Of a stretch of DNA of 64,000 nt, positions 1 to 64,000 are shown piece after piece (positions within the stretch are counted from its first letter, which is position 1; each line of letters opens with the position of its first letter). The position numbers and the translations under genes were made by a program. Under the pieces are notes generated by a model. The model ran no database searches. It was not told the DNA's origin and worked only from the letters and a program-made list of their open reading frames with translations. This stretch comes from Methylocystis rosea SV97 (GTDB lineage Bacteria > Pseudomonadota > Alphaproteobacteria > Rhizobiales > Beijerinckiaceae): contig NZ_KB889963.1 in assembly GCF_000372845.1 (NCBI RefSeq), positions 1,298,146 through 1,362,145 of the forward strand, given 5' to 3'.

Positions 1-1
1 C

Positions 2-1069
2 CTCGTCTCGCGCAGCGACGACATGGAGCGCGTGATCCGGCTCGGCCAGCGCGCGGCTCATTCCTCCATTCCGGTGTTGCTCGAAGGCGAGTCGGGCGTC
101 GGCAAGGAGATCGTGGCGCGCGCCATCCAGGGCGCGTCGGATCGCAAAGGCAAGCCCTTCGTCACCGTCAACTGCGGCGCATTGCCGGCCAATCTCGTCG
201 AATCGATTCTCTTCGGCCATGAGAAGGGCGCCTTCACCGGCGCCACCGAGAAGCACAGCGGCAAATTCGTTGAGGCGAACGGGGGGACGCTGTTTCTCGA
301 CGAGATCGGCGAGCTGCCGCTCGACATTCAGGTGAAGTTGCTGCGCGCGCTGCAGGAAGGCGAAATCGATCCCGTCGGCGCCAAGCGCGCGATCCGGGTC
401 GATATTCGACTGATCTCGGCGACCAATCAAAATCTCATCGATCTCGTCAAACGCGGGCTGTTTCGCGAGGACCTTTTCTATCGCCTCAACGTCTTCCCGA
501 TCAACATTCCGCCGCTGCGCGGTCGCCGCGAGGACGTCGCCGATCTCGCCAGGCGGTTTGCGGCGCGCTTCGCCGCCGAGGAAGGCCGCAACATCCGCGG
601 CGTGACGTCGGAAGCGCTGTCGCTGCTGACGAGCTATGACTGGCCGGGCAACGTCCGCCAGTTGGAGAACGCCGTCTTTCGCGCCGTCGTGCTCGCCGAC
701 GGCGACGAGCTGACGGTCGCCGAATTTCCGCAGATCGCCGCCCATGTCGAAGGCTATGAAGTGCGCGTGCCGCCCGCGCCCGCGCCGGGAGCGCCCGGGA
801 CGGCGCCGCGCGAACGCGAGATCGTCCGCGTCGAGATCCGCGATCCGAATGCGATGTCGCTGATTGGATCGAACGGCGAAATGCGCACGCTCGAGGACAT
901 CGAGACCGCGACGATCCGCTTCGCCTTGACGCATTACCGCGGCCAGATGTCGGAAATTGCGCGACGGCTCGGGATCGGCCGCTCGACGCTCTATCGGAAG
1001 ATGAAGGAATATGGACTCGAAGAAGGGACGGAAAGCGAACCCGAGCCATCGGGAACGCTGGTCGCTTAG
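2..1069 (+). CDS. sigma-54-dependent transcriptional activator (5'-truncated by window edge)
   Basis: This AAA+ enhancer-binding protein remodels RNA polymerase carrying sigma-54. The frame is open to the left edge, so the Met codon at position 23 is probably internal and any N-terminal receiver or sensor domain lies outside the window. Visible parts are the Walker A motif GESGVGKE, the sigma-54 contact loop GAFTGA, the Walker B region [13 protein letters not shown], the sensor stretch [10 protein letters not shown], and a C-terminal Fis-type helix-turn-helix ([20 protein letters not shown]). The domain order is that of the NtrC family. The target genes cannot be deduced. It is followed 36 bases later by a glutathione peroxidase gene on the same strand. 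Confidence 0.9.
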
Positions 1070-1105
1070 TCGCGGAGCGCAAACTTCCGTCAGTGCGAGG
1101 GTTTC

Positions 1106-1582
1106 ATGACACTATTCGACATCGAAGCGACAACGATCGACGGCCAGCCGAAGAAGCTTGCCGATTACGCCGGCAAGGCCATGCTGATCGTCAATGTCGC
1201 GAGCCGATGCGGATTCACGCCGCAATACGCCGGGCTCGAAGCGCTGTACCGCAAATTCGCCGATCGGGGATTTGTCGTCTTGGGCTTTCCCTGCAATCAG
1301 TTTGGCGCGCAGGAGCCGGGCTCCGAGAAGGAGATCGCATCGTTCTGTTCGGCGAATTACGACGTCACCTTTCCACTGTTCGGCAAGGTCGACGTCAATG
1401 GAGAAAAAGCGCATCCGCTCTATCGCCTGCTCAAGCGCGAGGCGCCGGGAATTCTCGGATCCGAAGCGATCAAATGGAACTTCACGAAATTTCTCGTCGA
1501 CCGCGAGGGGCATGTCGTGAAGCGTTACGCGCCGACCGACACGCCCGAGCAGATCGCGAAGGACGTTGAGGCGCTGCTGTGA
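1106..1582 (+). CDS. glutathione peroxidase family (thiol peroxidase)
   Basis: This 158-residue protein reduces hydrogen peroxide and organic hydroperoxides with thiol donors. It has the three family signatures: ASRCGFTPQY around the peroxidatic Cys (Cys, not selenocysteine), LGFPCNQFGAQEPG with a second conserved Cys, and the WNFTKFLVD catalytic Trp-Asn block near residue 130. There is no signal peptide, so it should be cytoplasmic. Bacterial members of this Cys type usually rely on thioredoxin rather than glutathione; that is family knowledge. A GAGG ribosome site lies just upstream. The stop overlaps the next gene by four bases, suggesting translational coupling. Confidence 0.93.
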   Translation: MTLFDIEATTIDGQPKKLADYAGKAMLIVNVASRCGFTPQYAGLEALYRKFADRGFVVLGFPCNQFGAQEPGSEKEIASFCSANYDVTFPLFGKVDVNGEKAHPLYRLLKREAPGILGSEAIKWNFTKFLVDREGHVVKRYAPTDTPEQIAKDVEALL

Positions 1583-1860
1583 CCGCCATCGACGCGCGCA
1601 TGATTGAAGACGGCGATCCGCTCGTCTTCGAGGTGACGGCGCGCGATCAGGGAAGCGAGACGCAGCATCGCGTCACGCTCTCGCGAAAGGATCTACTGCG
1701 GCTCGGCGGCGGCGCCGATGCGCAAAAATTTATAGACGCCGCGTTCCGCTTTCTGCTCGACCGCGAAGCAAAGGAGAGCATTCTCGCGCGCTTCGACATG
1801 AGCGTCGTCGCTGGCTATTTCCCGGAGTTCGAGCAAAAGCTGCCGGAATATCTTGCTTGA
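1579..1860 (+). CDS. conserved hypothetical protein, coupled to the peroxidase gene
   Basis: A 93-residue soluble protein starting at a GTG that overlaps the stop codon of the glutathione peroxidase gene (GTGA overlap). It is acidic, with no signal peptide, membrane segment or recognisable motif. The segment VTLSRKDLLRLGGGADAQKFI and the closing YFPEFEQKLPEYL look like an ordinary small alpha/beta domain. I do not recognise the family. The overlap suggests co-translation with the peroxidase, but it gives no function. Confidence 0.75.
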   Translation: MTAIDARMIEDGDPLVFEVTARDQGSETQHRVTLSRKDLLRLGGGADAQKFIDAAFRFLLDREAKESILARFDMSVVAGYFPEFEQKLPEYLA

Positions 1861-1901
1861 AGCGTCATGCGGATTCCGGCTGATCCGTTCGCTTGGGCCG
1901 T

Positions 1902-2007
1902 GTCATTCCCGGCAGGCCGAAGGCCTGACCGGGAATCCAGAGCCGATCCAGAAAACTGGTCTTGCTCTGGATTCCCGATCGCGCGCTACGCGCGCGTCGG
2001 GAATGAC
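1902..2007. repeat. palindromic intergenic repeat (REP/BIME-like)
   Basis: Two outward-facing arms are visible. The left arm begins GTCATTCCCGGCAGGC and the right arm ends GCGTCGGGAATGAC; the inner ends pair as CCAGAGC / GCTCTGG. Each arm also folds into its own hairpin. Relatives with different internal sequence lie at 8427-8561 and 13266-13370, and a half-copy beginning GTCATTGCCAGCGAAGCGAA lies near 2076-2095. It sits between convergent genes. Such elements are usually mobilised in trans and can stabilise transcripts. Confidence 0.6.
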
Positions 2008-2097
2008 AGCCAAGCCGTTCGAAGGGATTTCATATCGCAGGGGTTCCGGTAGCACTGTTCGCTGGGTTGAGACCGTCATTGCCAGCGAAGCGAATTC

Positions 2098-4296
2098 TCA
2101 GAACGCCGCGCGTAAACGCAGCCCAAAGACATTGATCGGACCGCGCGCGCTGTTATGCGCGGGATTGACCAGCAGCTGATAATCGAAGGTCGCATCGATA
2201 TTCTTGCCGAAGCCGATCTTGTAATAGGCCTCCATGTTCTTCTCGCCGGCGTAGGAGAGCGCGCCGTCGCCGATATAGACGCTGGTTCCGCCAAGTTCGA
2301 AGTAGCGCACGCGCGAACCATGTAGTCCGCTGAAGGCGCCGGCGACGCCGATCTCATCGTCGTCGCATCCCCAGAGCGCGCCGCCGGCGACGAAGCCGAA
2401 TGCGACGGAGCGGTCGATATCCGTGTAGTCGACCGTCTCATAACGCCCGTCGGCCATGCTGGCGCGCAGGAAAAACCCAAGATGCGGCGCGACCTGCTGC
2501 TTGACGTTTATCCCGCCGCCGGTTTTCACGGCGCGCCCTCGCGCGGTGTCGACTCGCGGCGGGAAGTCGCCAGCGAGATAAGCGTAACGGATGACGTCAT
2601 CGATTTTGCTCAGATAGCCGTTGTCGCCATAGACGAGAAATTTGATCGCGCCGGGCTGATCGAAAAGATCATATCGCGCCTCGAATTCCGCGACGCCCAT
2701 GAACTGGCGGAACAGTTGCGGCTCAATGTCGAAACTGTTTGGCGTCGTCGAGAGCTGAAACACGCCGCCGCGCGCCGTCCACCAGTCCTGCTTCCACTCT
2801 GCCGCGAGGCCATAGGTGTAGCCCCAGGCGTCGGCCGCGTAGTCGAAGGCGCCCATCGTGTTGAACGCGAAGTTGAGAAAGCCGGTCGTGGGGTCATGCG
2901 CGTAAACATTGTCGTCGAACACGTCGCCGACCGCGAATTTTCCAAGCGTGAGGACGATGCGATTCTTGTCGACCTTGCCCGAGATCTGGTTTTGCGTCGA
3001 CTCGAGCACCTCGCTGCGTGAGCCCTGGTCCGGATCTCTTTCTCTTTCGCCGTCTTCATTCAATCCGATGATCTGACGCAGGAAGTAACGCTGGAAGCGC
3101 ATATAGGGGGCCGCGCGGCCGACCTTGGCGACCGCGGCGTTGACGTAAGACGCCGCGCCGACCGAATTGGCGAGTCCGTAGCCGGCGTCAATCTCGGGGT
3201 TGAGGTAGACGGCGCCGCCGTCCCACAGGCGCAGGCCAAGGAAAAGATTGGTGGTCGAGCCGACATTGGCCTTTCCGCCGGAAGGAAAGCTGTTGGGGCC
3301 GTCATAGAGCGCGCGAAACCGCGGATAGGCCTGGACGACATTCGTCGTCTGCGCATGCACGCTGTAGCGTTCAGGGGCGTCTGGATCGCCCTCGTTCCCG
3401 CCATTGCCCGAATTCTGGCCGTCATGTGCGTGCTGGCCGTAGTGCAACTCGCCAGAAATCTCGCTCTTCGCGCCGAAATGATAGTTCAGACCGAATCGCA
3501 GCAGATGGTTCTCATTGCGCATGCGCGACGCATAGGCATAGCCGGCGCCATTGTCGAAGACCTGTGTGTTCAGCGACTGATTGAGGAAGAGATATTCGGC
3601 GCGCGCCGACCAATTGTCGGCGAAGGCATATTCGAAGCCAGCGCCGATCGCATATTTCATCCGCGAGGATTGCGACCAGGGCGCGTAGAAATTCGCGTCG
3701 GGTCCGCCCGCGCCGAGCGTCAAGGTCGCCGGACCTCTCGCGCCGCCCGCGGCGACGCCGCCCGTGAGATAAAAGAGCGAGCGGTCCCATGCATAGCCGA
3801 CACGCCCGCGAATGCTCGCGAAGAAATTCGCGCTGGAATTGGATGAGAGCGTGAAGACCGGCGGCGCCGGATACGCGGGCGAAGTCAAATATGCGCCAGT
3901 CGGCCCGCGCCTGCCATCGAGAAGGCTGAGATCGGTTTCGAAGCCCCAGACGAAAGGGCCACGCTGCCAATTATATCCGACCTGCACGCCGACGGTGGCG
4001 CCTGGGCGCGTCACGCCACTCGGATAAAGATCAAAGGTGGGCGCTCCGAAGCCGCTCGTCGCCTGCAGCCGCTCGCCTGCGTGCAGAGGAACGGCGCCGC
4101 CGAGGCTCGCGCCCATATACATGCCGACCCAGCTGAAGACCGGCGGCCGGTCTTCGCAGCGCGCCGCGTTCCCATTCAGCGCGCAAAATGCAAAACTAAG
4201 AGAGGCGACAAAAGACAGGCGCGCGGCCGCGCTCGTCGGCGCTCCATGTCGAGGGACCACGACGCTCGATTTCGAGCTGGATAGAGGCCTGCGCAT
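2098..4296 (-). CDS. outer-membrane fusion: Omp25/31-like barrel plus OprB-type carbohydrate porin
   Basis: At 732 residues this is far longer than either family alone. After a signal sequence ending near AARC (about residue 46), residues 50-275 resemble the small Omp25/Omp31 eight-strand barrel (VGMYMGASLGG, VGVQVGYNWQRGPFVWGFE, the ending LLRFGLNYHFG). From about residue 278 to the C-terminal Phe the sequence follows the OprB carbohydrate-selective porin family (ISGELHYGQ, NLFLGLRLWDGGAVYLNPE, FAVGDVFDDNVYAHDP, YYKIGFGKN). Both halves end in patterns typical of outer-membrane barrels. The likely role is sugar or small-solute uptake, perhaps with two barrels in one chain. It is transcribed alone, away from the neighbouring operon. 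Confidence 0.85.
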   Translation of the reverse strand: MRRPLSSSKSSVVVPRHGAPTSAAARLSFVASLSFAFCALNGNAARCEDRPPVFSWVGMYMGASLGGAVPLHAGERLQATSGFGAPTFDLYPSGVTRPGATVGVQVGYNWQRGPFVWGFETDLSLLDGRRGPTGAYLTSPAYPAPPVFTLSSNSSANFFASIRGRVGYAWDRSLFYLTGGVAAGGARGPATLTLGAGGPDANFYAPWSQSSRMKYAIGAGFEYAFADNWSARAEYLFLNQSLNTQVFDNGAGYAYASRMRNENHLLRFGLNYHFGAKSEISGELHYGQHAHDGQNSGNGGNEGDPDAPERYSVHAQTTNVVQAYPRFRALYDGPNSFPSGGKANVGSTTNLFLGLRLWDGGAVYLNPEIDAGYGLANSVGAASYVNAAVAKVGRAAPYMRFQRYFLRQIIGLNEDGERERDPDQGSRSEVLESTQNQISGKVDKNRIVLTLGKFAVGDVFDDNVYAHDPTTGFLNFAFNTMGAFDYAADAWGYTYGLAAEWKQDWWTARGGVFQLSTTPNSFDIEPQLFRQFMGVAEFEARYDLFDQPGAIKFLVYGDNGYLSKIDDVIRYAYLAGDFPPRVDTARGRAVKTGGGINVKQQVAPHLGFFLRASMADGRYETVDYTDIDRSVAFGFVAGGALWGCDDDEIGVAGAFSGLHGSRVRYFELGGTSVYIGDGALSYAGEKNMEAYYKIGFGKNIDATFDYQLLVNPAHNSARGPINVFGLRLRAAF

Positions 4297-4506
4297 GCGC
4301 TGTTAAGAACCTTGCCGGCGGCGTCTCCGTTGGATAGCGATAAGGCTGCGCCAGAACCAAGCGCAGCGCGAATCATCCTTTGGCCAAATAGTAAAACTCT
4401 GTGACAGATTTTCGCAGCGACTATTGGCGCAGTCCTTGCTTTGAACTGTAAAAAACGGCCGCCAGCCGCGCAAACAAAGGCGGGCCGCCAAGAGGGAGTT
4501 CTTGCA

Positions 4507-5967
4507 ATGGACTCACGCATAACGCAGTTCGATGAACTGGCTGGAGCGGACGGCCGCACCCGCGCCCCTTATCGCAAGCTTTCGCAATGGCTCGCGGAAA
4601 CCCCGCCCGAGCTCCTGGCGTCGCGGCGCGAGCAGGCGGAGCTGCTTTTTCGTCGCATCGGGATCACCTTCGCGGTCTATGGCGCGCAGGAGGCGACCGA
4701 GCGCCTCATTCCCTTCGATATCCTGCCGCGCATACTCTCGCGCAGCGAATGGACGACGCTTGAAAAAGGACTGATCCAGCGCGTCACCGCGCTCAACGCG
4801 TTTCTTGCCGACATCTACGGCGCCGGCGAGATCTTGAGGGCTGGAATCGTTCCTGCGGATATCGTCTATCGCAACCCCGCCTATTGCCCCGATATGGCGG
4901 GCCGGCGCGTGCCCTTCGATATTTACGTGCATATCGCTGGCGTCGACATCGTGCGCACCGACGATCAGGGCTTCTTCGTTCTCGAGGACAATGCCCGGAC
5001 GCCTTCCGGCGTCTCTTATATGCTTGAGAACCGCGAAGTAATGATGCGGCTTTTTCCCGAACTCTTCGCGCTGCATCGTGTCGCGCCGATCGAAAACTAT
5101 CCCGACGAACTGCTTGCGACTTTGCGCTCGGTCGCGCCGCAGCGCGCCAACGGCGATCCGACGATCGTCTTGATGACGCCCGGCCAGTACAATTCGGCCT
5201 TCTACGAACACTCGTTTCTCGCCGATAAGCTCGGCGTCGAGCTTGTCGAGGGCCGGGATCTCTTCGTTCGCGACGACGTCGTCTACATGCGCACGACCGA
5301 GGGCCCGCGCCGCGTCGACGTTATTTATCGGCGCATCGACGACGACTTCCTCGACCCGCTGTGCTTCCGGCCGGATTCGGCGCTCGGCGTCGCCGGGCTG
5401 ATGGGCGCCTATCAATCAGGCAATGTGACGCTGGCGAATGCAGTCGGCGCCGGCGCCGCCGACGACAAGGCGATGTACACCTACATGCCTGACATTATTA
5501 AGTTTTATCTAGGCGAGGCGCCGCTCTTGCAGAATGTTCCGACCTTCCGCTGCCGCGAAACGGAAGCGCTGACCTACGTCCTTGACCATCTCGATGAACT
5601 CGTCGTCAAGGAAGTGAACGGCTCCGGCGGCTACGGCATGCTCGTGGGACCGCATGCGACGAGGGCGCAGATCGAGGAATTTCGCGCAAAGCTTAAGGCG
5701 CATCCGCAGAATTTCATCGCTCAGCCGACGCTGGCGCTCTCGACATGCCCCATTGCCATGGCCTCAGGCGTCGCCCCGCGCCACGTCGATCTTCGGCCCT
5801 TCGTGCTGCAGGGCGCCAATGGCGCCCGCGTCGTTCCGGGCGGTCTGACCCGGGTCGCGATGACGGAGAAATCGCTCGTCGTGAATTCGAGCCAGGGCGG
5901 CGGCACCAAGGACACCTGGGTGATCGACGACGCGTGGAGCGCCGAAGAGGCGATGGGGCAAGCGTGA
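4507..5967 (+). CDS. circularly permuted ATP-grasp type 2 protein (DUF404/DUF407)
   Basis: This 486-residue protein is a circularly permuted ATP-grasp ligase, a family predicted to form amide or peptide-like bonds with ATP. Family blocks include RFGIT-like FRRIGITFAVYG, DILPRILSRSEWTTLEKGL, FVLEDNARTPSGVSYMLENR, and the ATP-binding part ELVVKEVNGSGGYGMLVGP. I chose the ATG at 4507 over an in-frame start at 4441 because AGGGAG lies nine bases upstream and the homologous part begins there. The next two genes are an alpha-E protein and a transglutaminase-like protein, the usual partners. Substrate unknown. Confidence 0.9.
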   Translation: MDSRITQFDELAGADGRTRAPYRKLSQWLAETPPELLASRREQAELLFRRIGITFAVYGAQEATERLIPFDILPRILSRSEWTTLEKGLIQRVTALNAFLADIYGAGEILRAGIVPADIVYRNPAYCPDMAGRRVPFDIYVHIAGVDIVRTDDQGFFVLEDNARTPSGVSYMLENREVMMRLFPELFALHRVAPIENYPDELLATLRSVAPQRANGDPTIVLMTPGQYNSAFYEHSFLADKLGVELVEGRDLFVRDDVVYMRTTEGPRRVDVIYRRIDDDFLDPLCFRPDSALGVAGLMGAYQSGNVTLANAVGAGAADDKAMYTYMPDIIKFYLGEAPLLQNVPTFRCRETEALTYVLDHLDELVVKEVNGSGGYGMLVGPHATRAQIEEFRAKLKAHPQNFIAQPTLALSTCPIAMASGVAPRHVDLRPFVLQGANGARVVPGGLTRVAMTEKSLVVNSSQGGGTKDTWVIDDAWSAEEAMGQA

Positions 5968-6034
5968 GAAGACGCTCGCAAACGCCGCGATGAACATCGA
6001 TGATCTCCAAAGCGACTCATGAACGGACGTGCTG

Positions 6035-6982
6035 ATGCTTTCCCGCACCGCCGACAATCTGTACTGGCTCGCCCGCTACATGGAGCGCGCCGACTTCCTG
6101 GCGCGCGCCATCCAGGCGTCGCGGCGCCTCGCCGCGCTGCCCAAGGCCTATGGCGGCGACGAAACCGAGTGGGAAAGCGTGCTGCTGTCGTCGGGCGCGG
6201 CGCTATCGTTCGATGCCTCCGGACGTCCCGTCGATGAAGCCAACGTCATCGAATTTCTTACCTTCGCGCCGGAAAATCCGGGATCGATCCGCAATTGCCT
6301 GGAGCAGGCGCGCGCCAACGCCCGCGCCGTGCGCACGGCGTTGACCATCGAAATGTGGGAGTCGATCAACGACGCCTATCTTGAAATGCGCGCGCTGGAG
6401 TCGCGCGGCGTCGTCCCTTGCGCGCAGGAACTGGCGCGCTTTCTCGAGGTCATCAAGCAGACGTCGCTGACCTATGACGGCGGCGCCTATCGCACCATGC
6501 TGCGCAACGACGCCTATTGGTTCTCGCGCGTCGGGCTTTTCATCGAGCGCGCCGACAACACGGCGCGTCTGCTCGACGTCAAATATCATGTGCTGCTGCC
6601 CGAGAAGGAGATCGTCGGCGGTTCGCTCGACTATTTCCAATGGTCGGCCATTCTGCGCGCCGTATCGGCGCATACCGCCTATCACTGGGTCTATCGCACG
6701 AGCATGAAGCCTTGGCTCGTCGCCGATCTGTTGATCCTCCGACCGGAGATGCCGCGTTCGCTGATTTCCTGCTATGAGTCGATCGTGCGCAATCTCGACA
6801 ATCTTGCCCGCGCCCACGGGCGCCAGGGCTCATCGCAGCGTCACGCCCGCGGCGTCTACGGCAAGCTCGAAAAGCTGAATATGGAGAGCGTCTTCCAGGG
6901 CGGGCTGCACGAATTCGTGCAATCCTTCATCTCTGAAAACAACCGACTGGCCGCGCTCATCTCCGAGCAATATCTCTTCTGA
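6035..6982 (+). CDS. alpha-E domain protein (DUF403)
   Basis: A 315-residue all-alpha protein beginning with the family signature MLSRTADNLYWLARYMERA. The ATG at 6035 is preferred to the GTG at 6029 because the conserved signature starts there. Members are always found with circularly permuted ATP-grasp and transglutaminase-fold proteins, and this copy lies between those two genes. A role in an uncharacterised peptide or amide synthesis and processing pathway has been proposed for the trio from comparative genomics. No enzymatic residues can be named. It should be cytoplasmic because it has no signal or membrane segments. Confidence 0.9.
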   Translation: MLSRTADNLYWLARYMERADFLARAIQASRRLAALPKAYGGDETEWESVLLSSGAALSFDASGRPVDEANVIEFLTFAPENPGSIRNCLEQARANARAVRTALTIEMWESINDAYLEMRALESRGVVPCAQELARFLEVIKQTSLTYDGGAYRTMLRNDAYWFSRVGLFIERADNTARLLDVKYHVLLPEKEIVGGSLDYFQWSAILRAVSAHTAYHWVYRTSMKPWLVADLLILRPEMPRSLISCYESIVRNLDNLARAHGRQGSSQRHARGVYGKLEKLNMESVFQGGLHEFVQSFISENNRLAALISEQYLF

Positions 6983-6992
6983 GCGAAATCTG

Positions 6993-7829
6993 ATGCGCAT
7001 CCGCATACGGCATGAAACGACCTATCGCTATGCGGAGCCGCCGCGAACGGCCGTGCAGCATCTTCGCCTGACCCCGCGCAGTCACGACGGGCAGCATGTC
7101 GTGGACTGGCGCATCGACGTCGATCGCGATTGCCGACTGGTGCAGTCGGAAGACGCGTTCGGCAATACGCTGCACCGCTTCTCCGTGGACGGGCCGCTCG
7201 AGTCGATCTCCACAGTGGTGGAAGGAGAGGTGACGACTTTCGACATGGCCGGAGTCGTATCGGGCGCGGTCGAGCGCTTTCCGCCGGTCCTGTTCATGCG
7301 CGACACGCCGCTGACGACGCCGAGCGCAGCGATCTGCGATTTCGCTAGCGAAACGACGTCGAAGGAAAGCGGAACGCTCTCGAAGCTCCATGCGCTGCTT
7401 GGCGCGATTCACGAATCACTCACATTCGACGCCGCCGCGACGCATTCGGGCACGACGGCGGCGGAATGTTTCGAGCATCGCAAGGGCGTCTGTCAGGACT
7501 TTTCGCATCTCTTCATCGCCTGCGCGCGCGGGATCGGCGCGCCGGCGCGCTATGTGAGCGGCTATTTCCTCAGCAGCGATGCGGAGGATCAGGTCGCCGG
7601 CCACGCATGGGCCGAGGCCTATGTCGAGGATCTCGGCTGGGTGGCCTTCGATCCCACACATGGCGTCGCGCCGCAGGAAAATCATGTGCGCGTCGCGATA
7701 GCGCTCGACTATCTGGGCGCGGCGCCGATCCGCGGCGCGCACTCCGGCGGCGGCGGCGAAACGTTGGAGGTCAAAGTGCGCGTCGCGCCGGCGGCAGCCT
7801 TCAGCCAGTCGCAATCGCAATCGCAGTAG
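6993..7829 (+). CDS. transglutaminase-like cysteine peptidase-fold protein with N-terminal beta domain
   Basis: A 278-residue protein. Residues 1-80 match the bacterial transglutaminase-like N-terminal domain (HETTYRYAEPPRTAVQHLRLTPR). Residues 150-225 hold the papain-like triad: Cys in HRKGVCQDFSHL, His in AGHAWAEAYV, and Asp in WVAFDPTHG. It is expected to cleave or form amide bonds on the product of the neighbouring ATP-grasp protein; the direction of the reaction is unknown. It starts ten bases after the alpha-E gene, in the same operon. The C-terminus ends in four Ser-Gln repeats directly against the remnant transposase, so the last residues may have been altered by insertion. Confidence 0.9.
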   Translation: MRIRIRHETTYRYAEPPRTAVQHLRLTPRSHDGQHVVDWRIDVDRDCRLVQSEDAFGNTLHRFSVDGPLESISTVVEGEVTTFDMAGVVSGAVERFPPVLFMRDTPLTTPSAAICDFASETTSKESGTLSKLHALLGAIHESLTFDAAATHSGTTAAECFEHRKGVCQDFSHLFIACARGIGAPARYVSGYFLSSDAEDQVAGHAWAEAYVEDLGWVAFDPTHGVAPQENHVRVAIALDYLGAAPIRGAHSGGGGETLEVKVRVAPAAAFSQSQSQSQ

Positions 7830-7835
7830 CTGGTC

Positions 7836-8297
7836 TCAGACTCCGACCAATTGACTGACAGCGCTCTGGCGCCCGTCGGCGTCGCTTTGCGAGCGCTCGG
7901 GTAAGACGATTTCATCGCGAGGCGCGAAGCGCAGCCCGTCTTCGTCATATTGGAAATCGCATGCGTTGAGCGCGGCCACGACGCGCGGCCAGACGCCCTT
8001 CCTGTCCCAGCGATGGTAGCGCGTATAGGCCGTGTACCATTTGCCGAACCGCGGCGGCAGGCTGCGCCAGGGCGCGCCGGTGCGAACAATCCAGAACACC
8101 GCCTCGAGAAAAAGCCGATTGTCGCGGGCTCTACAGCCTGCGTCGCCTTGTTTTCCGGGAAGGACGGGCGAGACGGCCTGCCAATGTGCGTCAGAAAGAT
8201 AATGCTCAATCAATTGATCCTCCGTCGCGGCGCGTTGCGACGTCGACCCGCCCGACGCGCCTCCGATGAGGGCCCGCAGGGTCGATCGGTATTTCAA
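7836..8297 (-). pseudogene. IS5-family transposase N-terminal remnant
   Basis: The 153-residue frame carries the start of an IS5-group transposase: LSDAHWQAVSPVLPGK, ARDNRLFLEAVFWIVRTG, APWRSLPPRFGKWYTAY and RWDRKGVWPRVVAAL. Similarity fades after about residue 112, before the DDE catalytic Asp residues, and the rest reads as unrelated sequence up to the stop at the edge of the transglutaminase gene. No terminal inverted repeats or second half could be identified nearby. It is therefore a decayed, probably inactive fragment. Confidence 0.75.
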
Positions 8298-8426
8298 TTC
8301 TAGGTTGTAATTTTAGATAACACAACCTGTTTTGGCGGGGTCTTCCGGCGAAGATTTGCGTTCAGCCGCCGCATGAGACTGGACGCCAGGGCTCCGAATC
8401 CAGGTTAACGAGGGGCATCTCACCGC

Positions 8427-8561
8427 GTCATGGCCGCGCTTGTCGCGGCCATCCACGCGATGACGCGAGGCAAATGTGAGGATATGAGCAAACCTACCGT
8501 CTCCGCGCGATGCGTTTCGCGGTTGACCGGCGTGGATGCCCGGCACAAGGCCGGGCATGAC
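8427..8561. repeat. palindromic repeat pair in a 400-base gene-free stretch
   Basis: A 32-base arm beginning GTCATGGCCGCGCTTG (8427-8458) and a second arm ending CCGGGCATGAC (8530-8561) are inverted copies of each other, differing mainly in the GC core. Each arm is itself a hairpin. The rest of the stretch between the transposase remnant (8297) and tRNA-Thr (8698) shows no convincing gene. Confidence 0.6.
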
Positions 8562-8697
8562 GGCTGAGAGTGAGCTGAAATTATCTCGAGTTCGAAGCCC
8601 TGGGCTGGACGCGCGCGCGCTTGCGACTTGCGCGTCCCTGTGGCACACAGGCACCGAACGCGTCGGACGCGATTTCACGTGTTTCGGGCGATCAAGC

Positions 8698-8772
<75 letters not shown>

Positions 8773-8844
8773 GCTCAACAATTTGTCCGTCAGTTCGACG
8801 TGAAATGCGGGCGGCGCGTAAAACGGCCGATCTTGCGCGCAGAG

Positions 8845-8877
8845 AAAAGCCCGCCAGAGGGTCCGGCGGGCTTTTTC
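8845..8877 (+). terminator. Rho-independent terminator after tRNA-Thr
   Basis: AAAGCCCGCC and GGCGGGCTTT form a ten-base-pair stem around a short loop, followed by further T residues. It lies about 75 bases after the tRNA and before the convergent small membrane protein gene, so it may serve both directions. Confidence 0.8.
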
Positions 8878-8924
8878 GATGTTGTCGAGCGGATAGACGG
8901 CGACGCGGGGCGCGCCGGGAGATT

Positions 8925-9143
8925 TTACGAGAGAATCGAGTTCAAGCGGGAGAAGGCTTTTGAGCTGTAGTCTCGAAAGGGAAGGCTTTCGAAAAATTCC
9001 TCAACGGCTTTGGGATTCTGGCCCCAGGCGATCAGGAAGCCCGCTACCGCCAAAAGCAGCAGGGACAGCAACCCCGACGTGAGGCCGGCGAGAACCCCAA
9101 CCCCTAGAACGACACCAATCTTGGTCCTGTTGCTCATCGCCAT
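8925..9143 (-). CDS. small single-pass membrane protein, hypothetical
   Basis: A 72-residue protein with start MAMSNRTKIG, one long hydrophobic helix (roughly residues 8-38, rich in Gly, Leu and Val) and a polar C-terminal tail. The ATG at 9143 is preferred over the upstream Met codons because AGGAGA lies seven bases before it. I do not recognise the family. It is transcribed toward the terminator that follows tRNA-Thr. Confidence 0.65.
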   Translation of the reverse strand: MAMSNRTKIGVVLGVGVLAGLTSGLLSLLLLAVAGFLIAWGQNPKAVEEFFESLPFRDYSSKAFSRLNSILS

Positions 9144-9404
9144 CGCTACGTCTCCTGATTGCGCCTCGTCCGCACGCATCACTTAGATCAACATGGTTAA
9201 TGAATGATGAGCGCGCAAGCTCCTGCGTCTGCGCGGCTTAGGCATGGGACAAGCGCGGCGCTCGGACGCACGCCAGACTGCTCGGACGAGCGCGCCGTTG
9301 AGCAGTAAGGCGGCTTCGAGACAAGCCAAAGTCGTCCGGCGAACGCGTCAGCGAGGGCGACGGAAACCGGTCCTGAACCCGCGACTTGGGGCGACCGAAC
9401 GTTT

Positions 9405-9491
9405 TCAGCCGGAGTAATAGCTGACGATCGCAGCGCCGAGGAAGAAACCGATCGCCCCTAGAATCATCAGTCTCGTTAAACCTTCCGGCAT
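9405..9491 (-). CDS. 28-residue small membrane protein
   Basis: A short reading frame on the minus strand encodes 28 residues: MPEGLTRLM, then a hydrophobic segment ILGAIGFFLGAAIVSYY, then Ser-Gly and a stop. A good ribosome site, GGAGAG, sits five bases before the ATG. The composition fits a single transmembrane helix. No family is recognised, and the reading depends on the ribosome site and hydrophobicity alone. The region 9144-9404 downstream shows no other gene. Confidence 0.5.
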   Translation of the reverse strand: MPEGLTRLMILGAIGFFLGAAIVSYYSG

Positions 9492-9597
9492 GAACTCTCT
9501 CCAGGCAGCGCCGCTCGCCTCAAATTAGCGGTCTCACCTCCAAGATCAAGAAGCGTTGCGCCCAGAGCGTCGCGATCGCGTGGGCGGCAAAGAAAAG

Positions 9598-9634
9598 AAA
9601 AACCGCAGGCGACGCGGCCTGCGGTTTAAAAAAA
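9598..9634 (-). terminator. Rho-independent terminator of the glycine-zipper lipoprotein gene
   Basis: On the minus strand a stem AAACCGCAGGC / GCCTGCGGTTT with a short loop is followed by T residues. It lies 13 bases beyond the stop of the lipoprotein gene. A-rich and T-rich flanks on both sides make it potentially bidirectional. Confidence 0.8.
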
Positions 9635-9646
9635 TTTCGCGCGCTC

Positions 9647-9937
9647 TTAGTAGTTATAGAAAGCGACGCAGACGCGGTTGCCGTAATAGTCCCAGCCCCA
9701 GCGCGCGCAGCGCTGCGGCGGGGCGGTCGCCGCGCCGACGACGGCGCCGCTGGCCGCGCCGATCGCCGCGCCGGCGAGCGTGCCCCCGGCGCGTCCGCCG
9801 GACGCGAGCGCGCCAATGCCCGCGCCGCCAAGTCCGCCGATCACGGCGCCGCCTGCTGCGCGTTCACCGGGAGTGTTGCACGCCGCAAGCGGCGCGGCCG
9901 CCGCCAGGGCGGTCGTCAGCAGCAGAACTTTCTTCAT
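9647..9937 (-). CDS. glycine-zipper lipoprotein-like envelope protein
   Basis: A 96-residue protein. Residues 1-20 form a lipoprotein signal with lipobox LAAC (MKKVLLLTTALAAAAPLAAC). Residues 28-72 are glycine-zipper sequence (GGAVIGGLGGAGIGALASGG, then GAAIGAASGAVVGAAT), and the tail ends CARWGWDYYGNRVCVAFYNY with two Cys. This matches small outer-membrane glycine-zipper lipoproteins of alphaproteobacteria, whose exact function is unclear. AGGAGA precedes the ATG. A strong terminator follows, so it is probably monocistronic. Confidence 0.85.
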   Translation of the reverse strand: MKKVLLLTTALAAAAPLAACNTPGERAAGGAVIGGLGGAGIGALASGGRAGGTLAGAAIGAASGAVVGAATAPPQRCARWGWDYYGNRVCVAFYNY

Positions 9938-10274
9938 GCGTTTCTCCTAGGGTGAGGCTGGATCGTCCGCATCCAGGCGAAGCGGCGCCGGACCAATCCG
10001 ATTGTATGCGCGCCGCGAGAGTCTGTACGACGCCGCGGCCGACGACCGCTTGGGGATGCCGCAAGCCGCATTGGCGTCGGGCGGAGTTTAATAAAAGCGG
10101 CCTGCGATGACTGTCGCAAAAATACAACATCGTGCGAGTTTCAGGCGTTCGCCGCTTAGGAAAAGCCCGAAACGCGACGAGTTTTCGCCATAAAGGAGCG
10201 CGCACGGCGCCCTTGGGATTGGACCGTAAATTTGCTAGCAGCCATTGTCATTTGCTTTGAAGGACATCGCTCTC
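9938..10274. other. gene-free divergent promoter region
   Basis: The 337 bases between the lipoprotein gene and ispA, which diverge here, contain no credible reading frame with a ribosome site. Both promoters should lie here, but no clear -35/-10 pair stands out. Confidence 0.4.
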
Positions 10275-11207
10275 ATGGATGCAGCCGCATGCGCCGAGGA
10301 ATTCCGACGCCGTCTCGACGCCGCCGCCGACGCCACTGAATCTGCGCTCGACGCGCTGCTCGCGACTGCGCCGCTTCCCGGCGAGATCGCCCGGCCCGCG
10401 CGCCTTCTCGAGGCGATGCGCTATTCTTCGCTCGGCGGCGGCAAGCGGCTGCGGCCCTTTCTCGTCATCGAATCCGCGCAACTCTTTGGCGTCGTCGGCG
10501 AAGCGGCGCTGCGGACCGCCTGCGCGCTTGAAATGATTCATTGCTATTCGCTCGTCCATGACGACTTGCCGGCGATGGACGATGACGATCTGCGTCGCGG
10601 CCGGCCGACGACTCATAAGGCGTTTGACGAGGCGACGGCGATCCTGGCGGGCGACGGGCTGTTGACCTACGCGTTCGACGTCGTCGCCGATCCGAAGACG
10701 CACCCGGACGCTGGCGTGCGCGCGGCGGTGGTGCTCGCCTTGGCGCGCGCGGCGGGACTTGGCGGCATGGTCGGCGGACAGGCGCTCGACCTTGCCGCTG
10801 AAACCGCGGCGACGCCGCTCACGCTCGAAGAAACCTTGCAGATGCAGGCGATGAAGACGGGCGCTCTGTTGCGCTTCGCGGTCGACGCTGGAGGCATTCT
10901 CGGCGGCGCTTCTGTGGCGCAGGCGCAAGCGCTGACGCGCTATGGCGAAGCGCTGGGCGCGGCTTTTCAAATCGCCGACGACATCCTTGACGCAGAAGGC
11001 GACAGCGCCGCGCTCGGCAAGCGCGCCGGCAAAGACGCCGAACGCGGCAAGGCGACTCTTGTGGGTCTTCTCGGTCTCGACGCCGCGCGCGCGAGACGGG
11101 ACGCGCTGGTCGCCGAAGCGACGGCGGCGCTGCGCGAAACAGGACTGGGGGAGGGAACCGACATTCTGGCGGAGGCCGCACGTTTCGTCGCCGCGCGGCG
11201 CAACTAA
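10275..11207 (+). CDS. ispA: polyprenyl synthetase, farnesyl diphosphate synthase type
   Basis: This 310-residue enzyme condenses dimethylallyl/geranyl diphosphate with isopentenyl diphosphate in isoprenoid synthesis. The first Asp-rich motif DDLPAMDDDDLRRGRP (about residue 95) and the second DDILD (about residue 235) are intact, as are GGGKRLRPFL and GGQALDL. The two aromatic or small residues before the first motif (CYSLVHDD) fit a C15-type product. The ATG at 10275 has AAGGA ten bases upstream; a TTG at 10245 is possible but less likely. It is followed closely by two membrane protein genes on the same strand. Confidence 0.92.
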   Translation: MDAAACAEEFRRRLDAAADATESALDALLATAPLPGEIARPARLLEAMRYSSLGGGKRLRPFLVIESAQLFGVVGEAALRTACALEMIHCYSLVHDDLPAMDDDDLRRGRPTTHKAFDEATAILAGDGLLTYAFDVVADPKTHPDAGVRAAVVLALARAAGLGGMVGGQALDLAAETAATPLTLEETLQMQAMKTGALLRFAVDAGGILGGASVAQAQALTRYGEALGAAFQIADDILDAEGDSAALGKRAGKDAERGKATLVGLLGLDAARARRDALVAEATAALRETGLGEGTDILAEAARFVAARRN

Positions 11208-11213
11208 GGACAT

Positions 11214-11936
11214 ATGCCGATGGCCCGACAAGGACTATCCAAGGCCCGTCGGCGCGCCTCGGCGATCCTGGCGCCATTTCGTATTGTTCGCGCGCGCCCG
11301 CAGCTCTTTCTCAGTCTCGCGCTCGGCGTCATCGTCGGATTGCTTCTGCCGCAGGCGATGCAGCCGGTCGCACGCGCGCTCGTCGCATGGAACGCGGTCG
11401 CGCTGTGCTATTTTGCGCTCGTTTACCTGCTCGTCGTCGGCGCCACGCACGACACCATTCGCGAGCGCGCCCAGATTCTCGACGAGGGCCGCTTCGTCAT
11501 GCTGTTGCTCACGACGGCGATCGCCACAGCCTCTTTCGGCGCCGTCGTCGTCGAGCTTGGTTCGGTGAAGTCAATGGAAGGCTGGGAGAAGGGTGCAGCC
11601 ATCGCGCTTACCATCATCACGGTGCTGAATTCCTGGCTTTTCCTGCACCTGACCTTCGCCTTTCATTATGCGCACGAATTTTACTTCGAGGAGGAGCATG
11701 ATCCGGACGAACCGCCGACGGCGCGCGGCGGACTGCATTTTCCTAACACCAGGATGCCGCAATACATCGACTTCCTGTATTTTTCCTACGTCATCGGCGT
11801 CGCCTTTCAGACGGCCGACATTGAAACCTGCTCGTCGCAGATGAGACTGATGGTGGCGACGCATGGCATCGTCGCGTTTTTTTACAACACCACCATCCTC
11901 GCGCTCATGGTGAACGTCGCCAGCCAGCTGGTCTGA
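11214..11936 (+). CDS. DUF1345 integral membrane protein
   Basis: A 240-residue membrane protein with about five hydrophobic helices and the DUF1345 blocks LLVVGATHDTIRERAQILDEG, LNSWLFLHLTFAFHYAHEFY and DFLYFSYVIGVAFQTAD. The segment between helices 3 and 4 is acidic (EEEHDPDEPP). The function of the family is unknown. It starts six bases after ispA behind AAGGACATATG, the same leader sequence used by the next gene, so the three genes may form one operon. Confidence 0.85.
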   Translation: MPMARQGLSKARRRASAILAPFRIVRARPQLFLSLALGVIVGLLLPQAMQPVARALVAWNAVALCYFALVYLLVVGATHDTIRERAQILDEGRFVMLLLTTAIATASFGAVVVELGSVKSMEGWEKGAAIALTIITVLNSWLFLHLTFAFHYAHEFYFEEEHDPDEPPTARGGLHFPNTRMPQYIDFLYFSYVIGVAFQTADIETCSSQMRLMVATHGIVAFFYNTTILALMVNVASQLV

Positions 11937-11943
11937 AGGACAT

Positions 11944-13242
11944 ATGAAGGAAGATGCGGCGGCGATAGACACCATCAAGACCGAAGCGGCGAGACTGCGC
12001 GCGATTTTGATCGGCTCGGTCGGCAATCTCGTCGAATGGTACGACTTTTACGTCTATTCGGCCTTTTCGCTTTACTTCGTCGACTCGTTCTTTCCTGGCG
12101 AAGACCCCCTCGCGCAGATGATGTCGGCCTCCGGCGTTTTTGCGCTTGGTTTTTTGATGCGTCCGATCGGCGCCTATGTATTTGGGCGCATCGGGGACGG
12201 GCGCGGCCGGCGCGCCGCGCTGATGCTCTCGGTGCTGCTGATGTGTCTGGGTTCGCTCCTCATCGCGCTGGCGCCGACCTATGCCACGATCGGCGTCGGC
12301 GCGCCGGCGACGCTGCTCTTCGCGCGTCTCGTTCAGGGCGTCAGTCTTGGCGGCGAATATGGATCGAGCGCGACCTATCTTGCCGAGATGGCGCATCCCG
12401 AGCGGCGCGGTTTCTATTCGAGCTTTCAATATGTGACGATGATCGCCGGCCAGCTGTTGGCGCTCTGCGTGCTGCTCATTCTGCAGAATGTCGCGCTCGA
12501 TGCTCAGGCGCTGCGCGACTGGGGCTGGCGCATCCCCTTCGCCTTCGGCGCGCTGCTCGCCATCGTGGCGCTCTATATGCGCCGCGACCTTGCCGAGACG
12601 CCCGCCTTCAAGGCGTCCCGCGCCGAGCGGCGGCGCGGATCGCTCAGCGCGCTCCTCGCGCATAAGCGCGAGACGGCGACGGTCGTTGGACTGACGCTCG
12701 GCGGCACGATCGCCTTCTATGTGTATACGACCTACATGCAGAAATTCTTGAAGCTGTCCGCCGGATTGAGCGATGCGGAGACGACGTGGATTGCGGCCGG
12801 CTCGCTTCTCTTCGCGCTCTGTCTGCAACCGATCTACGGCGCTTTGTCGGACCGCATCGGCCGGCGACCGATGCTCATCGCCTTCGGCGTGCTTGGAACG
12901 ATCTTCACGGTTCCGCTGCTGACCGCGATTCAGAATGCGCGCGATGCTTGGATCGCCTTTGCGCTCATCTGCTGCGCCTGGCTGATCGTCGCGCTTTACA
13001 CCTCGATCAACGCCGTGGTGAAGGCGGAGCTTTTTCCCGCCGCCATTCGCGTCACCGGCGTCGCTTTGCCTTATGCGGCGACGGTTTCCGTTTTTGGCGG
13101 CTCGGCGGAATATGTGGCGCTCTGGTTCAAGGCGCAGGGCCATGAGAGCTGGTTCTTCTACTATGCGAGCGCCGCTATTTTCATCTCGCTCGTCGTCTAC
13201 GCGACGATGCCGGATACGAAGAAAAATTCGCGGATCGAGTAA
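11944..13242 (+). CDS. MFS metabolite:proton symporter, KgtP/ProP-type
   Basis: A 432-residue, twelve-helix transporter. Near the N-terminus GNLVEWYDFYVYS is the hallmark of the metabolite-H+ symporter branch (KgtP, ShiA, ProP relatives). The loop 2-3 signature GRIGDGRGRRAAL and the fifth-helix signature GVSLGGEYGSSATYLAEMA are intact, as is ALSDRIGRRPML in the second half. A dicarboxylate or similar organic acid is the likely substrate, but sequence alone does not settle it. The gene starts seven bases after the DUF1345 gene. Confidence 0.88.
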   Translation: MKEDAAAIDTIKTEAARLRAILIGSVGNLVEWYDFYVYSAFSLYFVDSFFPGEDPLAQMMSASGVFALGFLMRPIGAYVFGRIGDGRGRRAALMLSVLLMCLGSLLIALAPTYATIGVGAPATLLFARLVQGVSLGGEYGSSATYLAEMAHPERRGFYSSFQYVTMIAGQLLALCVLLILQNVALDAQALRDWGWRIPFAFGALLAIVALYMRRDLAETPAFKASRAERRRGSLSALLAHKRETATVVGLTLGGTIAFYVYTTYMQKFLKLSAGLSDAETTWIAAGSLLFALCLQPIYGALSDRIGRRPMLIAFGVLGTIFTVPLLTAIQNARDAWIAFALICCAWLIVALYTSINAVVKAELFPAAIRVTGVALPYAATVSVFGGSAEYVALWFKAQGHESWFFYYASAAIFISLVVYATMPDTKKNSRIE

Positions 13243-13265
13243 TAAAAATAACGCGCTGCTCGAAT

Positions 13266-13370
13266 GTCATTCCAGACGCGCTTCACTCGCGATCGGGAAT
13301 TCAACGTCACAACAAGCATGATGTAATTGCTCTCAATTCGCGGCCACTCCTTCGGCCTGCCGGCAATGAC
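13266..13370. repeat. diverged palindromic intergenic repeat
   Basis: The stretch opens with GTCATTCC and closes with GGCAATGAC, with an internal CGATCGGGAATTC. It looks like a degraded relative of the 1902-2007 element. It lies between the convergent MFS and Uma2 genes. Confidence 0.4.
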
Positions 13371-13412
13371 GGCGGCTGGCGAATAGCCTCTGAGGCGATG
13401 ACTTCCTGAGTC

Positions 13413-14027
13413 TTACGCCTCTGTCGCCGGCCCTATGCCGAGGTCCGACAGGCGCACGGCAAGTTCAGGCGCAAGCATCGGCGTCACAAGCTCGCTTGGC
13501 GTAAATTCCGCGATCTCCGCGTAGCCGCTGGCGCCCAACCGGCGATGAATCCAGATTGTTGCGCGAATGGCGTCGACGACCCAAACTTCGCGAACGCCAT
13601 AAGCCGCATAAATGCCGATCTTGCGGCCCTTGTCATAATTGAGGCTCGAATCCGCGACTTCGATCGCAAGCAAGACAGAAGAGCCGTCGAGCGCCTTTAG
13701 ATCAAGCTCGCGACGAAAGACGCAGAAGTCGGGCTCGACGAACGTGCGGGCGTCAAGTCGCAGCGTCGTTTCTGGCGCGATGGTAAGATGGGCTGGCGCA
13801 ACACGTTGCAAAAATCGATTCAGCTCAATCTTAATCCACTCATGCCGAGCCCCCTTGGGCGACATGGGCACGACCTCCCCGCCGATGAGTTCGAACCGTT
13901 CGTCTTCGTCGATGATGCCGACGCGGACCATCTCCTCGACCTCGGCGACCGTCCAGCACCGCCGGGGCATGCCCTCGGCGGCTTGCGTGGAAAGCGGCAA
14001 CGAGGCGGGTCGCAGATGCGGATTCAT
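13413..14027 (-). CDS. Uma2 family protein (DUF820, PD-(D/E)xK nuclease fold)
   Basis: A 204-residue protein of the Uma2 family, which is very abundant in cyanobacteria and scattered in other bacteria. It carries [13 protein letters not shown] (residues 41-53), FVEPDFCVF with the metal-binding Asp, [16 protein letters not shown] with the catalytic Glu, and [10 protein letters not shown]. These match the restriction-endonuclease-like core, so the catalytic residues appear present. Biological roles are unknown for nearly all members. There is no adjacent methylase or mobile-element partner; it stands between the MFS gene and rpoD. Confidence 0.88.
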
Positions 14028-14061
14028 ATGCGCACCATAGCACGTCCAGCTCCGCGGGACG

Positions 14062-16077
14062 TCAGTTATCCAAGAAGCTCCGCAGCTTCCGGCTCCTTGA
14101 CGGGTGCTTCAGCTTCCGCAGCGCCTTCGCCTCGATCTGGCGGATGCGCTCGCGGGTCACCGAGAACTGCTGGCCGACTTCTTCGAGCGTGTGGTCGGTG
14201 TTCATGCCGATGCCAAAGCGCATGCGCAGCACGCGTTCCTCGCGCGGCGTCAGCGAGGAGAGAACGCGCGTCGTCGTCTCGCGCAGATTCGACTGGATCG
14301 CCGCCTCGATCGGCAGCACGGCGTTCTTGTCTTCGATGAAATCCCCTAGATGCGAATCCTCCTCGTCGCCGATCGGCGTTTCGAGCGAGATCGGCTCCTT
14401 GGCGATTTTCAAAACCTTGCGCACTTTCTCGAGCGGCATGGCGAGCTTCTCGGAAAGCTCCTCGGGCGTCGGCTCGCGTCCGATCTCATGCAGCATCTGG
14501 CGCGAGGTGCGCACGATCTTGTTGATCGTCTCGATCATATGCACCGGAATGCGGATGGTGCGCGCCTGGTCGGCGATCGAGCGGGTGATCGCCTGACGAA
14601 TCCACCATGTGGCGTAGGTCGAGAATTTATAGCCGCGGCGATATTCGAATTTATCGACGGCCTTCATCAGACCGATGTTGCCTTCCTGGATGAGGTCGAG
14701 GAATTGCAGGCCGCGATTGGTGTATTTCTTCGCGATGGAGATCACGAGACGCAGATTCGCCTCGACCATTTCTTTTTTCGCCTGCCGGGCTTCGCGCTCG
14801 CCCTTCTGCACCATATGCACGATCTTGCGGAACTCGGAGATCTCCAGTCCCGTCTCGGTCGCAAGCGCATGAATGTCGCCGCGCAAATCCTTGATGCGAT
14901 CCTTGTCCGCGGCGACGAACTCCCTCCAGCCCTTGGAGCCGAGCTTGGCGACGCGCATGACCCACTTCGGGTCGAGCTCCGAGCCGTGGAACTTGTCGAT
15001 GAAGTCTTCGCGCATCACGCCGTGGCTGTCGGCGAGCCGCAGGAGCTTCGTCTCATAGCCGATGAGTCGCTTGTTAATGTCGTAAAGCTGCTCGACCAGC
15101 GCTTCGATGCGGTTCTGGTTCAGCGACAGCGATTTGACGTCGGCGACGATTTCCTTCTTGAGCGTCTTATATTTGCGCTCCTGCGCGGGCGTCAGGGTCT
15201 CGTTCTTGAGCTTGTTCTCGACGTTCTGGTCCTGGAGCCGACGCAGCTTCTTATAGGCGTCGGCGATGCGCGCGAAGGTTTCGAGAACCTTCGGCTTCAG
15301 TTCCAATTCCATCGCAGAGAGCGACACGGAATTTTCCATGTCGTCTTCTTCCTCGAACGATTCTTCGGTCGGCGGCACGTCCTCCTGCAGCCCGGCGGGC
15401 GGGGTCCGAGGCGCGGTCGCCGGCGCCAGGTCGGCGGCGGGCGCCGGCTCAGCGGTCTTCGTCGCCTTGCCCTCGGGGCCGGCGTAGGTCGCCTCAAGAT
15501 CGATGATGTCGCGCAGCAGGACCTTGCCCGCTTCCAATTCCTCGCGCCAGATGATGATGGCCTGGAAGGTCAGCGGGCTCTCGCAGAGCCCGGCGATCAT
15601 CGCTTCGCGCCCGGCTTCGATGCGCTTGGCGATGGCGATTTCGCCTTCGCGCGACAGAAGTTCGACCGAGCCCATCTCGCGCAGATACATGCGCACGGGG
15701 TCGTCGGTGCGATCGGCGGGCTCCGACGTGCGCGTCGCCACCGCGGTCGCGCGCGGGGTCTCGACGAGTTCGCCGCCTTCCGGTTCTTCTTCCTCGGGGC
15801 TTTGTTCTTCGGCCTCGACGTCGTCCGGATCGTCGCCTTCAGAGACGGTGATGCCCATTTCCGAGAGCATCGCGTAGACGTCCTCGATCTGATCCGACGA
15901 CACTTCCTCGGACGGCAGCACCGCGTTCAGCTCGGCATAGGTGACGAAGCCGCGTTTTTTCGCGAGCTTAATCATCCGCTTGACGGCGGCATCGTTGAGA
16001 TCGAGAAGCGGTCCGTCGGAAGCCTCCGTGGCCGCTACGGTTTCGTTCTCGACCTTAGTTTCGTCTTTCTTCGCCAT
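14062..16077 (-). CDS. rpoD: RNA polymerase primary sigma factor RpoD
   Basis: At 671 residues this is the housekeeping sigma-70. Region 1.2 ([20 protein letters not shown]), region 2 ([50 protein letters not shown]), region 3 ([15 protein letters not shown]) and region 4 ([16 protein letters not shown], then [18 protein letters not shown]) are all intact. The acidic non-conserved insert between regions 1.2 and 2 is long, as in other alphaproteobacteria. I chose the ATG at 16077 ([11 protein letters not shown]), which has GGAG seven bases upstream, rather than the longer open frame. It lies downstream of dnaG in the conserved macromolecular synthesis order. Confidence 0.97.
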
Positions 16078-16144
16078 CCACAAGCTCCAAACGCCTCGCC
16101 CCGGATCGGCTTTCCCCGAACCAGGCAAGGCGCAAGTTTTCTAA

Positions 16145-16180
16145 AATAAGCCAGAGAGGCCGGCCCTCTCTAAGCCAAGG
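16145..16180 (-). terminator. hairpin between dnaG and rpoD (attenuator or processing site)
   Basis: AGAGAGG (16153-16159) pairs with CCTCTCT (16165-16171), followed on the minus strand by a T-rich stretch. It lies in the 213-base gap between dnaG and rpoD. It could be a weak terminator or an RNA processing site that lets the two genes be expressed at different levels, as is known for the equivalent gap in E. coli. Confidence 0.4.
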
Positions 16181-16290
16181 CGCGGAAAGCGGACGAAAAA
16201 AGCCCGACCGACCACGAAAAAACCTTCGCACCGCCCCCCTAGCGGCGCGTCTTCCATCCCCTCTTCGCCACGGCGCCAACCCATGCGAAT

Positions 16291-18195
16291 TCACAAGTTG
16301 CGCGATGGCCGGCCGGAAAGTGACCCATACCCTTCCACCGCTGCTTCTGCGCCCTCAAGCGCCGACAACTGGGTCTGAATATCCTTCAGCCGCGCTTGAT
16401 CCCGCTCGTTGGGGTTGTCGGCGAGCAGCGCTTGCACCGCGCGCAACTCTCTATTTAACGCCAATGATCTGCGATGCAAGGCGAAAGCCTGTCGCAGGCT
16501 CTCGCCGGCGTCCGCCGCCGCAGCCTCGGGGCGCACGCTCCACAGCGTCGAATGGGCGGCCATCGCCTCGAGCCGGGCGACCGTCCGCGCAAGTCCAAGC
16601 GACGCCAAAAAAAGGTGAAGCTCAGCTTTGTCGGCCGCGCCGCTCTCGGCGAATCGCAGGAGCGCATCACGCAAGCCTCGCGCGTCGGCGGACTCAAGAT
16701 CAAGCGTCGCCAGATCCTCCGCGCGGGAGTGGATCAGATCCGGATGGTTGATCAGGATCAACAGGATAAGCGCCTCGCGCGGCGCAATCGCTGACTTGAC
16801 GCCGCGAAACAGCGGCGAATTCGCCAGGCCTGGACCAATGGTCAAGGCGGCCTCGTCGGAAGCGCGCCGGCGACCGCTCGCCCCTCGCCCCGGGACGTCT
16901 GGGCGTCGAAACGGGCCGCGCCGATCTCGGCCGAAGAGGCGCGCCAACCGCTGCGCCAGCTCTTGGAGATAGTGGCGTCTCAGGTCGTCGTCGACAATCT
17001 GACCGACAATCTCGCGCAGCCGCCGCTCCAACGCGGCGCGGCGCTCGGGCGTATCCAGCGTCGCCGCATCGGTCTCGCGCATCCACAGCAGATCGACGAG
17101 CGGCAGTGGGTGGTTCAAAGCTTCAGCGAGCGCCTCCGCCCCGCTTGAGCGCAGCAGTTCGTCCGGGTCCTGGCCGTCCGGCAGAAGGACGAATCGCAGC
17201 GAGCGCCCGGGGCCAATCAGCGGCAGCGCCGTATCGACCGCGCGAAAGGCCGCTTTCAATCCCGCCTTGTCGCCGTCGAAGCACAGGATCGGCTCCTCGG
17301 CCAGGCGCCAGAGCAGGGCGCATTGATCCGGCGTCAGCGCCGTGCCGAGCGGGGCGACGGCGTTGGGGAAGCCAGCCGCGGCCAGCGCGATGACGTCGAC
17401 ATAGCCCTCGACGGCGATCACCGCGCGGGTATCATGCGCCGTCTTGCGGGCGTTGTGCAGATTGTACAGCGTCGCGCCCTTGTGAAAGAGCGGCGTCTCG
17501 GGGGAGTTGAGATATTTGGCCTGGGCGTCCGCCTCCAGCGCGCGGCCGCCGAAGGCGATGACCCGTCCGGCGCGGTCGCAGATCGGAAACATCACCCGAT
17601 TGCGGAACCGATCGTAGGGAACGGCGATGTCCTCGCCATGGACGAGCAGGCCCGCCTCGATCATCGTTTCGACGCTTGCGCCCTCGGCGGCGAGGTGATC
17701 GCGCAGCGCATGGCGCTCGGGCGGCGCAAAACCCAGACGGAATTTTTCGCGCGCGGCCAAGGGAATCTGTCTGCCGTCCAGATAGGCGCGCGCCTCGCGT
17801 CCCGCAGGGCTGGCGAGCTGCTTTTCGAAAAAGACCGCCGCCGCCTCCAGCGCCTCGCTCAGCGTCGCGCGCCGTCGGTCCTGTTCCTGCTGCTCTTTGG
17901 TCTCGACGGGCAGGGGCAGTCCCGCGAGGGCCGCCAGTCTTTCCACCGCCTCCGGGAACGAGAGCCCCTCCGTCTCCATGAGAAAATCGAAGATATTGCC
18001 GTTCTTCCCGGCGGAAAAGTCGAACCAGCGCATCTTCTGGTCGTTGACGTAAAAGGAGGGGGTCTTTTCGGCGTTGAAGGGCGACAGGCCCCGCCACTCT
18101 CTGCCTTCCTTCCGAAGCTTCACCTTCTGGCGCACGACCTCGGAGACGGGCAGGCGCGCCCGTATCTCATCGAGGAAGGAAGGGGAAAAGCGCAT
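16291..18195 (-). CDS. dnaG: DNA primase
   Basis: This 634-residue enzyme lays RNA primers at the replication fork. The N-terminal zinc-ribbon region is recognisable (EWRGLSPFNAEKTPSFYVND) but its Cys/His ligands are replaced: the stretch from WRGLSPF through SAGKNGN holds no Cys at all. The RNA polymerase core has ERHALRDHL, a Toprim motif AVIAVEGYVDVIAL and CFDGDKAG with the metal-binding Asp residues. The C-terminal part is the DnaB-helicase interaction region. It precedes rpoD on the same strand. Confidence 0.95.
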   Translation of the reverse strand: MRFSPSFLDEIRARLPVSEVVRQKVKLRKEGREWRGLSPFNAEKTPSFYVNDQKMRWFDFSAGKNGNIFDFLMETEGLSFPEAVERLAALAGLPLPVETKEQQEQDRRRATLSEALEAAAVFFEKQLASPAGREARAYLDGRQIPLAAREKFRLGFAPPERHALRDHLAAEGASVETMIEAGLLVHGEDIAVPYDRFRNRVMFPICDRAGRVIAFGGRALEADAQAKYLNSPETPLFHKGATLYNLHNARKTAHDTRAVIAVEGYVDVIALAAAGFPNAVAPLGTALTPDQCALLWRLAEEPILCFDGDKAGLKAAFRAVDTALPLIGPGRSLRFVLLPDGQDPDELLRSSGAEALAEALNHPLPLVDLLWMRETDAATLDTPERRAALERRLREIVGQIVDDDLRRHYLQELAQRLARLFGRDRRGPFRRPDVPGRGASGRRRASDEAALTIGPGLANSPLFRGVKSAIAPREALILLILINHPDLIHSRAEDLATLDLESADARGLRDALLRFAESGAADKAELHLFLASLGLARTVARLEAMAAHSTLWSVRPEAAAADAGESLRQAFALHRRSLALNRELRAVQALLADNPNERDQARLKDIQTQLSALEGAEAAVEGYGSLSGRPSRNL

Positions 18196-18266
18196 AGGGT
18201 GTCCCTAGCACTACTCCTTCTCGGCAGGGAACAAATTCACCGCGATGCCCATGATTCACAGCTGGT

Positions 18267-18359
18267 CCGCTCGCCGAATATACGGCGCAAGGCCCGGGCT
18301 ATCAGCGGCGCATCAACGCCGTCCTGCGCAGCTATGCAAAGCAGCGCAAGGCGGGTTGA
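18267..18359 (+). pseudogene. remnant of a BrnA-type antitoxin C-terminus
   Basis: The frame ending at 18359 reads GPGYQRRINAVLRSYAKQR, close to the BrnA-family ribbon-helix-helix ending in which a GYQ-(T/R)-RIN-x-(V/I)-LR block is typical. No start codon, upstream domain or BrnT toxin partner is present between dnaG and the receptor gene. It is most likely a broken tail left by deletion of a toxin-antitoxin pair. Confidence 0.5.
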
Positions 18360-18365
18360 GCGCAG

Positions 18366-20789
18366 CTAGTCCGGCATGACCCGGAGCGGCGCTGTGAAGT
18401 CTGGCAGCGACTCAAAGCTGATTGGACCGCCGAATGTCAGGCGCACCGCCGGCGGCTCGACCGGCTTGAAGTGGCGGTCCATGACGCCGACCCCGCAAAC
18501 GGCGCCGGGGGCGAGGCCGTTGACGCACTGCTGATAGAGGGCGTCGCTCGGCAGCAGCGACCCATAGGCGTAGGTGATCTGGTCGGAGCGCGAATTGAAG
18601 ATGTTGAACGCGTCGAGCTGAATGCGCCAGCCGTCCGCCCAGCGATAGCCGAGCCGCGCGTTGAAAGTGCCAGTGGCGGGCGAGGTGAAATAGCCGTCAG
18701 GGGTTAACGGCCGCGCGCCGAAATAGCGGTATTTCATGCCGGCGAACCAACCGGTGGCCTCGCCGATTTCAAGCCCGCCCATCGCGACGATCGCGGGGGC
18801 GTTGAAGAGATAATTGCCGGGGGCGTTGCCAAGGAAGGTTCCGTAAGGCAGCGTCTCCGCCGTCGTCAGTTCGGCATAGCTGAGCCATGCATTTTGATCG
18901 ACGCCGCGGAAGCGCGTATTCACGATGGCCACATTGCCGTCGAAGCTGATCCAGGACACCGGATGATAGTGATTGGCGATTTCGATGCCGTAGCGGCGAC
19001 TCGGGCGGCCGAATTCTGTCGTGCCGGCGTCGCCGACATATTGGTTTTCGGAGTCGAGATTGAGCCAGAACAGGCTCACGCTTGAGTCGAGTCCCTCGAT
19101 GAATTTGGTGCGCCAGCCGATTTCCGCGCCGCGCGATTTCACGAGCAGTGGAATGCGCCCGACGACGGAGAAGCTATCGAGGTCGAGACCCTCGATGCCG
19201 CCGATTTCCGCGCTCGCGAAGCTCTGCACGGTGCCGCGCGCGTCGGTGGAATGGAATCCCTCGCCGAAATTCAGGAACATCTCGGTCGCATACCAGGGAC
19301 CGAGAATGATCGAGGCCTTAGGACTGAAGATAGACGCGTCTTTCTGACCATTGTTAAAGGGACCGGTCCACAGGAAAACCGGCAGCCCGGCGCTGTTGAA
19401 GACTTTGGGGGCGTCCGCCAGCGTCTGAATCGAGTTGGTGGCGGCTGAATAAAGATCGACGCGCGCGCCCGCCACCGTTCGCAGCCATGGCGTCCAACTC
19501 ACCGTCGTATCGGTCCAGATGCCGACGCTGCCTTCTCCGACATAATCGTTTCGGATCGAATCGTAGATGTTGCGGCGGAAGCTTTCCTGCAGGCCCAGAC
19601 GAATGTCGTCATAGCGACCCTGAAGCCCGAAGCGGGTCTGGACGGGAAGGCCGAAGGAGTTCCAGGCGATCCCATGCTGAGCGTTGACGCCGACGATCGT
19701 GCGCCGGTCGAACTGGCGGAACTGGTCGCCGACATCGGGATGCGCGAGGTAGTAGGTGAAGTTGTTGTAGAGTTCCAGAGTCGAGCGGATCGCGTAGGCC
19801 TCGACGCGCGAGTAGTGATTGCCCTCTGTCTGACTCCAGCGGCCCGAAAGGGAGAAGCGCGTGGTGTCGCCGCCGTCGGTCGGGTCGGTCGTGCCCCATA
19901 GCGACAGCAGGCCGGAGTTGACGGCCCGCATGGGAATCTGATCGGTCGAATACCAGCGGTTGGCGTAGGCCATCGCGGTCAACGACATGCCGTCGCTCTG
20001 CGTGCCGCGCGTCCAGCGCAAGACGCCGTTGATCTTCTTTACTTCGTCGCCGCGCTCCCAGGGACCGTTGTAAACATTCATTTCAACGGCGCCGTAGGCG
20101 TCGCCGCCATAGATGTCCTTGTATGGCTGGATGGCGAATCCGCGGCCATAGCCGAAGCTGCCGCCTGTTCCGGAGAAATAGCCTTTGTCGATTTTATCGA
20201 TGTATTGGATGTAGATCGAGCCGGCCGAAGAGAAGTCTCCGTCTTCGGCCGCGTAGGGCCCTTTCTGCACCAGAATCGACGACAACAGCTCGGGCATGAG
20301 GAAATTCGTGTCGGCGTAGCCCTGCCCGTGGCCGTGCGTGCGCATGTTCAGCGGCATGCCGTCGAGATAGAGCGCAAGATCGGTTCCGTGATCGAGGTTG
20401 AAGCCGCGCAGGAAATATTGGTTGGCTTTGCCCTCGCCTGAATGCTGCGAGACGATCAAGCCGGGCACGATTTCAAGCGACTCGCTGGGACGCGAATAGG
20501 GATAGGCCGTCACTTCCTCGCCGGTGTAGAACTTGTCGCTGGACGCCGTGAGCGGCGGCGGCTTTTGCCCGACCGACACCGTGGGATCCTGAATGGCTGG
20601 CGTGGGACGAACTGGGCCGCGCGTCGCCTGCCCACTTGGTCGCGATGGCCTCGCAGCGGTGCTGGCCGCCGGGCGCTGACCGCCGACATTGATCGTTGGG
20701 AGCGCGGTGAATTGCGCCTGCGCCTCAGCGCCAATGAGCGAAATCGCGATGGCGACAGCGGATACGGAAGCGGCGTTTCTGCGGTTCAT
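18366..20789 (-). CDS. TonB-dependent outer-membrane receptor, candidate nickel or metallophore receptor
   Basis: An 807-residue receptor. Residues 1-25 are a signal peptide (ending AEAQA). A Pro-rich linker runs to about residue 75. The plug domain follows, with NQYFLRGFNLDHGTDLALYL and the His-containing NMRTHGHGQGYADTNFL. A long barrel makes up the rest, including QLDAFNIFNSRSDQITYAY, the C-terminal receptor motif. Such receptors import metal complexes, cobalamin or other large ligands using TonB energy. It lies 124 bases after nikR on the same strand, with an imperfect palindrome in the gap, so nickel-regulated uptake is the favoured reading. The ligand cannot be read from sequence. Confidence 0.85.
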   Translation of the reverse strand: MNRRNAASVSAVAIAISLIGAEAQAQFTALPTINVGGQRPAASTAARPSRPSGQATRGPVRPTPAIQDPTVSVGQKPPPLTASSDKFYTGEEVTAYPYSRPSESLEIVPGLIVSQHSGEGKANQYFLRGFNLDHGTDLALYLDGMPLNMRTHGHGQGYADTNFLMPELLSSILVQKGPYAAEDGDFSSAGSIYIQYIDKIDKGYFSGTGGSFGYGRGFAIQPYKDIYGGDAYGAVEMNVYNGPWERGDEVKKINGVLRWTRGTQSDGMSLTAMAYANRWYSTDQIPMRAVNSGLLSLWGTTDPTDGGDTTRFSLSGRWSQTEGNHYSRVEAYAIRSTLELYNNFTYYLAHPDVGDQFRQFDRRTIVGVNAQHGIAWNSFGLPVQTRFGLQGRYDDIRLGLQESFRRNIYDSIRNDYVGEGSVGIWTDTTVSWTPWLRTVAGARVDLYSAATNSIQTLADAPKVFNSAGLPVFLWTGPFNNGQKDASIFSPKASIILGPWYATEMFLNFGEGFHSTDARGTVQSFASAEIGGIEGLDLDSFSVVGRIPLLVKSRGAEIGWRTKFIEGLDSSVSLFWLNLDSENQYVGDAGTTEFGRPSRRYGIEIANHYHPVSWISFDGNVAIVNTRFRGVDQNAWLSYAELTTAETLPYGTFLGNAPGNYLFNAPAIVAMGGLEIGEATGWFAGMKYRYFGARPLTPDGYFTSPATGTFNARLGYRWADGWRIQLDAFNIFNSRSDQITYAYGSLLPSDALYQQCVNGLAPGAVCGVGVMDRHFKPVEPPAVRLTFGGPISFESLPDFTAPLRVMPD

Positions 20790-20846
20790 TCGGCGTCACC
20801 CAACATGCGCGTTATTGTGATTTTTTTTGAAAATTGTCTTACGCGA

Positions 20847-20872
20847 TGCGTTGGGTCAATTGGCTCAATGCA
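20847..20872. promoter_or_regulatory. imperfect palindrome upstream of the receptor gene, candidate NikR operator
   Basis: TGCGTTGGGTCAA is followed directly by TTGGCTCAATGCA; ten of the thirteen positions pair as an inverted repeat. It is 58 bases upstream of the receptor start codon and downstream of nikR. It does not match the E. coli NikR consensus, so the regulator is an inference from the neighbouring gene. Confidence 0.4.
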
Positions 20873-20913
20873 ATTTGCCGAAAGCGTTGCCGATTTGCCA
20901 CAGACGACGCGCG

Positions 20914-21381
20914 CTAGCTGGAATGGTGCGGGTGGCGGCCGGTCGTGTGACGATCGACGTGGGACGTTTCGCCCTGCTCGAGATCCGCCGGCAGGACGAC
21001 GAGCTGCCCGTATCGGACGCCGCGCTCGCCGATCACATGGCCGGCGAAGTGCTCGACATCCGTCTTCTGGCCCTTGAGCAGCGACACTTCGAGACAGGTC
21101 GCTTCATCGATGTGCACGTGGAGCGTCGCGATCGACATGTCGGCGTGAGAATGATGGTCATGCATCAGTTTTTTCGACAGCTGCCGCGTCTCATGGTCGT
21201 AGACGTAAACGAGCGCGGCCATGCAGGGGCGGGCGCTGTCATCGGTTTCGGGCGTTTTCAGCAGCCCTGCGCGGACGAGATCGCGAACGGCCTCGGAGCG
21301 ATTTCGATGGCCGCCTGCCTCCATATACTGATCGAGCGCGCTCATCAGTTCTTCGTCGATCGTTATGGTTACTCGCTGCAT
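20914..21381 (-). CDS. nikR: nickel-responsive ribbon-helix-helix regulator NikR
   Basis: A 155-residue repressor. The N-terminal ribbon-helix-helix (RVTITIDEELMSALDQYM, then NRSEAVRDLVR) is followed by the ACT-like metal domain. The high-affinity nickel ligands line up with the E. coli protein as His77, His88, His90 and Cys96 (SIATLHVHIDEATCLEV). The start at 21381 gives the canonical N-terminus with GGAG upstream; the open frame is longer. The last 25 residues form an extra His-rich tail (five His) not found in the E. coli protein. It precedes the TonB-dependent receptor, its likely target. Confidence 0.93.
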   Translation of the reverse strand: MQRVTITIDEELMSALDQYMEAGGHRNRSEAVRDLVRAGLLKTPETDDSARPCMAALVYVYDHETRQLSKKLMHDHHSHADMSIATLHVHIDEATCLEVSLLKGQKTDVEHFAGHVIGERGVRYGQLVVLPADLEQGETSHVDRHTTGRHPHHSS

Positions 21382-21951
21382 GTGAGGCTCCCGCTGTCGC
21401 GCCTCGCCATGCGGTTCAACCCAGTAAAGTCGGGAAAGCGCGACCACTAGTTCATTACGCCAAGGCGCATAGGCCGCCAATAGCGTCGCGGTTTGAAGCC
21501 GGCCGTTAGCAAAAGCGCCGACGCGTTGGGGTTCTGCGGCTAACTTATTTCTCTAGGGTGTGACCTCGCATGCGTTTTGCCGCCGTTTCAGCCGCATTGT
21601 CAGAAGACAGATGCGCGTTTCAAAGCGGCTGAACAGCAGGTCGGACATTCGTTGGCCAGGACGCGCTTATGGCTCCTGCAGTTTCCTGGCGTCATTATCG
21701 CGCAACGCGTTCCCGAAGAGTCGCTACGCGGATCGCTTGAGATAATATTCCGGCGAGCCGGTCCGTGACGTTAACCATGTGATCTGAAGATGCGCGTGGG
21801 GGCTTGGGCGGGCGCATGCTTAGCTGGCTTCACTCCATCGATTATCGTCGAGACATTCGGGCTCGCCATTTACCGGATGAGTATTGACCAGCGCGCGATG
21901 GACGCTATTGTCTCCATCCGTGCGGTTTTTGAGATTTTTTGGGAGGACTCT
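21382..21951. other. 570-base gene-free region between nikR and the RiPP precursor
   Basis: These genes diverge. No reading frame here has both a ribosome site and a plausible protein. The region must hold the nikR promoter and the precursor promoter; a candidate for the latter is annotated separately. Confidence 0.45.
21884..21911 (+). promoter_or_regulatory. candidate sigma-70 promoter of the RiPP precursor gene
   Basis: TTGACC (five of six matches to the -35 consensus) and TATTGT (four of six matches to the -10 consensus) are separated by 16 bases. The start codon of the precursor lies 41 bases beyond the -10 box. Nothing better was seen in the preceding 100 bases. Confidence 0.35.
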
Positions 21952-22296
21952 ATGGCGCGCTCATCGGACAATCCGCAGAACAAACGTCGAGGCAAAAAAG
22001 CCTTCGGCGTGATGGGTGTATCTTTGTCGCTCGCGGGCGCTGCCTGCGTCGACAGTTCTCCTGCTGACGCTTCGACGGCTCCGACGACGAGCCGGACGCG
22101 CACGATCGACCTCCGCGAACAGGAAGTGTTCGACGTGGGGCTGAATTCGTTCCGCCTTTTCGACCGCGAAGAAGCGCCGGCGGTGAAGACCGAGCAGGTT
22201 GCGTGGTGGGTCGGATGTCGCGGCTGCAGGGGCTGTGGCTGTCGGGGCTGCAGGGGCTGCGGCTGTCGCGGCTGTGGCTGCCGCGGTTGCTGGTAA
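21952..22296 (+). CDS. RiPP precursor peptide with Cys-rich repeat core (azole/azoline-modified type)
   Basis: A 114-residue precursor. A basic N-terminus (NKRRGKKAFG) leads into a hydrophobic stretch (residues 19-31). An acidic leader part, REQEVFDVGLNSFRLFDRE (residues 55-73), is the likely docking site for the modifying enzyme. Residues 87-114 form the core: ten Cys at 89, 92, 95, 97, 100, 103, 105, 108, 110 and 113, spaced only by Gly and Arg-Gly, ending in Trp. GGGAGG sits five bases before the ATG at 21952. The next two genes encode a YcaO cyclodehydratase and a SagB-type dehydrogenase, so the Cys residues should become thiazolines and thiazoles. Product and activity are unknown. Confidence 0.85.
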   Translation: MARSSDNPQNKRRGKKAFGVMGVSLSLAGAACVDSSPADASTAPTTSRTRTIDLREQEVFDVGLNSFRLFDREEAPAVKTEQVAWWVGCRGCRGCGCRGCRGCGCRGCGCRGCW

Positions 22297-22316
22297 CGCA
22301 CCGCTGCACATTTGAC

Positions 22317-22341
22317 GGCTGAGCGGACGCTCCGCTCGGCC
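22317..22341 (+). promoter_or_regulatory. strong hairpin between precursor and cyclodehydratase genes
   Basis: GGCTGAGCGGA and TCCGCTCGGCC form an eleven-base-pair stem, one pair being G-T, with a three-base loop. No T run follows, so it is not a canonical terminator. It lies 20 bases after the precursor stop, where it could stabilise the precursor transcript or attenuate reading into the enzyme genes. Confidence 0.5.
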
Positions 22342-22504
22342 GCAAGCGCTTCGGGTCGATGCCTTGGGGCGAGGTGAAGCGCAGCCACGTCGTGTGGAAC
22401 GCATCTCTGTGTTCCGTGCGCGCCTGTGTTCGTCTCCCTGATTCCTGTAATCGAGCGATCTCGTCGCGCTGGGCGCCACGAGACGGGGAGCGCGCGACAG
22501 CCAA

Positions 22505-24772
22505 ATGACAATTGACGTATCTAAACCGCTTGCGCCGAAGCCGGTTTCACAAGAGCGGTTAGGCGACGCCCTACGATTCGCGCCAAATTTTTCTGTCTAT
22601 GTCCTGCCGCCTGACGCTGTCTGCCTTTATTCGGAGGACAGAAAGTTTTTCCTTCGAGGCGCGCTCTATTGCGCGCTGGCCGAGAGGATCGGCGCGGGCG
22701 AGGACACCCACGCCATACGTCAGGCGCTGTCCGCACAGTTTCCCGTCGACTCAATAGACGAGGCGTTCAAGCGACTATTCGATCGCCGATTCGTCGTCCC
22801 GGCGGGCGCATCCGATGGCGTCGCGGCGGCCTATTGGGCGAGTCTCGGCTTACAGCCGGAAGTCGCCGCGAAAAATCTGCAGAAGGTCTCGGTTCAGATC
22901 GAAGCCATCGGGATCGGCGGCGCGCGGGAGCTGGAGAAGGCGCTGGACGTTTTCGGCGTCAAGGTCGTGAAGCGCGGAGGCGATCTGACCATCGCCTTGG
23001 TCGGCGATTATCTTGAAGGTCAGCTCGCCGAGTTCAACCGCCGGCGGCTCGAGGCGAAGCAGGATTGGCTTTTGGTGCAGCCTTCCGGCGTTTTCCCGCT
23101 GGTCGGCCCGATTTTCAGCCCTGGCAAGAGCGCCTGCTGGAGATGCCTGGCCGATCGCATGAACTGGAATCGACAGGTCAAAGCGTTCCTCGGCCGCAAG
23201 GAGGCGCGCTGCGTCGCTGTTTCGCCGCTCGGCGCCAATCCGCTCGGCCTGAGCGGCGCTGGCATCGCCGCCGCGGAGATCGCGAAGGCGATCGCCAGCG
23301 GCTTCCGCACCGATCTGCACGAGCACATCGTGAGCCTGGACCTGATGGGCTCGACGGTGGCCCGTCACTATGTGCCGGCTCGGCCGCAATGCCCAAGCTG
23401 CGGTGACCCCGAGCTGCGCGATCCCGCGCGAACGCCCACGCCCATCCCGCTGCATGCCGGCAGCGCGAGCGTCGTGACGAGCGGGGGCTACAGATCGGTC
23501 GCGCCGGGCGACACTCTTGCTCGCAATCGCAAGCATGTGAGCCCGCTGACCGGCGTCGTATCGCATCTCGATCGGATCAAGAGCCAACAGCCGCTCGACG
23601 CGAGCTTCATCGCCAGACATAATTTTTCGCCGCGCCCCGAAACCGTCGACGCCCTTCAGGCCGGGCTGAGCGGAGACAGCTATGGCAAGGGCAGCGTCGC
23701 CGAACAGGGCGAAGCCAGCGCGCTGATGGAGGCGATCGAGCGCTACTGCGGGATTTTCCAGGGCGACGAGATCAGGATCGTCCGACGATTCGCGGATTTC
23801 CCGGCCGGCGAGGCGATCCTGCCCGATGACATCCTGCTCTATAGCGACGCGCAATATGAGCAGGGCGCGAAAAGCGGCGGCTGCGGCGAGGGCGCACAGC
23901 GCTTCGATCCCGCCGCAGAGACGGAATGGTCGCCAGTGTGGTCTCTGCGCGACGAATGTTTCAAATACGTTCCCACCGGCCTTCTGTATTTCTTCCACGA
24001 GTCCGGCTGCGCGAACCAGATCAGCGCCGATTCGAACGGTTGCGCGGCGGGCAATACGATCGAGGAAGCCATTATTCAGGGTTTCCTCGAACTCGTTGAG
24101 CGGGACGCCTATGCGATCTGGTGGTACAACCGTTTGCGTCGTCCGGAGATTGATCTCGACAAGCTCGGCGACAGCTATGTGCGCGACCTCCGCGCCGTCT
24201 TCGCGAGGATGGGCCGCGACGTCTGGGCGCTGGACATAACGAGCGATCTTGGCATTCCCGTCGTCGTCGCCGTCGCCCATTGGATTGAGGACGGACGGGA
24301 ATATATCGAAGTCGCAGCGGGCGCGCATTTCGATCCAAGGATCGCGACGCTGCGCGCCATGACCGAGCTCAACCAGTTTCTCGCCATCGACAGCCTCGGC
24401 GGCCGTCCCGAGCTCGGGCCCGACGACGATTATGGGGGCGACCCTCTGCCGCTGCGCAAGCACGTCTATATGCGGCCGCAGGGCAAGGCGTCCTTCGGCC
24501 GGTCGCGGTTCAAGAATTTCGCCCAACTCGACGGCCGCGACCAGGTGCTGGCCTGCGTCAAGCTCGCCGCGCGGGCTGGGCACGATTTCCTCGTCCTCGA
24601 TCAGACGCGCCCCGACATTGACGTGCCGGTGGTCCGGGTGATCGTTCCGGGACTGCGGCATTTCTATCGCCGCTTCGGCCCCGGACGTCTCTACGACGTG
24701 CCCATCGCGCTGGGTCTGCGCAAGCGGCCGGTGCGCGAAGCCGATGTCAATCCCTTGTTCCCCCGCACCTAA
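22505..24772 (+). CDS. YcaO cyclodehydratase fused to E1-like leader-binding domain
   Basis: A 755-residue fusion expected to convert Cys residues of the precursor to thiazolines using ATP. Residues 1-310 are the E1-like partner with leader recognition; two CxxC pairs (CWRC at 211-214 and CPSC at 296-299) form its structural zinc site. The YcaO domain follows, with the ATP/Mg blocks EQGEASALMEAIERY (400-414) and later EEAIIQGFLELVERDAYA. The C-terminus, NPLFPRT, lacks the PxPxP ending common in cyclodehydratases. The 208-base gap before it contains a hairpin; its 3' end overlaps the dehydrogenase gene by 29 bases. Confidence 0.92.
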   Translation: MTIDVSKPLAPKPVSQERLGDALRFAPNFSVYVLPPDAVCLYSEDRKFFLRGALYCALAERIGAGEDTHAIRQALSAQFPVDSIDEAFKRLFDRRFVVPAGASDGVAAAYWASLGLQPEVAAKNLQKVSVQIEAIGIGGARELEKALDVFGVKVVKRGGDLTIALVGDYLEGQLAEFNRRRLEAKQDWLLVQPSGVFPLVGPIFSPGKSACWRCLADRMNWNRQVKAFLGRKEARCVAVSPLGANPLGLSGAGIAAAEIAKAIASGFRTDLHEHIVSLDLMGSTVARHYVPARPQCPSCGDPELRDPARTPTPIPLHAGSASVVTSGGYRSVAPGDTLARNRKHVSPLTGVVSHLDRIKSQQPLDASFIARHNFSPRPETVDALQAGLSGDSYGKGSVAEQGEASALMEAIERYCGIFQGDEIRIVRRFADFPAGEAILPDDILLYSDAQYEQGAKSGGCGEGAQRFDPAAETEWSPVWSLRDECFKYVPTGLLYFFHESGCANQISADSNGCAAGNTIEEAIIQGFLELVERDAYAIWWYNRLRRPEIDLDKLGDSYVRDLRAVFARMGRDVWALDITSDLGIPVVVAVAHWIEDGREYIEVAAGAHFDPRIATLRAMTELNQFLAIDSLGGRPELGPDDDYGGDPLPLRKHVYMRPQGKASFGRSRFKNFAQLDGRDQVLACVKLAARAGHDFLVLDQTRPDIDVPVVRVIVPGLRHFYRRFGPGRLYDVPIALGLRKRPVREADVNPLFPRT

Positions 24773-26213
24773 CTTGCCTAGCGATACGTCCCAACCGCCA
24801 CCGCCGCCAGCACGGCTCTTCGCGCGACTCAATCCTGGCGTCGCGCTTGAGCGCAACGCCGCCGGCGGGCTCACGGCCCTTTTCGATGGTCGGAGCGTGG
24901 AGTTCGGAAAGTTTGGCGCCGATGTCACAGAGCGCGCCGCCGACTTCGACACGGGCGTGGCGTTCGATGGCGAGCGAAACGGGGAGATGAGCGAACTCGT
25001 CCGAAGGCTGGCGCTTTACGGACTCGTGGAATATCGCCTGGCGCGCGCGCCGAACGGTCCCGATCTCATCGTCGTCGAGCCGCAGATGCGCGACTATGCG
25101 CCACGGATGATCGAACTCGACGAGGATCGCGCTCTGGCGCTGTCGCGCTTCGCCTATATTCGGCGGCGCGGCGCCGACATGGTGCTCGAGTCGCCGCGCG
25201 CCATGGCGCTTTTCCGATTGTGCGATCCCAGCGTTACAGCAATGATCGCGCATCTGTCGGAGGCGCGCACGGTGAGAGAGCTTTGCGCCTTGGCCGACTT
25301 TTCGGGAGCCGAGCTGCTGGCGCTGCTCCTCGATAGCCAGATTCTGTTCACGCCCGGTCCGGGCGCCGACAAAGCGCTTCGCGCGGCCGAAGGCGACGAC
25401 GATCTCATCTTATGGGATTTCCACGATCTGCTGTTCCACAGCCGCAGCACGAACGGGCGTCACGCCAATCCTTCCGGCGGGATCTATGCCCACGCGCATC
25501 TCGCAGCGCTGCCGCCCGCGGTACGGCCGAGCTGGCCGGGGCCGGCGATCGACCTGAAGACGCTTGAGACGGCGCCGCCTTCGGCCTTTGCGACACTGCT
25601 GCGGCGCAGACGCTCGATTCGCGTCTTCGATGAGCAGCGCCCGATCACGCTGACGGAGGTGGCGCGGCTCCTCGACGGCGCCGCACGAATCATATCGCGA
25701 GAGCGAAAAACTGACGAAGACGAGGATGAGTCAGAGGTCGCCCCTCGCCCCTATCCGTCGGGCGGCGCGAGCTACGAATTGGAGCTCTATCTCGCCGTCG
25801 ACAGATGTGAGGGTCTGGCGCGCGGCTTCTATCATTACGACGCCAACCAGCACGCTCTTGTTTTGATCGAGACGAACGCGCATTGGCTCACGGCCATGCT
25901 GGAGGACGCGCAATTCGCCATGGGCGCGCCGGCAGTCCCGCAAATCCTCATTACAATGTCGGCGCGTTTTAGCCGCGTGTCCTGGAAGTACAGCGGCTTC
26001 GCCTATGCGCTCGTTCTGAAACACGTCGGCGTGCTGATGCAGACGCTCTATCTGATGGCCACGGAGATGGAGATCGGGGCCTGCGCGGTCGGCGTCGGAG
26101 ATATCGACCTCTTTGCGAAGATGACGGGCCTCGCGTTTCACGTTGAAGGGTCGGTCGGCCAGGTCGCAATCGGACGCGGCGTTCAAAGCGATTCAACGCC
26201 GCTCGCCGATTGA
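24744..26213 (+). CDS. SagB-type FMN-dependent azoline dehydrogenase
   Basis: A 489-residue protein. The C-terminal half (about residue 270 onward) is a nitroreductase-fold FMN oxidase: RRRRSIRVFDEQRPITLTEV, then PYPSGGASYELELYLAV, and the closing MATEMEIGACAVGVGD. It should oxidise thiazolines made by the preceding YcaO protein to thiazoles. The N-terminal 250 residues form the poorly conserved extension common in SagB-type proteins. The ATG overlaps the end of the YcaO gene by 29 bases in another frame, implying coupling. The next gene is convergent, so the operon ends here. Confidence 0.88.
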   Translation: MSIPCSPAPNLPSDTSQPPPPPARLFARLNPGVALERNAAGGLTALFDGRSVEFGKFGADVTERAADFDTGVAFDGERNGEMSELVRRLALYGLVEYRLARAPNGPDLIVVEPQMRDYAPRMIELDEDRALALSRFAYIRRRGADMVLESPRAMALFRLCDPSVTAMIAHLSEARTVRELCALADFSGAELLALLLDSQILFTPGPGADKALRAAEGDDDLILWDFHDLLFHSRSTNGRHANPSGGIYAHAHLAALPPAVRPSWPGPAIDLKTLETAPPSAFATLLRRRRSIRVFDEQRPITLTEVARLLDGAARIISRERKTDEDEDESEVAPRPYPSGGASYELELYLAVDRCEGLARGFYHYDANQHALVLIETNAHWLTAMLEDAQFAMGAPAVPQILITMSARFSRVSWKYSGFAYALVLKHVGVLMQTLYLMATEMEIGACAVGVGDIDLFAKMTGLAFHVEGSVGQVAIGRGVQSDSTPLAD

Positions 26214-26283
26214 CCGCGCGTCGCCAGTGCGACTGACAGATCGGCGGTCAGGAATCGTCCAGTGACCAGCGTCGGGGGCGCCT

Positions 26284-28153
26284 TCAGGTGGTCTCCATAA
26301 CTCCAAGAACAGCGCCGACCTTCTGCGCCAACTGCTCGATCGAGAATGGCTTTGGCAGGAAATTTACGCCGCGATCGAGCACGCCGTTATGAATCACGGC
26401 GTTTCGCGAGAAGCCCGTAGTAAACACAATCTTCAGGTCGGGGCGACGGCGCAGCGCCTCTTCCGCGAGCGCGCGACCGTTCATGTCCGGCATGACAATG
26501 TCCGTGAATAGCAGATCGATATCAGGATTGGCGTTTATAAGCGCAAGCGCCTCGGCGGCGCTCCCTGCGGCGAGCACGCTGTACCTCAAATCCTGGAACA
26601 TCGCGACCGCGATGCTCCGCATCCAATCCTCATCTTCGACGACGAGGATGAGCGTCTCTGGTGAACCTCGGAAAGCCATCCCGGCAGCGCTCGGCTCACG
26701 CCTTGGACCGGCGACTTCTCCCTCGCCAACGAAGCGTGGCAGATAAATCTTGACCGTCGTGCCCTGGCCAATCTCCGAATAGATTTTGATGTGTCCGCCC
26801 GACTGCTTGACGAAACCGAACACTTGACTGAGGCCGAGCCCAGTTCCCTTGCCAGGGCCTTTGGTGGTGAAGAACGGCTCAAAGGCTTGTGCGATAATTT
26901 CCGGCGGCATGCCGGCTCCGGAATCGCTGACGGCGACCAATACGTATTGACCCTCCTTCACTTCGGCGTGTTCCCGCGCGTAGTGGTCGTCGATGTAAGC
27001 GTTCGAGGTCTCGATCGTCACCTTGCCTTCGTCGTTCATCGCATCGCGGGCGTTGACCGCCAGATTCAATATCGCGCTCTCGAGTTGGTTGGGGTCGACG
27101 TGGATCCGCCAGACCCCGCTCGCGAGAACCGTCTCGACACTGATGGATTCGCCAAGGGTGCGCCGGATCATCTCCGCCATGCCGCCCACCAACTTATTGG
27201 CGTCCACGGTTTGGGGCGCGAGCGGCTGCTGACGCGAAAAGGCGAGGAGGCGATGAGTTAAAGCTGCTGCGCGATCGACGCACTCCATGGCCTTGTCGAT
27301 CAAGCTATCCTTGTCGATCTCGCCGCGCGCCATCTTGCGCTTCAGGAGGTTGAGGCATCCGACGATGACCGCAAGCATATTGTTGAAGTCATGCGCCAAG
27401 CCGCCCGTAAGCTGCCCGACCGCTTGCATTTTCTGCGCTTGCCTGAGTTGGCTTTCCACGCGCTCCCGCCGCTCGCTTTCCTCGGCCGCCTGCTTGAGCG
27501 CAATTCGAAGCGCGACATTGGCCGTCTGAAGTTCGGCGACCTGCCTCTGTCGGTCTTTGAGGGTCGCCCAACCCAGGAGAGCCGCTGACAGGAGAGCGCC
27601 TGCAACGCCAATCTGCGTCAACGTCGCCGTCCAACGCATTTCGGCGTTTCTCGTCGTCAAAAGGCGCTCTTCTTCGGCGAGCATTTCGGCGATGATGCCG
27701 CGCGCCTCATCCATGAGACGTTTTCCGACCTTGAGACGATCGGCTAACGTCGCGTCCGGCGTCGCGCCGCGTTCTTCGATGCGTTTTTGTAATGCAACTA
27801 GTCGGTCTGCGACGACGGAACGCAGACGTTTCAGTCGTTGCATCTGCTGTTCGTTGTCGAAGACAGCCTGCTCTAAGGCGCCCAAACGCTCGCCAATGGT
27901 TCGATCGGCGTTACGGAAGGGCTCCAAGAAAATTTCGTTGCCCGTCAGCAAGAACCCCCGCTGGCCGGTTTCCGCATCCTGAAGGGTGGAGAGGGTTTGC
28001 AGAAGCGCCGTGCGCACATAAAGCGTGTGCTCGACCCATGTTTGCCGCCACCTGTCTTTGAAGCGAGATGGCGGCGCCGCCGATCGCCGCGACCAGACAT
28101 CCGAAGATGGCCCATGACACGGCCTTTTTCGGAAGCGTAACCGTTACCGTCAT
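26284..28153 (-). CDS. CHASE3 hybrid histidine kinase with C-terminal receiver; N-terminal frameshift
   Basis: From the N-terminus: a first membrane helix ([18 protein letters not shown]), a CHASE3 sensor ([17 protein letters not shown]), a second membrane helix, a dimerisation helix with [20 protein letters not shown] holding the phospho-acceptor His, an ATPase domain ([33 protein letters not shown]), and a receiver with phospho-Asp in [13 protein letters not shown]. The first helix is in one frame, while the CHASE3 block [15 protein letters not shown] is in another. A single-base shift therefore lies near 28045-28070. The main frame from 28017 would give a 577-residue product without the first helix. 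The gene is either disrupted or contains a sequencing error. Confidence 0.8.
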
Positions 28154-28330
28154 TTTCCAGGACCTCGCCATACAGGCGACGCCATTAACTTACATAAGAG
28201 CAGTCCTTGTCAAAATGCCCAACCCGGCCCGCGCGCCGTCCTTCCGTATTATGCGTAACGTTATCTTTGAAAAAAGGGGACTGGCTTGTCACGGCCCCGA
28301 TCAAAAGCCGTGCGCTCCAGACGCTTCAAT

Positions 28331-29788
28331 TCAAGTTTGAGCCGCTTCAACATTATGATTGGGAATGGTGTGGCTCGTCTTGTCCCAACTCAGCGGTTCC
28401 CCACGCGCTTTATGGCGCCAAACGAAAATATAGAGCGCGCGCAACCCCGCGGAGAAATTAATGAGGTTCGAGAAAACGACCCTCGGCGCCGCCATCAACC
28501 CTTGGCCGAACCCATAGATCGACCTCGTAAAGATCATCCGCTGAACGAGTCGGTTGATGAGCAACAGGATATTCACGAAGAACACTACCCGCAGTGTAGG
28601 GTCGAGCATTGCATAGCCGGCGATGCGCCATTCTTCGCTCAAAGTTCCAAGGACAAGGATCGCGATAGCGTTGAAAGCCAGGAAATAAGCCACGACGGCG
28701 ATGATGCCGGACAGGATGCCCTTGCGATCGCGTAGAAAAAAGAGTTTCTCGGTCAGCGTGTTTCCCCAGCCGAGCTTTGAGGCTCCCTGGAACCCGATTC
28801 CCAGAAGCCAGCGTGCGCGCTGGCGGTAGGCGGCTCGGTAGTCGCTCGGAAAGTTTTCTCTCGTCGCGATCGCAAGCGGCTCCGCGATCCGTTGCACCTG
28901 ATCGGCGCCCCGCGGAATATCGAGCGTATAGGGTGCCTCATTGAGAGCGAACGCGGCTTTCAGGCCAAGCGACTTCATGGCGAAGGCGACGTCGTAGTCC
29001 TCCGTCAAAGCGATGGGGTCGAACACCTCGCCCCGACGCCAGGACTTCAGAGCTTCGATCGCTCTGCGGCTGAAGCAGGCCGCCACGCCGGCGCACGGAA
29101 CTACGCCTGTAAGACGCTGCCGGACAAACAGATCCTTATTATGAAACTCCGCGAACTCATCCATATAGGTGCCCGCCGTCATTTGAAGGAGCGTGCGCCG
29201 AAAGGAGTATACGGGGATCTGGATGAAATCGAAGGTGGCGATCAGCGCGCTGAACAACGGAAATTCCAGCGGATGGATGACATCCTCGCTGTCGTGGAGC
29301 ACAAAACCTTCAAACTTTATGTTTGCGGTTTTCTCATATTCGCCGATTTCCGCGATGATCGCATTGAGGCAATCGGCTTTCGTCGTCGGCCCGTCATGCG
29401 GACCGATCACGAGACGGATATTCTCTGGGCGTTCCGCCGCCGCCCTGAGCACTTCCCGCTGAGTCGCCGCATCATTCGGATAGGCGCCAACGAAAAAAAC
29501 CGTCGTCGCGGAATGGACGGCGTTGGTCTTCAACATTTCGTAAATGACAGCCTCTTCGCGCCAGGCAGGGACCATGACCGCGAGAGGGCGTTGAGGCTGT
29601 TCGAGCAGCGCCTGTTCAGAAAGCTGAGATCGTTCGGCGCGGATCGTTCCTGAAATTCTCATAGCCCAGTAGAGAACGTCTACGACGACGTCGTCGAGGC
29701 TATAAAGAATAATCGCGACGCCAAAAACAAGGAAAAGTCCAACCAGCGCGTTGACATAAGCGACCGTGGCGTCCGTCAGGTCAAACAT
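28331..29788 (-). CDS. nfrB: NfrB-like processive GT2 glycosyltransferase
   Basis: A 485-residue inner-membrane glycosyltransferase resembling the catalytic half of NfrB, which in E. coli makes the N4 glycan receptor exopolysaccharide. Membrane helices lie at residues 8-30 and in a C-terminal group (about 360-460). The catalytic set is PAWREEAVIYEML, KADCLNAI, HDSEDVIHPLE, TEDYDVAF and QRARW. It ends soon after the last helix, so the C-terminal c-di-GMP-sensing domain of E. coli NfrB (about 745 residues) is absent. It is adjacent to wecB on the same strand and faces nfrA across a small gene. Confidence 0.85.
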   Translation of the reverse strand: MFDLTDATVAYVNALVGLFLVFGVAIILYSLDDVVVDVLYWAMRISGTIRAERSQLSEQALLEQPQRPLAVMVPAWREEAVIYEMLKTNAVHSATTVFFVGAYPNDAATQREVLRAAAERPENIRLVIGPHDGPTTKADCLNAIIAEIGEYEKTANIKFEGFVLHDSEDVIHPLEFPLFSALIATFDFIQIPVYSFRRTLLQMTAGTYMDEFAEFHNKDLFVRQRLTGVVPCAGVAACFSRRAIEALKSWRRGEVFDPIALTEDYDVAFAMKSLGLKAAFALNEAPYTLDIPRGADQVQRIAEPLAIATRENFPSDYRAAYRQRARWLLGIGFQGASKLGWGNTLTEKLFFLRDRKGILSGIIAVVAYFLAFNAIAILVLGTLSEEWRIAGYAMLDPTLRVVFFVNILLLINRLVQRMIFTRSIYGFGQGLMAAPRVVFSNLINFSAGLRALYIFVWRHKARGEPLSWDKTSHTIPNHNVEAAQT

Positions 29789-29905
29789 CCGTCGTCCCTC
29801 AGCTCTTCAGCCTCGCGTGTTCGGCAGATCGAGCGCGCGTCGGACATCTTGTTGTGCGCCATGCCGCGTTGTGGGCGGCATGGCGAAGCGAAGCGCTGAA
29901 GCGGC

Positions 29906-31081
29906 CTAGGCCGCCGACAATGCTGGAACTGAGCGCACCAGTCGCGCACGCATCGCGGCGACGATCCGCTTTGCCGCCTGGCCGTCGCCATAAGGGAAAA
30001 CCGGGACCGACATGCGTGCGTATAGCTCCGGATCGTCGCACAGCTGAGAGATCGCGCTCGACACCGAGGCGGTGTTTGTGCCGACCACGCGAACCGCTCC
30101 GGCGCGAACCGCCTCAGGCCGTTCGGTGGTATTCCTCAGCACGAGGACGGGTTTTCCCAGCGCGGGCGCTTCCTCCTGGAGGCCGCCGCTGTCCGTGACG
30201 ACAACCCAGCATCTCTTCAGCGCCGCGACCATGTCGGCGTAGTCGATCGCATCCGAAACCACGATGCGCGGATGGTCGCCAAGAATCCGGCGCGCCGGCT
30301 CATGAGCGCGCGGATTGGGATGCGTGACGAAAAACGCCCCGAGGTCGTCATGCTGGTCGACCGCCGCCCTTATGCCCCGTAGCGCGTCTTCAATAGGCGT
30401 CCCGAAGCTCTCCCGCCTGTGCGCCGTTGCGAGAATGACTCTCGGCAAATTCGGAAAGTCTTTCGGGGCAGGCAATTGGTGCGCCGCGGTTTGCAGCAAG
30501 GCGTCAATGCCCGTATTGCCCGTGACGAGACAGTCGCCAGGAACGACGCCTTCACGCAGGAGATTGTCGAGCGACGTCGCGGTCGGCGCGAAATGCATCG
30601 CCGCAGTCAGTCCGGCGATTCGTCTGTTGAGTTCTTCCGGATAGGGATCGTTGAGTTTTCCCGTTCGGAGCCCCGCCTCAATATGCATGAAGGGCACGTT
30701 CTTGTGAAAAGCGGCGAGGGACACCACCGCAACCGACGTCGTGTCGCCCTGCGCGATGACGCAGTCAGGTCGAACTTCGTCGATCACGCGATCTATCTCG
30801 GCCATTACCTTGCCAAACAGCTCGTTAAGCGAGCCGTTTCGACGTTCGAGGTTCAGCCGGCGCGAAGGAGCCACGCCAAAATCCTTTAGAGCTCCTTCGA
30901 CGACATCAGCGTGTTGGCCGGTCGTCACCACATAGGGATAGGCCCAGTCCGAACGATCGAGTTCGGCGATGACAGGCCCCATCTTAATAGCTTCGGGCCG
31001 CGTCCCCACGATGCATAAACAGCAAAGTTTTGATTTACTTGGGCGAAGGTTGATTTTCTTGATGCTCGTCAATCCGTTCAT
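29906..31081 (-). CDS. wecB: UDP-N-acetylglucosamine 2-epimerase (non-hydrolysing)
   Basis: A 391-residue enzyme that interconverts UDP-GlcNAc and UDP-ManNAc. Family blocks present: VGTRPEAIKMGPVIAEL, TTGQHADVV, VIAQGDTTSV, HIEAGLRTG, NRRIAGLTAAMHFAPT, ATAHRRESFG, DSGGLQEEAPALGKPVL and RNTTERPEA. It lies upstream of nfrB on the same strand, which fits a supply of UDP-ManNAc for the exported glycan, as in the E. coli NfrA/NfrB system. A hairpin lies immediately upstream of its ribosome site (AGGG). No genes for dTDP-rhamnose or UDP-ManNAcA synthesis are nearby. Confidence 0.92.
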   Translation of the reverse strand: MNGLTSIKKINLRPSKSKLCCLCIVGTRPEAIKMGPVIAELDRSDWAYPYVVTTGQHADVVEGALKDFGVAPSRRLNLERRNGSLNELFGKVMAEIDRVIDEVRPDCVIAQGDTTSVAVVSLAAFHKNVPFMHIEAGLRTGKLNDPYPEELNRRIAGLTAAMHFAPTATSLDNLLREGVVPGDCLVTGNTGIDALLQTAAHQLPAPKDFPNLPRVILATAHRRESFGTPIEDALRGIRAAVDQHDDLGAFFVTHPNPRAHEPARRILGDHPRIVVSDAIDYADMVAALKRCWVVVTDSGGLQEEAPALGKPVLVLRNTTERPEAVRAGAVRVVGTNTASVSSAISQLCDDPELYARMSVPVFPYGDGQAAKRIVAAMRARLVRSVPALSAA

Positions 31082-31090
31082 CTTAGCCCT

Positions 31091-31113
31091 GCTCGCTATT
31101 CAGTGTAGCGAGC
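31091..31113 (-). promoter_or_regulatory. perfect hairpin in the wecB leader
   Basis: GCTCGCTA and TAGCGAGC form an eight-base-pair perfect stem with a seven-base loop. It ends about ten bases before the wecB start codon, next to the ribosome site, and has no T run. It could modulate translation of wecB. Confidence 0.4.
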
Positions 31114-31146
31114 TGTATACTTGAAGAGAATGGATCTGTCGAATGA

Positions 31147-31187
31147 ACAATTCGACATCTTCAGCTAAACAATTGGACATCTTCAGC
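31147..31187. repeat. two-copy tandem repeat of 22-base period upstream of wecB
   Basis: ACAATTCGACATCTTCAGC is followed 22 bases later by ACAATTGGACATCTTCAGC, differing at one base. It lies between wecB and the small membrane protein gene and touches the end of the latter. It could be a paired regulator site. Confidence 0.45.
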
Positions 31188-31338
31188 GTCCGATAAAGAA
31201 GGCAATCCCGATAAAGGAGACGGACAAACCTAGCACCGTCAGTGCTACGGCTCCCGTTGTGCCGAAAAAGAGCGCCCCAATAAAGCCGGCGATGGAAATA
31301 AATGTAAACAATACGAGGATGAGTACCATAAGTTGCAT
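31183..31338 (-). CDS. 51-residue membrane protein between wecB and nfrA
   Basis: A small protein starting MQLMVLILVLFTFISIAGF with two hydrophobic helices (roughly residues 2-22 and 28-48) joined by a Gly-Thr-Thr turn and ending FFIGR. AGGAAG precedes the ATG at 31338; the longer open frame upstream lacks a ribosome site. The family is not recognised. Its place inside the nfr gene group suggests, but does not show, a link to exopolysaccharide export. Confidence 0.6.
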   Translation of the reverse strand: MQLMVLILVLFTFISIAGFIGALFFGTTGAVALTVLGLSVSFIGIAFFIGR

Positions 31339-31653
31339 TGTCTTTCTTCCTGCATTTAGCTTGCCAGGCCCATCCAATCTGAGCGCCACGGAAGGCGAAG
31401 CGCATAAGTATAGATTTTCGCTTGGTTTCACCGTGACCAGCATACGGCGGCATTTTATCTTAGGAAGTGGATGGACGCCGGGGCGACCCAAAAAGAGACC
31501 GCGCCGTCGCATTCTGAGACACGTTTCGCCAAGATTTTGCTTTGCTACCAATTTAGGTTAATAAAAACAATATGTTTAGTGCCTGATTCGCGTGACGCGT
31601 TTGAAGAATCTGATGTCGGAATTCCGTTTCTGCAAAGCACATGGAGCGCAATC
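31339..31653. other. divergent promoter region before nfrA
   Basis: These 315 bases hold the start region of the small membrane protein gene on one strand and of nfrA on the other. An in-frame open stretch extends nfrA upstream to 31471, but it lacks protein-like composition. No additional gene was seen. Confidence 0.4.
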
Positions 31654-34600
31654 GTGGGGCGCGTTTTTCGCAGGCCTTGCGCAACAATCCTCTTTTTGGC
31701 GCTGGCGCTCGCGTCCATAACGCCGGTCGTTGCTCGTGCTGGAGACAACGACGGCGTTCGCGAGGCGCCACAGCCGGGCCAGCCCGGCTACCAAGAGCTT
31801 GCCCTGGCGTTCGCGCGTCTGGCAAAGGGTGATTACGATGGCGCACTCAAATACGCGCAGCGGGCACGAAGCCTTGCGCCCGATTACGAGATGCCCGTCC
31901 GCCTGCTGGCCGACATTCTAAACAAATCGGGACGAATCGGCGAGGCGGTCGACGTCATCAACGACTTTGTCGCCAGCCATAAGCATTCGATGGCGCTGAT
32001 CGCCCAGCGCGGTCATCTGCGCAAACGACTCATGGACGTCGCCGGCGCCGAGGCGGATCTGCGCAACGCACGAGACAGCGGCGCGCTGACCCAAGAGCAG
32101 GCCGCCGCAGTCAATGTCGCGCTCTTCGATCTTGCGATGAGCGCGGCATATAAGGACTTCAACGGGTCTCGGCTGAATGAGGCCATAGAAAATGCGCGAG
32201 CGGCGCGCAAACTGGACGAAAAAGCGGAAGCTCCTGTCCGGCTTATCGCCGAAGCCTTTAGCCGACAGGGCAGGGCGCAGGCGGCTCTCGACGAGCTGAA
32301 TCGCTATATCTCGCAGAACAAGCCGAGCGGGCGTCTTCTCGCGCAGCGAGGATATTTGCGTCGCGCCATGCAGGACTTGAAAGGCGCGGAGGCGGATTTC
32401 GAAGCCGCGCTCGCCGCGCCCGACATTGAGCCAAGCGAAACATTAACATTACGCAATTCGCTCGCAGAAGCCACGAAGGCTGAGCAGGATAGCATCGTGC
32501 AAGCCGAACTCGCAGTGGTTTACGCGGCGATCGCGAAACACGACTACGCGCGTGCGGTGAAGGCGGCGCGCGTCCTTCGCGCCAAATATCCAAACGCCGA
32601 AGCGCCGCTATTTGCGCTCATGACGGCGTTGACCAAATCCCGGCAGGCTAAAGCAGCGGTCGAAGAAGCGGATTCGTTCATCAAGGACAATACGCCGAGT
32701 TCGACATTGCTCGCGCAGCGCGGATACAGCCGCCGCGCGATTGGAGACCTGCCCGGCGCCATTGCGGACTTCCGGGCTGCGCTCGCTCAGCCGGCTCTCG
32801 AGCCCGCGCAAGCGAAGAGGCTAAAACTAGCGCTTGCGGAGGCGGAACGCGCCAAAGAATCGGGCGGTTCGCCAGTCGGCGCGCAGGCGACGCCCCTGCA
32901 GCAAGCGCTCAACAGCGGCTATGACGCGCTAAAAGTCGGGCGGCCGGACGAGGCTGTGCGTGCGGCCCGAGAGGCGCATAGTCTCGACCCCAAAGCGGAG
33001 GAGCCTGTTCTCCTCCTGTTGACGGCGCTTCTTCGCCAAGGGCGCAAAGCCGAGGCGCTTGCGGAAGCGAACCGCTTCCTGGCGTCCGTGCCGGACAGCC
33101 CAGGGGTTCTCGCGCAGCGCGGGTTCATGCGTCGTCAGGCCGGTGATGTGAGCGGCGCCGCCGCAGACTTCGAGCAGGCCTTGAAATACGAACTTCCGGC
33201 CGATCAGAAGCTCAATGTCGCTCGGGCGCTCGATGAGGCGCGCTACACGCTCGTCGCCGAAAAGGCCTTCAAGGCTCTGGCCGCTCGCGATTGGGTGAGC
33301 GCCTTACGTTATGGCCGGGCGGCCGAGGCTTTCCCCCGAGCCGACGAGGCGGTTTTTCGCGTGACGATCGCCGCGCTCGCAGGGCTTGGCCACACGGACG
33401 AGGCGCTACGGGCGTCAAACGCGCTCATCGCACGAGGCAAGGCCACGGGCCAAGCCTATGCGCAAAGGGCCTATCTTCGGAAGACGCTCGGAGACGGCCC
33501 CGGCGCGCTTGCGGACTTTGTGAAAGCGCTTGACCGGGGAGATTTGCCCGCAGCGCAAAGGGTGGCGGTCGAACTCGAAATCGCCATCGCCAGGTCGTCT
33601 GCATATGAAACACAGGGTGACGTGATGCGCGCGCGCGACGAGCTCGTCAACTTCGCGCATACGCATCCCGGCTACGCCGCCGGATGGTCGACGCTTGGCC
33701 AGTTTTATGCGCGTCAAAAGGAATATGCCGCCGCCGTCGATGCCTTTGAGAATAGCCTCGCGGTCGAGCGCAGCGGCGAAGTGTTGCTGAACGCTGGCTA
33801 TGCGAGCGTCTATGTCGATCGCTCAAAAGAGTCGCAGTTCTTTCGGGAAGCGCTCGACCGCTGGTCGAGCGATCCCTCACTCAGCGCCCGGCCGCCCCGC
33901 GATCGAGATGTGATCAGAACGCAGGTTGTCGAGTCGGATGCGAGCATTCGCACCAATGTGGTGTTCAACAGCATCGCCGATCGTCCAAGACGCTGGGGCG
34001 GGCATCAGCTTCAGCCGAGCTTTGAAACGGTCATCCGATTCGATGGTCGCTTCCTGCCGTACATATTCGGCCTCGAGGGTTTGATCGGCGGCTTTTGGTC
34101 CCAGGACCAGACGCGCTTCACCGAGAGCTATTCGCGGCTCGGTTTGCGCTTGCGTCCGTTCGACGGCATAAATTTCTCGGTGAGCGCTGAGTGGCAGCAC
34201 TATTTCACGCGAAACGCGCCGTTCAATCAGCTGGCCTTGTCATGGGGCTATGGCTACGGCGGATTCGCCTATTCGAGCGCCCCAAGCGCGGGAGCGGCCG
34301 GCGCGATCGAACCGACGGATCTAAGCTATCCCCATGAGACGACATGGCAGCCGCTGACGAGCTTTGCGACCTACGGCACCTACAGGGCCGGCGAGCGTCG
34401 GTATCTGCAGAACGCGGTGGGTTTGCTTGGCTATTCCTACTGGGACGCTGACTCGCGCGTCGTGCTCGGGGCGGCTGCAATGGGCATGGCGACATATGAT
34501 AGCGCGGACACCCGCCGATTTGCCTTTGGGGCAGGTCCGGCGCTGGTCGCGCGCACATGGCTGGGCGGAGACTTCTATCGCGCCTTTGACGGCATCTTGA

Positions 34601-34683
34601 CTGCACAAATTGGCTATTTGTTCCCCTTCGGGGAGAGTCGCCGTCAAGGCGGCCTCAACGCGACAATCGGAATTTCCTTTTGA
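31654..34683 (+). CDS. nfrA: NfrA-like outer-membrane exopolysaccharide secretin with TPR repeats
   Basis: A protein of about 1009 residues. After a signal peptide (to about residue 30), a series of tetratricopeptide-like repeats with recurring blocks (for example LLAQRGYLRRAMQDLKGAEADFEAAL) runs to about residue 740. A barrel region with alternating pattern then ends in Phe (QIGYLFPFGESRRQGG, then a final TIGISF). E. coli NfrA exports the N4 glycan receptor; PelB and PgaA have a similar plan. I chose the GTG at 31654 (MGRVFRRPC), with GGAG seven bases upstream, over the start at 31471. It is divergent from wecB-nfrB. Confidence 0.82.
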   Translation: MGRVFRRPCATILFLALALASITPVVARAGDNDGVREAPQPGQPGYQELALAFARLAKGDYDGALKYAQRARSLAPDYEMPVRLLADILNKSGRIGEAVDVINDFVASHKHSMALIAQRGHLRKRLMDVAGAEADLRNARDSGALTQEQAAAVNVALFDLAMSAAYKDFNGSRLNEAIENARAARKLDEKAEAPVRLIAEAFSRQGRAQAALDELNRYISQNKPSGRLLAQRGYLRRAMQDLKGAEADFEAALAAPDIEPSETLTLRNSLAEATKAEQDSIVQAELAVVYAAIAKHDYARAVKAARVLRAKYPNAEAPLFALMTALTKSRQAKAAVEEADSFIKDNTPSSTLLAQRGYSRRAIGDLPGAIADFRAALAQPALEPAQAKRLKLALAEAERAKESGGSPVGAQATPLQQALNSGYDALKVGRPDEAVRAAREAHSLDPKAEEPVLLLLTALLRQGRKAEALAEANRFLASVPDSPGVLAQRGFMRRQAGDVSGAAADFEQALKYELPADQKLNVARALDEARYTLVAEKAFKALAARDWVSALRYGRAAEAFPRADEAVFRVTIAALAGLGHTDEALRASNALIARGKATGQAYAQRAYLRKTLGDGPGALADFVKALDRGDLPAAQRVAVELEIAIARSSAYETQGDVMRARDELVNFAHTHPGYAAGWSTLGQFYARQKEYAAAVDAFENSLAVERSGEVLLNAGYASVYVDRSKESQFFREALDRWSSDPSLSARPPRDRDVIRTQVVESDASIRTNVVFNSIADRPRRWGGHQLQPSFETVIRFDGRFLPYIFGLEGLIGGFWSQDQTRFTESYSRLGLRLRPFDGINFSVSAEWQHYFTRNAPFNQLALSWGYGYGGFAYSSAPSAGAAGAIEPTDLSYPHETTWQPLTSFATYGTYRAGERRYLQNAVGLLGYSYWDADSRVVLGAAAMGMATYDSADTRRFAFGAGPALVARTWLGGDFYRAFDGILTAQIGYLFPFGESRRQGGLNATIGISF

Positions 34684-34764
34684 CCCCATGCATCCGGAGG
34701 TCGCCTCTGACGCCGGCATAGCGCGACGTGTTCCCGCCCAGAACTCGACTTTGCGGCAACGTCC

Positions 34765-35793
34765 CTATTTCAAAGCAGCTACGGCGCGAGGAATCGTCAC
34801 CACGACCGAATGGAAATACGCTGCCGCATCCTCGGAATAGAATCCGACGAGTCCATTCGAATAGGGCCTTTCTCGGTCAATGAAGGTGGTCAAGAGAACG
34901 CCGTCGACGAATGCCGAAATCGTCGTCGACGTCGGGGTGACGGCCTGAACAATCTTGACGACATATCGATTTTCGATCGGATAAATCGGTCGGGTTCCCG
35001 ACGCCAAGAAGCGCTGATCGCCGGGATAAGCGGGGTCCGCTTTGCCCAGCTCCCAGCCGTTCGGCTTCGGGATGAAGTAATAGAAATGGGTTTTGTCGGC
35101 GTAGTCCCACAAAAGCCAGCCCACTTCCCACGGATTTGGCGCACTCTGCCGACGCAACTGCTGCTCTGTGTGCAGAGAAGCCTCGATCGTCAAATTGCCC
35201 TTGACGTCGACGGGCCAAGACGGATGCGGCCCACTGATCAGCCCGGCATGCGTTTCGTTCGCGGCATTTGACTCCTTCGGGCGTATCGCCAGCGCCTGGC
35301 CATCGAACAGGCGAGCGACCGAGTTCGAACCATAGCCGTGATAAACGGACTTCCAATTGTGAGCGAGAAGCTCGCCATCTTGAGTCCGGGTTTCAGGCGC
35401 GTGAGGAACCGCGCGGTCGAAAATCTCCGAGAGGATGATGCGTTCCGGCGTCACCGTCACGACAGCGCGATGTGAGGTGGACGCTGCGCCTTTCTTGCAC
35501 TTTATCGTATAGGTCGTCGTGCGGGCGGGCCGCACGACGACAGTGCCCGACAATTCACGGACCACAAAGTTCGCATCGCGCGGGCGGCTCGAACCCGTGC
35601 AGACGTCGGCGTTCGTTGCGGAAAACGCCAGAGTCGCCGCCTGACCTGGATTGATCATCGTCGGCTTCGCCGACAGCGCGGAGATGGGAGCGTTCCTGGT
35701 CGCTTCCGAGCGCGTCGACGCATCCTCGGCGGCGGCGTCGGCCAATGAGATCGACGCCAGGGCGATCGATCTCAGCAAAAAAGCCCATTTCAT
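34765..35793 (-). CDS. secreted protein with Ig-like and lectin-like (jelly-roll) domains
   Basis: A 342-residue exported protein. A signal peptide ends near residue 22 (SLADAAAED). Residues 35-118 look like a bacterial Ig-like domain with one Cys pair (CTGSS..., IKCKKG). Residues 125-340 resemble the laminin-G/concanavalin-like jelly-roll found in glycan-binding or 3-keto-disaccharide hydrolase proteins (NPWEVGWLLWDYADKTHFYYF, GYPGDQ-like AYPGDQRF, SNGLVGFYSEDAAAYF). It is convergent with nfrA, so glycan binding or trimming is plausible, but no catalytic residues can be assigned. The ribosome site is weak. Confidence 0.6.
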   Translation of the reverse strand: MKWAFLLRSIALASISLADAAAEDASTRSEATRNAPISALSAKPTMINPGQAATLAFSATNADVCTGSSRPRDANFVVRELSGTVVVRPARTTTYTIKCKKGAASTSHRAVVTVTPERIILSEIFDRAVPHAPETRTQDGELLAHNWKSVYHGYGSNSVARLFDGQALAIRPKESNAANETHAGLISGPHPSWPVDVKGNLTIEASLHTEQQLRRQSAPNPWEVGWLLWDYADKTHFYYFIPKPNGWELGKADPAYPGDQRFLASGTRPIYPIENRYVVKIVQAVTPTSTTISAFVDGVLLTTFIDRERPYSNGLVGFYSEDAAAYFHSVVVTIPRAVAALK

Positions 35794-35877
35794 TTAAGCC
35801 AAGCCACGGATGGCCCCCACTCGCACACGCAACGCTCCGAGACCGCAACTTACTCAACTTTGCCAATCGGCGATGAG

Positions 35878-35917
35878 GATTCCACGGCTAGGCTTAAGAT
35901 TCTACGGCTAGGCTTAA
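35878..35917. repeat. two-copy tandem 20-base repeat
   Basis: GATTCCACGGCTAGGCTTAA is followed at once by GATTCTACGGCTAGGCTTAA, one base different. It lies about 85 bases upstream of the secreted lectin-like protein gene on the minus strand, inside a 256-base gap, and could be a regulator site or a recent duplication. Confidence 0.6.
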
Positions 35918-36049
35918 TAAGGGCGAGCGAACGGGCCACAGGCGATTTCGCGCATGAGCCCGACGGAAGCGGCTCGGTTTCGCGGCTCGCGTATGTCGCA
36001 TCAAGCGATCGTTGAGCGCGCCAAACCCATCGCACGCTTTGAGGCTGCG

Positions 36050-37075
36050 TTAGGAAACCGCCCGCTCGTCCTGCAAACGGCTTGCCGGGGTCCATTGGTA
36101 GACCTCGTAACCGTCCACCACCTTGCCGGCGTCGTTGAAGCCTCCGCGCTGCTGCACCGGCTCGATGATCTGCTTCGCGCAGGCGATGGTGCCTGGCAGC
36201 GCATATTTCTGCATATGGCCGGCGATATCGATGACGCGGTCGCTCATTTCCTCCATCGGCGTGTGCTCGTCGTAATAAACGTGCCCGGCGTTGATGCCGC
36301 ACCGAACGGTGAAATTCGACTTGATCATCTTCACATTGGCGTTGAACGCGTCGAGACCGCTGATCACTTCCTTGGCGGCTTTCAGCGCTGCGTCGATCGA
36401 GGGAAAGCAGGCCATGACGCCGTCGGGCGTCCACGCCGCCTTCAGCGAACCGTTGCTGCGGAGCTTGCTGTCGACGAGGTCCTTGTATTCACGAAAATCG
36501 TGCTCGATAAATGTCTTGTCCTCGCCGAGCTTCATCTTGGTCGAGTCGACGACGTCGATGGAAAGAAAGGCGAGGTCGCGGCCCATCGACTCCAACTGAC
36601 GTTTGGCGTCGCCCATGACCTTGAGCAACTCCGCGCGGCTCTTGGGGTTGCGCGCATCCATCGTCTTCATTTTTTCCTTGACCGGCGCAAGCACCCGCGC
36701 GTCGGCCGGCGCCGCGGACTGCAGCGCCTCGAAGTCACGCTGCACCGTCGAGCGGTAGATCGTGGTCGTAATCTTGCGCCGCAAGCTGTCGACCCACATG
36801 CGCCCGAAGAGAAGTCCGCCAACGATAAACCAACGCACCAGCTCATAGCCCTTGAAGTTGGTCGGGATGAGCGACTTGACCCGCCGGATCATCCGCGCGT
36901 CGAAGACTTCGACATATTCAATCCAGCGGTATGAACCCGCATGCTTGAAATAAGGCGTGACGAGCGGGAGCAGGACGAGCGCAAGCGCGATGAGCAGGGC
37001 GACGTTCAGCAGCCCGAGTAAGACTCTGGCCAGCCTCAGAGGGAGCGGAGATCCGGGATTGCGCGAATGATCCAT
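36050..37075 (-). CDS. membrane-bound class III nucleotidyl cyclase-like protein
   Basis: A 341-residue protein with two N-terminal hydrophobic helices (about residues 15-45 and 80-95), a linker helix, and a C-terminal cyclase domain starting LAFLSIDVVDSTKMKL. Both metal-binding Asp positions appear present (SIDVVDST and TPDGVMACF). The later block reads RVIDIAGHMQKYALPG where active enzymes carry VN-x-AAR: by eye the transition-state Asn and Arg are replaced by Asp and His. It may be a sensor, a cyclase with altered chemistry or an inactive relative. It lies close to the nfr genes but is separated by the lectin-like gene. Confidence 0.8.
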   Translation of the reverse strand: MDHSRNPGSPLPLRLARVLLGLLNVALLIALALVLLPLVTPYFKHAGSYRWIEYVEVFDARMIRRVKSLIPTNFKGYELVRWFIVGGLLFGRMWVDSLRRKITTTIYRSTVQRDFEALQSAAPADARVLAPVKEKMKTMDARNPKSRAELLKVMGDAKRQLESMGRDLAFLSIDVVDSTKMKLGEDKTFIEHDFREYKDLVDSKLRSNGSLKAAWTPDGVMACFPSIDAALKAAKEVISGLDAFNANVKMIKSNFTVRCGINAGHVYYDEHTPMEEMSDRVIDIAGHMQKYALPGTIACAKQIIEPVQQRGGFNDAGKVVDGYEVYQWTPASRLQDERAVS

Positions 37076-37421
37076 GAGCTTCTTTCAATCCGAGCTGGTG
37101 GGCGCCGATCGCCGCCGTTATCGCACGCGCAAATTGGTCCGCGCAATTCTGGACCGATCTTCGACACGCAACCGACGCAAGTGCCGAAGTTCCTTGGCCA
37201 TTTGCCGCAGGGCGCGCCTGACGCGATTTAAAATTTCGGCGCAGATCTACGGGGAGCGCCATCCGCTGCGCTTGCGCTGCATCGCTCGGGTCGAGCTCGA
37301 CCCCTATCAATTTTTTAATCTCAGGATAGTAGAGAACGCCCCGAGCCCGGATGCACGCGCGGAGCGTTTTTCTCTTATTGAGGGAGTCCTTTATTGAGGG
37401 ACTCCTTGGTCGAGAGAATCC
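37076..37421. other. gene-free region with a 16-base tandem repeat
   Basis: No reading frame here has a ribosome site and plausible protein. Near the right end TTATTGAGGGAGTCCT (37375-37390) is followed directly by TTATTGAGGGACTCCT (37391-37406). GGAGTCC and GGACTCC within them can also pair as a seven-base stem. Confidence 0.45.
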
Positions 37422-37760
37422 CTACTTGGATTGGTGAAGATCTTTCGCATGAAGCGAGTCCAAGAGATCATTGCCCTTTAGGGTAGAGACCCGCGCGGCC
37501 GTACCGTCTTCGTTGCATTTCCCGCTCGTGTTTTTCGAGCCAGTGCATTGGCGGCTCCCGTCGGCGGGGCATTCGAAGACGACGTCGTTTGTGCATCCGA
37601 CCAAAGAATTGCCTTTGATGCCATAATTGCAGGTTTGCCCTGCGCCGTGCATCCGATCGCACGCCGAGATGACGGCGCCAACCGGCGCCGCAATCGCAGC
37701 CGAGACAGTCACAGAAAAAATAAGCGAGAGCGCACATGTTCGGGGAAAGGTCGTCCTCAT
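37422..37760 (-). CDS. small secreted Cys-rich protein, hypothetical
   Basis: A 112-residue exported protein. The signal peptide ends near AAIAAPVG (about residue 28). The mature part holds six Cys (ACDRMHGAGQTCNYG, VGCTND, FECPADG, RQCTGS, KCNED), suggesting three disulfides in about 55 residues, then an unstructured tail. GGAG lies eight bases before the ATG at 37760. It resembles small Cys-knot-like secreted proteins in general, but I do not recognise a family. Confidence 0.65.
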   Translation of the reverse strand: MRTTFPRTCALSLIFSVTVSAAIAAPVGAVISACDRMHGAGQTCNYGIKGNSLVGCTNDVVFECPADGSRQCTGSKNTSGKCNEDGTAARVSTLKGNDLLDSLHAKDLHQSK

Positions 37761-38160
37761 GGCAAATCTCCAAAATTGCTGTTTTGGCGTCGCCCTCCCT
37801 AAGCCCCTTGAAATTGTAGAGCCCAATTCACGGCAAGGAAGATCGCGAGAGAGGTTACTTTTCCGGGCTCTGCTCATTCTTTCCGAGCAGAGCCCTAGCG
37901 ATCGCTGCGCGCCGGCTTTGACGTCGGCGCCGGATGGCGGGGTTGACGAGCCCGCGCCGGCTCGGGTCAGCGCCAAAACAGTCATATGCGAGCGCGGCCG
38001 CGAATGGCCCCGCGCAGCGATCAGTCGCGCGCCATTGCAAATGGCCGCTTGCAACGCCAACTGACCGGCTCATAAACTTGACCGTCAGAGTAGCCACGCC
38101 CAAATGCTCGCCGTCTTATCTTTGACGACCGACAACGCGTCTGATGGCAAGAGGATCACT
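37761..38160. other. gene-free divergent region with a strong hairpin
   Basis: GGGCTCTGCTC (37865-37875) and GAGCAGAGCCC (37885-37895) form a perfect eleven-base-pair stem with a nine-base loop. It lies about 105 bases upstream of the Cys-rich protein gene and 265 bases upstream of the permease gene. Neither side has the T run of a terminator. No gene was seen in this region. Confidence 0.5.
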
Positions 38161-39207
38161 ATGGAAAAAAGTCGCATCACGAACGTGACTTCCGTTGCCG
38201 TGATCCTCTTTATCGTCCTCGCCGCCTGCAAGCTCGGGCAGGCGGTCCTTGAGCCCGTGGCCTTTGCCGTCTTCATCATCGCGATTGCCTGGCCCCTGCA
38301 GAAGGCCATACAGGCGAGATTGGGGAAGACCATCGCTTTGAGCGTGACGGTCGCGATGACGGCCGCCGTGATCCTGGCGCTCTTTTCTCTGATCGCTTGG
38401 GGCGGCCATGAGGTGCTGGAATGGGTCAGACAGAATCTCGACCGCATTCAGGAAACGGCGATGACATCGACATCGTGGCTCGAAGAGCATGACATTTTTG
38501 TCTTCACGCTCTTTGCGGAACATTTCAACACCGCGTCGCTTATCAGACTTCTTCACATACTTGCCGTGAGAGTGAACACAGTTCTCGCCTTCGCGGTCAT
38601 CGTGCTCGTCTATGTGATTTTGGGACTAGCGGAAACCGATGCCTTTCAGTCCCGAATTGCAGCGCTGGAAAATCAGGAGACAAGCCGGCGCCTGCTTGAA
38701 AGCGGCAGGAAGATCGGCGAAAAATTTCGCACCTATATGTTCGTTCGGACGATCGCCAGCATCGCGACAGGTCTTGCGGTATGGGGATTTGCTCAATTCA
38801 TGAATCTGGAAATGGCCGGCGCATGGGGCGTGCTGGCCTTTGCGCTAAACTACCTGCCCTACATCGGCTCCTTCATCGTCACGGCGCTTCTGCCGCTTTT
38901 CGCCTTCGTTCAGTTCGGAACCTTTGAAGCGCCCTTGCTCGTTTTTTTGGGCGTGTCGGTCATCCAGTTCATCATCGGGAGCTATCTGGAGCCGGTGTTT
39001 TCGGGATCGGCTCTCTCGATCTCGCCTCCGATCGTCCTCTTTTCAATTGTTCTGTGGACTTTCCTGTGGGGCGCGCTTGGAGCGTTTCTCGGCGTCCCGC
39101 TTTCGATCGCAGCTCTGACGATCTGCGAACAATTCCCCTCGACCCGATGGGTGGCGGAGATTTTGTCGGGCGGGCGGCGCGGGGGTTCGACCCGGCAAAC
39201 GGCGTGA
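38161..39207 (+). CDS. AI-2E/PerM-family permease (first copy)
   Basis: A 348-residue polytopic protein of the AI-2E exporter/PerM superfamily. Hydrophobic helices flank a long soluble loop (roughly residues 85-150), and the family block NYLPYIGSFIVTALLP, then YLEPVFSGSALSISPPIVLFS and GALGAFLGVPLSIA, is intact. Members export autoinducer-2 or act as Na+(Li+)/H+ antiporters, so the substrate is unknown. AAGAGG lies six bases before the ATG at 38161; an in-frame ATG at 38104 is less well supported. A second family member lies at 44978-46012. Confidence 0.88.
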   Translation: MEKSRITNVTSVAVILFIVLAACKLGQAVLEPVAFAVFIIAIAWPLQKAIQARLGKTIALSVTVAMTAAVILALFSLIAWGGHEVLEWVRQNLDRIQETAMTSTSWLEEHDIFVFTLFAEHFNTASLIRLLHILAVRVNTVLAFAVIVLVYVILGLAETDAFQSRIAALENQETSRRLLESGRKIGEKFRTYMFVRTIASIATGLAVWGFAQFMNLEMAGAWGVLAFALNYLPYIGSFIVTALLPLFAFVQFGTFEAPLLVFLGVSVIQFIIGSYLEPVFSGSALSISPPIVLFSIVLWTFLWGALGAFLGVPLSIAALTICEQFPSTRWVAEILSGGRRGGSTRQTA

Positions 39208-39357
39208 GCCGCACGGGGGCTTTGGCGCTTCGCTTGAAACGTCTCTTCCCGCCGCGTTGACCCGCGCTGGAGGATTCGGCCGCGCGCGCCTGGAACGAGA
39301 TGGCTGCCGCGGCCGAATTCGGATAAGATAAAATGAATTCGCGCTAAGAGGCGTCAG

Positions 39358-39687
39358 ATGCTTTGGCTGATCCGATTCATGGGCTTGCTTTCCCAAGCGA
39401 TTTTCTTAGAGTTTTTGCATATCTTCGGTTTGATCGTATTTTTGCTCGCCATATTGCTGGGCTATTTCAGGGCTCCGTGGTGGATCGCGCCCATGCTCGC
39501 CGTGGCTTGCGGGCTGTTCGCGAACAGGTTCATCGATCTAAACTACCTGACGGATGTATTCCGCAGAGTGGCCTCTTCAAACGACCGCTGGGCCTTCGTG
39601 ATCGTCGTCTATTTGGCGATCACGATCGGCGGCTATCTCATCGGACTGCTGGGGCGTCTTTTCCTGCGGCGTGTGAGGCGGTCCTAG
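39358..39687 (+). CDS. small three-helix membrane protein, hypothetical
   Basis: A 109-residue protein with hydrophobic segments around residues 8-35, 40-53 and 78-101 and a basic C-terminus (FLRRVRRS). It follows the first PerM-type permease after a 150-base gap on the same strand. No family is recognised. Confidence 0.65.
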   Translation: MLWLIRFMGLLSQAIFLEFLHIFGLIVFLLAILLGYFRAPWWIAPMLAVACGLFANRFIDLNYLTDVFRRVASSNDRWAFVIVVYLAITIGGYLIGLLGRLFLRRVRRS

Positions 39688-39759
39688 GATTACGCTTGAC
39701 GAGGTTCGCGGCCGGGTTGGCTCGTCGCTTCTTGACGATGTCGAACGGACCCCGCCGCA

Positions 39760-41364
39760 TCAACGATGCGAGCGCTTTTTTGCGGGCCGGTCGCCACTTG
39801 GCGCCGCAGGAGTGTCGGGCGCTGCGCTGGGGAGGCGACGCGGCGGCGGGGCGGCCTGAGGCGGCGGTTGGACGGGCGCTCCGCCTTGCTCGGTTCCGTC
39901 GCCGTCTGGCCGGGCCGGAAGATGCTCCTCGATGCGCTGCGCCATATAGGAAAAGAATGGGTTCGACGACATGCGCAGGAGCGCGTCCAGACTGACGATC
40001 AGCGTCCCGCGCTCGCCGCGCGGCGCCAGCGAACCCAAGTGAACGCCAAAATTCTCGGTTTCATCCGGCGTCAGGCCATAAAGAGAGTCGCTGAGCGGGA
40101 AGGGCAATGCGACATGCGAGAGCGAATACACGCCTTTCGGATACTGTAGCCCCAGCGCTTGGATCCGCTCGGCCGTTGCGCCGGCCTCAACGACGCGTTC
40201 GACCGCGTCCTCAGTGCCCTCGCCGGCGTTCGTCACAACCGTTAGACGGTAATCCCTGACGCGAGGCGGCACGATGCGGGAGAGCGCGGACTCTGCGGAG
40301 GCGCGCAGCAGCGGACCGAATTTGACGTTGCGATTGAGGTCGAACAGGACGAGTTCGCTGCCGTTCGCCGGCAGATGATCGTAAAGCCCGGAAAGCACGG
40401 CCTGCGTGCTGACAGTGAAATCCATGACCGATTGGAACGTCAGAACTGGCGGCAGCGCGGTCAATCGACCCTCTCGACGCGCCCGCGACATCTGCGTTCC
40501 AAGCGCATCCGTCAGCAGATAGGATTGGCGGGCGCCATTCACGGGAAAGGAATTATATTTAAATGGATTGAACTCTGGCAGCACGCTGAGCCAAGCCGCC
40601 TTGGCGAAGGCGGGCAACATCGCCGGCAGTCCAGCCAGACCGGCAAAACGCGCGAACCTCGTAATTCCGACCATCGGCGAAATCAGGATCAGACGGTCGA
40701 CCCGAGAAAGACGCTTATCCTCGATCGCGTCGAGCGTATATTTCACCGCGAGCGATCCGCCGTTTGAGAACCCGACGACCTGCAGAGGCGCCGGCTCAGG
40801 CGCGCGCCGCCGCGCCTCTCTCACGGCAAGACGCGTCGCGGCCAGCCATGTCTCCCACTCCACTTTGGTCAAAGCCGCGGGCACTGTGCCATGCGCGGGC
40901 AGCCTGATCGCGACCACCGCGAAGCCGCGATCACGGTAGCGGGATGCAATATGGCGCAAACTATATGGCGAGTCCGTCAATCCATGCAGGAGAACGACGG
41001 CGCCGATTGGCGGTCCTGCGGGTTCGAGCAGATAAGACCGGTTCCAATCCCGCGCAAAATGTCCCGGGTAGACCGGACTGCCGTCGAAATAGCGATTGAA
41101 GGGAACCTGTTCCTCTGGCGTCAACTGCTGGCTGACGTTGGTGCGCAGGGAAGCGAATATTTTCCCCTCCGCCTCGAGATAGGCCTCCCAATCGGCGGCG
41201 TCGATTTCTGTCTTGCTCAACTCTTGCGGCACGTAAGTGTGCCAGACATCAAGCGGCAGTCCGCGCTGAGAGTTGTATATTCGCACCGCGAAAAACGTAA
41301 CGACGAAAAGGCTCAGCAACGCCAAAAACCATTTGGCCATTTTCAGCGCCATGCCCAGCATCAT
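39760..41364 (-). CDS. membrane-anchored alpha/beta hydrolase
   Basis: A 534-residue protein with one N-terminal anchor helix (MAKWFLALLSLFVVTFFAV) and an alpha/beta-hydrolase fold. It has the oxyanion block VVLLHGLTDSPYSLRH, the nucleophile elbow VVGFSNGGSLAV, and a late YSLSHVALPFP that may supply the His. The C-terminal 60 residues are Pro- and Arg-rich, probably disordered. The size exceeds a simple esterase, leaving room for a large cap domain (about residues 250-360). The substrate is unknown, perhaps a lipid or ester at the inner membrane. Confidence 0.8.
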   Translation of the reverse strand: MMLGMALKMAKWFLALLSLFVVTFFAVRIYNSQRGLPLDVWHTYVPQELSKTEIDAADWEAYLEAEGKIFASLRTNVSQQLTPEEQVPFNRYFDGSPVYPGHFARDWNRSYLLEPAGPPIGAVVLLHGLTDSPYSLRHIASRYRDRGFAVVAIRLPAHGTVPAALTKVEWETWLAATRLAVREARRRAPEPAPLQVVGFSNGGSLAVKYTLDAIEDKRLSRVDRLILISPMVGITRFARFAGLAGLPAMLPAFAKAAWLSVLPEFNPFKYNSFPVNGARQSYLLTDALGTQMSRARREGRLTALPPVLTFQSVMDFTVSTQAVLSGLYDHLPANGSELVLFDLNRNVKFGPLLRASAESALSRIVPPRVRDYRLTVVTNAGEGTEDAVERVVEAGATAERIQALGLQYPKGVYSLSHVALPFPLSDSLYGLTPDETENFGVHLGSLAPRGERGTLIVSLDALLRMSSNPFFSYMAQRIEEHLPARPDGDGTEQGGAPVQPPPQAAPPPRRLPSAAPDTPAAPSGDRPAKKRSHR

Positions 41365-41740
41365 GCATCCCCGTTATGCTTCGACCGGCACACTGTAAAT
41401 CTGTTAACTGACATCCGCATCAAAACGCCGCCCCTGCAGGTGAGCCGAGCATCTAGAGCGACTAGATGAAGAAGCGACGTTAATGCGCCGCGCCCGACAT
41501 GCGGTTTCTCCCGCAAACAGCGGCAAGCGCAGTTTTCACGATCGCGCAGACTTATACAATCGACTCCACGCAAAAGCTGCTTGCCCAATCGAGGCTTCGC
41601 ACACAGACTATAATTTATTTCGGACCCAAACCCAGCGGATAAATCGATCGGACGATTTGGACACGAATGAAGCGCAGGGCCGTTTTGGTTGGACTCCGGC
41701 CTGCTCGGTCTGACTGACGCAAAGGTGGAGGCCAGCGGAT
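41365..41740. other. gene-free divergent promoter region
   Basis: The 376 bases between the hydrolase and the patatin gene, which diverge, contain no supportable reading frame, RNA gene or repeat. Confidence 0.4.
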
Positions 41741-42760
41741 ATGACGCGCGATGTGATTCTCGTGGATCTCGCCTTGCAGGGCGGCGGCGCGCATGGCGCC
41801 TATACGTGGGGCGTTCTCGACCGTCTGCTGGAGGAACCCTGGCTCCAGATTGAGGGCATTTCGGGCACGTCAGCTGGAGCTATGAATGCGGCGGCGCTCA
41901 TCAGCGGCCATGTTGATGGCGGGGCGGACGGCGCGCGCGCGGCGCTCGAACTTTTCTGGCGGCGTGTTTCGCAGGCGGCGCGACTCAGTCCATTGCAGCG
42001 CAATCTTGTCGACGTCCTGATGGGGCGCTGGACGCTGGATGCTTCCCCTATCTTTGTCGCGACCGACATCATGTCGCGCCTATTTTCGCCCTATGACCTC
42101 AATCCGAAGGGCGTCAATCCGCTGCGGGAGATTCTCGCCGAAACCGTCGATTTCGAGCGGCTTTCGCGTGCGCGGATAAAGCTTTTCGTCACCGCGACAA
42201 GCGTCTCGAGCGGCCGCGGCCGCGTCTTTAGAAACGCGGATGTAACGCCGGACGCGCTTCTGGCGTCGGCGTGCCTGCCAACTATGTTTCAGGCCGTCGA
42301 GATTGACGGGGAAGCCTATTGGGACGGCGGCTATTCGGGCAATCCAACGATCACGCCGCTGGTTCGCGAATGTGAATCGATGGACACAATCCTTGTCCAG
42401 ATCAATCCTATCGAACGCAAGGGCACGCCGCGGTCGGCGACGGAGATACTGAATCGCCTCAACGAGGTGTCGTTCAACGCGGTTTTGCTCAAGGAGCTCC
42501 GCATGATCGCCTTGCTGCGCCGCGCCGCCAATCCCGGCGACAGAGAGGGCTCACGCTGGGCTGGCATGCGCATGCATCGGATCTCGAGCGAGATGATGAC
42601 GGAGCTGAGCGCGTCTTCGAAGCTTATCGCCGAATGGGATTTTCTTTGCATGCTGCGCGACGAAGGTCGCCGGTCGGCGCAAGATTTCCTTGATCGGCAT
42701 GAGCGCGACGTCGGCGCACGTTCGACTCTCGACCTTGATGAGTTATTGGAGCGGGTCTGA
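41741..42760 (+). CDS. patatin-like phospholipase
   Basis: A 339-residue serine lipase-type protein. The oxyanion hole GGGAHGAYTWG (residues 14-24), the nucleophile GTSAGAMNAAAL (about residue 43) and the Asp of the dyad in YWDGGYSGNP (about residue 190) are all present. It acts on acyl esters of membrane lipids or related substrates. No signal peptide or membrane segment is visible, so it is cytoplasmic or peripheral. GGTGGAGG precedes the start codon. In rhizobia relatives often lie near polyhydroxybutyrate genes, but none are seen here. Confidence 0.9.
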   Translation: MTRDVILVDLALQGGGAHGAYTWGVLDRLLEEPWLQIEGISGTSAGAMNAAALISGHVDGGADGARAALELFWRRVSQAARLSPLQRNLVDVLMGRWTLDASPIFVATDIMSRLFSPYDLNPKGVNPLREILAETVDFERLSRARIKLFVTATSVSSGRGRVFRNADVTPDALLASACLPTMFQAVEIDGEAYWDGGYSGNPTITPLVRECESMDTILVQINPIERKGTPRSATEILNRLNEVSFNAVLLKELRMIALLRRAANPGDREGSRWAGMRMHRISSEMMTELSASSKLIAEWDFLCMLRDEGRRSAQDFLDRHERDVGARSTLDLDELLERV

Positions 42761-42925
42761 CGCGATGCGCTTTGCTGGCGTCAGCAGGATCAGCCCTTTG
42801 GCGGCTCGTGCGCCAGAGGCGTCGGCGCGCCGCAAGGGAGGAGGCTACGGCGATCGATGTCGACGCTACGCTGGATCAGGCGATCCGCGACATGCGGCAA
42901 TCAGAAAAGTGCTTGTGCTGATATT

Positions 42926-42955
42926 AAAAAGGGGCCCGATCGGGCCCCTTTGTTT
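42926..42955. terminator. bidirectional Rho-independent terminator
   Basis: GGGGCCCGATCGGGCCCC is a perfect eighteen-base palindrome flanked by A residues on the left and T residues on the right. It can terminate the patatin gene on the plus strand; on the minus strand the T run is better and it serves the small secreted protein gene at 43038. Confidence 0.85.
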
Positions 42956-43037
42956 GTCCGTTTCGCCCGAAAGGCTTGGTTGGTTCCGACCGATGATCGA
43001 AATCAGCCGGCCGCTAATTCCCAGGCCAATGTATTTT

Positions 43038-43283
43038 CTATCGCCATTGGACGCATCGGCGTCGCGCGACTCCGTGCCGCGGATTCCATGTCCGGGTCCA
43101 TTTAATGCATTTACGTCCGGCAGGAGCGTGGAGCGTCGTCTTCTGTATGAAGGAAGAGGCCGACGCGCCATCGACGTTGAGATCTGCCGTCGTGGACAAA
43201 ACCGCCGCGCCCGAAGGGCTTGACGCGAATAAAACCGAAGCACAAGTAACCGCAAACAAATGCGTTTTCAGGTTCCGGCGCAT
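43038..43283 (-). CDS. small secreted basic protein, hypothetical
   Basis: An 81-residue protein with a signal peptide (LFAVTCASVLFASSPSGAA, cleavage near residue 27). The mature tail is very basic with two Cys: GRKCIKWTRTWNPRHGVARR followed by RCVQWR. The Cys-x-x-Trp-Thr block and the His-Gly resemble small secreted proteins seen in rhizobia, but no function is known. GGGGAG lies nine bases before the ATG. Transcription ends at the strong palindromic terminator. Confidence 0.6.
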   Translation of the reverse strand: MRRNLKTHLFAVTCASVLFASSPSGAAVLSTTADLNVDGASASSFIQKTTLHAPAGRKCIKWTRTWNPRHGVARRRCVQWR

Positions 43284-43693
43284 TGAGGAAACTCCCCTTT
43301 TTTTGAGTAACTTGCTTAGCCTTCAAGACTTTTGATACTTGTCGATACAACGGGGAAGTCAAGCTTCCTGTATGCAAACGCACTCTCTCGATCCTCGGCG
43401 CCGCCCTCGCGAACGGAGCGGCAAGACGAAGGACGCATGTCTTTTCAGATAATTGGCACAGTAACGCTCTGAGGCCGGTGCGCTTCGCGGCGCCGCATGC
43501 GTCGTTCATGTGGCGATTAGACGCGCAATCTCGTCGAGCGCTCTTTGAGGATCATGCGAGCCGTCGTGTCGTTATAAAAAATGCGGAAGGCGGCAGAGCG
43601 GCGTTGCGGCTCCAAAAAACGCTATCGCCTTCCCCCTCCGGCTACGAAATAATCATCCATGTTTTCACCAGTCAGAACCGCCGCAGCTATCAC
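43284..43693. other. gene-free region, probable divergent promoters
   Basis: The 410 bases before the HD-domain gene contain an open frame in phase with it from 43478, but no ribosome site supports that longer start. Nothing else was recognised. Confidence 0.35.
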
Positions 43694-44383
43694 ATGAACG
43701 CACCTCAGATCAGAAGTCGCTACTGGGTCCCACTTCAATCGAGCCACCAGGCTGGAGCCTGGGAGGTGCTTGACGCCGCTTATGGCGATTTCGGGCGCGC
43801 CTACCATAGTTGGCGCCATATCAGCGACCTCCTGCAAGCATTCGAAGAACTTGCCGCGCTCGCAGCGCGGCCCGAGCTAATCGCGACAGCTATTTTCTGG
43901 CACGACGTCGTCTATCGAACGCGCGGCGCAGGCGAATCCCGACGGGCGGATTTCTTGAACGTTCAAGATAGCGCTGAGCTGTTTCAAAGTTATACGCTTA
44001 TGAATTCAGCTGACGTCGAGGCTGTTCGCGAAATGATTATGGCGACGACCAATCACCTTGAAGCCAAGGCCAGCAAAGAACGTTATGCGGGGTTCTCGCG
44101 AGATCTGGACCTGTTCGTCGATCTAGACCTCAGTCCGCTTGCCCTGCCATGGGAGCAGTTCGCTGCAAATTTTCAAGACATACGCTTTGAATTCAGTTGG
44201 ATTCCCAAGGAGGTTTTTAACGCGGGGCAGGCGGCCTTTCTCAGGAATCTTCTGTCGCACGAGGACAAGCTATTCCGGCGACCGGAGACCATAGAAATGT
44301 GGCGGGCGGCGGCGTTGGCGAACATAAGACGTTGCCTGAAAAATCTCTCAATGGGCGATGTTGTCGTCCCTCAGCGTCGGTGA
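43694..44383 (+). CDS. HD-domain metal-dependent phosphohydrolase-like protein (COG4339 type)
   Basis: A 229-residue soluble protein. The HD-superfamily pattern is visible as YHSWRHISDLL (first His, residues about 40), AIFWHDVVYRTRG (the His-Asp pair, about residue 70), and later DLDLFVDLDLSPLAL with the final Asp. Relatives are annotated only as predicted metal-dependent hydrolases. I chose the ATG at 43694 because the homologous part begins RYWVPLQSSH; the frame is open further upstream without a ribosome site. Confidence 0.75.
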   Translation: MNAPQIRSRYWVPLQSSHQAGAWEVLDAAYGDFGRAYHSWRHISDLLQAFEELAALAARPELIATAIFWHDVVYRTRGAGESRRADFLNVQDSAELFQSYTLMNSADVEAVREMIMATTNHLEAKASKERYAGFSRDLDLFVDLDLSPLALPWEQFAANFQDIRFEFSWIPKEVFNAGQAAFLRNLLSHEDKLFRRPETIEMWRAAALANIRRCLKNLSMGDVVVPQRR

Positions 44384-44654
44384 CCTGATTTTCTGAGCCG
44401 GAGATCTGAGAGAAGCTGCTGCTGGGTGGGACAGCATCGGGCGCGGCCAAGGGACGCGCCACAACGCACCGTCAGATTACAGACCTCATCTTCGGCGACT
44501 GATCTGCAAAGCGGAGCTTTCGAATCTGCGCCGACCGAACGCGGCAGAGCGCACATCAAAAAGACATGTTCAGGGTGGCGTCCGCTTGACGGGTCTCGTG
44601 ATTCTGATCAGGATTGTAAATCTCAGAAGAATATTTTTGGGAGGAGGAAAAAAA

Positions 44655-44924
44655 ATGGATGTCGAGATTTCAGAAGACAGGAAACTGTCACGCCGCTCCT
44701 TCATCTTAGCGCTGTTTTCGGCGGCCGCTGTGATCCCGGCGGCGACGCTCGCGTCCTCCGATGCGGAGGCGCTGGAGTCAAACGAGCGGCAATTTACGAC
44801 CTTCCATCACCAGCCGCGTGTGTCACGGCCCCGAAGTTCAACGAGAGGGTCGCGCCGTCATAGGCGCGTCGCCCGCGTGCGACGCACGGGTCCCACGCAG
44901 ACAGCTCCCGAGGTTAAACAATAG
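44655..44924 (+). CDS. small secreted protein with twin-arginine-like signal
   Basis: An 89-residue protein starting MDVEISEDRKLSRRSFILAL, where SRRSFIL resembles a twin-arginine motif, followed by a hydrophobic core and a likely cleavage site after DAEA (residue about 39). The rest is Arg- and Ser-rich and basic. GGAGG sits eight bases before the ATG at 44655. It is convergent with the second PerM-type permease gene. Function unknown. Confidence 0.6.
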   Translation: MDVEISEDRKLSRRSFILALFSAAAVIPAATLASSDAEALESNERQFTTFHHQPRVSRPRSSTRGSRRHRRVARVRRTGPTQTAPEVKQ

Positions 44925-44977
44925 ATATCGGCTCAATGACGCGCGTCGCTTTGAATAAAGAGCGGCGCGCGCGACTC

Positions 44978-46012
44978 CTATCGATTTTCGGCGAAGACGC
45001 CATAGGCGACGGACAGAACGACCGTCGCCGGCACCGCCAACACCACGCCCATCGTCCCGAAGAGCGAGGCGAAGGCAAGCATGCAGAAAAGCAGCACGAC
45101 CGGCGGCACCATGAGTGAACGGCTCTGTAGATAGGGCGTGATCAGATAGCCTTCGATGAAACTCGCGGATCCGATTGCAAGCGCCGCAAGAGCCGCATTG
45201 TCCAGCCCGTGTGGCAACGCGACCAGCACCCCGATAATCATTGCGATGATCGAGCCGAAATAGGGGACGAACGCTAGCGCGCCGCTGATTGTCGCGAGCG
45301 CCAGCGGCGCTGGGACGCCAAAGGCCCAGAGAGCCGCCCCTGCGAAGAGCGCGTTCATGGCGACGACATAGAGTTGGATGAAAAGCCACTGCCGCAAGAC
45401 GGCGCCTGACCGGTCCAAAAACAGCGCCATGTCGGTACGCCGCGACGCAGGCGTCAAGGCGATTACGCCAGCGGCGTACCTCCCTGGATCGGCGGCAAGA
45501 TATGCGGCGCCAATGATCGTGAATATTCCATAGCCGAGGCCACTGCCGACAGAACCGAGGAGAGCGCCGAAGTGTTGGGCGACCGGGGTCGTCATTTTGG
45601 AAAAGTCGACATGAACCACAAATTTTTCGACGAAACGGCCCCACGGGTGCTCTTCCACCAAGCGCTCCAGCAGGGCGATCGCAGCGGGAATGTCGAGAGC
45701 AACCTCGTCATATTGACGCACGAGTTGACCGCCGAACAGCATCAACGCCACAACGATGGAAGCGAGCGTGCCGAGCGCGACCAATCCAAGCGACACGCTC
45801 TGCGAAAGGCCAAGAAGCCTGGAGACCCGCCCGGCGACGCCACGCCAAGCGAGCGCGATGAGAATCGTCGCGAAAACCGCCGGGAGAAGATCCGTCAGCT
45901 GCCAAAGAACGAATACGACGGCCCCGGTCGCCGCCGCGATCATAGCCACCACGGCTGTTCGAGAGGCGAAGTCGTTCTGATCGATGCTCTTAGTCAGAAA
46001 ATTGATCTTCAT
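44978..46012 (-). CDS. AI-2E/PerM-family permease (second copy)
   Basis: A 344-residue polytopic membrane protein of the same superfamily as the gene at 38161, but clearly diverged. Family blocks include SGALAFVPYFGSIIAMIIG, GYLITPYLQSRSLMVPPVV and FGTMGVVLAVPATVV. The loop between the first helix pairs (about residues 110-160) carries HVDFSKMTTPVAQHFGALLG. Substrate unknown. Confidence 0.88.
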   Translation of the reverse strand: MKINFLTKSIDQNDFASRTAVVAMIAAATGAVVFVLWQLTDLLPAVFATILIALAWRGVAGRVSRLLGLSQSVSLGLVALGTLASIVVALMLFGGQLVRQYDEVALDIPAAIALLERLVEEHPWGRFVEKFVVHVDFSKMTTPVAQHFGALLGSVGSGLGYGIFTIIGAAYLAADPGRYAAGVIALTPASRRTDMALFLDRSGAVLRQWLFIQLYVVAMNALFAGAALWAFGVPAPLALATISGALAFVPYFGSIIAMIIGVLVALPHGLDNAALAALAIGSASFIEGYLITPYLQSRSLMVPPVVLLFCMLAFASLFGTMGVVLAVPATVVLSVAYGVFAENR

Positions 46013-48557
<2,545 letters not shown>

Positions 48558-48741
48558 CGCTTCTCTGACCGCACCCGCCAATCTAGTCGGCAACTTGCTT
48601 GCGGCGCAAGCTGGGACGGCGGTTCCCGGCCACTGGCGCTTGGGCGCGACCGTAGGAACATTCTTTGCAAGTTACGGGTTAGACTGTCTGAAGACTGATT
48701 CTCCCGGAGAGGTTCAGGCTTGCTCCAGTGGACGCGAAGCC

Positions 48742-48867
48742 ATGTTCGACCCTGACGCTTTTGGCTTTATTAAAATACTCGCCATCGCCGGCACGCTTTA
48801 CTTTGCAGCGCGCGCGGCAATCCTTATCGGCGCCGCGGCGATAAACGCCGTTGCTCTTTTACCCTGA
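48742..48867 (+). CDS. 41-residue membrane protein, tentative
   Basis: A short frame starting MFDPDAFGFIKILAIAGTLY with a hydrophobic stretch continuing to the end (INAVALLP). The composition fits one or two membrane helices. The ribosome site is weak (only GAAG close to the ATG). It lies in the 400-base gap after mdh. Call rests on composition only. Confidence 0.4.
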   Translation: MFDPDAFGFIKILAIAGTLYFAARAAILIGAAAINAVALLP

Positions 48868-48969
48868 GTTATTTACGTCAAGGCTTGGATCTTCACGTCT
48901 GGCGTGACAGCGTGGCTCGTCCGGAGCAATATTAAAAAAAGCTTCGAAAACTGCTCCCATGCGCCAGGT

Positions 48970-50592
48970 TCACTGAGCGTGGGTCTCCACGTCCTGTCCC
49001 GTTGAGACATCCTGTTTCAAGTGACTGCGTCCGCGTGAGCGGGCGGCCGCCCGAAGGCCGGTCGATGAGCCGAGGAGTGGGGTTGCGCCGCGAGCAGCTG
49101 CCTCATTGGGCGCCGCGCTCGCATTTTTTTCTGCTACGGCGGCGTCCGACGGCTCAGCGCCCTGCGGCGGCTCAGGCGCATAGGCGAGCGACTCGTGCCG
49201 GGCCGCCGCTCTCGACTTTTTCGTCTCATTCTTGGGCGAGTCGACCAGCCGCGCGATCGCGCTCGTCGCCTTCGCATGGGGGATCCCCGGCCGAGTGGGG
49301 GGCAGGGGCGCAGACGCGAGCTTTGAACGGCGGGGCGGCGCATCAGCTGCCGACAATGTGCCCGAACGGCGTTCAGCGCCGTCGGCGTCCTGGAAATCGA
49401 CCGCGCTTTGCAGTTCGGCTGACCTGTCATGCGCCGTCCGCCCATCCGTGCGAGCGGCGAGCGATGCCGGACGCTGCGGCGGCAGCGGCGCTCGAACTGT
49501 TGGGAGCTTCGCGGCGGACGGCTCTTGCTCCGGCGCTTCTACGCCCGGCGCTGATAGGGTCGTCTCGCCACGCGGCAAATCGGACTCCGCCCGCGAAAGC
49601 TCTTTCGCGCCGTAGCGATAGGCGTCTGTCGGGGCGGCAGCCGCGCTTTGCTCTTCCATTTCGCCGCTTGTCCCGCGCGCCCGCCGCGGCGCGAGCGAAG
49701 CCCACTGCTTGCGGGTGCTGGGCGCCGGCGCAGTGACCTCTGCGTCGTCTTCTTCGCCGCCCCCGGCGCCGCCGCCAAACAACATGGCGAAGAAGCCGCC
49801 GAACGTGCGGCGAGGCGCAACGACGTAAGCGCCGTCGCCGCGCGCCTCGATCTCGGCGCGCGCCTCTTCATAGCGCGCGAGCGGCTGGCCGTTGGACGGC
49901 AAATGCACCGTTTTGCCGTCGGGGAAGAGCCGCACGAGCTCGTCGTAGTTCATGCGCGGCCAGGCCCGCACATTGCCGACGTCGAGATGGACGAAAGGCG
50001 TGCCCGCCGTCGGATAATAGCCGACGCCGCCGCGCTGCATGCGCATGCCGATTTCGCGAATTTGCGACATCGGCATTCCCGGCATGGTGGTGTCCATCGC
50101 CTTGCCGAGCATGTGTTGGGAATATTTGGCGACGGCGCGGGACCGGGCGCGCAGCATGGCGTTTGTCTCCGGAGAGCGATAGGCGGAGACGACATGCACG
50201 ACCTGATCGCCGGCGCCCGCATGGCGATAGGCCTCCCAGACGACATCGAAGAGGCGCGGGTCCATGTTCGTCGGCTCGTCCCGTCGCCAGTCGCGCAGGA
50301 ACCAGTTCAACTGCTGAAGGACTTGGGCGTCATATTGCCCGTTGACGAGATACGTCGCCGAAATCGATTCATGCGTATGGGCGTGGTAAAGATGAATGGT
50401 TCTTGTGTCGCCATTGGCGACCGCGGTTTCGGTCACCTTTGGCGCGAGCGTCGCCAGGCAAAAGACCAAAAGGCCTAGAACTGTCGAAAGCGGAGCGGAA
50501 ATCAGGCGCGCGCTGGAGCGAGGCGTCGTCAATAGCTGCTTCCCGTCCAGCTTGAAGCGCGCCTGAACCGACGTCGCCCGTGAAACTAACAA
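48970..50592 (-). CDS. DUF882/M15-type zinc peptidase with long Pro/Ala-rich tail
   Basis: A 540-residue protein. A membrane anchor lies near residues 30-55, then an M15-like peptidase domain (about 65-235) with HTHESISATYLVNGQY, VSAYRSPETNAML, the zinc ligand block SQHMLGKAMDTTMPG and PFVHLDVGNVRAWPRM. This matches YcbK-type DUF882 proteins, predicted periplasmic peptidoglycan endopeptidases. The remaining 300 residues are low-complexity Ala, Pro and Arg sequence. The predicted start is a TTG codon; no better start was found. Confidence 0.82.
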   Translation of the reverse strand: MLVSRATSVQARFKLDGKQLLTTPRSSARLISAPLSTVLGLLVFCLATLAPKVTETAVANGDTRTIHLYHAHTHESISATYLVNGQYDAQVLQQLNWFLRDWRRDEPTNMDPRLFDVVWEAYRHAGAGDQVVHVVSAYRSPETNAMLRARSRAVAKYSQHMLGKAMDTTMPGMPMSQIREIGMRMQRGGVGYYPTAGTPFVHLDVGNVRAWPRMNYDELVRLFPDGKTVHLPSNGQPLARYEEARAEIEARGDGAYVVAPRRTFGGFFAMLFGGGAGGGEEDDAEVTAPAPSTRKQWASLAPRRARGTSGEMEEQSAAAAPTDAYRYGAKELSRAESDLPRGETTLSAPGVEAPEQEPSAAKLPTVRAPLPPQRPASLAARTDGRTAHDRSAELQSAVDFQDADGAERRSGTLSAADAPPRRSKLASAPLPPTRPGIPHAKATSAIARLVDSPKNETKKSRAAARHESLAYAPEPPQGAEPSDAAVAEKNASAAPNEAAARGATPLLGSSTGLRAAARSRGRSHLKQDVSTGQDVETHAQ

Positions 50593-50859
50593 GACTTCTG
50601 GCCGTTCGGCCAGAAGACGCCTTCGCCCTGTGGCGCAAGGCGCGGCGAAAATCCGGTGCGGAATACGCAGTTAGACGGCTTTGCTCCTCGGCGTCGTTAC
50701 CGCCTGATTCCCCACCAATTCAGAGGCTAGGGCAACATCGTGGCGAAAAATTGCTCGAGCTTCGCCGCACCGTTCACGCAGCAATGTCTAGGAGAGGCTT
50801 CTAGAGCGGCGCGAGCCGCTCCACAGCGGCGCGAGGCCTCAGTCTACGTTGTCGCCGCT

Positions 50860-51627
50860 TCAGTTCGAGGCCACTGTGCGCACGAGCTGCGGCCCGAGGA
50901 TGGGCTGCGCTCCGCTGATGAGGCGCAGATAGGCCGGAGATAGCGACGCCGTATCCTGACCCGCAAAGGCCTCGGACGCCGGCCTGCGCGGCGGCAGTGG
51001 CGCGGGCTCAGGAAGCGCATTCGCCTCTTCGCCGCCGCGCGCCAACCCGGTCAGCTGTTGCCGGTCGGCGACGGCGACATGGATCGGATCGGTCCGGCCG
51101 CCTGTGCTCGCAAGGGCGGTGGCGACGGCGGACTGCACCTTCTGCGCGATGTCGCCAAAGGAGGCGAGGCTCGCGCCGGACTGCCCATCGGGCCGCGCGC
51201 TGGCGACGCTGGTCGAAGGCGCGCGCTGCTTGCGGCTTGCGATCATGGTCGGGCCGCCCTCGCAATTGCGCATGCCAAGAGCGATCAGCTCCGTCCCGGT
51301 CAACACGCGATATTCCCTGGTCAGATTGCCAAGGCGGGCCTGCACAGCGGCCGGGTAGGAGGCGAATAGCTGCGACGAGACGCCGAGGTCGACCTCCCGG
51401 TTGATGGCGTTGTAGGCTTGATGAAATTTGACCTTTGCGTCCGGATAGACGCAGACGTTGGGCAGGCTCAGCGCCAGCGTGCAGGCCGAGCGGCATTCAT
51501 GCAGCCTGACCTCGCGATTCTCGCGACGATATCGTTCGGTGAGCGCTTCATAATCGCTGACCAGACCGCCGACGTCCTTGTAGACGACGACCGGCGCCGG
51601 CATGGGGGGCGGCGACAAATAGCCCAA
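50860..51627 (-). CDS. ClpP/crotonase-fold-like periplasmic protein, conserved hypothetical
   Basis: A 255-residue protein. Residues 35-130 contain LHECRSACTLALSLP (a possible nucleophile Ser in SAC), VCVYPDAKVKFHQAYN and the Tyr-rich continuation, as in predicted periplasmic COG3904-type proteins with a ClpP-like fold. The C-terminal half is low-complexity with Pro/Arg patches. A TTG start at 51627 with GAGG six bases upstream is the only well-placed start. It follows the DUF882 gene in the direction of map order, on the same strand and separated by 267 bases. Confidence 0.6.
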   Translation of the reverse strand: MGYLSPPPMPAPVVVYKDVGGLVSDYEALTERYRRENREVRLHECRSACTLALSLPNVCVYPDAKVKFHQAYNAINREVDLGVSSQLFASYPAAVQARLGNLTREYRVLTGTELIALGMRNCEGGPTMIASRKQRAPSTSVASARPDGQSGASLASFGDIAQKVQSAVATALASTGGRTDPIHVAVADRQQLTGLARGGEEANALPEPAPLPPRRPASEAFAGQDTASLSPAYLRLISGAQPILGPQLVRTVASN

Positions 51628-51712
51628 GACGCACCTCTACTCTACGCATTGCGGGCTTCGCTTCAGCAAACATTCACCATGTCGCGGTGAACATCGCCTT
51701 AAAGGAGCGACA

Positions 51713-52741
51713 TCAGCCTCGGATGCCGACGCGAAGCCCTGGCGCGGGCCTTTCTTGCAGAACATTGCGGCGAAAATGGAATAGAGCCGCCGGGCGTCCG
51801 CCTGTCTTTAAGGACATTTCCCCCGTCGGCTCGACAATGGCCGTTGATTCCACCAGACGGCGGAAGTTCTGCTTGTGCAGATGTCGGCCAGCGATGGCTT
51901 CTACTGTCCGCTGCAGCTCCGTCAGCGTGAACTCCGACGCCATCAACTCGAAGATCACCGGACGATATTTCATTTTGGCGCGCAGTCTGCCCATGGCTGT
52001 GGCAAGAATGCGGCGATGGTCATGGCGCATCGGGGTCCCGAGCGGCGTTAGCGGCGCCCGTTTCTCCGCCGATTCACGACCATCGCGCAGCGCCTCCTCG
52101 AGAAGCCCGGCCTCGTAAAGAAGCTCGTAGCGCTCAAGGACGTTCTCCTCATTGAATGCGCGTCCCTTGCCGCCGAAGAGAAGATTGACTCGCACCCGGC
52201 GCGAGACGCCCGACGAGGAGACGGCGTCCGGCGCTTCGGCCACCCAGTCCGTCAATCCCGGCGCGATCGTTTCCTCGAGCACCAGGGGCGGACCTTTGCG
52301 CCAATCCTCCCAGGGAAAGAAATCATGCCAGCTCCGCCAGACGCTTGCGCGGCGATCGGCGTCGTCGCGGATGCGCGTCAACGCCAGATAGCCGACCGAG
52401 ACGACGTGCGGATCGCGGTCGCCGGCGCGGGCGTGGCGTCCGCGATCGCCGAATGTATAGAGCTGTTCGACATAGCCCAGCGGCGCGCCGGTCTGCTCGG
52501 CGACCCATTCGCGCAGGCCGATCTCGAAGGTGCGATGGCGGATCGGATCGAAAGGTCCGGAGGGAAGGGCGGCGATGCTGGCCGGCCCGTCCGCGCGCGT
52601 GGTCAGGATCAAGGGCTCGTCGTCTCGAACGGCGACGATTGCGGCGGTGAGGCCGATTTCAACGGGCGGGGAAAGGGGCGCGAGCTCTTCGGCGGCTCGG
52701 CTAGGCGTCGGCGAATTCCAGGGCGAAGGGCGCTCCCTCAT
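51713..52741 (-). CDS. NrtR-like protein: degenerate Nudix domain plus winged helix
   Basis: A 342-residue protein. The N-terminal domain has the fold markers of NrtR-type Nudix proteins (EIGLTAAIVAVRDDEPLIL, GYVEQLYTFGDRGRHA, HVVSVGYLALT), but the Nudix-box Glu residues are not preserved in RTFEIGLREWVAEQTG, so hydrolysis is unlikely. The C-terminal part (FELMASEFTLTELQRTVEAI, HKQNFRRLVES) is a winged helix. NrtR proteins repress NAD synthesis genes in response to ADP-ribose; that role is family knowledge, not shown here. Its start overlaps the phosphatase gene by 41 bases. Confidence 0.82.
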   Translation of the reverse strand: MRERPSPWNSPTPSRAAEELAPLSPPVEIGLTAAIVAVRDDEPLILTTRADGPASIAALPSGPFDPIRHRTFEIGLREWVAEQTGAPLGYVEQLYTFGDRGRHARAGDRDPHVVSVGYLALTRIRDDADRRASVWRSWHDFFPWEDWRKGPPLVLEETIAPGLTDWVAEAPDAVSSSGVSRRVRVNLLFGGKGRAFNEENVLERYELLYEAGLLEEALRDGRESAEKRAPLTPLGTPMRHDHRRILATAMGRLRAKMKYRPVIFELMASEFTLTELQRTVEAIAGRHLHKQNFRRLVESTAIVEPTGEMSLKTGGRPAALFHFRRNVLQERPAPGLRVGIRG

Positions 52742-53225
52742 AGCAGTCGGTCCCGCGTCCGATCGCGGCGATCGCGGCGGACATTCGCCCGTTCCGCCCG
52801 AGCCTTTCGTCGGCGAGCGCGACCATCCGTCTGTTCGGGGTCGCGGTCGGCGAGACGCGGCGCAGTTCGCGCGCGATCTCCATTTCGCTGCGACGCGGCG
52901 CTAAAGCACAGGCCGCGACAAAGGCCGCCGCGGGCGATCGGCTCACCCCAGCGTAACAGTGTATGACGAGCGGCGCGGAGCGGTCCCATTCCTCAAGGAA
53001 AGCGAGCAGCCGATTGATATGTTCCTCGCCAGGGAGGATGTGCCCTCCCTGCGGCGCGTCGATGTCGGAGACAGCGATCCGCAAATGGCGCTCGCGGGAG
53101 ATTTCGCAAGGCCGAACAAGCGACGCCCCGGCGGTAAGAATGGTGACAAGCGAGCGTGCGCCGCTTTGGCGCACAGTGTCGACCACCTTAGTCAGGGAAC
53201 AGACGTACAAACGCCCATTCGGCAT
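52701..53225 (-). CDS. dual-specificity/tyrosine phosphatase-like protein
   Basis: A 174-residue protein with the Cys-based phosphatase signature HCYAGVSRSPAAA (HCx5RS type) and the preceding general-acid region ISRERHLRIAVSDIDAPQGG. GGGGAG sits close to the ATG. It lies between the NrtR-like gene, which overlaps its end by 41 bases, and the HD-domain gene 21 bases upstream, in a same-strand group. The substrate is unknown; small-molecule phosphates and phosphoproteins are both possible. Confidence 0.85.
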   Translation of the reverse strand: MPNGRLYVCSLTKVVDTVRQSGARSLVTILTAGASLVRPCEISRERHLRIAVSDIDAPQGGHILPGEEHINRLLAFLEEWDRSAPLVIHCYAGVSRSPAAAFVAACALAPRRSEMEIARELRRVSPTATPNRRMVALADERLGRNGRMSAAIAAIGRGTDCYEGAPFALEFADA

Positions 53226-53246
53226 TTTTCTCCCCGACGTTCTTCT

Positions 53247-53879
53247 TCAACTTTCGTCGACCGCCCGAAACCGAGCGAGAAAACGCGCCTGCGCCTCCTC
53301 AATGGGAGCCGGGGCGAGTTCGTCAATGAAGGGCTGCGGCGGGATCGCCGGGCGGCCGAAGATGCGCTCGGCTTCGCCCCGTGTAAAGCCCGCAAGCTGC
53401 ACGGCCTCAAAAAAAGCGGCGGCGCGATCGGCCTCTTTGCACAGGCGCCGCAGTGCGGGAGAGGGCGTCGGCGGCAGAGAGTAGCGCAGAAGAATCGCGC
53501 CCAATATGCGGTCCTCGACGCTTTTGTATGCGTCGCCGATCGCCGCTTTGAAGGGGGAGATCATATCGCCGATCACATATTCCGGCGCATCATGCAGCAG
53601 CATGTAAAGCCGCTCCGTTCGGCCGATCGCGGGGTCGAGCGCGCAAGCGATCTTTTCCACAAGCATGCTGTGTTGCGCGACCGAGAAAATATGCGCGCCG
53701 ATAGTCTGACCGTTCCAGCGCGCGACGCGCGCCAGCCCATGCGCGATATCTTCGATCTCCACGTCGAGCGGCGAAGGGTCGAGCAGATCGAGCCGGCGTC
53801 CGGACAACATGCGTTGCCAGGCGCGGGGCGCTTCGCCGGGCGCCGGCCGCCCGCGATTTTTCGCTGGGGGGGAGCGCAT
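53247..53879 (-). CDS. HD-domain hydrolase, YfbR-like
   Basis: A 210-residue soluble protein with the HD pattern IGAHIFSVAQHSMLVEKI (first His, residues about 62-79), YMLLHDAPEYVIGDM (His-Asp pair) and, later, KEADRAAAFFEAVQLAGF with the last Asp. Relatives include 5'-deoxynucleotidases. It begins four bases after the tag stop codon on the same strand, and the phosphatase gene follows 21 bases downstream. Confidence 0.82.
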   Translation of the reverse strand: MRSPPAKNRGRPAPGEAPRAWQRMLSGRRLDLLDPSPLDVEIEDIAHGLARVARWNGQTIGAHIFSVAQHSMLVEKIACALDPAIGRTERLYMLLHDAPEYVIGDMISPFKAAIGDAYKSVEDRILGAILLRYSLPPTPSPALRRLCKEADRAAAFFEAVQLAGFTRGEAERIFGRPAIPPQPFIDELAPAPIEEAQARFLARFRAVDES

Positions 53880-53883
53880 CGCG

Positions 53884-54513
53884 TCAGCCGCCCTCGCCCC
53901 CTGCGTGGCGATGGCAGCCCGTCAGATGATCGTCCACCATGCCGACCGCCTGCATGAAGGCATAGACGATCGTCGGTCCGCAGAATTTGAAGCCACGCGC
54001 CTTGAGATCTTTGGAGAGCCGTTCGGAAAGCGGGGTTTGCGTCGGCACGTCGCTCATGCGGGTCCAGTGATTGACGATCGGACGCCCGTCCACGAAAGCC
54101 CACAGATAATCCGAAAAGCCGGTCGTCGCCTCAATATCCAGCCACGCCTGCGCCGAGAGCACGGCGCCTTCGATTTTTGCGCGGTTGCGCACGATTGCAT
54201 CATTGCCCATCAGCGCCGCGACGCGCTTCTGATCAAATCTCGCGATCTTTGCCGGATCGAAGCCGTCGAAGGCGGCGCGAAACGCCTCGCGCTTGCGCAG
54301 AATAGTGATCCACGAGAGGCCAGCCTGAAAGCCGTCGAGCGTCAGCTTTTCAAAGAGCGCCCGGCCGTCCCGCTCGGGCCTCCCCCACTCGTTGTCGTGA
54401 TAGTCGAGGTAAAGCGGATCGACGCCGGGCCACGGACAACGTTTGAGCCCGTCGAGATGGGACACGACCGCGAGTTCGCGCCAACTTGCCGGCTGTTCCC
54501 GAACGCTTGCCAA
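53884..54513 (-). CDS. tag: DNA-3-methyladenine glycosylase I
   Basis: This 209-residue enzyme removes 3-methyladenine from alkylated DNA in base excision repair. Family markers are RCPWPGVDPLYLDYHDNEWG near the N-terminus, EKLTLDGFQAGLSWITILRK, and GPTIVYAFMQAVGMVDDH followed by the zinc-binding Cys and His of TGCHRH. The Cys in KRCPW and the final Cys-His set form the zinc site. It is the first gene of a same-strand run with the HD, phosphatase and NrtR-like genes. Confidence 0.93.
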   Translation of the reverse strand: MASVREQPASWRELAVVSHLDGLKRCPWPGVDPLYLDYHDNEWGRPERDGRALFEKLTLDGFQAGLSWITILRKREAFRAAFDGFDPAKIARFDQKRVAALMGNDAIVRNRAKIEGAVLSAQAWLDIEATTGFSDYLWAFVDGRPIVNHWTRMSDVPTQTPLSERLSKDLKARGFKFCGPTIVYAFMQAVGMVDDHLTGCHRHAGGEGG

Positions 54514-54700
54514 GACTCACCTTTAAAAAGCGGACGAAAAAACGCCGCGTGCTCGGGCTTTATCGCGCGTTCGGATTGCGTTCACAACCAAGTTGGGACT
54601 ATCGTCGGCCCCGGCGGGCGCAGATGGCGCGCGTCCTGCTTCTATTGCGCCGTCGCATTTGTTGCGGCTCAGTTCGCGCCGTCCATCAATGGAGATTTAT

Positions 54701-55213
54701 ATGGGGATCCGTATCGCTGTTTCTTACGCTGCGGCCGGCGGCGCTCTGGCCGTCGCCGTCGCCCTCGCCGCGAGCTCGGGGGACGCGTATGCGCAAGCCA
54801 ATGTATTGAAGGAATGCGGATCGCAATATCAGGCGGCTAAAGCCGCGAATGAACTCGGCGGCCAGAGCTGGCAGGAGTTTTTGAAAGCCTGTCGCGGGCG
54901 GCTGGCCGAGCAGACCAAGCCTGCCGAGGCGAAGCCCGAGACGCCGCCGCCGGCCGCCGCAGAGTCGAAGCCTACGCCGCCGCCCTTGACGGAAACCAAG
55001 CCCGTCGAGCCGACTCCTCCGCCGGCCGCGACCGAAGCGACCCCGAGCCCTAAACCCGCGACGGACCCGAAAACTGCGACGCGCGAGCGCCAGAAGAAAT
55101 GCAGCGAGGAATGGAAGGCGAAAAAGGCTGAGCTCAAAAAGGCCGGTTCAAAAATCACCTGGCCAAAATATTGGAGCGAATGCAACAAGAGGCTGAAAGC
55201 CGCAGGCGAATAA
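54701..55213 (+). CDS. secreted protein with two Cys-containing repeats and a Pro-rich linker
   Basis: A 170-residue exported protein. The signal peptide ends near AYAQA (about residue 31). Two related segments of about 30 residues, ECGSQYQAAKAANELGGQSW and later CSEEWKAKKAELKKAG, are separated by about 70 residues of Pro/Glu/Lys-rich linker. Each has a Trp and two Cys, resembling PsiF-type repeats. I chose the ATG at 54701 with GGAG six bases upstream. A strong terminator follows. Function unknown. Confidence 0.7.
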   Translation: MGIRIAVSYAAAGGALAVAVALAASSGDAYAQANVLKECGSQYQAAKAANELGGQSWQEFLKACRGRLAEQTKPAEAKPETPPPAAAESKPTPPPLTETKPVEPTPPPAATEATPSPKPATDPKTATRERQKKCSEEWKAKKAELKKAGSKITWPKYWSECNKRLKAAGE

Positions 55214-55235
55214 CGTTCTTCGCGCTTTTTGTCGT

Positions 55236-55266
55236 CGCCCGGCGGCTCTCCGCCGGGCGTTTTTCT
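55236..55266 (+). terminator. Rho-independent terminator
   Basis: CGCCCGGCGG and CCGCCGGGCG form a ten-base-pair stem with a four-base loop, followed by a T run. It ends transcription of the two-repeat secreted protein gene. Confidence 0.9.
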
Positions 55267-55335
55267 TGCGCTCTTGCTCGGCGAAAGGCGTCGTGGCAGA
55301 GGGAATGAAGCTGATCGCTGAACGAGGGCGGGCGT

Positions 55336-55731
55336 TTGGATAAAACCGAGTTGCGAAAACTGCAGGCGTTCCTGCGCCGTTCGCTCGGCAATGAGGGCGT
55401 TCGCGTCACAGCGGATCCGAAGAATCCGGACGACGCCGCCGTGCATCTTGGCGAACGAAGGATCGCTTCGATCTCGGTCGACGACGAAGACGGCGATCGT
55501 TCCTTCGCCTTCGAGATGAAAATTCCTGTCGGACGCGAAGTGCTGCAGTCCTATTTGCGCAAGCTCTTCGAAAACGATCGCTTGTCGATCGTGGCGCGCG
55601 GACGGAAAATGGATTCCGTCGAACTCAACGCCGACGGCGAATTTCTTGGCGTCATCTCCGCTGACGATCCGAAGCTGTCGAGCTTCACGCTGCAAGTCGC
55701 CATTCTCGATTTCGATCTCGAAGAAGAGTGA
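55336..55731 (+). CDS. tandem DUF3126 protein
   Basis: A 131-residue protein starting at TTG. Members of DUF3126 are normally about 70 residues; here two copies lie in tandem. The first is LRKLQAFLRRSLGNEGVRV through DGDRSFAFEMKI; the second is LQSYLRKLFENDRLSIV through GEFLGVISADD and FTLQVAILDFDLEEE. The two align by eye at the LxxxLRxxLxN and G-x-x-F/I positions. The function of the family is unknown. Cytoplasmic, with no signal. Confidence 0.75.
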   Translation: MDKTELRKLQAFLRRSLGNEGVRVTADPKNPDDAAVHLGERRIASISVDDEDGDRSFAFEMKIPVGREVLQSYLRKLFENDRLSIVARGRKMDSVELNADGEFLGVISADDPKLSSFTLQVAILDFDLEEE

Positions 55732-55806
55732 CGCGCTGCCCGAATCGACGCGGGCCGTTCGATCGCTGATCGGTCCGGGGCCTTGCTTAGGCCGGACCCA
55801 CGCAGC

Positions 55807-57183
55807 TCAAAACCCCGGCAATCGAAGCTCCGCGTGCAAACCGCCGCTGGGGCTGTCGTTGAGCTGCAGCGAGCCGCCATAGGCGGCGGCGAGATCGACG
55901 ACAATTGACAGGCCGAGACCTGATCCAGGCTTGGTTTCGTCGAGACGCCGCCCACGCTGCGTCGCCGCCGCGCGCAAATGCGAAGCAAGTCCCGGCCCGT
56001 CGTCGTCGATGGTGACGCGCAGCGTCGGCCGCGACGCGCCTTCGACGCAGACGTCGATTGTCACCCGGCTCTTCGCCCATTTGCCGGCGTTGTCGAGGAG
56101 ATTGCCGATCATTTCTTCGAGGTCCTGGCGCTCGCCAAGAAAGCGCAGACGCGGATCGGCGCCGCCAGAAAAGATCACGCCCTTGTCGCCATAGATTTTA
56201 CTAAAGGCGCGCAGCAAGGCCTCGATCGACGGCGCAATCTGTGTCGCGGCGCCGAGCGCGCCGCCGCGCGCCGCAGCCCGCGCCCGGTCGAGATAGAAGG
56301 AGATCTGATCGCGCATGATCTGCGCCTGTTCTTGAACTTTCCCGGCGAGTTGCCCTGGCGCGGAATCGGCTTCATTGACGATGACGGAGAGCGGCGTTTT
56401 CAGCGCATGGGCGAGATTGCCGACCTGCGTGCGCGCGCGTTCGAGAATGTCGCGATTGGCGCTGATCAGCAGATTGAGCTCTTCGGCGAGCGGCGCGACT
56501 TCGCTCGGGTAGGCGTCGATGATGCGCTCCCGTTCGCCGCCGCGGATCGATGCGAGTTCGCGCTGCAATTGCCTCAAAGGCCGCAAGCCGAAGCGGACCT
56601 GGAAGGCGGCGCCGATGGCGAGCGCGATCGCGAGCGCCGCGAAAGCGACGATCAGCGCGAAGCGAAAGCGGGCGATTTGCTCTTCCATCTCTTCGCCGCT
56701 GCCTGCGACCTGCACGAGATAGATGCCGACGTCCCCGACGTCGATGACGCGCTCGACGATGCGCAGCCTGCGCCCGTCCGGGCCAGGCCCGTAGCCGCGA
56801 CGAAAGCCGCCGACCTCCGCTGCGACGCCAAGATCTGAGAGCTTGGGCAGCGTGTTGGCGAAGAGCGAGCGTGACGCCTTGATGTCATGAGACTTGTCGT
56901 CGAGACGCGTGATCTGCCAGTACCACCCCGAGCCCGGCAATTCGAACTGCGGGTCGCCGAGCTGGCCAGGGCCGGTGCGTCCCTCCTGTCCCGACTCGGA
57001 CACGTCCGCGACGATGGCGCGCAGGTAAACGTCGAGGCGACGTTCGAAGACCTCTTCCGCTTCGCTTCGGTAGTAGGCGGTAAGAAGAATGCTGGCGACG
57101 ATCAGCACGACCGAACTCATCGCCGCCGCAGTCAGGAACAGACGCGCGGCGATGGAGCGAATGGAGACGAAGGAAAGGGGCAT
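55807..57183 (-). CDS. feuQ: membrane sensor histidine kinase, FeuQ/PhoQ-like
   Basis: A 458-residue sensor kinase with two membrane helices (about residues 12-35 and 175-195), a periplasmic sensor between them, a HAMP-like linker (GLRPLRQLQRELASIRGGE), the phospho-acceptor His in VGNLAHALKTPLSVIVNEA, and the ATPase blocks LLDNAGKWAKS, DDDGPGL and GSGLGLSIVVDLAAAYGG. It lies four bases after the response regulator gene. The gene order with a PepSY-like small exported protein upstream matches rhizobial feuNPQ, an osmosensory system controlling cyclic glucan export. Confidence 0.85.
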   Translation of the reverse strand: MPLSFVSIRSIAARLFLTAAAMSSVVLIVASILLTAYYRSEAEEVFERRLDVYLRAIVADVSESGQEGRTGPGQLGDPQFELPGSGWYWQITRLDDKSHDIKASRSLFANTLPKLSDLGVAAEVGGFRRGYGPGPDGRRLRIVERVIDVGDVGIYLVQVAGSGEEMEEQIARFRFALIVAFAALAIALAIGAAFQVRFGLRPLRQLQRELASIRGGERERIIDAYPSEVAPLAEELNLLISANRDILERARTQVGNLAHALKTPLSVIVNEADSAPGQLAGKVQEQAQIMRDQISFYLDRARAAARGGALGAATQIAPSIEALLRAFSKIYGDKGVIFSGGADPRLRFLGERQDLEEMIGNLLDNAGKWAKSRVTIDVCVEGASRPTLRVTIDDDGPGLASHLRAAATQRGRRLDETKPGSGLGLSIVVDLAAAYGGSLQLNDSPSGGLHAELRLPGF

Positions 57184-57187
57184 GCGC

Positions 57188-57865
57188 CTAGCGTCCGGCG
57201 TCCTTTGCCGGCGCGGCCGCCATGTAGCCTAGACCGCGCACGGTCTGGATGAGATCGACGCCAAGCTTTTTGCGCAACCTGCCGACGAAGACTTCGATCG
57301 TATTCGAGTCGCGATCAAAATCCTGATCGTATAAATGCTCGATGATTTCGCTGCGGGATACGACGCGTCCGCTGTGATGCATCAGATAGGCGAGCAGCCG
57401 GTATTCGTGCGAAGTGAGCTTCACGAACGCGCCGTCCACGACGACGCGGCCGGCTTTGGTGTCGAGTCGCACCGCGCCGCAGACGATTTCATTCGTCGCG
57501 TGGCCCGTCGCGCGGCGTAGCAGCGCGCGGATGCGCGCCAGCACCTCCTCCATGTGGAATGGTTTTGCAACATAATCATCGGCGCCGGCGTCGAAGCCTT
57601 GCACCTTGTCGCTCCAGCGGTCGCGCGCGGTGAGGATCAGCACCGGCATGTCGCGTCCCGCTGCGCGCCATTCTTCGAGAATGGTCACGCCGTCCTTCTT
57701 CGGCAGACCGATGTCGAGAACGACGGCGTCGTAGGGCTCCGTTTCGCCGAGATGGCAACCTTCCTCGCCATCGTAGGCGCGGTCCACCGCATAGCCCGAC
57801 TGCTCGAGCGCACGAACGATCTGGCGGTTCAAATCCTTGTCGTCTTCAACGACCAGCAGCCGCAA
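57188..57865 (-). CDS. feuP: OmpR-family response regulator, FeuP-like
   Basis: A 225-residue regulator. The receiver domain has the acidic pair EDD near residue 7, the phospho-acceptor Asp in YDAVVLDIGLPKKDG (residue about 51), the Thr in LILTARDRWSDK and the Lys in YVAKPFHMEEVL. The C-terminal winged helix has LTSHEYRLLAYLMHHSGRVV and DRDSNTIEVFVGRLRKKLG. These blocks are very close to rhizobial FeuP sequences as I recall them. It is the middle gene of a three-gene operon with a kinase and a small exported protein. Confidence 0.88.
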   Translation of the reverse strand: MRLLVVEDDKDLNRQIVRALEQSGYAVDRAYDGEEGCHLGETEPYDAVVLDIGLPKKDGVTILEEWRAAGRDMPVLILTARDRWSDKVQGFDAGADDYVAKPFHMEEVLARIRALLRRATGHATNEIVCGAVRLDTKAGRVVVDGAFVKLTSHEYRLLAYLMHHSGRVVSRSEIIEHLYDQDFDRDSNTIEVFVGRLRKKLGVDLIQTVRGLGYMAAAPAKDAGR

Positions 57866-57887
57866 TGCATCCTCCCGCGTGCGAGAC

Positions 57888-58256
57888 TCAATTGTCTGTA
57901 GAGTCAGCGCCTATAGAGCTAGAATGAGGCCGCCCGCTGAACGCGTCGACAAGAAACTTGACGATGTGGCCGTCCCGGCGCAGCAGGCTGATCTCATAAA
58001 TAAGTCCTTCGCCCAATTGGCACAGTCGCGCGCCGAGCGGCTCGGCCTGCAGCCGCAGGGCGACATCCCGCATGCACCGGAAAGGATCGGCGAGCTTCTG
58101 CGCTTCCATCTTGCTGCGCGCCTGCGCCATGGTGAAGCACTGCAGCCGTGCGGGAGCGTCTTCGGCGCGGCTGGCGGCGGCCCACAGAAAATCGGCCGTC
58201 GCCGCGAGAGCGGCGACGGTGAGCGCCCGTCTCCAACAAGCTCCGGCGGCCCGCAT
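57888..58256 (-). CDS. small exported PepSY-like protein, candidate FeuN-type kinase inhibitor
   Basis: A 122-residue exported protein. I chose the ATG at 58256 (MRAAGACWRR), with GGAGAGG upstream, over the longer frame. The signal peptide ends near ASRAED (about residue 31). The mature part has CFTMAQARSKMEAQKLADPF, FRCMRDVALRLQAEP and LIYEISLLRRDGHIVKFLVDA; the last block is typical of PepSY/YpeB domains. In Sinorhizobium, the small periplasmic protein FeuN restrains the FeuQ kinase; the position of this gene just upstream of a FeuP-like regulator fits that role. Confidence 0.75.
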   Translation of the reverse strand: MRAAGACWRRALTVAALAATADFLWAAASRAEDAPARLQCFTMAQARSKMEAQKLADPFRCMRDVALRLQAEPLGARLCQLGEGLIYEISLLRRDGHIVKFLVDAFSGRPHSSSIGADSTDN

Positions 58257-58331
58257 GCGCCTCTCCCCGGCGCATAGTCGGCCGAATGCCCTGAATGCGC
58301 AATGAATAGTCAAAAAATGCGGCCGCGCGCC

Positions 58332-58547
58332 TCAGCTCTCCGAGGCGCGGCAGGCGTCCCGCATTTTCTTGTAGTCGACGATCATGGCGGCGAGAGGCGC
58401 GTTTTGGGGCAACGCGCGCAACTGCTTCGCCGCAATCTTCTGCTCTTGGAGAGAATAGGCGACGAGCGGCGGACAGCCGCCGCCCGTCGACTGGCATGCC
58501 GAAAGAGCCAGGCTAAAAGCGACCATGATCGAGATCTTGCGAAACAT
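58332..58547 (-). CDS. Rz1-like outer-membrane spanin lipoprotein
   Basis: A 71-residue protein with a lipoprotein signal, lipobox LSAC (MFRKISIMVAFSLALSAC), and a short mature tail with two more Cys and a helical KQLRALPQNAPLAAM segment. It overlaps the end of the preceding small gene by 35 bases in another frame, a hallmark of Rz/Rz1 pairs, in which the outer-membrane partner is nested in or overlaps the inner-membrane partner. AGGAG lies nine bases before the ATG. It is part of the lysis cassette at the end of the GTA cluster. Identity rests on context and layout. Confidence 0.6.
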   Translation of the reverse strand: MFRKISIMVAFSLALSACQSTGGGCPPLVAYSLQEQKIAAKQLRALPQNAPLAAMIVDYKKMRDACRASES

Positions 58548-58734
58548 CTTCCACGCTCCTGCGCTCAACCATGATTTCGGCCTGGCGCTTGGCGGCGCGC
58601 AGATCGGACTCGGCGCGCCGCGCTTTCTCCTTAGCGGCGCCGCCGGCGACAAGTCGCGTCAACATTGCGAGCCCAAGCGCATAGGCGACGACGCCGGCGA
58701 CCGCGACGAGACCCAGCGCGATGAGCTTGGGCAT
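58513..58734 (-). CDS. Rz-like inner-membrane spanin
   Basis: A 73-residue protein with one N-terminal membrane helix (LIALGLVAVAGVVAYALGLA) followed by a charged helical segment rich in Lys, Arg and Glu, suggesting a periplasmic coiled coil (KEKARRAESDLRAAKRQAEI). The start codon follows the holin-like stop after one base (TGACATG), and the end overlaps the lipoprotein gene. The layout matches a spanin pair. It is short for Rz. Confidence 0.55.
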   Translation of the reverse strand: MPKLIALGLVAVAGVVAYALGLAMLTRLVAGGAAKEKARRAESDLRAAKRQAEIMVERRSVEDVSQDLDHGRF

Positions 58735-58735
58735 G

Positions 58736-58912
58736 TCAGGCTGTTCCCGGCGGCGTCGAGGTGATGCTGCGCATGATCGCCATCAACGCCGCCGAACCAA
58801 TGGCGATGGCTCCGGCCTTCGGATCGTTGAGGAAGGCGATCCAGTCGGTCGAGGCGAGCGCGCCAAACAGCGCGACGAGACCAGCGGCGACATAAGTGCG
58901 ATAGCCTTGCAT
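58736..58912 (-). CDS. holin-like small membrane protein
   Basis: A 58-residue protein starting MQGYRTYVAAGLVALFGAL, with a first hydrophobic helix (about residues 6-20), a short Asp/Asn-containing turn and a second helix (GAIAIGSAALMAIMRSI). AGGAG lies seven bases before the ATG at 58912. It sits 41 bases after the endolysin gene and overlaps in translation with the spanin gene. A membrane-permeabilising role is inferred from size and position only. Confidence 0.6.
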   Translation of the reverse strand: MQGYRTYVAAGLVALFGALASTDWIAFLNDPKAGAIAIGSAALMAIMRSITSTPPGTA

Positions 58913-58953
58913 TTGGGAACTCCTTTTTAGTGCCGGAAGCCGCCGGCGCGGTT

Positions 58954-59565
58954 TCACTTGCGGCCGAGGACTCGCGAGATGAACGATTCCATGGCGAAGG
59001 CGGGACCCGGGTCGCGCTTGCGCGTCGGCGCAATATCGTCATGACCGGCGATGTCATTGATGCCGTAGGTCTGGCAGAGCGCCTTGGCGACATCGACGGC
59101 GACGGAGATCTGAACGGCGGGATAGATCATCCAGGGCTTTTCCCCGCCCTTGTCGAGTTTGTGCGCGAGCATCGCCACCTGGCTCGCCGGCACATTTTTT
59201 CCGTATGCGTCGGCGAATTTGCCATTGGCGAGCTTCGTCAACGGTCCGGCGTTCGTGAGCTCTATGCCGATCGAAAAGGCGTTGCAGTTCGAGCGCCGCC
59301 TCCAAACGCTTTTACCCGCGTGCCATGCGACGCGATTGAACGGCGCGAGCTGCGTCACCGCGCCGTCGAGATCGACGACGAGATGGGCGGAAGCTTTCGC
59401 ATTCGGATTGCACAGCCAGGAAATGGCCCCCTTCGCTGACTGAGCGGCGGTGTAATGCATGATCAGCAGCGAGGGCTTCAAAACGCCGCCGACATTGGGC
59501 GTCGGCTTTTGAGCGACGGGCTTGCCGTCGCAATGCAGGACGTGATTGTTCACGGCGAAGGCCAT
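58954..59565 (-). CDS. N-acetylmuramoyl-L-alanine amidase endolysin
   Basis: A 203-residue enzyme of the Amidase_2 (T7 lysozyme-like) family. Zinc and catalytic residues are visible in LLIMHYTAAQSAKG (first His), IGIELTNAG, and AGHDDIAPTRKRDPGPAF (second His and a Lys/Asp pair). It cleaves the amide between muramic acid and L-Ala in peptidoglycan. No signal peptide is visible, as expected for an endolysin released through a holin. AAGGAG lies seven bases before the ATG. It heads the lysis cassette. Confidence 0.92.
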   Translation of the reverse strand: MAFAVNNHVLHCDGKPVAQKPTPNVGGVLKPSLLIMHYTAAQSAKGAISWLCNPNAKASAHLVVDLDGAVTQLAPFNRVAWHAGKSVWRRRSNCNAFSIGIELTNAGPLTKLANGKFADAYGKNVPASQVAMLAHKLDKGGEKPWMIYPAVQISVAVDVAKALCQTYGINDIAGHDDIAPTRKRDPGPAFAMESFISRVLGRK

Positions 59566-59626
59566 GAGCCGACTCCTTCAATTTTCGTCGAACTGGAGTT
59601 TTGAAGCGCGCAACGCAGCGCGCCGC

Positions 59627-61216
59627 TTAGAAGAATTCGAAGATGACGGCGTAGCCGGCGCCGCCTCCGCCGCCAGCGCCAGAATTCGCGCCGTTCTGCG
59701 AGGCTCCGCCGCCGCCTCCGCCGCCGCCGAGGCCCCCCGCGCCTCCGGCGCCAGGCGTCGTTGCGTGAGAACCGCCGCCGCCGCCGCCCGCTCCGGCCGT
59801 GTCGATAGGGCCAACGCCATTGGCGTATGACGTTCCAGCCGCCCCGTTGACGCCTGCCGCACCGCCCGCCGCCGCCGCCGCCGCGCCGTTCAAATAGAAG
59901 GCCCCTCCAGCGCCGCCCGCGCTTGGTGCATTTGCTGCGGTGATGCCGCCGCCGGAGCCGCCGCCGGACGCCCCAGCTTCCGGGCCAGATATGCCCCCAG
60001 CCGTGCCGAGCATCCCCGTTGCGGGGCTGCCGCCGCCGCCAGAGCCAAAGCCCGGAACGGTGATGCTGCTCACGCCGGCTACTGCTGAGCCGCCGTTTCC
60101 TTGTGCGAATGAACCGCTACCGCCGGTCGCCCCCGAGGCGCTGAAGCCGACGGTTGCGCCGCCTCCCCCGCCACCGCCGGAGCCAGCCGCAAGGCCGCCG
60201 CCAGAGCCAGCGCCACCGCCGCCAGCAAAGAGCAGTGTGCCGAATGTCGTATTTCCGCCCGCTCCGCCGTTATTTCCGCTCGTGGAATTCGCGGTCTGCG
60301 CCGCGCCGCCAGCGCCAGGCGCACCGATCGCGACGGCTTTCGAGGCGCCGATCTGGGCGAGGCTGAATCGTCCGCGCGCCAACCCGCCGCCGCCGCCGCC
60401 GCCACCACCGGAAGCCGCAGCGCCAGATGCGGTTCGGGCGCCGGAGCCGCCGCCGCCGCCGGCGCCAAAGAGCAGCACCTCGGCAAAACGCAGCCCCTGC
60501 GTCGGCGTATAGGAGCCGCTCGACGTAAAGACGCGGATCTTCGTCGGGCCGCCGCTCGGAAAGGCGACTTCGCCGGTCGCGCCGTCGACGAGGATCGACT
60601 CCTTCCACACGGCGCCGTCGGGCGAGACTTTGACGTGGAAATTGTCGTCGCCGGTCAAGCCAGTCTCGGCGCGCGCGGAATAGTTGGATTGATAAAGCTG
60701 CGAGACGGTTTTCGCCGCGCTCTCCTTGTTGAGCGCGAAGCGCAGATCGCCGGAACCGCCTTCGCCGACGCTTTTGGCGGTGAAGAGCGTGGCGTTAAGT
60801 TTCGCAAGCAGCGGATTGGCGCCGTCGGCGGTTGCGCCGATCCCGAGCAGCACAAGATTCTGCAGCTGGCGCAGAGACAGGCCGCAATCAATCCATCCCG
60901 CGCCGTTATAGAGCAGCAGAAGCGATTCCGCTTCGACATAAGCGCGCCAACCGGCTTGCGGCGCAAGGAAGGCCCAGCCTCCCGCGAGGAATGTGGCTAT
61001 CTGATCACTCTTGCCGACGAAGGCGCCTGTCGCGCCGGCGCCGATGAGCACGCGATCGCCTTCCGCCGGCGTTGCGGGCGGCGACGTCACGTCTCGCGCA
61101 GAGACCGAAAGCTGCGTCAGCGCGTCGATCAGCGCCAGAGCTTCATTATGCGTGACGTGTTTTTGCGCTTGCGCCGCCTCGATGAAGGGCAGCGCAAGAT
61201 GCGTGGTTTGCGTCAT
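59627..61216 (-). CDS. DUF2793 tail protein with long glycine-rich region
   Basis: A 529-residue protein. Residues 1-110 are a DUF2793 domain (LALPFIEAAQAQKHVTHNEA, VLIGAGATGAFVG, QAGWRAYVEAESLLLLYN). Residues 110-225 carry a tail-like beta-rich part (TGDDNFHVKVSPDG, FPSGGPTKIRVF). From about 250 to the end the sequence is Gly/Ala-rich with repeated GGGG and GGAGG blocks and closes on AVIFEFF. Such glycine-rich ends occur in phage tail adhesins. It is separated by eight bases from the GTA tail protein gene. Confidence 0.85.
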   Translation of the reverse strand: MTQTTHLALPFIEAAQAQKHVTHNEALALIDALTQLSVSARDVTSPPATPAEGDRVLIGAGATGAFVGKSDQIATFLAGGWAFLAPQAGWRAYVEAESLLLLYNGAGWIDCGLSLRQLQNLVLLGIGATADGANPLLAKLNATLFTAKSVGEGGSGDLRFALNKESAAKTVSQLYQSNYSARAETGLTGDDNFHVKVSPDGAVWKESILVDGATGEVAFPSGGPTKIRVFTSSGSYTPTQGLRFAEVLLFGAGGGGGSGARTASGAAASGGGGGGGGGLARGRFSLAQIGASKAVAIGAPGAGGAAQTANSTSGNNGGAGGNTTFGTLLFAGGGGAGSGGGLAAGSGGGGGGGATVGFSASGATGGSGSFAQGNGGSAVAGVSSITVPGFGSGGGGSPATGMLGTAGGISGPEAGASGGGSGGGITAANAPSAGGAGGAFYLNGAAAAAAGGAAGVNGAAGTSYANGVGPIDTAGAGGGGGGSHATTPGAGGAGGLGGGGGGGGASQNGANSGAGGGGGAGYAVIFEFF

Positions 61217-61224
61217 CGGTTTTC

Positions 61225-64000
61225 CTATTGGACGGAAAGCGTCGTGGTCAGCGGGAATCCTCGTCCGACCGTCGCGCTCATCTGATAAAGCGACAGCGTC
61301 AGTTCGCTTTGCGGCGCGCCGAAATCGGCGAGTTCTTCGGCGGCGGGATAAAGGATCGATGTTGCGACGGCGGTGAGCGTGCGCTTTCCGCTTGCCGGCA
61401 GCGAGATATCGGCTTCGTAGGATCCGCTCGCCTCGCCGAGCGGAATGTCGAGCGCTTCCCAGGCGTCGGAATCGAGACGTCCACGCCGCACGAAATCGAT
61501 GAGGACGCCGGCCGGCGTGCGCCGCGCGCGCGCCTTCGTCGGCGCGTAGGGGCGCAGCGCCTTGCTTGTCGCGGCGACCGTCGGTTGAACAAAGACCGGC
61601 TCCGCATAGTCGCGATCCGCCGGTCCGATGCGATAGGTCGTCGGCGCGCCAATCTCGGCGATCTTACGCGCAAGCGGCGCGATCGCGTCATTGAGCAGTA
61701 CGACGGTTGCGCCGGCGGGCGCATCACGCTTGGCGAGATGTTCTTCGCCGCCGAGGCCGCGAATGAGCCGTGACAGTCGATATGTCTTTTCGCCAATCAG
61801 CTCGGCATGCGCGAAAGCGAAAATCTCCCAGTCGCCGTCGACGCGAATCGCCATCGCCGAACGTCCGGCGAGCGCGGCGAGGTCGCCGACCGATGAAAGC
61901 TGCCCGGCGCCGATCCGGACAGTGACGCTGCTTCCATTGTCGAAGCGCCCACCGGGACCCGAGGGCAAAACGTCGAGCGTCTCGCCGATGGTTGCGCGCT
62001 TGTCGATGATCGCGATCTGCTCATAGCCGCCCTGAAAGGTCATCCTCCAGATTGCGAGCGGACCGGGCCAGGGATCGGCGAAGGCCGCGACATAGGAGAG
62101 CGCTTCTTCGTCGCGCCAGAGCGCCAGGTCGAGGATTTCGACTCTCGGCGGTCCGACCATCTTCGGTGAGACGACATTCGCGCGTCCAAGCTGCGGCGCG
62201 GCCGCGTCATAGACGGAAGCGTCCGCCGCGCGCGCGCTTATCTGTCGCGCGGCGCCGTCCGTGATGCGCTGAATTTGAAACAGCCGGCCGCCGCCGGCTG
62301 CGCCGAGCCGCACCAGATCGCCGGGCTGCAAGGCGAGAAGGCCAGGCCGCAGCGAAAATTCGGCGGTTTCGCGTCCGATCCACAAGTCCTGAAGCCAGCT
62401 CTCCGCAAGCGACTGCGCATTGGCGCGATGCGTCATCACCGCGGCTTGCGCTTCACTCTGGCGCGCCGAGCGGCCCTCGAGTCTGCGGGATATGACTCGC
62501 GCCATCTGAAAGTCGTTCTCGGAATCGGAGAAGGAGAGCGCGATTTCCTGTGGCAGTTCGCTTTCTTGCGCCCGCGTCAGCGTCACGAGCGAGGCGGTTT
62601 TTCCGGAGACGAGATCGTCTTCGTCAATTTCGCGCACGGACTTTCCGCGCCGATCCGCGAAGCGCAAGGCGCCGCCGCTCGCAACGGCGTCGAAGCCGAA
62701 GAGCGCGGCAAGAGGATCGATCGCCTCGCGCGGCGACATCGGCCGCTCCAGCACATAGCCGTCAAGAAAGCCGGCGACGTTTGGCCGCTGTGTGACAATT
62801 TCAGGCGCGGAAACGGCGCCGGCGAGCGCCGGCAGGAGGCGGTCGAGCGGCGCGCCTTCGAGGCGTCCGTTCAACCAATGGCCCGTCTCCCAATTGGGGG
62901 CGTCGCTCCATGCGTCGGTCTGCGTCGGAAAGGCCGGAAAGGGGCGCGCATCCCAGCACCATATGTGCAGGCGCGCCGGATCAACCATCGGCCCGGCGTA
63001 GAGGTCGGACGTCGGGTTGCGCGCCGCGCCGCCGGGCGCCGCCGGATCGAAATGCGCGATCATCGCTTCGATGAATCGCGCCTGTATGAGATCGTCGCGG
63101 CCGTTGCGCGAAAAATAGGGCAGACCGCCGTCGCTCGAACGCGGGTCTGGAAAAACATTCGGCGCATTGGCGCCGCGATCCACCGCCGCACATCCGGTCT
63201 CGACGATCCAGATCGGTTTCGACTGCGGAACCCATGCCGTCGGCGTCCCCAGCTCAGCGCCGCCGACGCGCTCGTAATGCGGTTGCGACCACCACGATAG
63301 AAAATCCTTCTGGCGGAAGATCCAAGGCTTGCCGAGTCCGTCGCTGATCGGCGTGCGATCTTGCGCGAGGCGCGCATTTGCGTCGGCGTAATGCCAATCA
63401 TAGGCCTCGCCCGAGGCGACGCCAGACTTGAGATAGTCGAGATCATAAATGCTCGACGCTTGCTGCGCGTCGAGATGGGCGTGGCCGTCGCGCCAGTCGG
63501 AGAGCGGCCAATAGACGTCGACGCCGATGAAGTCGACGGCGCTTGACGCCCACAGCGGATCGAGCGGAAAGCGCGCTTCGCCGCTTGCAGGAACATGCGC
63601 GCCATATTCGGTCCAGTCGGCGGCGTAAGAGATTTTTGTTTGGGCGCCAAGGATCGCCTTCACGTCCGCGGCGAGAGTCATCAGCGCCGCGACGGCGGGA
63701 TATTCGCCTGGCGCGGAGCGCACGCGCGTCAGGCCGATCAACTCGGAGCCGATGAGGAAGGCGTCGACCCCGCCGGCCGCGACGCAAAGATCGGCGTAAT
63801 GCAGAATGAAGGCGCGATAGCGCGCAAAAAAAGCATCGAGCTGCGCCGCTGCAGTCGCGGTTGTATCAGGCGAACCGGGCCGGCCCGGCGCAGGATCGCA
63901 CGTGATGCGTCCGCGCCAGGGAAACGCCGGCTGTTCGACGGCGCCCGTGTAAGGATTGGACAGCGCATTGCCCGGCGGCACGTCCATCATCACGAAGGGA
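61225..64000 (-). CDS. GTA TIM-barrel-domain tail protein (gp15-like), truncated by window edge
   Basis: The frame runs off the right edge (the Met at 63993 follows an open PFV-type codon run), leaving about 922 C-terminal residues. Residues of the TIM-barrel part include AGGVDAFLIGSELIGLTRV, VDFIGVDVYWPLSDWRDG and PIWIVETGCAAVDRGANA, matching the GTA TIM-barrel-like domain of Rhodobacter gp15-type tail/baseplate proteins. A phage-tail-type domain follows (FGFDAVASGGALRF, RARRTPAGVLIDFVRRG). Most likely the large hub or tail-tip protein that determines host contact; the rest of the GTA gene cluster should lie further right. Confidence 0.9.
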   Translation of the reverse strand, partial: PFVMMDVPPGNALSNPYTGAVEQPAFPWRGRITCDPAPGRPGSPDTTATAAAQLDAFFARYRAFILHYADLCVAAGGVDAFLIGSELIGLTRVRSAPGEYPAVAALMTLAADVKAILGAQTKISYAADWTEYGAHVPASGEARFPLDPLWASSAVDFIGVDVYWPLSDWRDGHAHLDAQQASSIYDLDYLKSGVASGEAYDWHYADANARLAQDRTPISDGLGKPWIFRQKDFLSWWSQPHYERVGGAELGTPTAWVPQSKPIWIVETGCAAVDRGANAPNVFPDPRSSDGGLPYFSRNGRDDLIQARFIEAMIAHFDPAAPGGAARNPTSDLYAGPMVDPARLHIWCWDARPFPAFPTQTDAWSDAPNWETGHWLNGRLEGAPLDRLLPALAGAVSAPEIVTQRPNVAGFLDGYVLERPMSPREAIDPLAALFGFDAVASGGALRFADRRGKSVREIDEDDLVSGKTASLVTLTRAQESELPQEIALSFSDSENDFQMARVISRRLEGRSARQSEAQAAVMTHRANAQSLAESWLQDLWIGRETAEFSLRPGLLALQPGDLVRLGAAGGGRLFQIQRITDGAARQISARAADASVYDAAAPQLGRANVVSPKMVGPPRVEILDLALWRDEEALSYVAAFADPWPGPLAIWRMTFQGGYEQIAIIDKRATIGETLDVLPSGPGGRFDNGSSVTVRIGAGQLSSVGDLAALAGRSAMAIRVDGDWEIFAFAHAELIGEKTYRLSRLIRGLGGEEHLAKRDAPAGATVVLLNDAIAPLARKIAEIGAPTTYRIGPADRDYAEPVFVQPTVAATSKALRPYAPTKARARRTPAGVLIDFVRRGRLDSDAWEALDIPLGEASGSYEADISLPASGKRTLTAVATSILYPAAEELADFGAPQSELTLSLYQMSATVGRGFPLTTTLSVQ

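What the first reader, a model, noticed from the sequence alone, without database searches (positions are those of the whole stretch)
21952..26213. Compact heterocycle-forming RiPP locus with a ten-Cys repeat core
Seen: a 114-residue precursor whose last 26 residues place ten Cys apart only by Gly or Arg-Gly, followed by a YcaO/E1-like fusion and an overlapping SagB-type dehydrogenase. Established: YcaO plus SagB proteins turn Cys/Ser/Thr of precursors into azolines and azoles. Inference: the product would be a polythiazole peptide, here with no Ser or Thr in the core. I recall similar Arg-Gly-Cys-rich precursors in other Hyphomicrobiales, but cannot name a characterised product.
Basis: partly seen in the sequence, partly recalled or inferred. 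Interest (0 to 1): 0.9.

Follow-up and report, generated by a model that had tools for sequence, protein, structure and literature searches.

The report
Secreted-type polythiazole peptide gene cluster
A methane-eating bacterium carries a short gene cluster that probably turns a cysteine-repeat peptide into a chain of thiazole rings; the peptide begins with what looks like an ordinary export signal, and in related strains its last amino acid differs according to whether a neighbouring amidase gene is present or lost.

Summary
In detail: a 114-aa precursor with ten Gly-Cys units, a fused E1-like/YcaO cyclodehydratase and an overlapping SagB-type dehydrogenase. By sequence the enzymes are closest to cyanobactin LynD/TruD and CyaGox. 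The host is Methylocystis-like. Close relatives form one Hyphomicrobiales clade; the precursor matches no curated model, and ten paper searches found no description.

Sec export is inferred, not shown. (2) In the larger branch a tandem VOC protein is a constant partner: of 195 Bradyrhizobium genomes 85 have both, 0 the VOC alone, 3 the YcaO alone. (3) In the Methylocystaceae branch a Tat-signal amidase follows instead; with it the core ends in Gly/Ala (18 of 18), without it in Trp (5 of 5). The YcaO tree forces at least 3 changes and deletion scars differ. The window is a deleted, Trp-ended case.

Verdict: new variant of a known kind; product and function untested.

The parts
21884..21911 (+). 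promoter-like pair TTGACC (21884-21889) and TATTGT (21906-21911), 16-bp spacer
   Evidence: sequence; block conserved in 14 Methylocystis-type upstream regions
21941..21946 (+). ribosome-binding site GGGAGG
   Evidence: sequence
21952..22296 (+). precursor peptide gene, 114 aa
21952..22071 (+). signal-peptide-like part, residues 1-40, ending in the A-D-A candidate cleavage site
   Evidence: layout test on 119 relatives, this one passing; cleavage site inferred
22132..22164 (+). conserved DVGLNSFRLFD motif, presumed docking motif for the E1-like part
   Evidence: conserved in relatives; role inferred
22216..22293 (+). core: last 26 residues, ten Cys; terminal Trp codon 22291-22293
22505..24772 (+). 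fused E1-like/YcaO cyclodehydratase, 755 aa
   Evidence: TIGR03882, TIGR03604, PF02624; collinear with LynD/TruD
24744..26213 (+). SagB-type FMN dehydrogenase, 489 aa
   Evidence: TIGR03605, PF22767, PF00881; CyaGox-like
26262..26271 (+). deletion scar: about 10 bases matching the 5' end of the amidase gene of relative L002, directly followed by sequence that lies beyond that gene in L002
   Evidence: blastn of the window against L002

Best explanation
The locus is the minimal form of a Hyphomicrobiales family of azole RiPPs. The E1-like part binds the DVxLxxFxxFD motif, the YcaO part uses ATP to close Gly-Cys units into thiazolines, and SagB oxidises them to thiazoles (established chemistry of these families; inferred here by homology). 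The precursor carries its own Sec-type signal peptide ahead of the docking motif, so after modification in the cytoplasm it most likely leaves through the general secretory pathway and is cut by signal peptidase after an A-x-A site. In Methylocystaceae relatives a Tat-exported amidase then acts at the Gly/Ala-bearing C-terminus; where the terminal codon has become Trp the amidase is gone, as in this window. In the other branch a tandem VOC protein is the partner and probably binds the product, by analogy with bleomycin-binding VOC proteins (recalled). Shown: gene content, motifs, conservation, co-occurrence, scars. Inferred: azole formation, export, cleavage site, roles of VOC and amidase.
For: Family and kinship matches; YcaO motifs intact in 82 of 82 and the dehydrogenase KY motif in 77 of 80 sequences, the window counted twice in both; signal-peptide layout in 109 of 119 against a shuffle maximum of 3; purifying selection on the leader; VOC beside 60 of 80 loci in two different positions, 51 upstream and 9 downstream; 85 both / 0 VOC alone / 3 YcaO alone / 107 neither in 195 Bradyrhizobium genomes, within 3.4 kb start to start in 83 of 85; VOC also beside Bradyrhizobium-like copies in two Methylocystis genomes and on a Methylovirgula plasmid; amidase with RR-type Tat motif in 19 of 19 distinct copies, and amidase/terminal residue matched in 23 of 23 loci, with at least 3 changes on the YcaO tree and different scars.
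Against: No product, mass or localisation data. Signal-peptide criteria were my own and set after seeing the sequences; 10 of 119 fail, an earlier cruder test passed 58 of 67, and no trained predictor was available. YcaO and SagB trees disagree, so recombination may have carried linked alleles. G448 holds a second 60 % VOC and G577 a second 42 % VOC far from the cluster, and more distant VOC relatives occur in genomes with no cluster hit, such as Sinorhizobium plasmid records. L024 has a VOC but ends in Trp. G605, which lacks the amidase beside its cluster, has a 46 % amidase on another contig.
Confidence: 0.6

Rival explanations
1. An ordinary antimicrobial linear azole peptide, like microcin B17 or phazolicin. 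The hydrophobic N-terminus is part of an ordinary leader; export and cleavage are done by genes elsewhere in the genome; VOC is the immunity protein.
For: Gly-Cys-rich core and enzyme set fit linear azole peptides; patchy presence within genera (88 of 195 Bradyrhizobium, 25 of 39 Methylocystis) fits a bacteriocin; a plasmid copy exists.
Against: Strong signal-peptide layout; no exporter-type family among the shared neighbours that I looked at: of the two transporter families seen, a solute-binding protein and an OppC-like permease (7 and 6 loci), both look like an importer and sit in a subgroup only; the window has neither VOC nor any other evident immunity gene.
Confidence: 0.25
2. A metal-binding envelope peptide, working like a bufferin or a metallophore: thiazoles, or Cys left as thiols, bind copper or nickel; the nearby NikR and TonB-dependent receptor genes belong to the same system.
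For: Exported Cys-rich precursors of this layout are known from copper-binding bufferins (PMC12452194, passages); nikR and a TonB-dependent receptor lie upstream in the window; some cores have His in place of Arg (L027 and L117); a multicopper oxidase lies beside the plasmid copy.
Against: NikR and the receptor are found in only 8 of 91 related loci examined, all close Methylocystis relatives; no metal-regulated element was tested; full conversion to azoles would remove the thiols.
Confidence: 0.2
3. The amidase/terminal-residue match is not functional: one Trp, amidase-less haplotype spread by recombination among Methylocystis strains.
For: YcaO and SagB trees place L000, L005 and L007 differently; these three share the same core end.
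Against: Scars differ between L000, L005/L007, L009 and L010; both trees need more than one change; no mismatch in 23 loci.
Confidence: 0.2

Closest known systems
Cyanobactin heterocyclases LynD, TruD, MusD and oxidase CyaGox
   Same: Full-length collinear fusion (residues 22-751 for TruD) and same type of oxidase, as the best PDB matches.
   Different: No cyanobactin-type protease gene recognised in the window cluster; precursor has one Gly-Cys array at its C-terminus and a signal-peptide-like start. Protease-based macrocyclisation as defined in PMC4603692 (section read) is not indicated.
[quoted passage not shown]
   Same: E1-like plus YcaO plus FMN dehydrogenase with a Gly-Cys-rich core.
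   Different: Signal-peptide-like N-terminus; VOC or amidase partner in relatives. Word searches for rhizobi-, Methylo-, signal peptide, glyoxalase and bleomycin in PMC4603692 gave 0 hits (main text only, supplements not seen).
Bufferins and oxazolins
   Same: Short Cys-bearing precursor with a Sec-type signal peptide, modified by a clustered enzyme (PMC12452194, passages).
   Different: Those are modified by MNIO enzymes; here the modifying genes are YcaO and SagB.
Rv0577/Cfp30B (PDB 3oxh), tandem VOC protein
   Same: Closest solved relative of the Bradyrhizobium partner VOC.
   Different: No RiPP link known to me (recalled); the VOC partner is absent from the window genome.
Amidase-signature enzymes UMG-SP1 urethanase and ClbL
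   Same: Closest solved relatives of the amidase of relative L002.
   Different: Amidase here has a Tat-type start and sits in an azole RiPP cluster; it is deleted in the window.

Membership tests
TOMM / linear azol(in)e-containing peptide | Clustered E1-like and YcaO cyclodehydratase | tested here: met
   TIGR03882, TIGR03604, PF02624 above cut-off
TOMM / linear azol(in)e-containing peptide | Short precursor with Cys/Ser/Thr/Gly-rich C-terminal core beside the cyclodehydratase | tested here: met
   21952-22296
TOMM / linear azol(in)e-containing peptide | Azoles or azolines in the product | not testable with these tools
   needs mass spectrometry
Cyanobactin | Cyanobactin-type heterocyclase and oxidase | tested here: met
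   best PDB matches LynD/TruD and CyaGox; sequence only
Cyanobactin | PatA/PatG-type proteases that excise and macrocyclise the core | tested here: not met
   the dehydrogenase has no protease match, and no protease among the six window proteins scanned; genes further away in the genome were not scanned
Bufferin | Sec-type signal peptide on a Cys-bearing precursor | tested here: inconclusive
   layout present in 109 of 119, no trained predictor, no experiment
Bufferin | MNIO (DUF692-type) modifying enzyme with its partner protein in the cluster | tested here: not met
   the two clustered enzymes are YcaO and SagB; no MNIO match among the six window proteins scanned
Nif11 / NHLP leaders and other named RiPP precursor families | Match to a curated precursor or leader model | tested here: not met
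   no NCBIfam match at E<=10; no Pfam match above cut-off

The most novel reading that the evidence does not exclude
A YcaO family whose thiazole-chain product is exported by the general Sec route and finished in the periplasm by a Tat-exported amidase that works only on Gly/Ala-ended cores, so that a single Gly-to-Trp codon change makes the amidase dispensable; in the sister branch a VOC protein dedicated to this product takes the accessory place. The role would be a resident envelope function rather than a released antibiotic.
Probability: 0.3. Interest if true: 0.8.

Novelty: new variant of a known kind. Interest (0 to 1): 0.6.

Why it matters
[quoted passage not shown] A countable YcaO family of the same layout would extend this route to another RiPP chemistry. 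The amidase/terminal-residue match is a natural experiment on what the amidase does, and the VOC partner is a concrete candidate for a thiazole-peptide-binding protein.

Tried and rejected
Metallophore reading from the neighbouring nikR and TonB-dependent receptor: found in only 8 of 91 related loci examined, all close Methylocystis relatives, so kept only within a rival. Lipoprotein reading of the Cys after the hydrophobic stretch: that Cys is missing in L011 and L012. Tat signal on the precursor: I saw no RRx-hydrophobic pattern in the N-termini that I read. RNA element in the 208-base gap after the precursor: no Rfam hit in 20800-28100; fold z-score -1.19, 20 of 200 shuffles as stable. Phages: no YcaO match at E<=1e-20. 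Distant YcaO relatives (L094-L098, L109-L116; 33-43 % identity): no Gly-Cys precursor recognised within 3.5 kb, so not counted as the same family. Carbamoyltransferase in L011-L014 and L016: one subgroup plus three Bradyrhizobium loci. Literature: (ten answered searches, open-licence papers only) gave no description of this family in what I saw, which was listings, starts of abstracts and passages. Papers opened: PMC4603692 (outline with abstract, word search, section 4 part 4, sections 5 and 9), PMC12452194, PMC8120280 and PMC10128002 (passages).

Limits of counts; 120 rows (67 loci with a precursor found by the first pattern, 53 of 55 proteins; P0021 and P0028 dropped for lacking the motif), 119 unique. 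Fourteen of the 81 loci (window and L002-L081) were left out of that count because the pattern or the contig gave no precursor; one search shows similar precursors in eight of them (L027, L060, L061, L064, L065, L070, L074, L080); 38 rows; I set aside 14 judged to be the same genomes fetched twice (contig length and identities alike) and L003, which has no precursor on its contig, leaving 23. L135 and L136 are near copies. L005 has only 1261 bases after SagB, but its scar is seen. The two Methylocystis genomes with Bradyrhizobium-like copies (L092, L093) belong to the VOC branch and are not among the 23. L025 has a VOC-type core but a contig too short to show a VOC. The 1-in-33,649 figure is C(23,5), worked out by hand. 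The tree is the quick kind. Scar ends come from local alignments and are approximate.

Full report
The observation. The precursor (21952-22296, 114 aa), the E1-like/YcaO fusion (22505-24772) and the SagB-type dehydrogenase (24744-26213, overlapping by 29 bases) are present as described. Ten Cys lie in the last 26 residues, each after a Gly, with no Ser or Thr there. A ribosome-binding site and a promoter-like pair precede the ATG at 21952. The leader evolves under purifying selection (dN 0.012-0.204 against dS 0.2-1.7 in six comparisons). The genome is 3.9 Mb in two contigs and gave one YcaO match; the closest precursor is labelled Methylocystis rosea.

The enzymes. The best PDB matches of the fusion are the cyanobactin heterocyclases LynD, TruD and MusD, collinear over residues 22 or 23 to 751, and of the dehydrogenase CyaGox. 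Two YcaO motifs are intact in 82 of 82 sequences and the dehydrogenase KY motif in 77 of 80, the window counted twice in both. Azole formation is therefore likely, but it was not observed.

Distribution. A scan of species genomes gave 129 relatives, of which the best 80 were kept, 55-98 % identical. Whole-genome counts at E<=1e-60, the window's genome included where it belongs: 8 of 397 Hyphomicrobiales; 88 of 195 Bradyrhizobium, among them two about 40 % identical and one fragment; 25 of 39 Methylocystis; 13 of 385 Alphaproteobacteria, where the twelve other than the window's genome are 35-43 % identical. In thirteen distant loci that I fetched (L094-L098, L109-L116) I recognised no Gly-Cys precursor; four of them show a SagB match (L095, L097, L098, L115). 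One close copy lies on a Methylovirgula plasmid.

Signal-peptide-like N-terminus. The precursors begin with a basic stretch, an uncharged hydrophobic stretch and an A-x-A-type site, then a linker, the conserved docking-type motif and the core. By criteria that I set after seeing the sequences, 109 of 119 unique precursors pass, against a mean of 0.44 and a maximum of 3 in 200 rounds of residue shuffling. The ten failures are listed in that call. An earlier, cruder test passed 58 of 67, with start codons misplaced in several. Among the neighbour families shared by most loci I saw no transporter or protease; a solute-binding protein (7 loci) and an OppC-like permease (6 loci), both importer-type, occur in a subgroup. 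PMC12452194 calls Sec signal peptides highly unusual in bacterial RiPP precursors (passages). Of 1535 core Cys, 1185 follow a Gly and 126 an Arg.

The VOC partner. A tandem VOC protein (PF00903, two stretches; closest solved relative Rv0577) lies on the strand opposite to the cluster beside 60 of 80 loci: 51 upstream and 9 downstream. Of the 20 others, 13 had room to show it, all in the Methylocystaceae branch, and 7 had too little room. In 195 Bradyrhizobium genomes 85 carry both, none the VOC alone, 3 the YcaO alone (two distant, one fragment), 107 neither; the two lie within 3.4 kb, start to start, in 83 of 85 and on different contigs in G423 and G552. Two genomes, G448 and G577, have a second, unlinked VOC of 60 % and 42 %. 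The VOC is beside the plasmid copy and beside the Bradyrhizobium-like copies of two Methylocystis genomes, which group with Beijerinckiaceae copies in a quick tree. VOC relatives of 34-46 % occur on plasmids of Sinorhizobium and others, records that did not turn up in the plasmid YcaO search, so the wider VOC family is not specific to this system. In the consensus of 60 sequences the first domain mostly has Tyr where the second mostly has His in W-[YH]-E-L; that this means a lost metal site is my inference. The window genome has only a 30 % single-domain match.

The amidase and the last residue. In the Methylocystaceae branch an amidase (PF01425; PDB relatives UMG-SP1 urethanase and ClbL) follows SagB in 19 of 24 distinct loci. 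All 19 begin with an RR Tat-type motif. In the 23 of these loci that show a precursor, 18 have the amidase and end in Gly or Ala, 5 lack it and end in Trp, and none is mismatched. Under free pairing this has a chance of 1 in 33,649, which ignores relatedness. Starred branches of the YcaO DNA tree force at least 3 changes, those of the SagB tree at least 2. The Trp codon is TGG; the nearest Gly-ended relatives L002 and L120 have GGG. Scars differ: in the window the match to L002 runs about 10 bases into the amidase and resumes 1738 bases later; L005 and L007 break before the gene; L009 breaks about 25 bases into it; L010 keeps an internal remnant, also seen as a 70 % match of 56 residues. L009 and L010 are sisters in the YcaO tree with the same terminal Trp and different scars, which suggests that the Trp came first. 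In the window's genome and in those of L005, L009 and L010 the full-length amidase matches elsewhere are 28-29 % identical; the genome of L007 (G605) has a 46 % one.

Outside that branch, 57 of 58 VOC-bearing loci with a precursor end in Cys and one, L024, in Trp, so the Trp rule is claimed for the Methylocystaceae branch only.

Interpretation. The simplest account is a polythiazole peptide modified in the cytoplasm, exported through Sec, and in most Methylocystaceae loci finished at its C-terminus by a periplasmic amidase; in the other branch a VOC protein accompanies it. The window strain is the most reduced form. Whether the product is an antibiotic, a metal binder or something else is open.

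Novelty. No curated model covers the precursor, and ten paper searches showed no description of the family. It is filed as a new variant of the azole RiPPs, not as a new kind.

Noticed in passing
window 18366-21480 (-): nikR and a TonB-dependent receptor lie divergently upstream of the cluster; the pair was found in 8 of 91 related loci examined, all close Methylocystis relatives.
   Followed up: partly
Bradyrhizobium loci, VOC-precursor intergenic region (e.g. L033, L075): A conserved palindrome-like block, TTCATC-AA-GATGAA in L033, in the alignment of 40 upstream regions; possibly an operator.
   Followed up: no
L011-L014, L016: A NodU-type carbamoyltransferase (PF02543/PF16861) lies beside the precursor in this subgroup.
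   Followed up: no
L117 (Methylovirgula plasmid pHY1): The plasmid copy lies between a multicopper oxidase and cbb3-type oxidase genes; its precursor has no listed gene and has His-Gly repeats in the core.
   Followed up: no
L074: A record titled Frankia sp. RB7 carries a copy that sits among Bradyrhizobium copies in the YcaO tree; mislabelling or contamination is possible.
   Followed up: no
L094-L098, L109-L116: Alphaproteobacterial YcaO fusions of 33-43 % identity with no precursor recognised nearby; SagB match in 4 of 13; substrate unknown.
   Followed up: partly
L135/L136, L000, L002 and other close relatives: The number of Cys in the core varies (9-13 in the Methylocystaceae branch) between strains with nearly identical enzymes, as expected of repeat slippage.
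   Followed up: no
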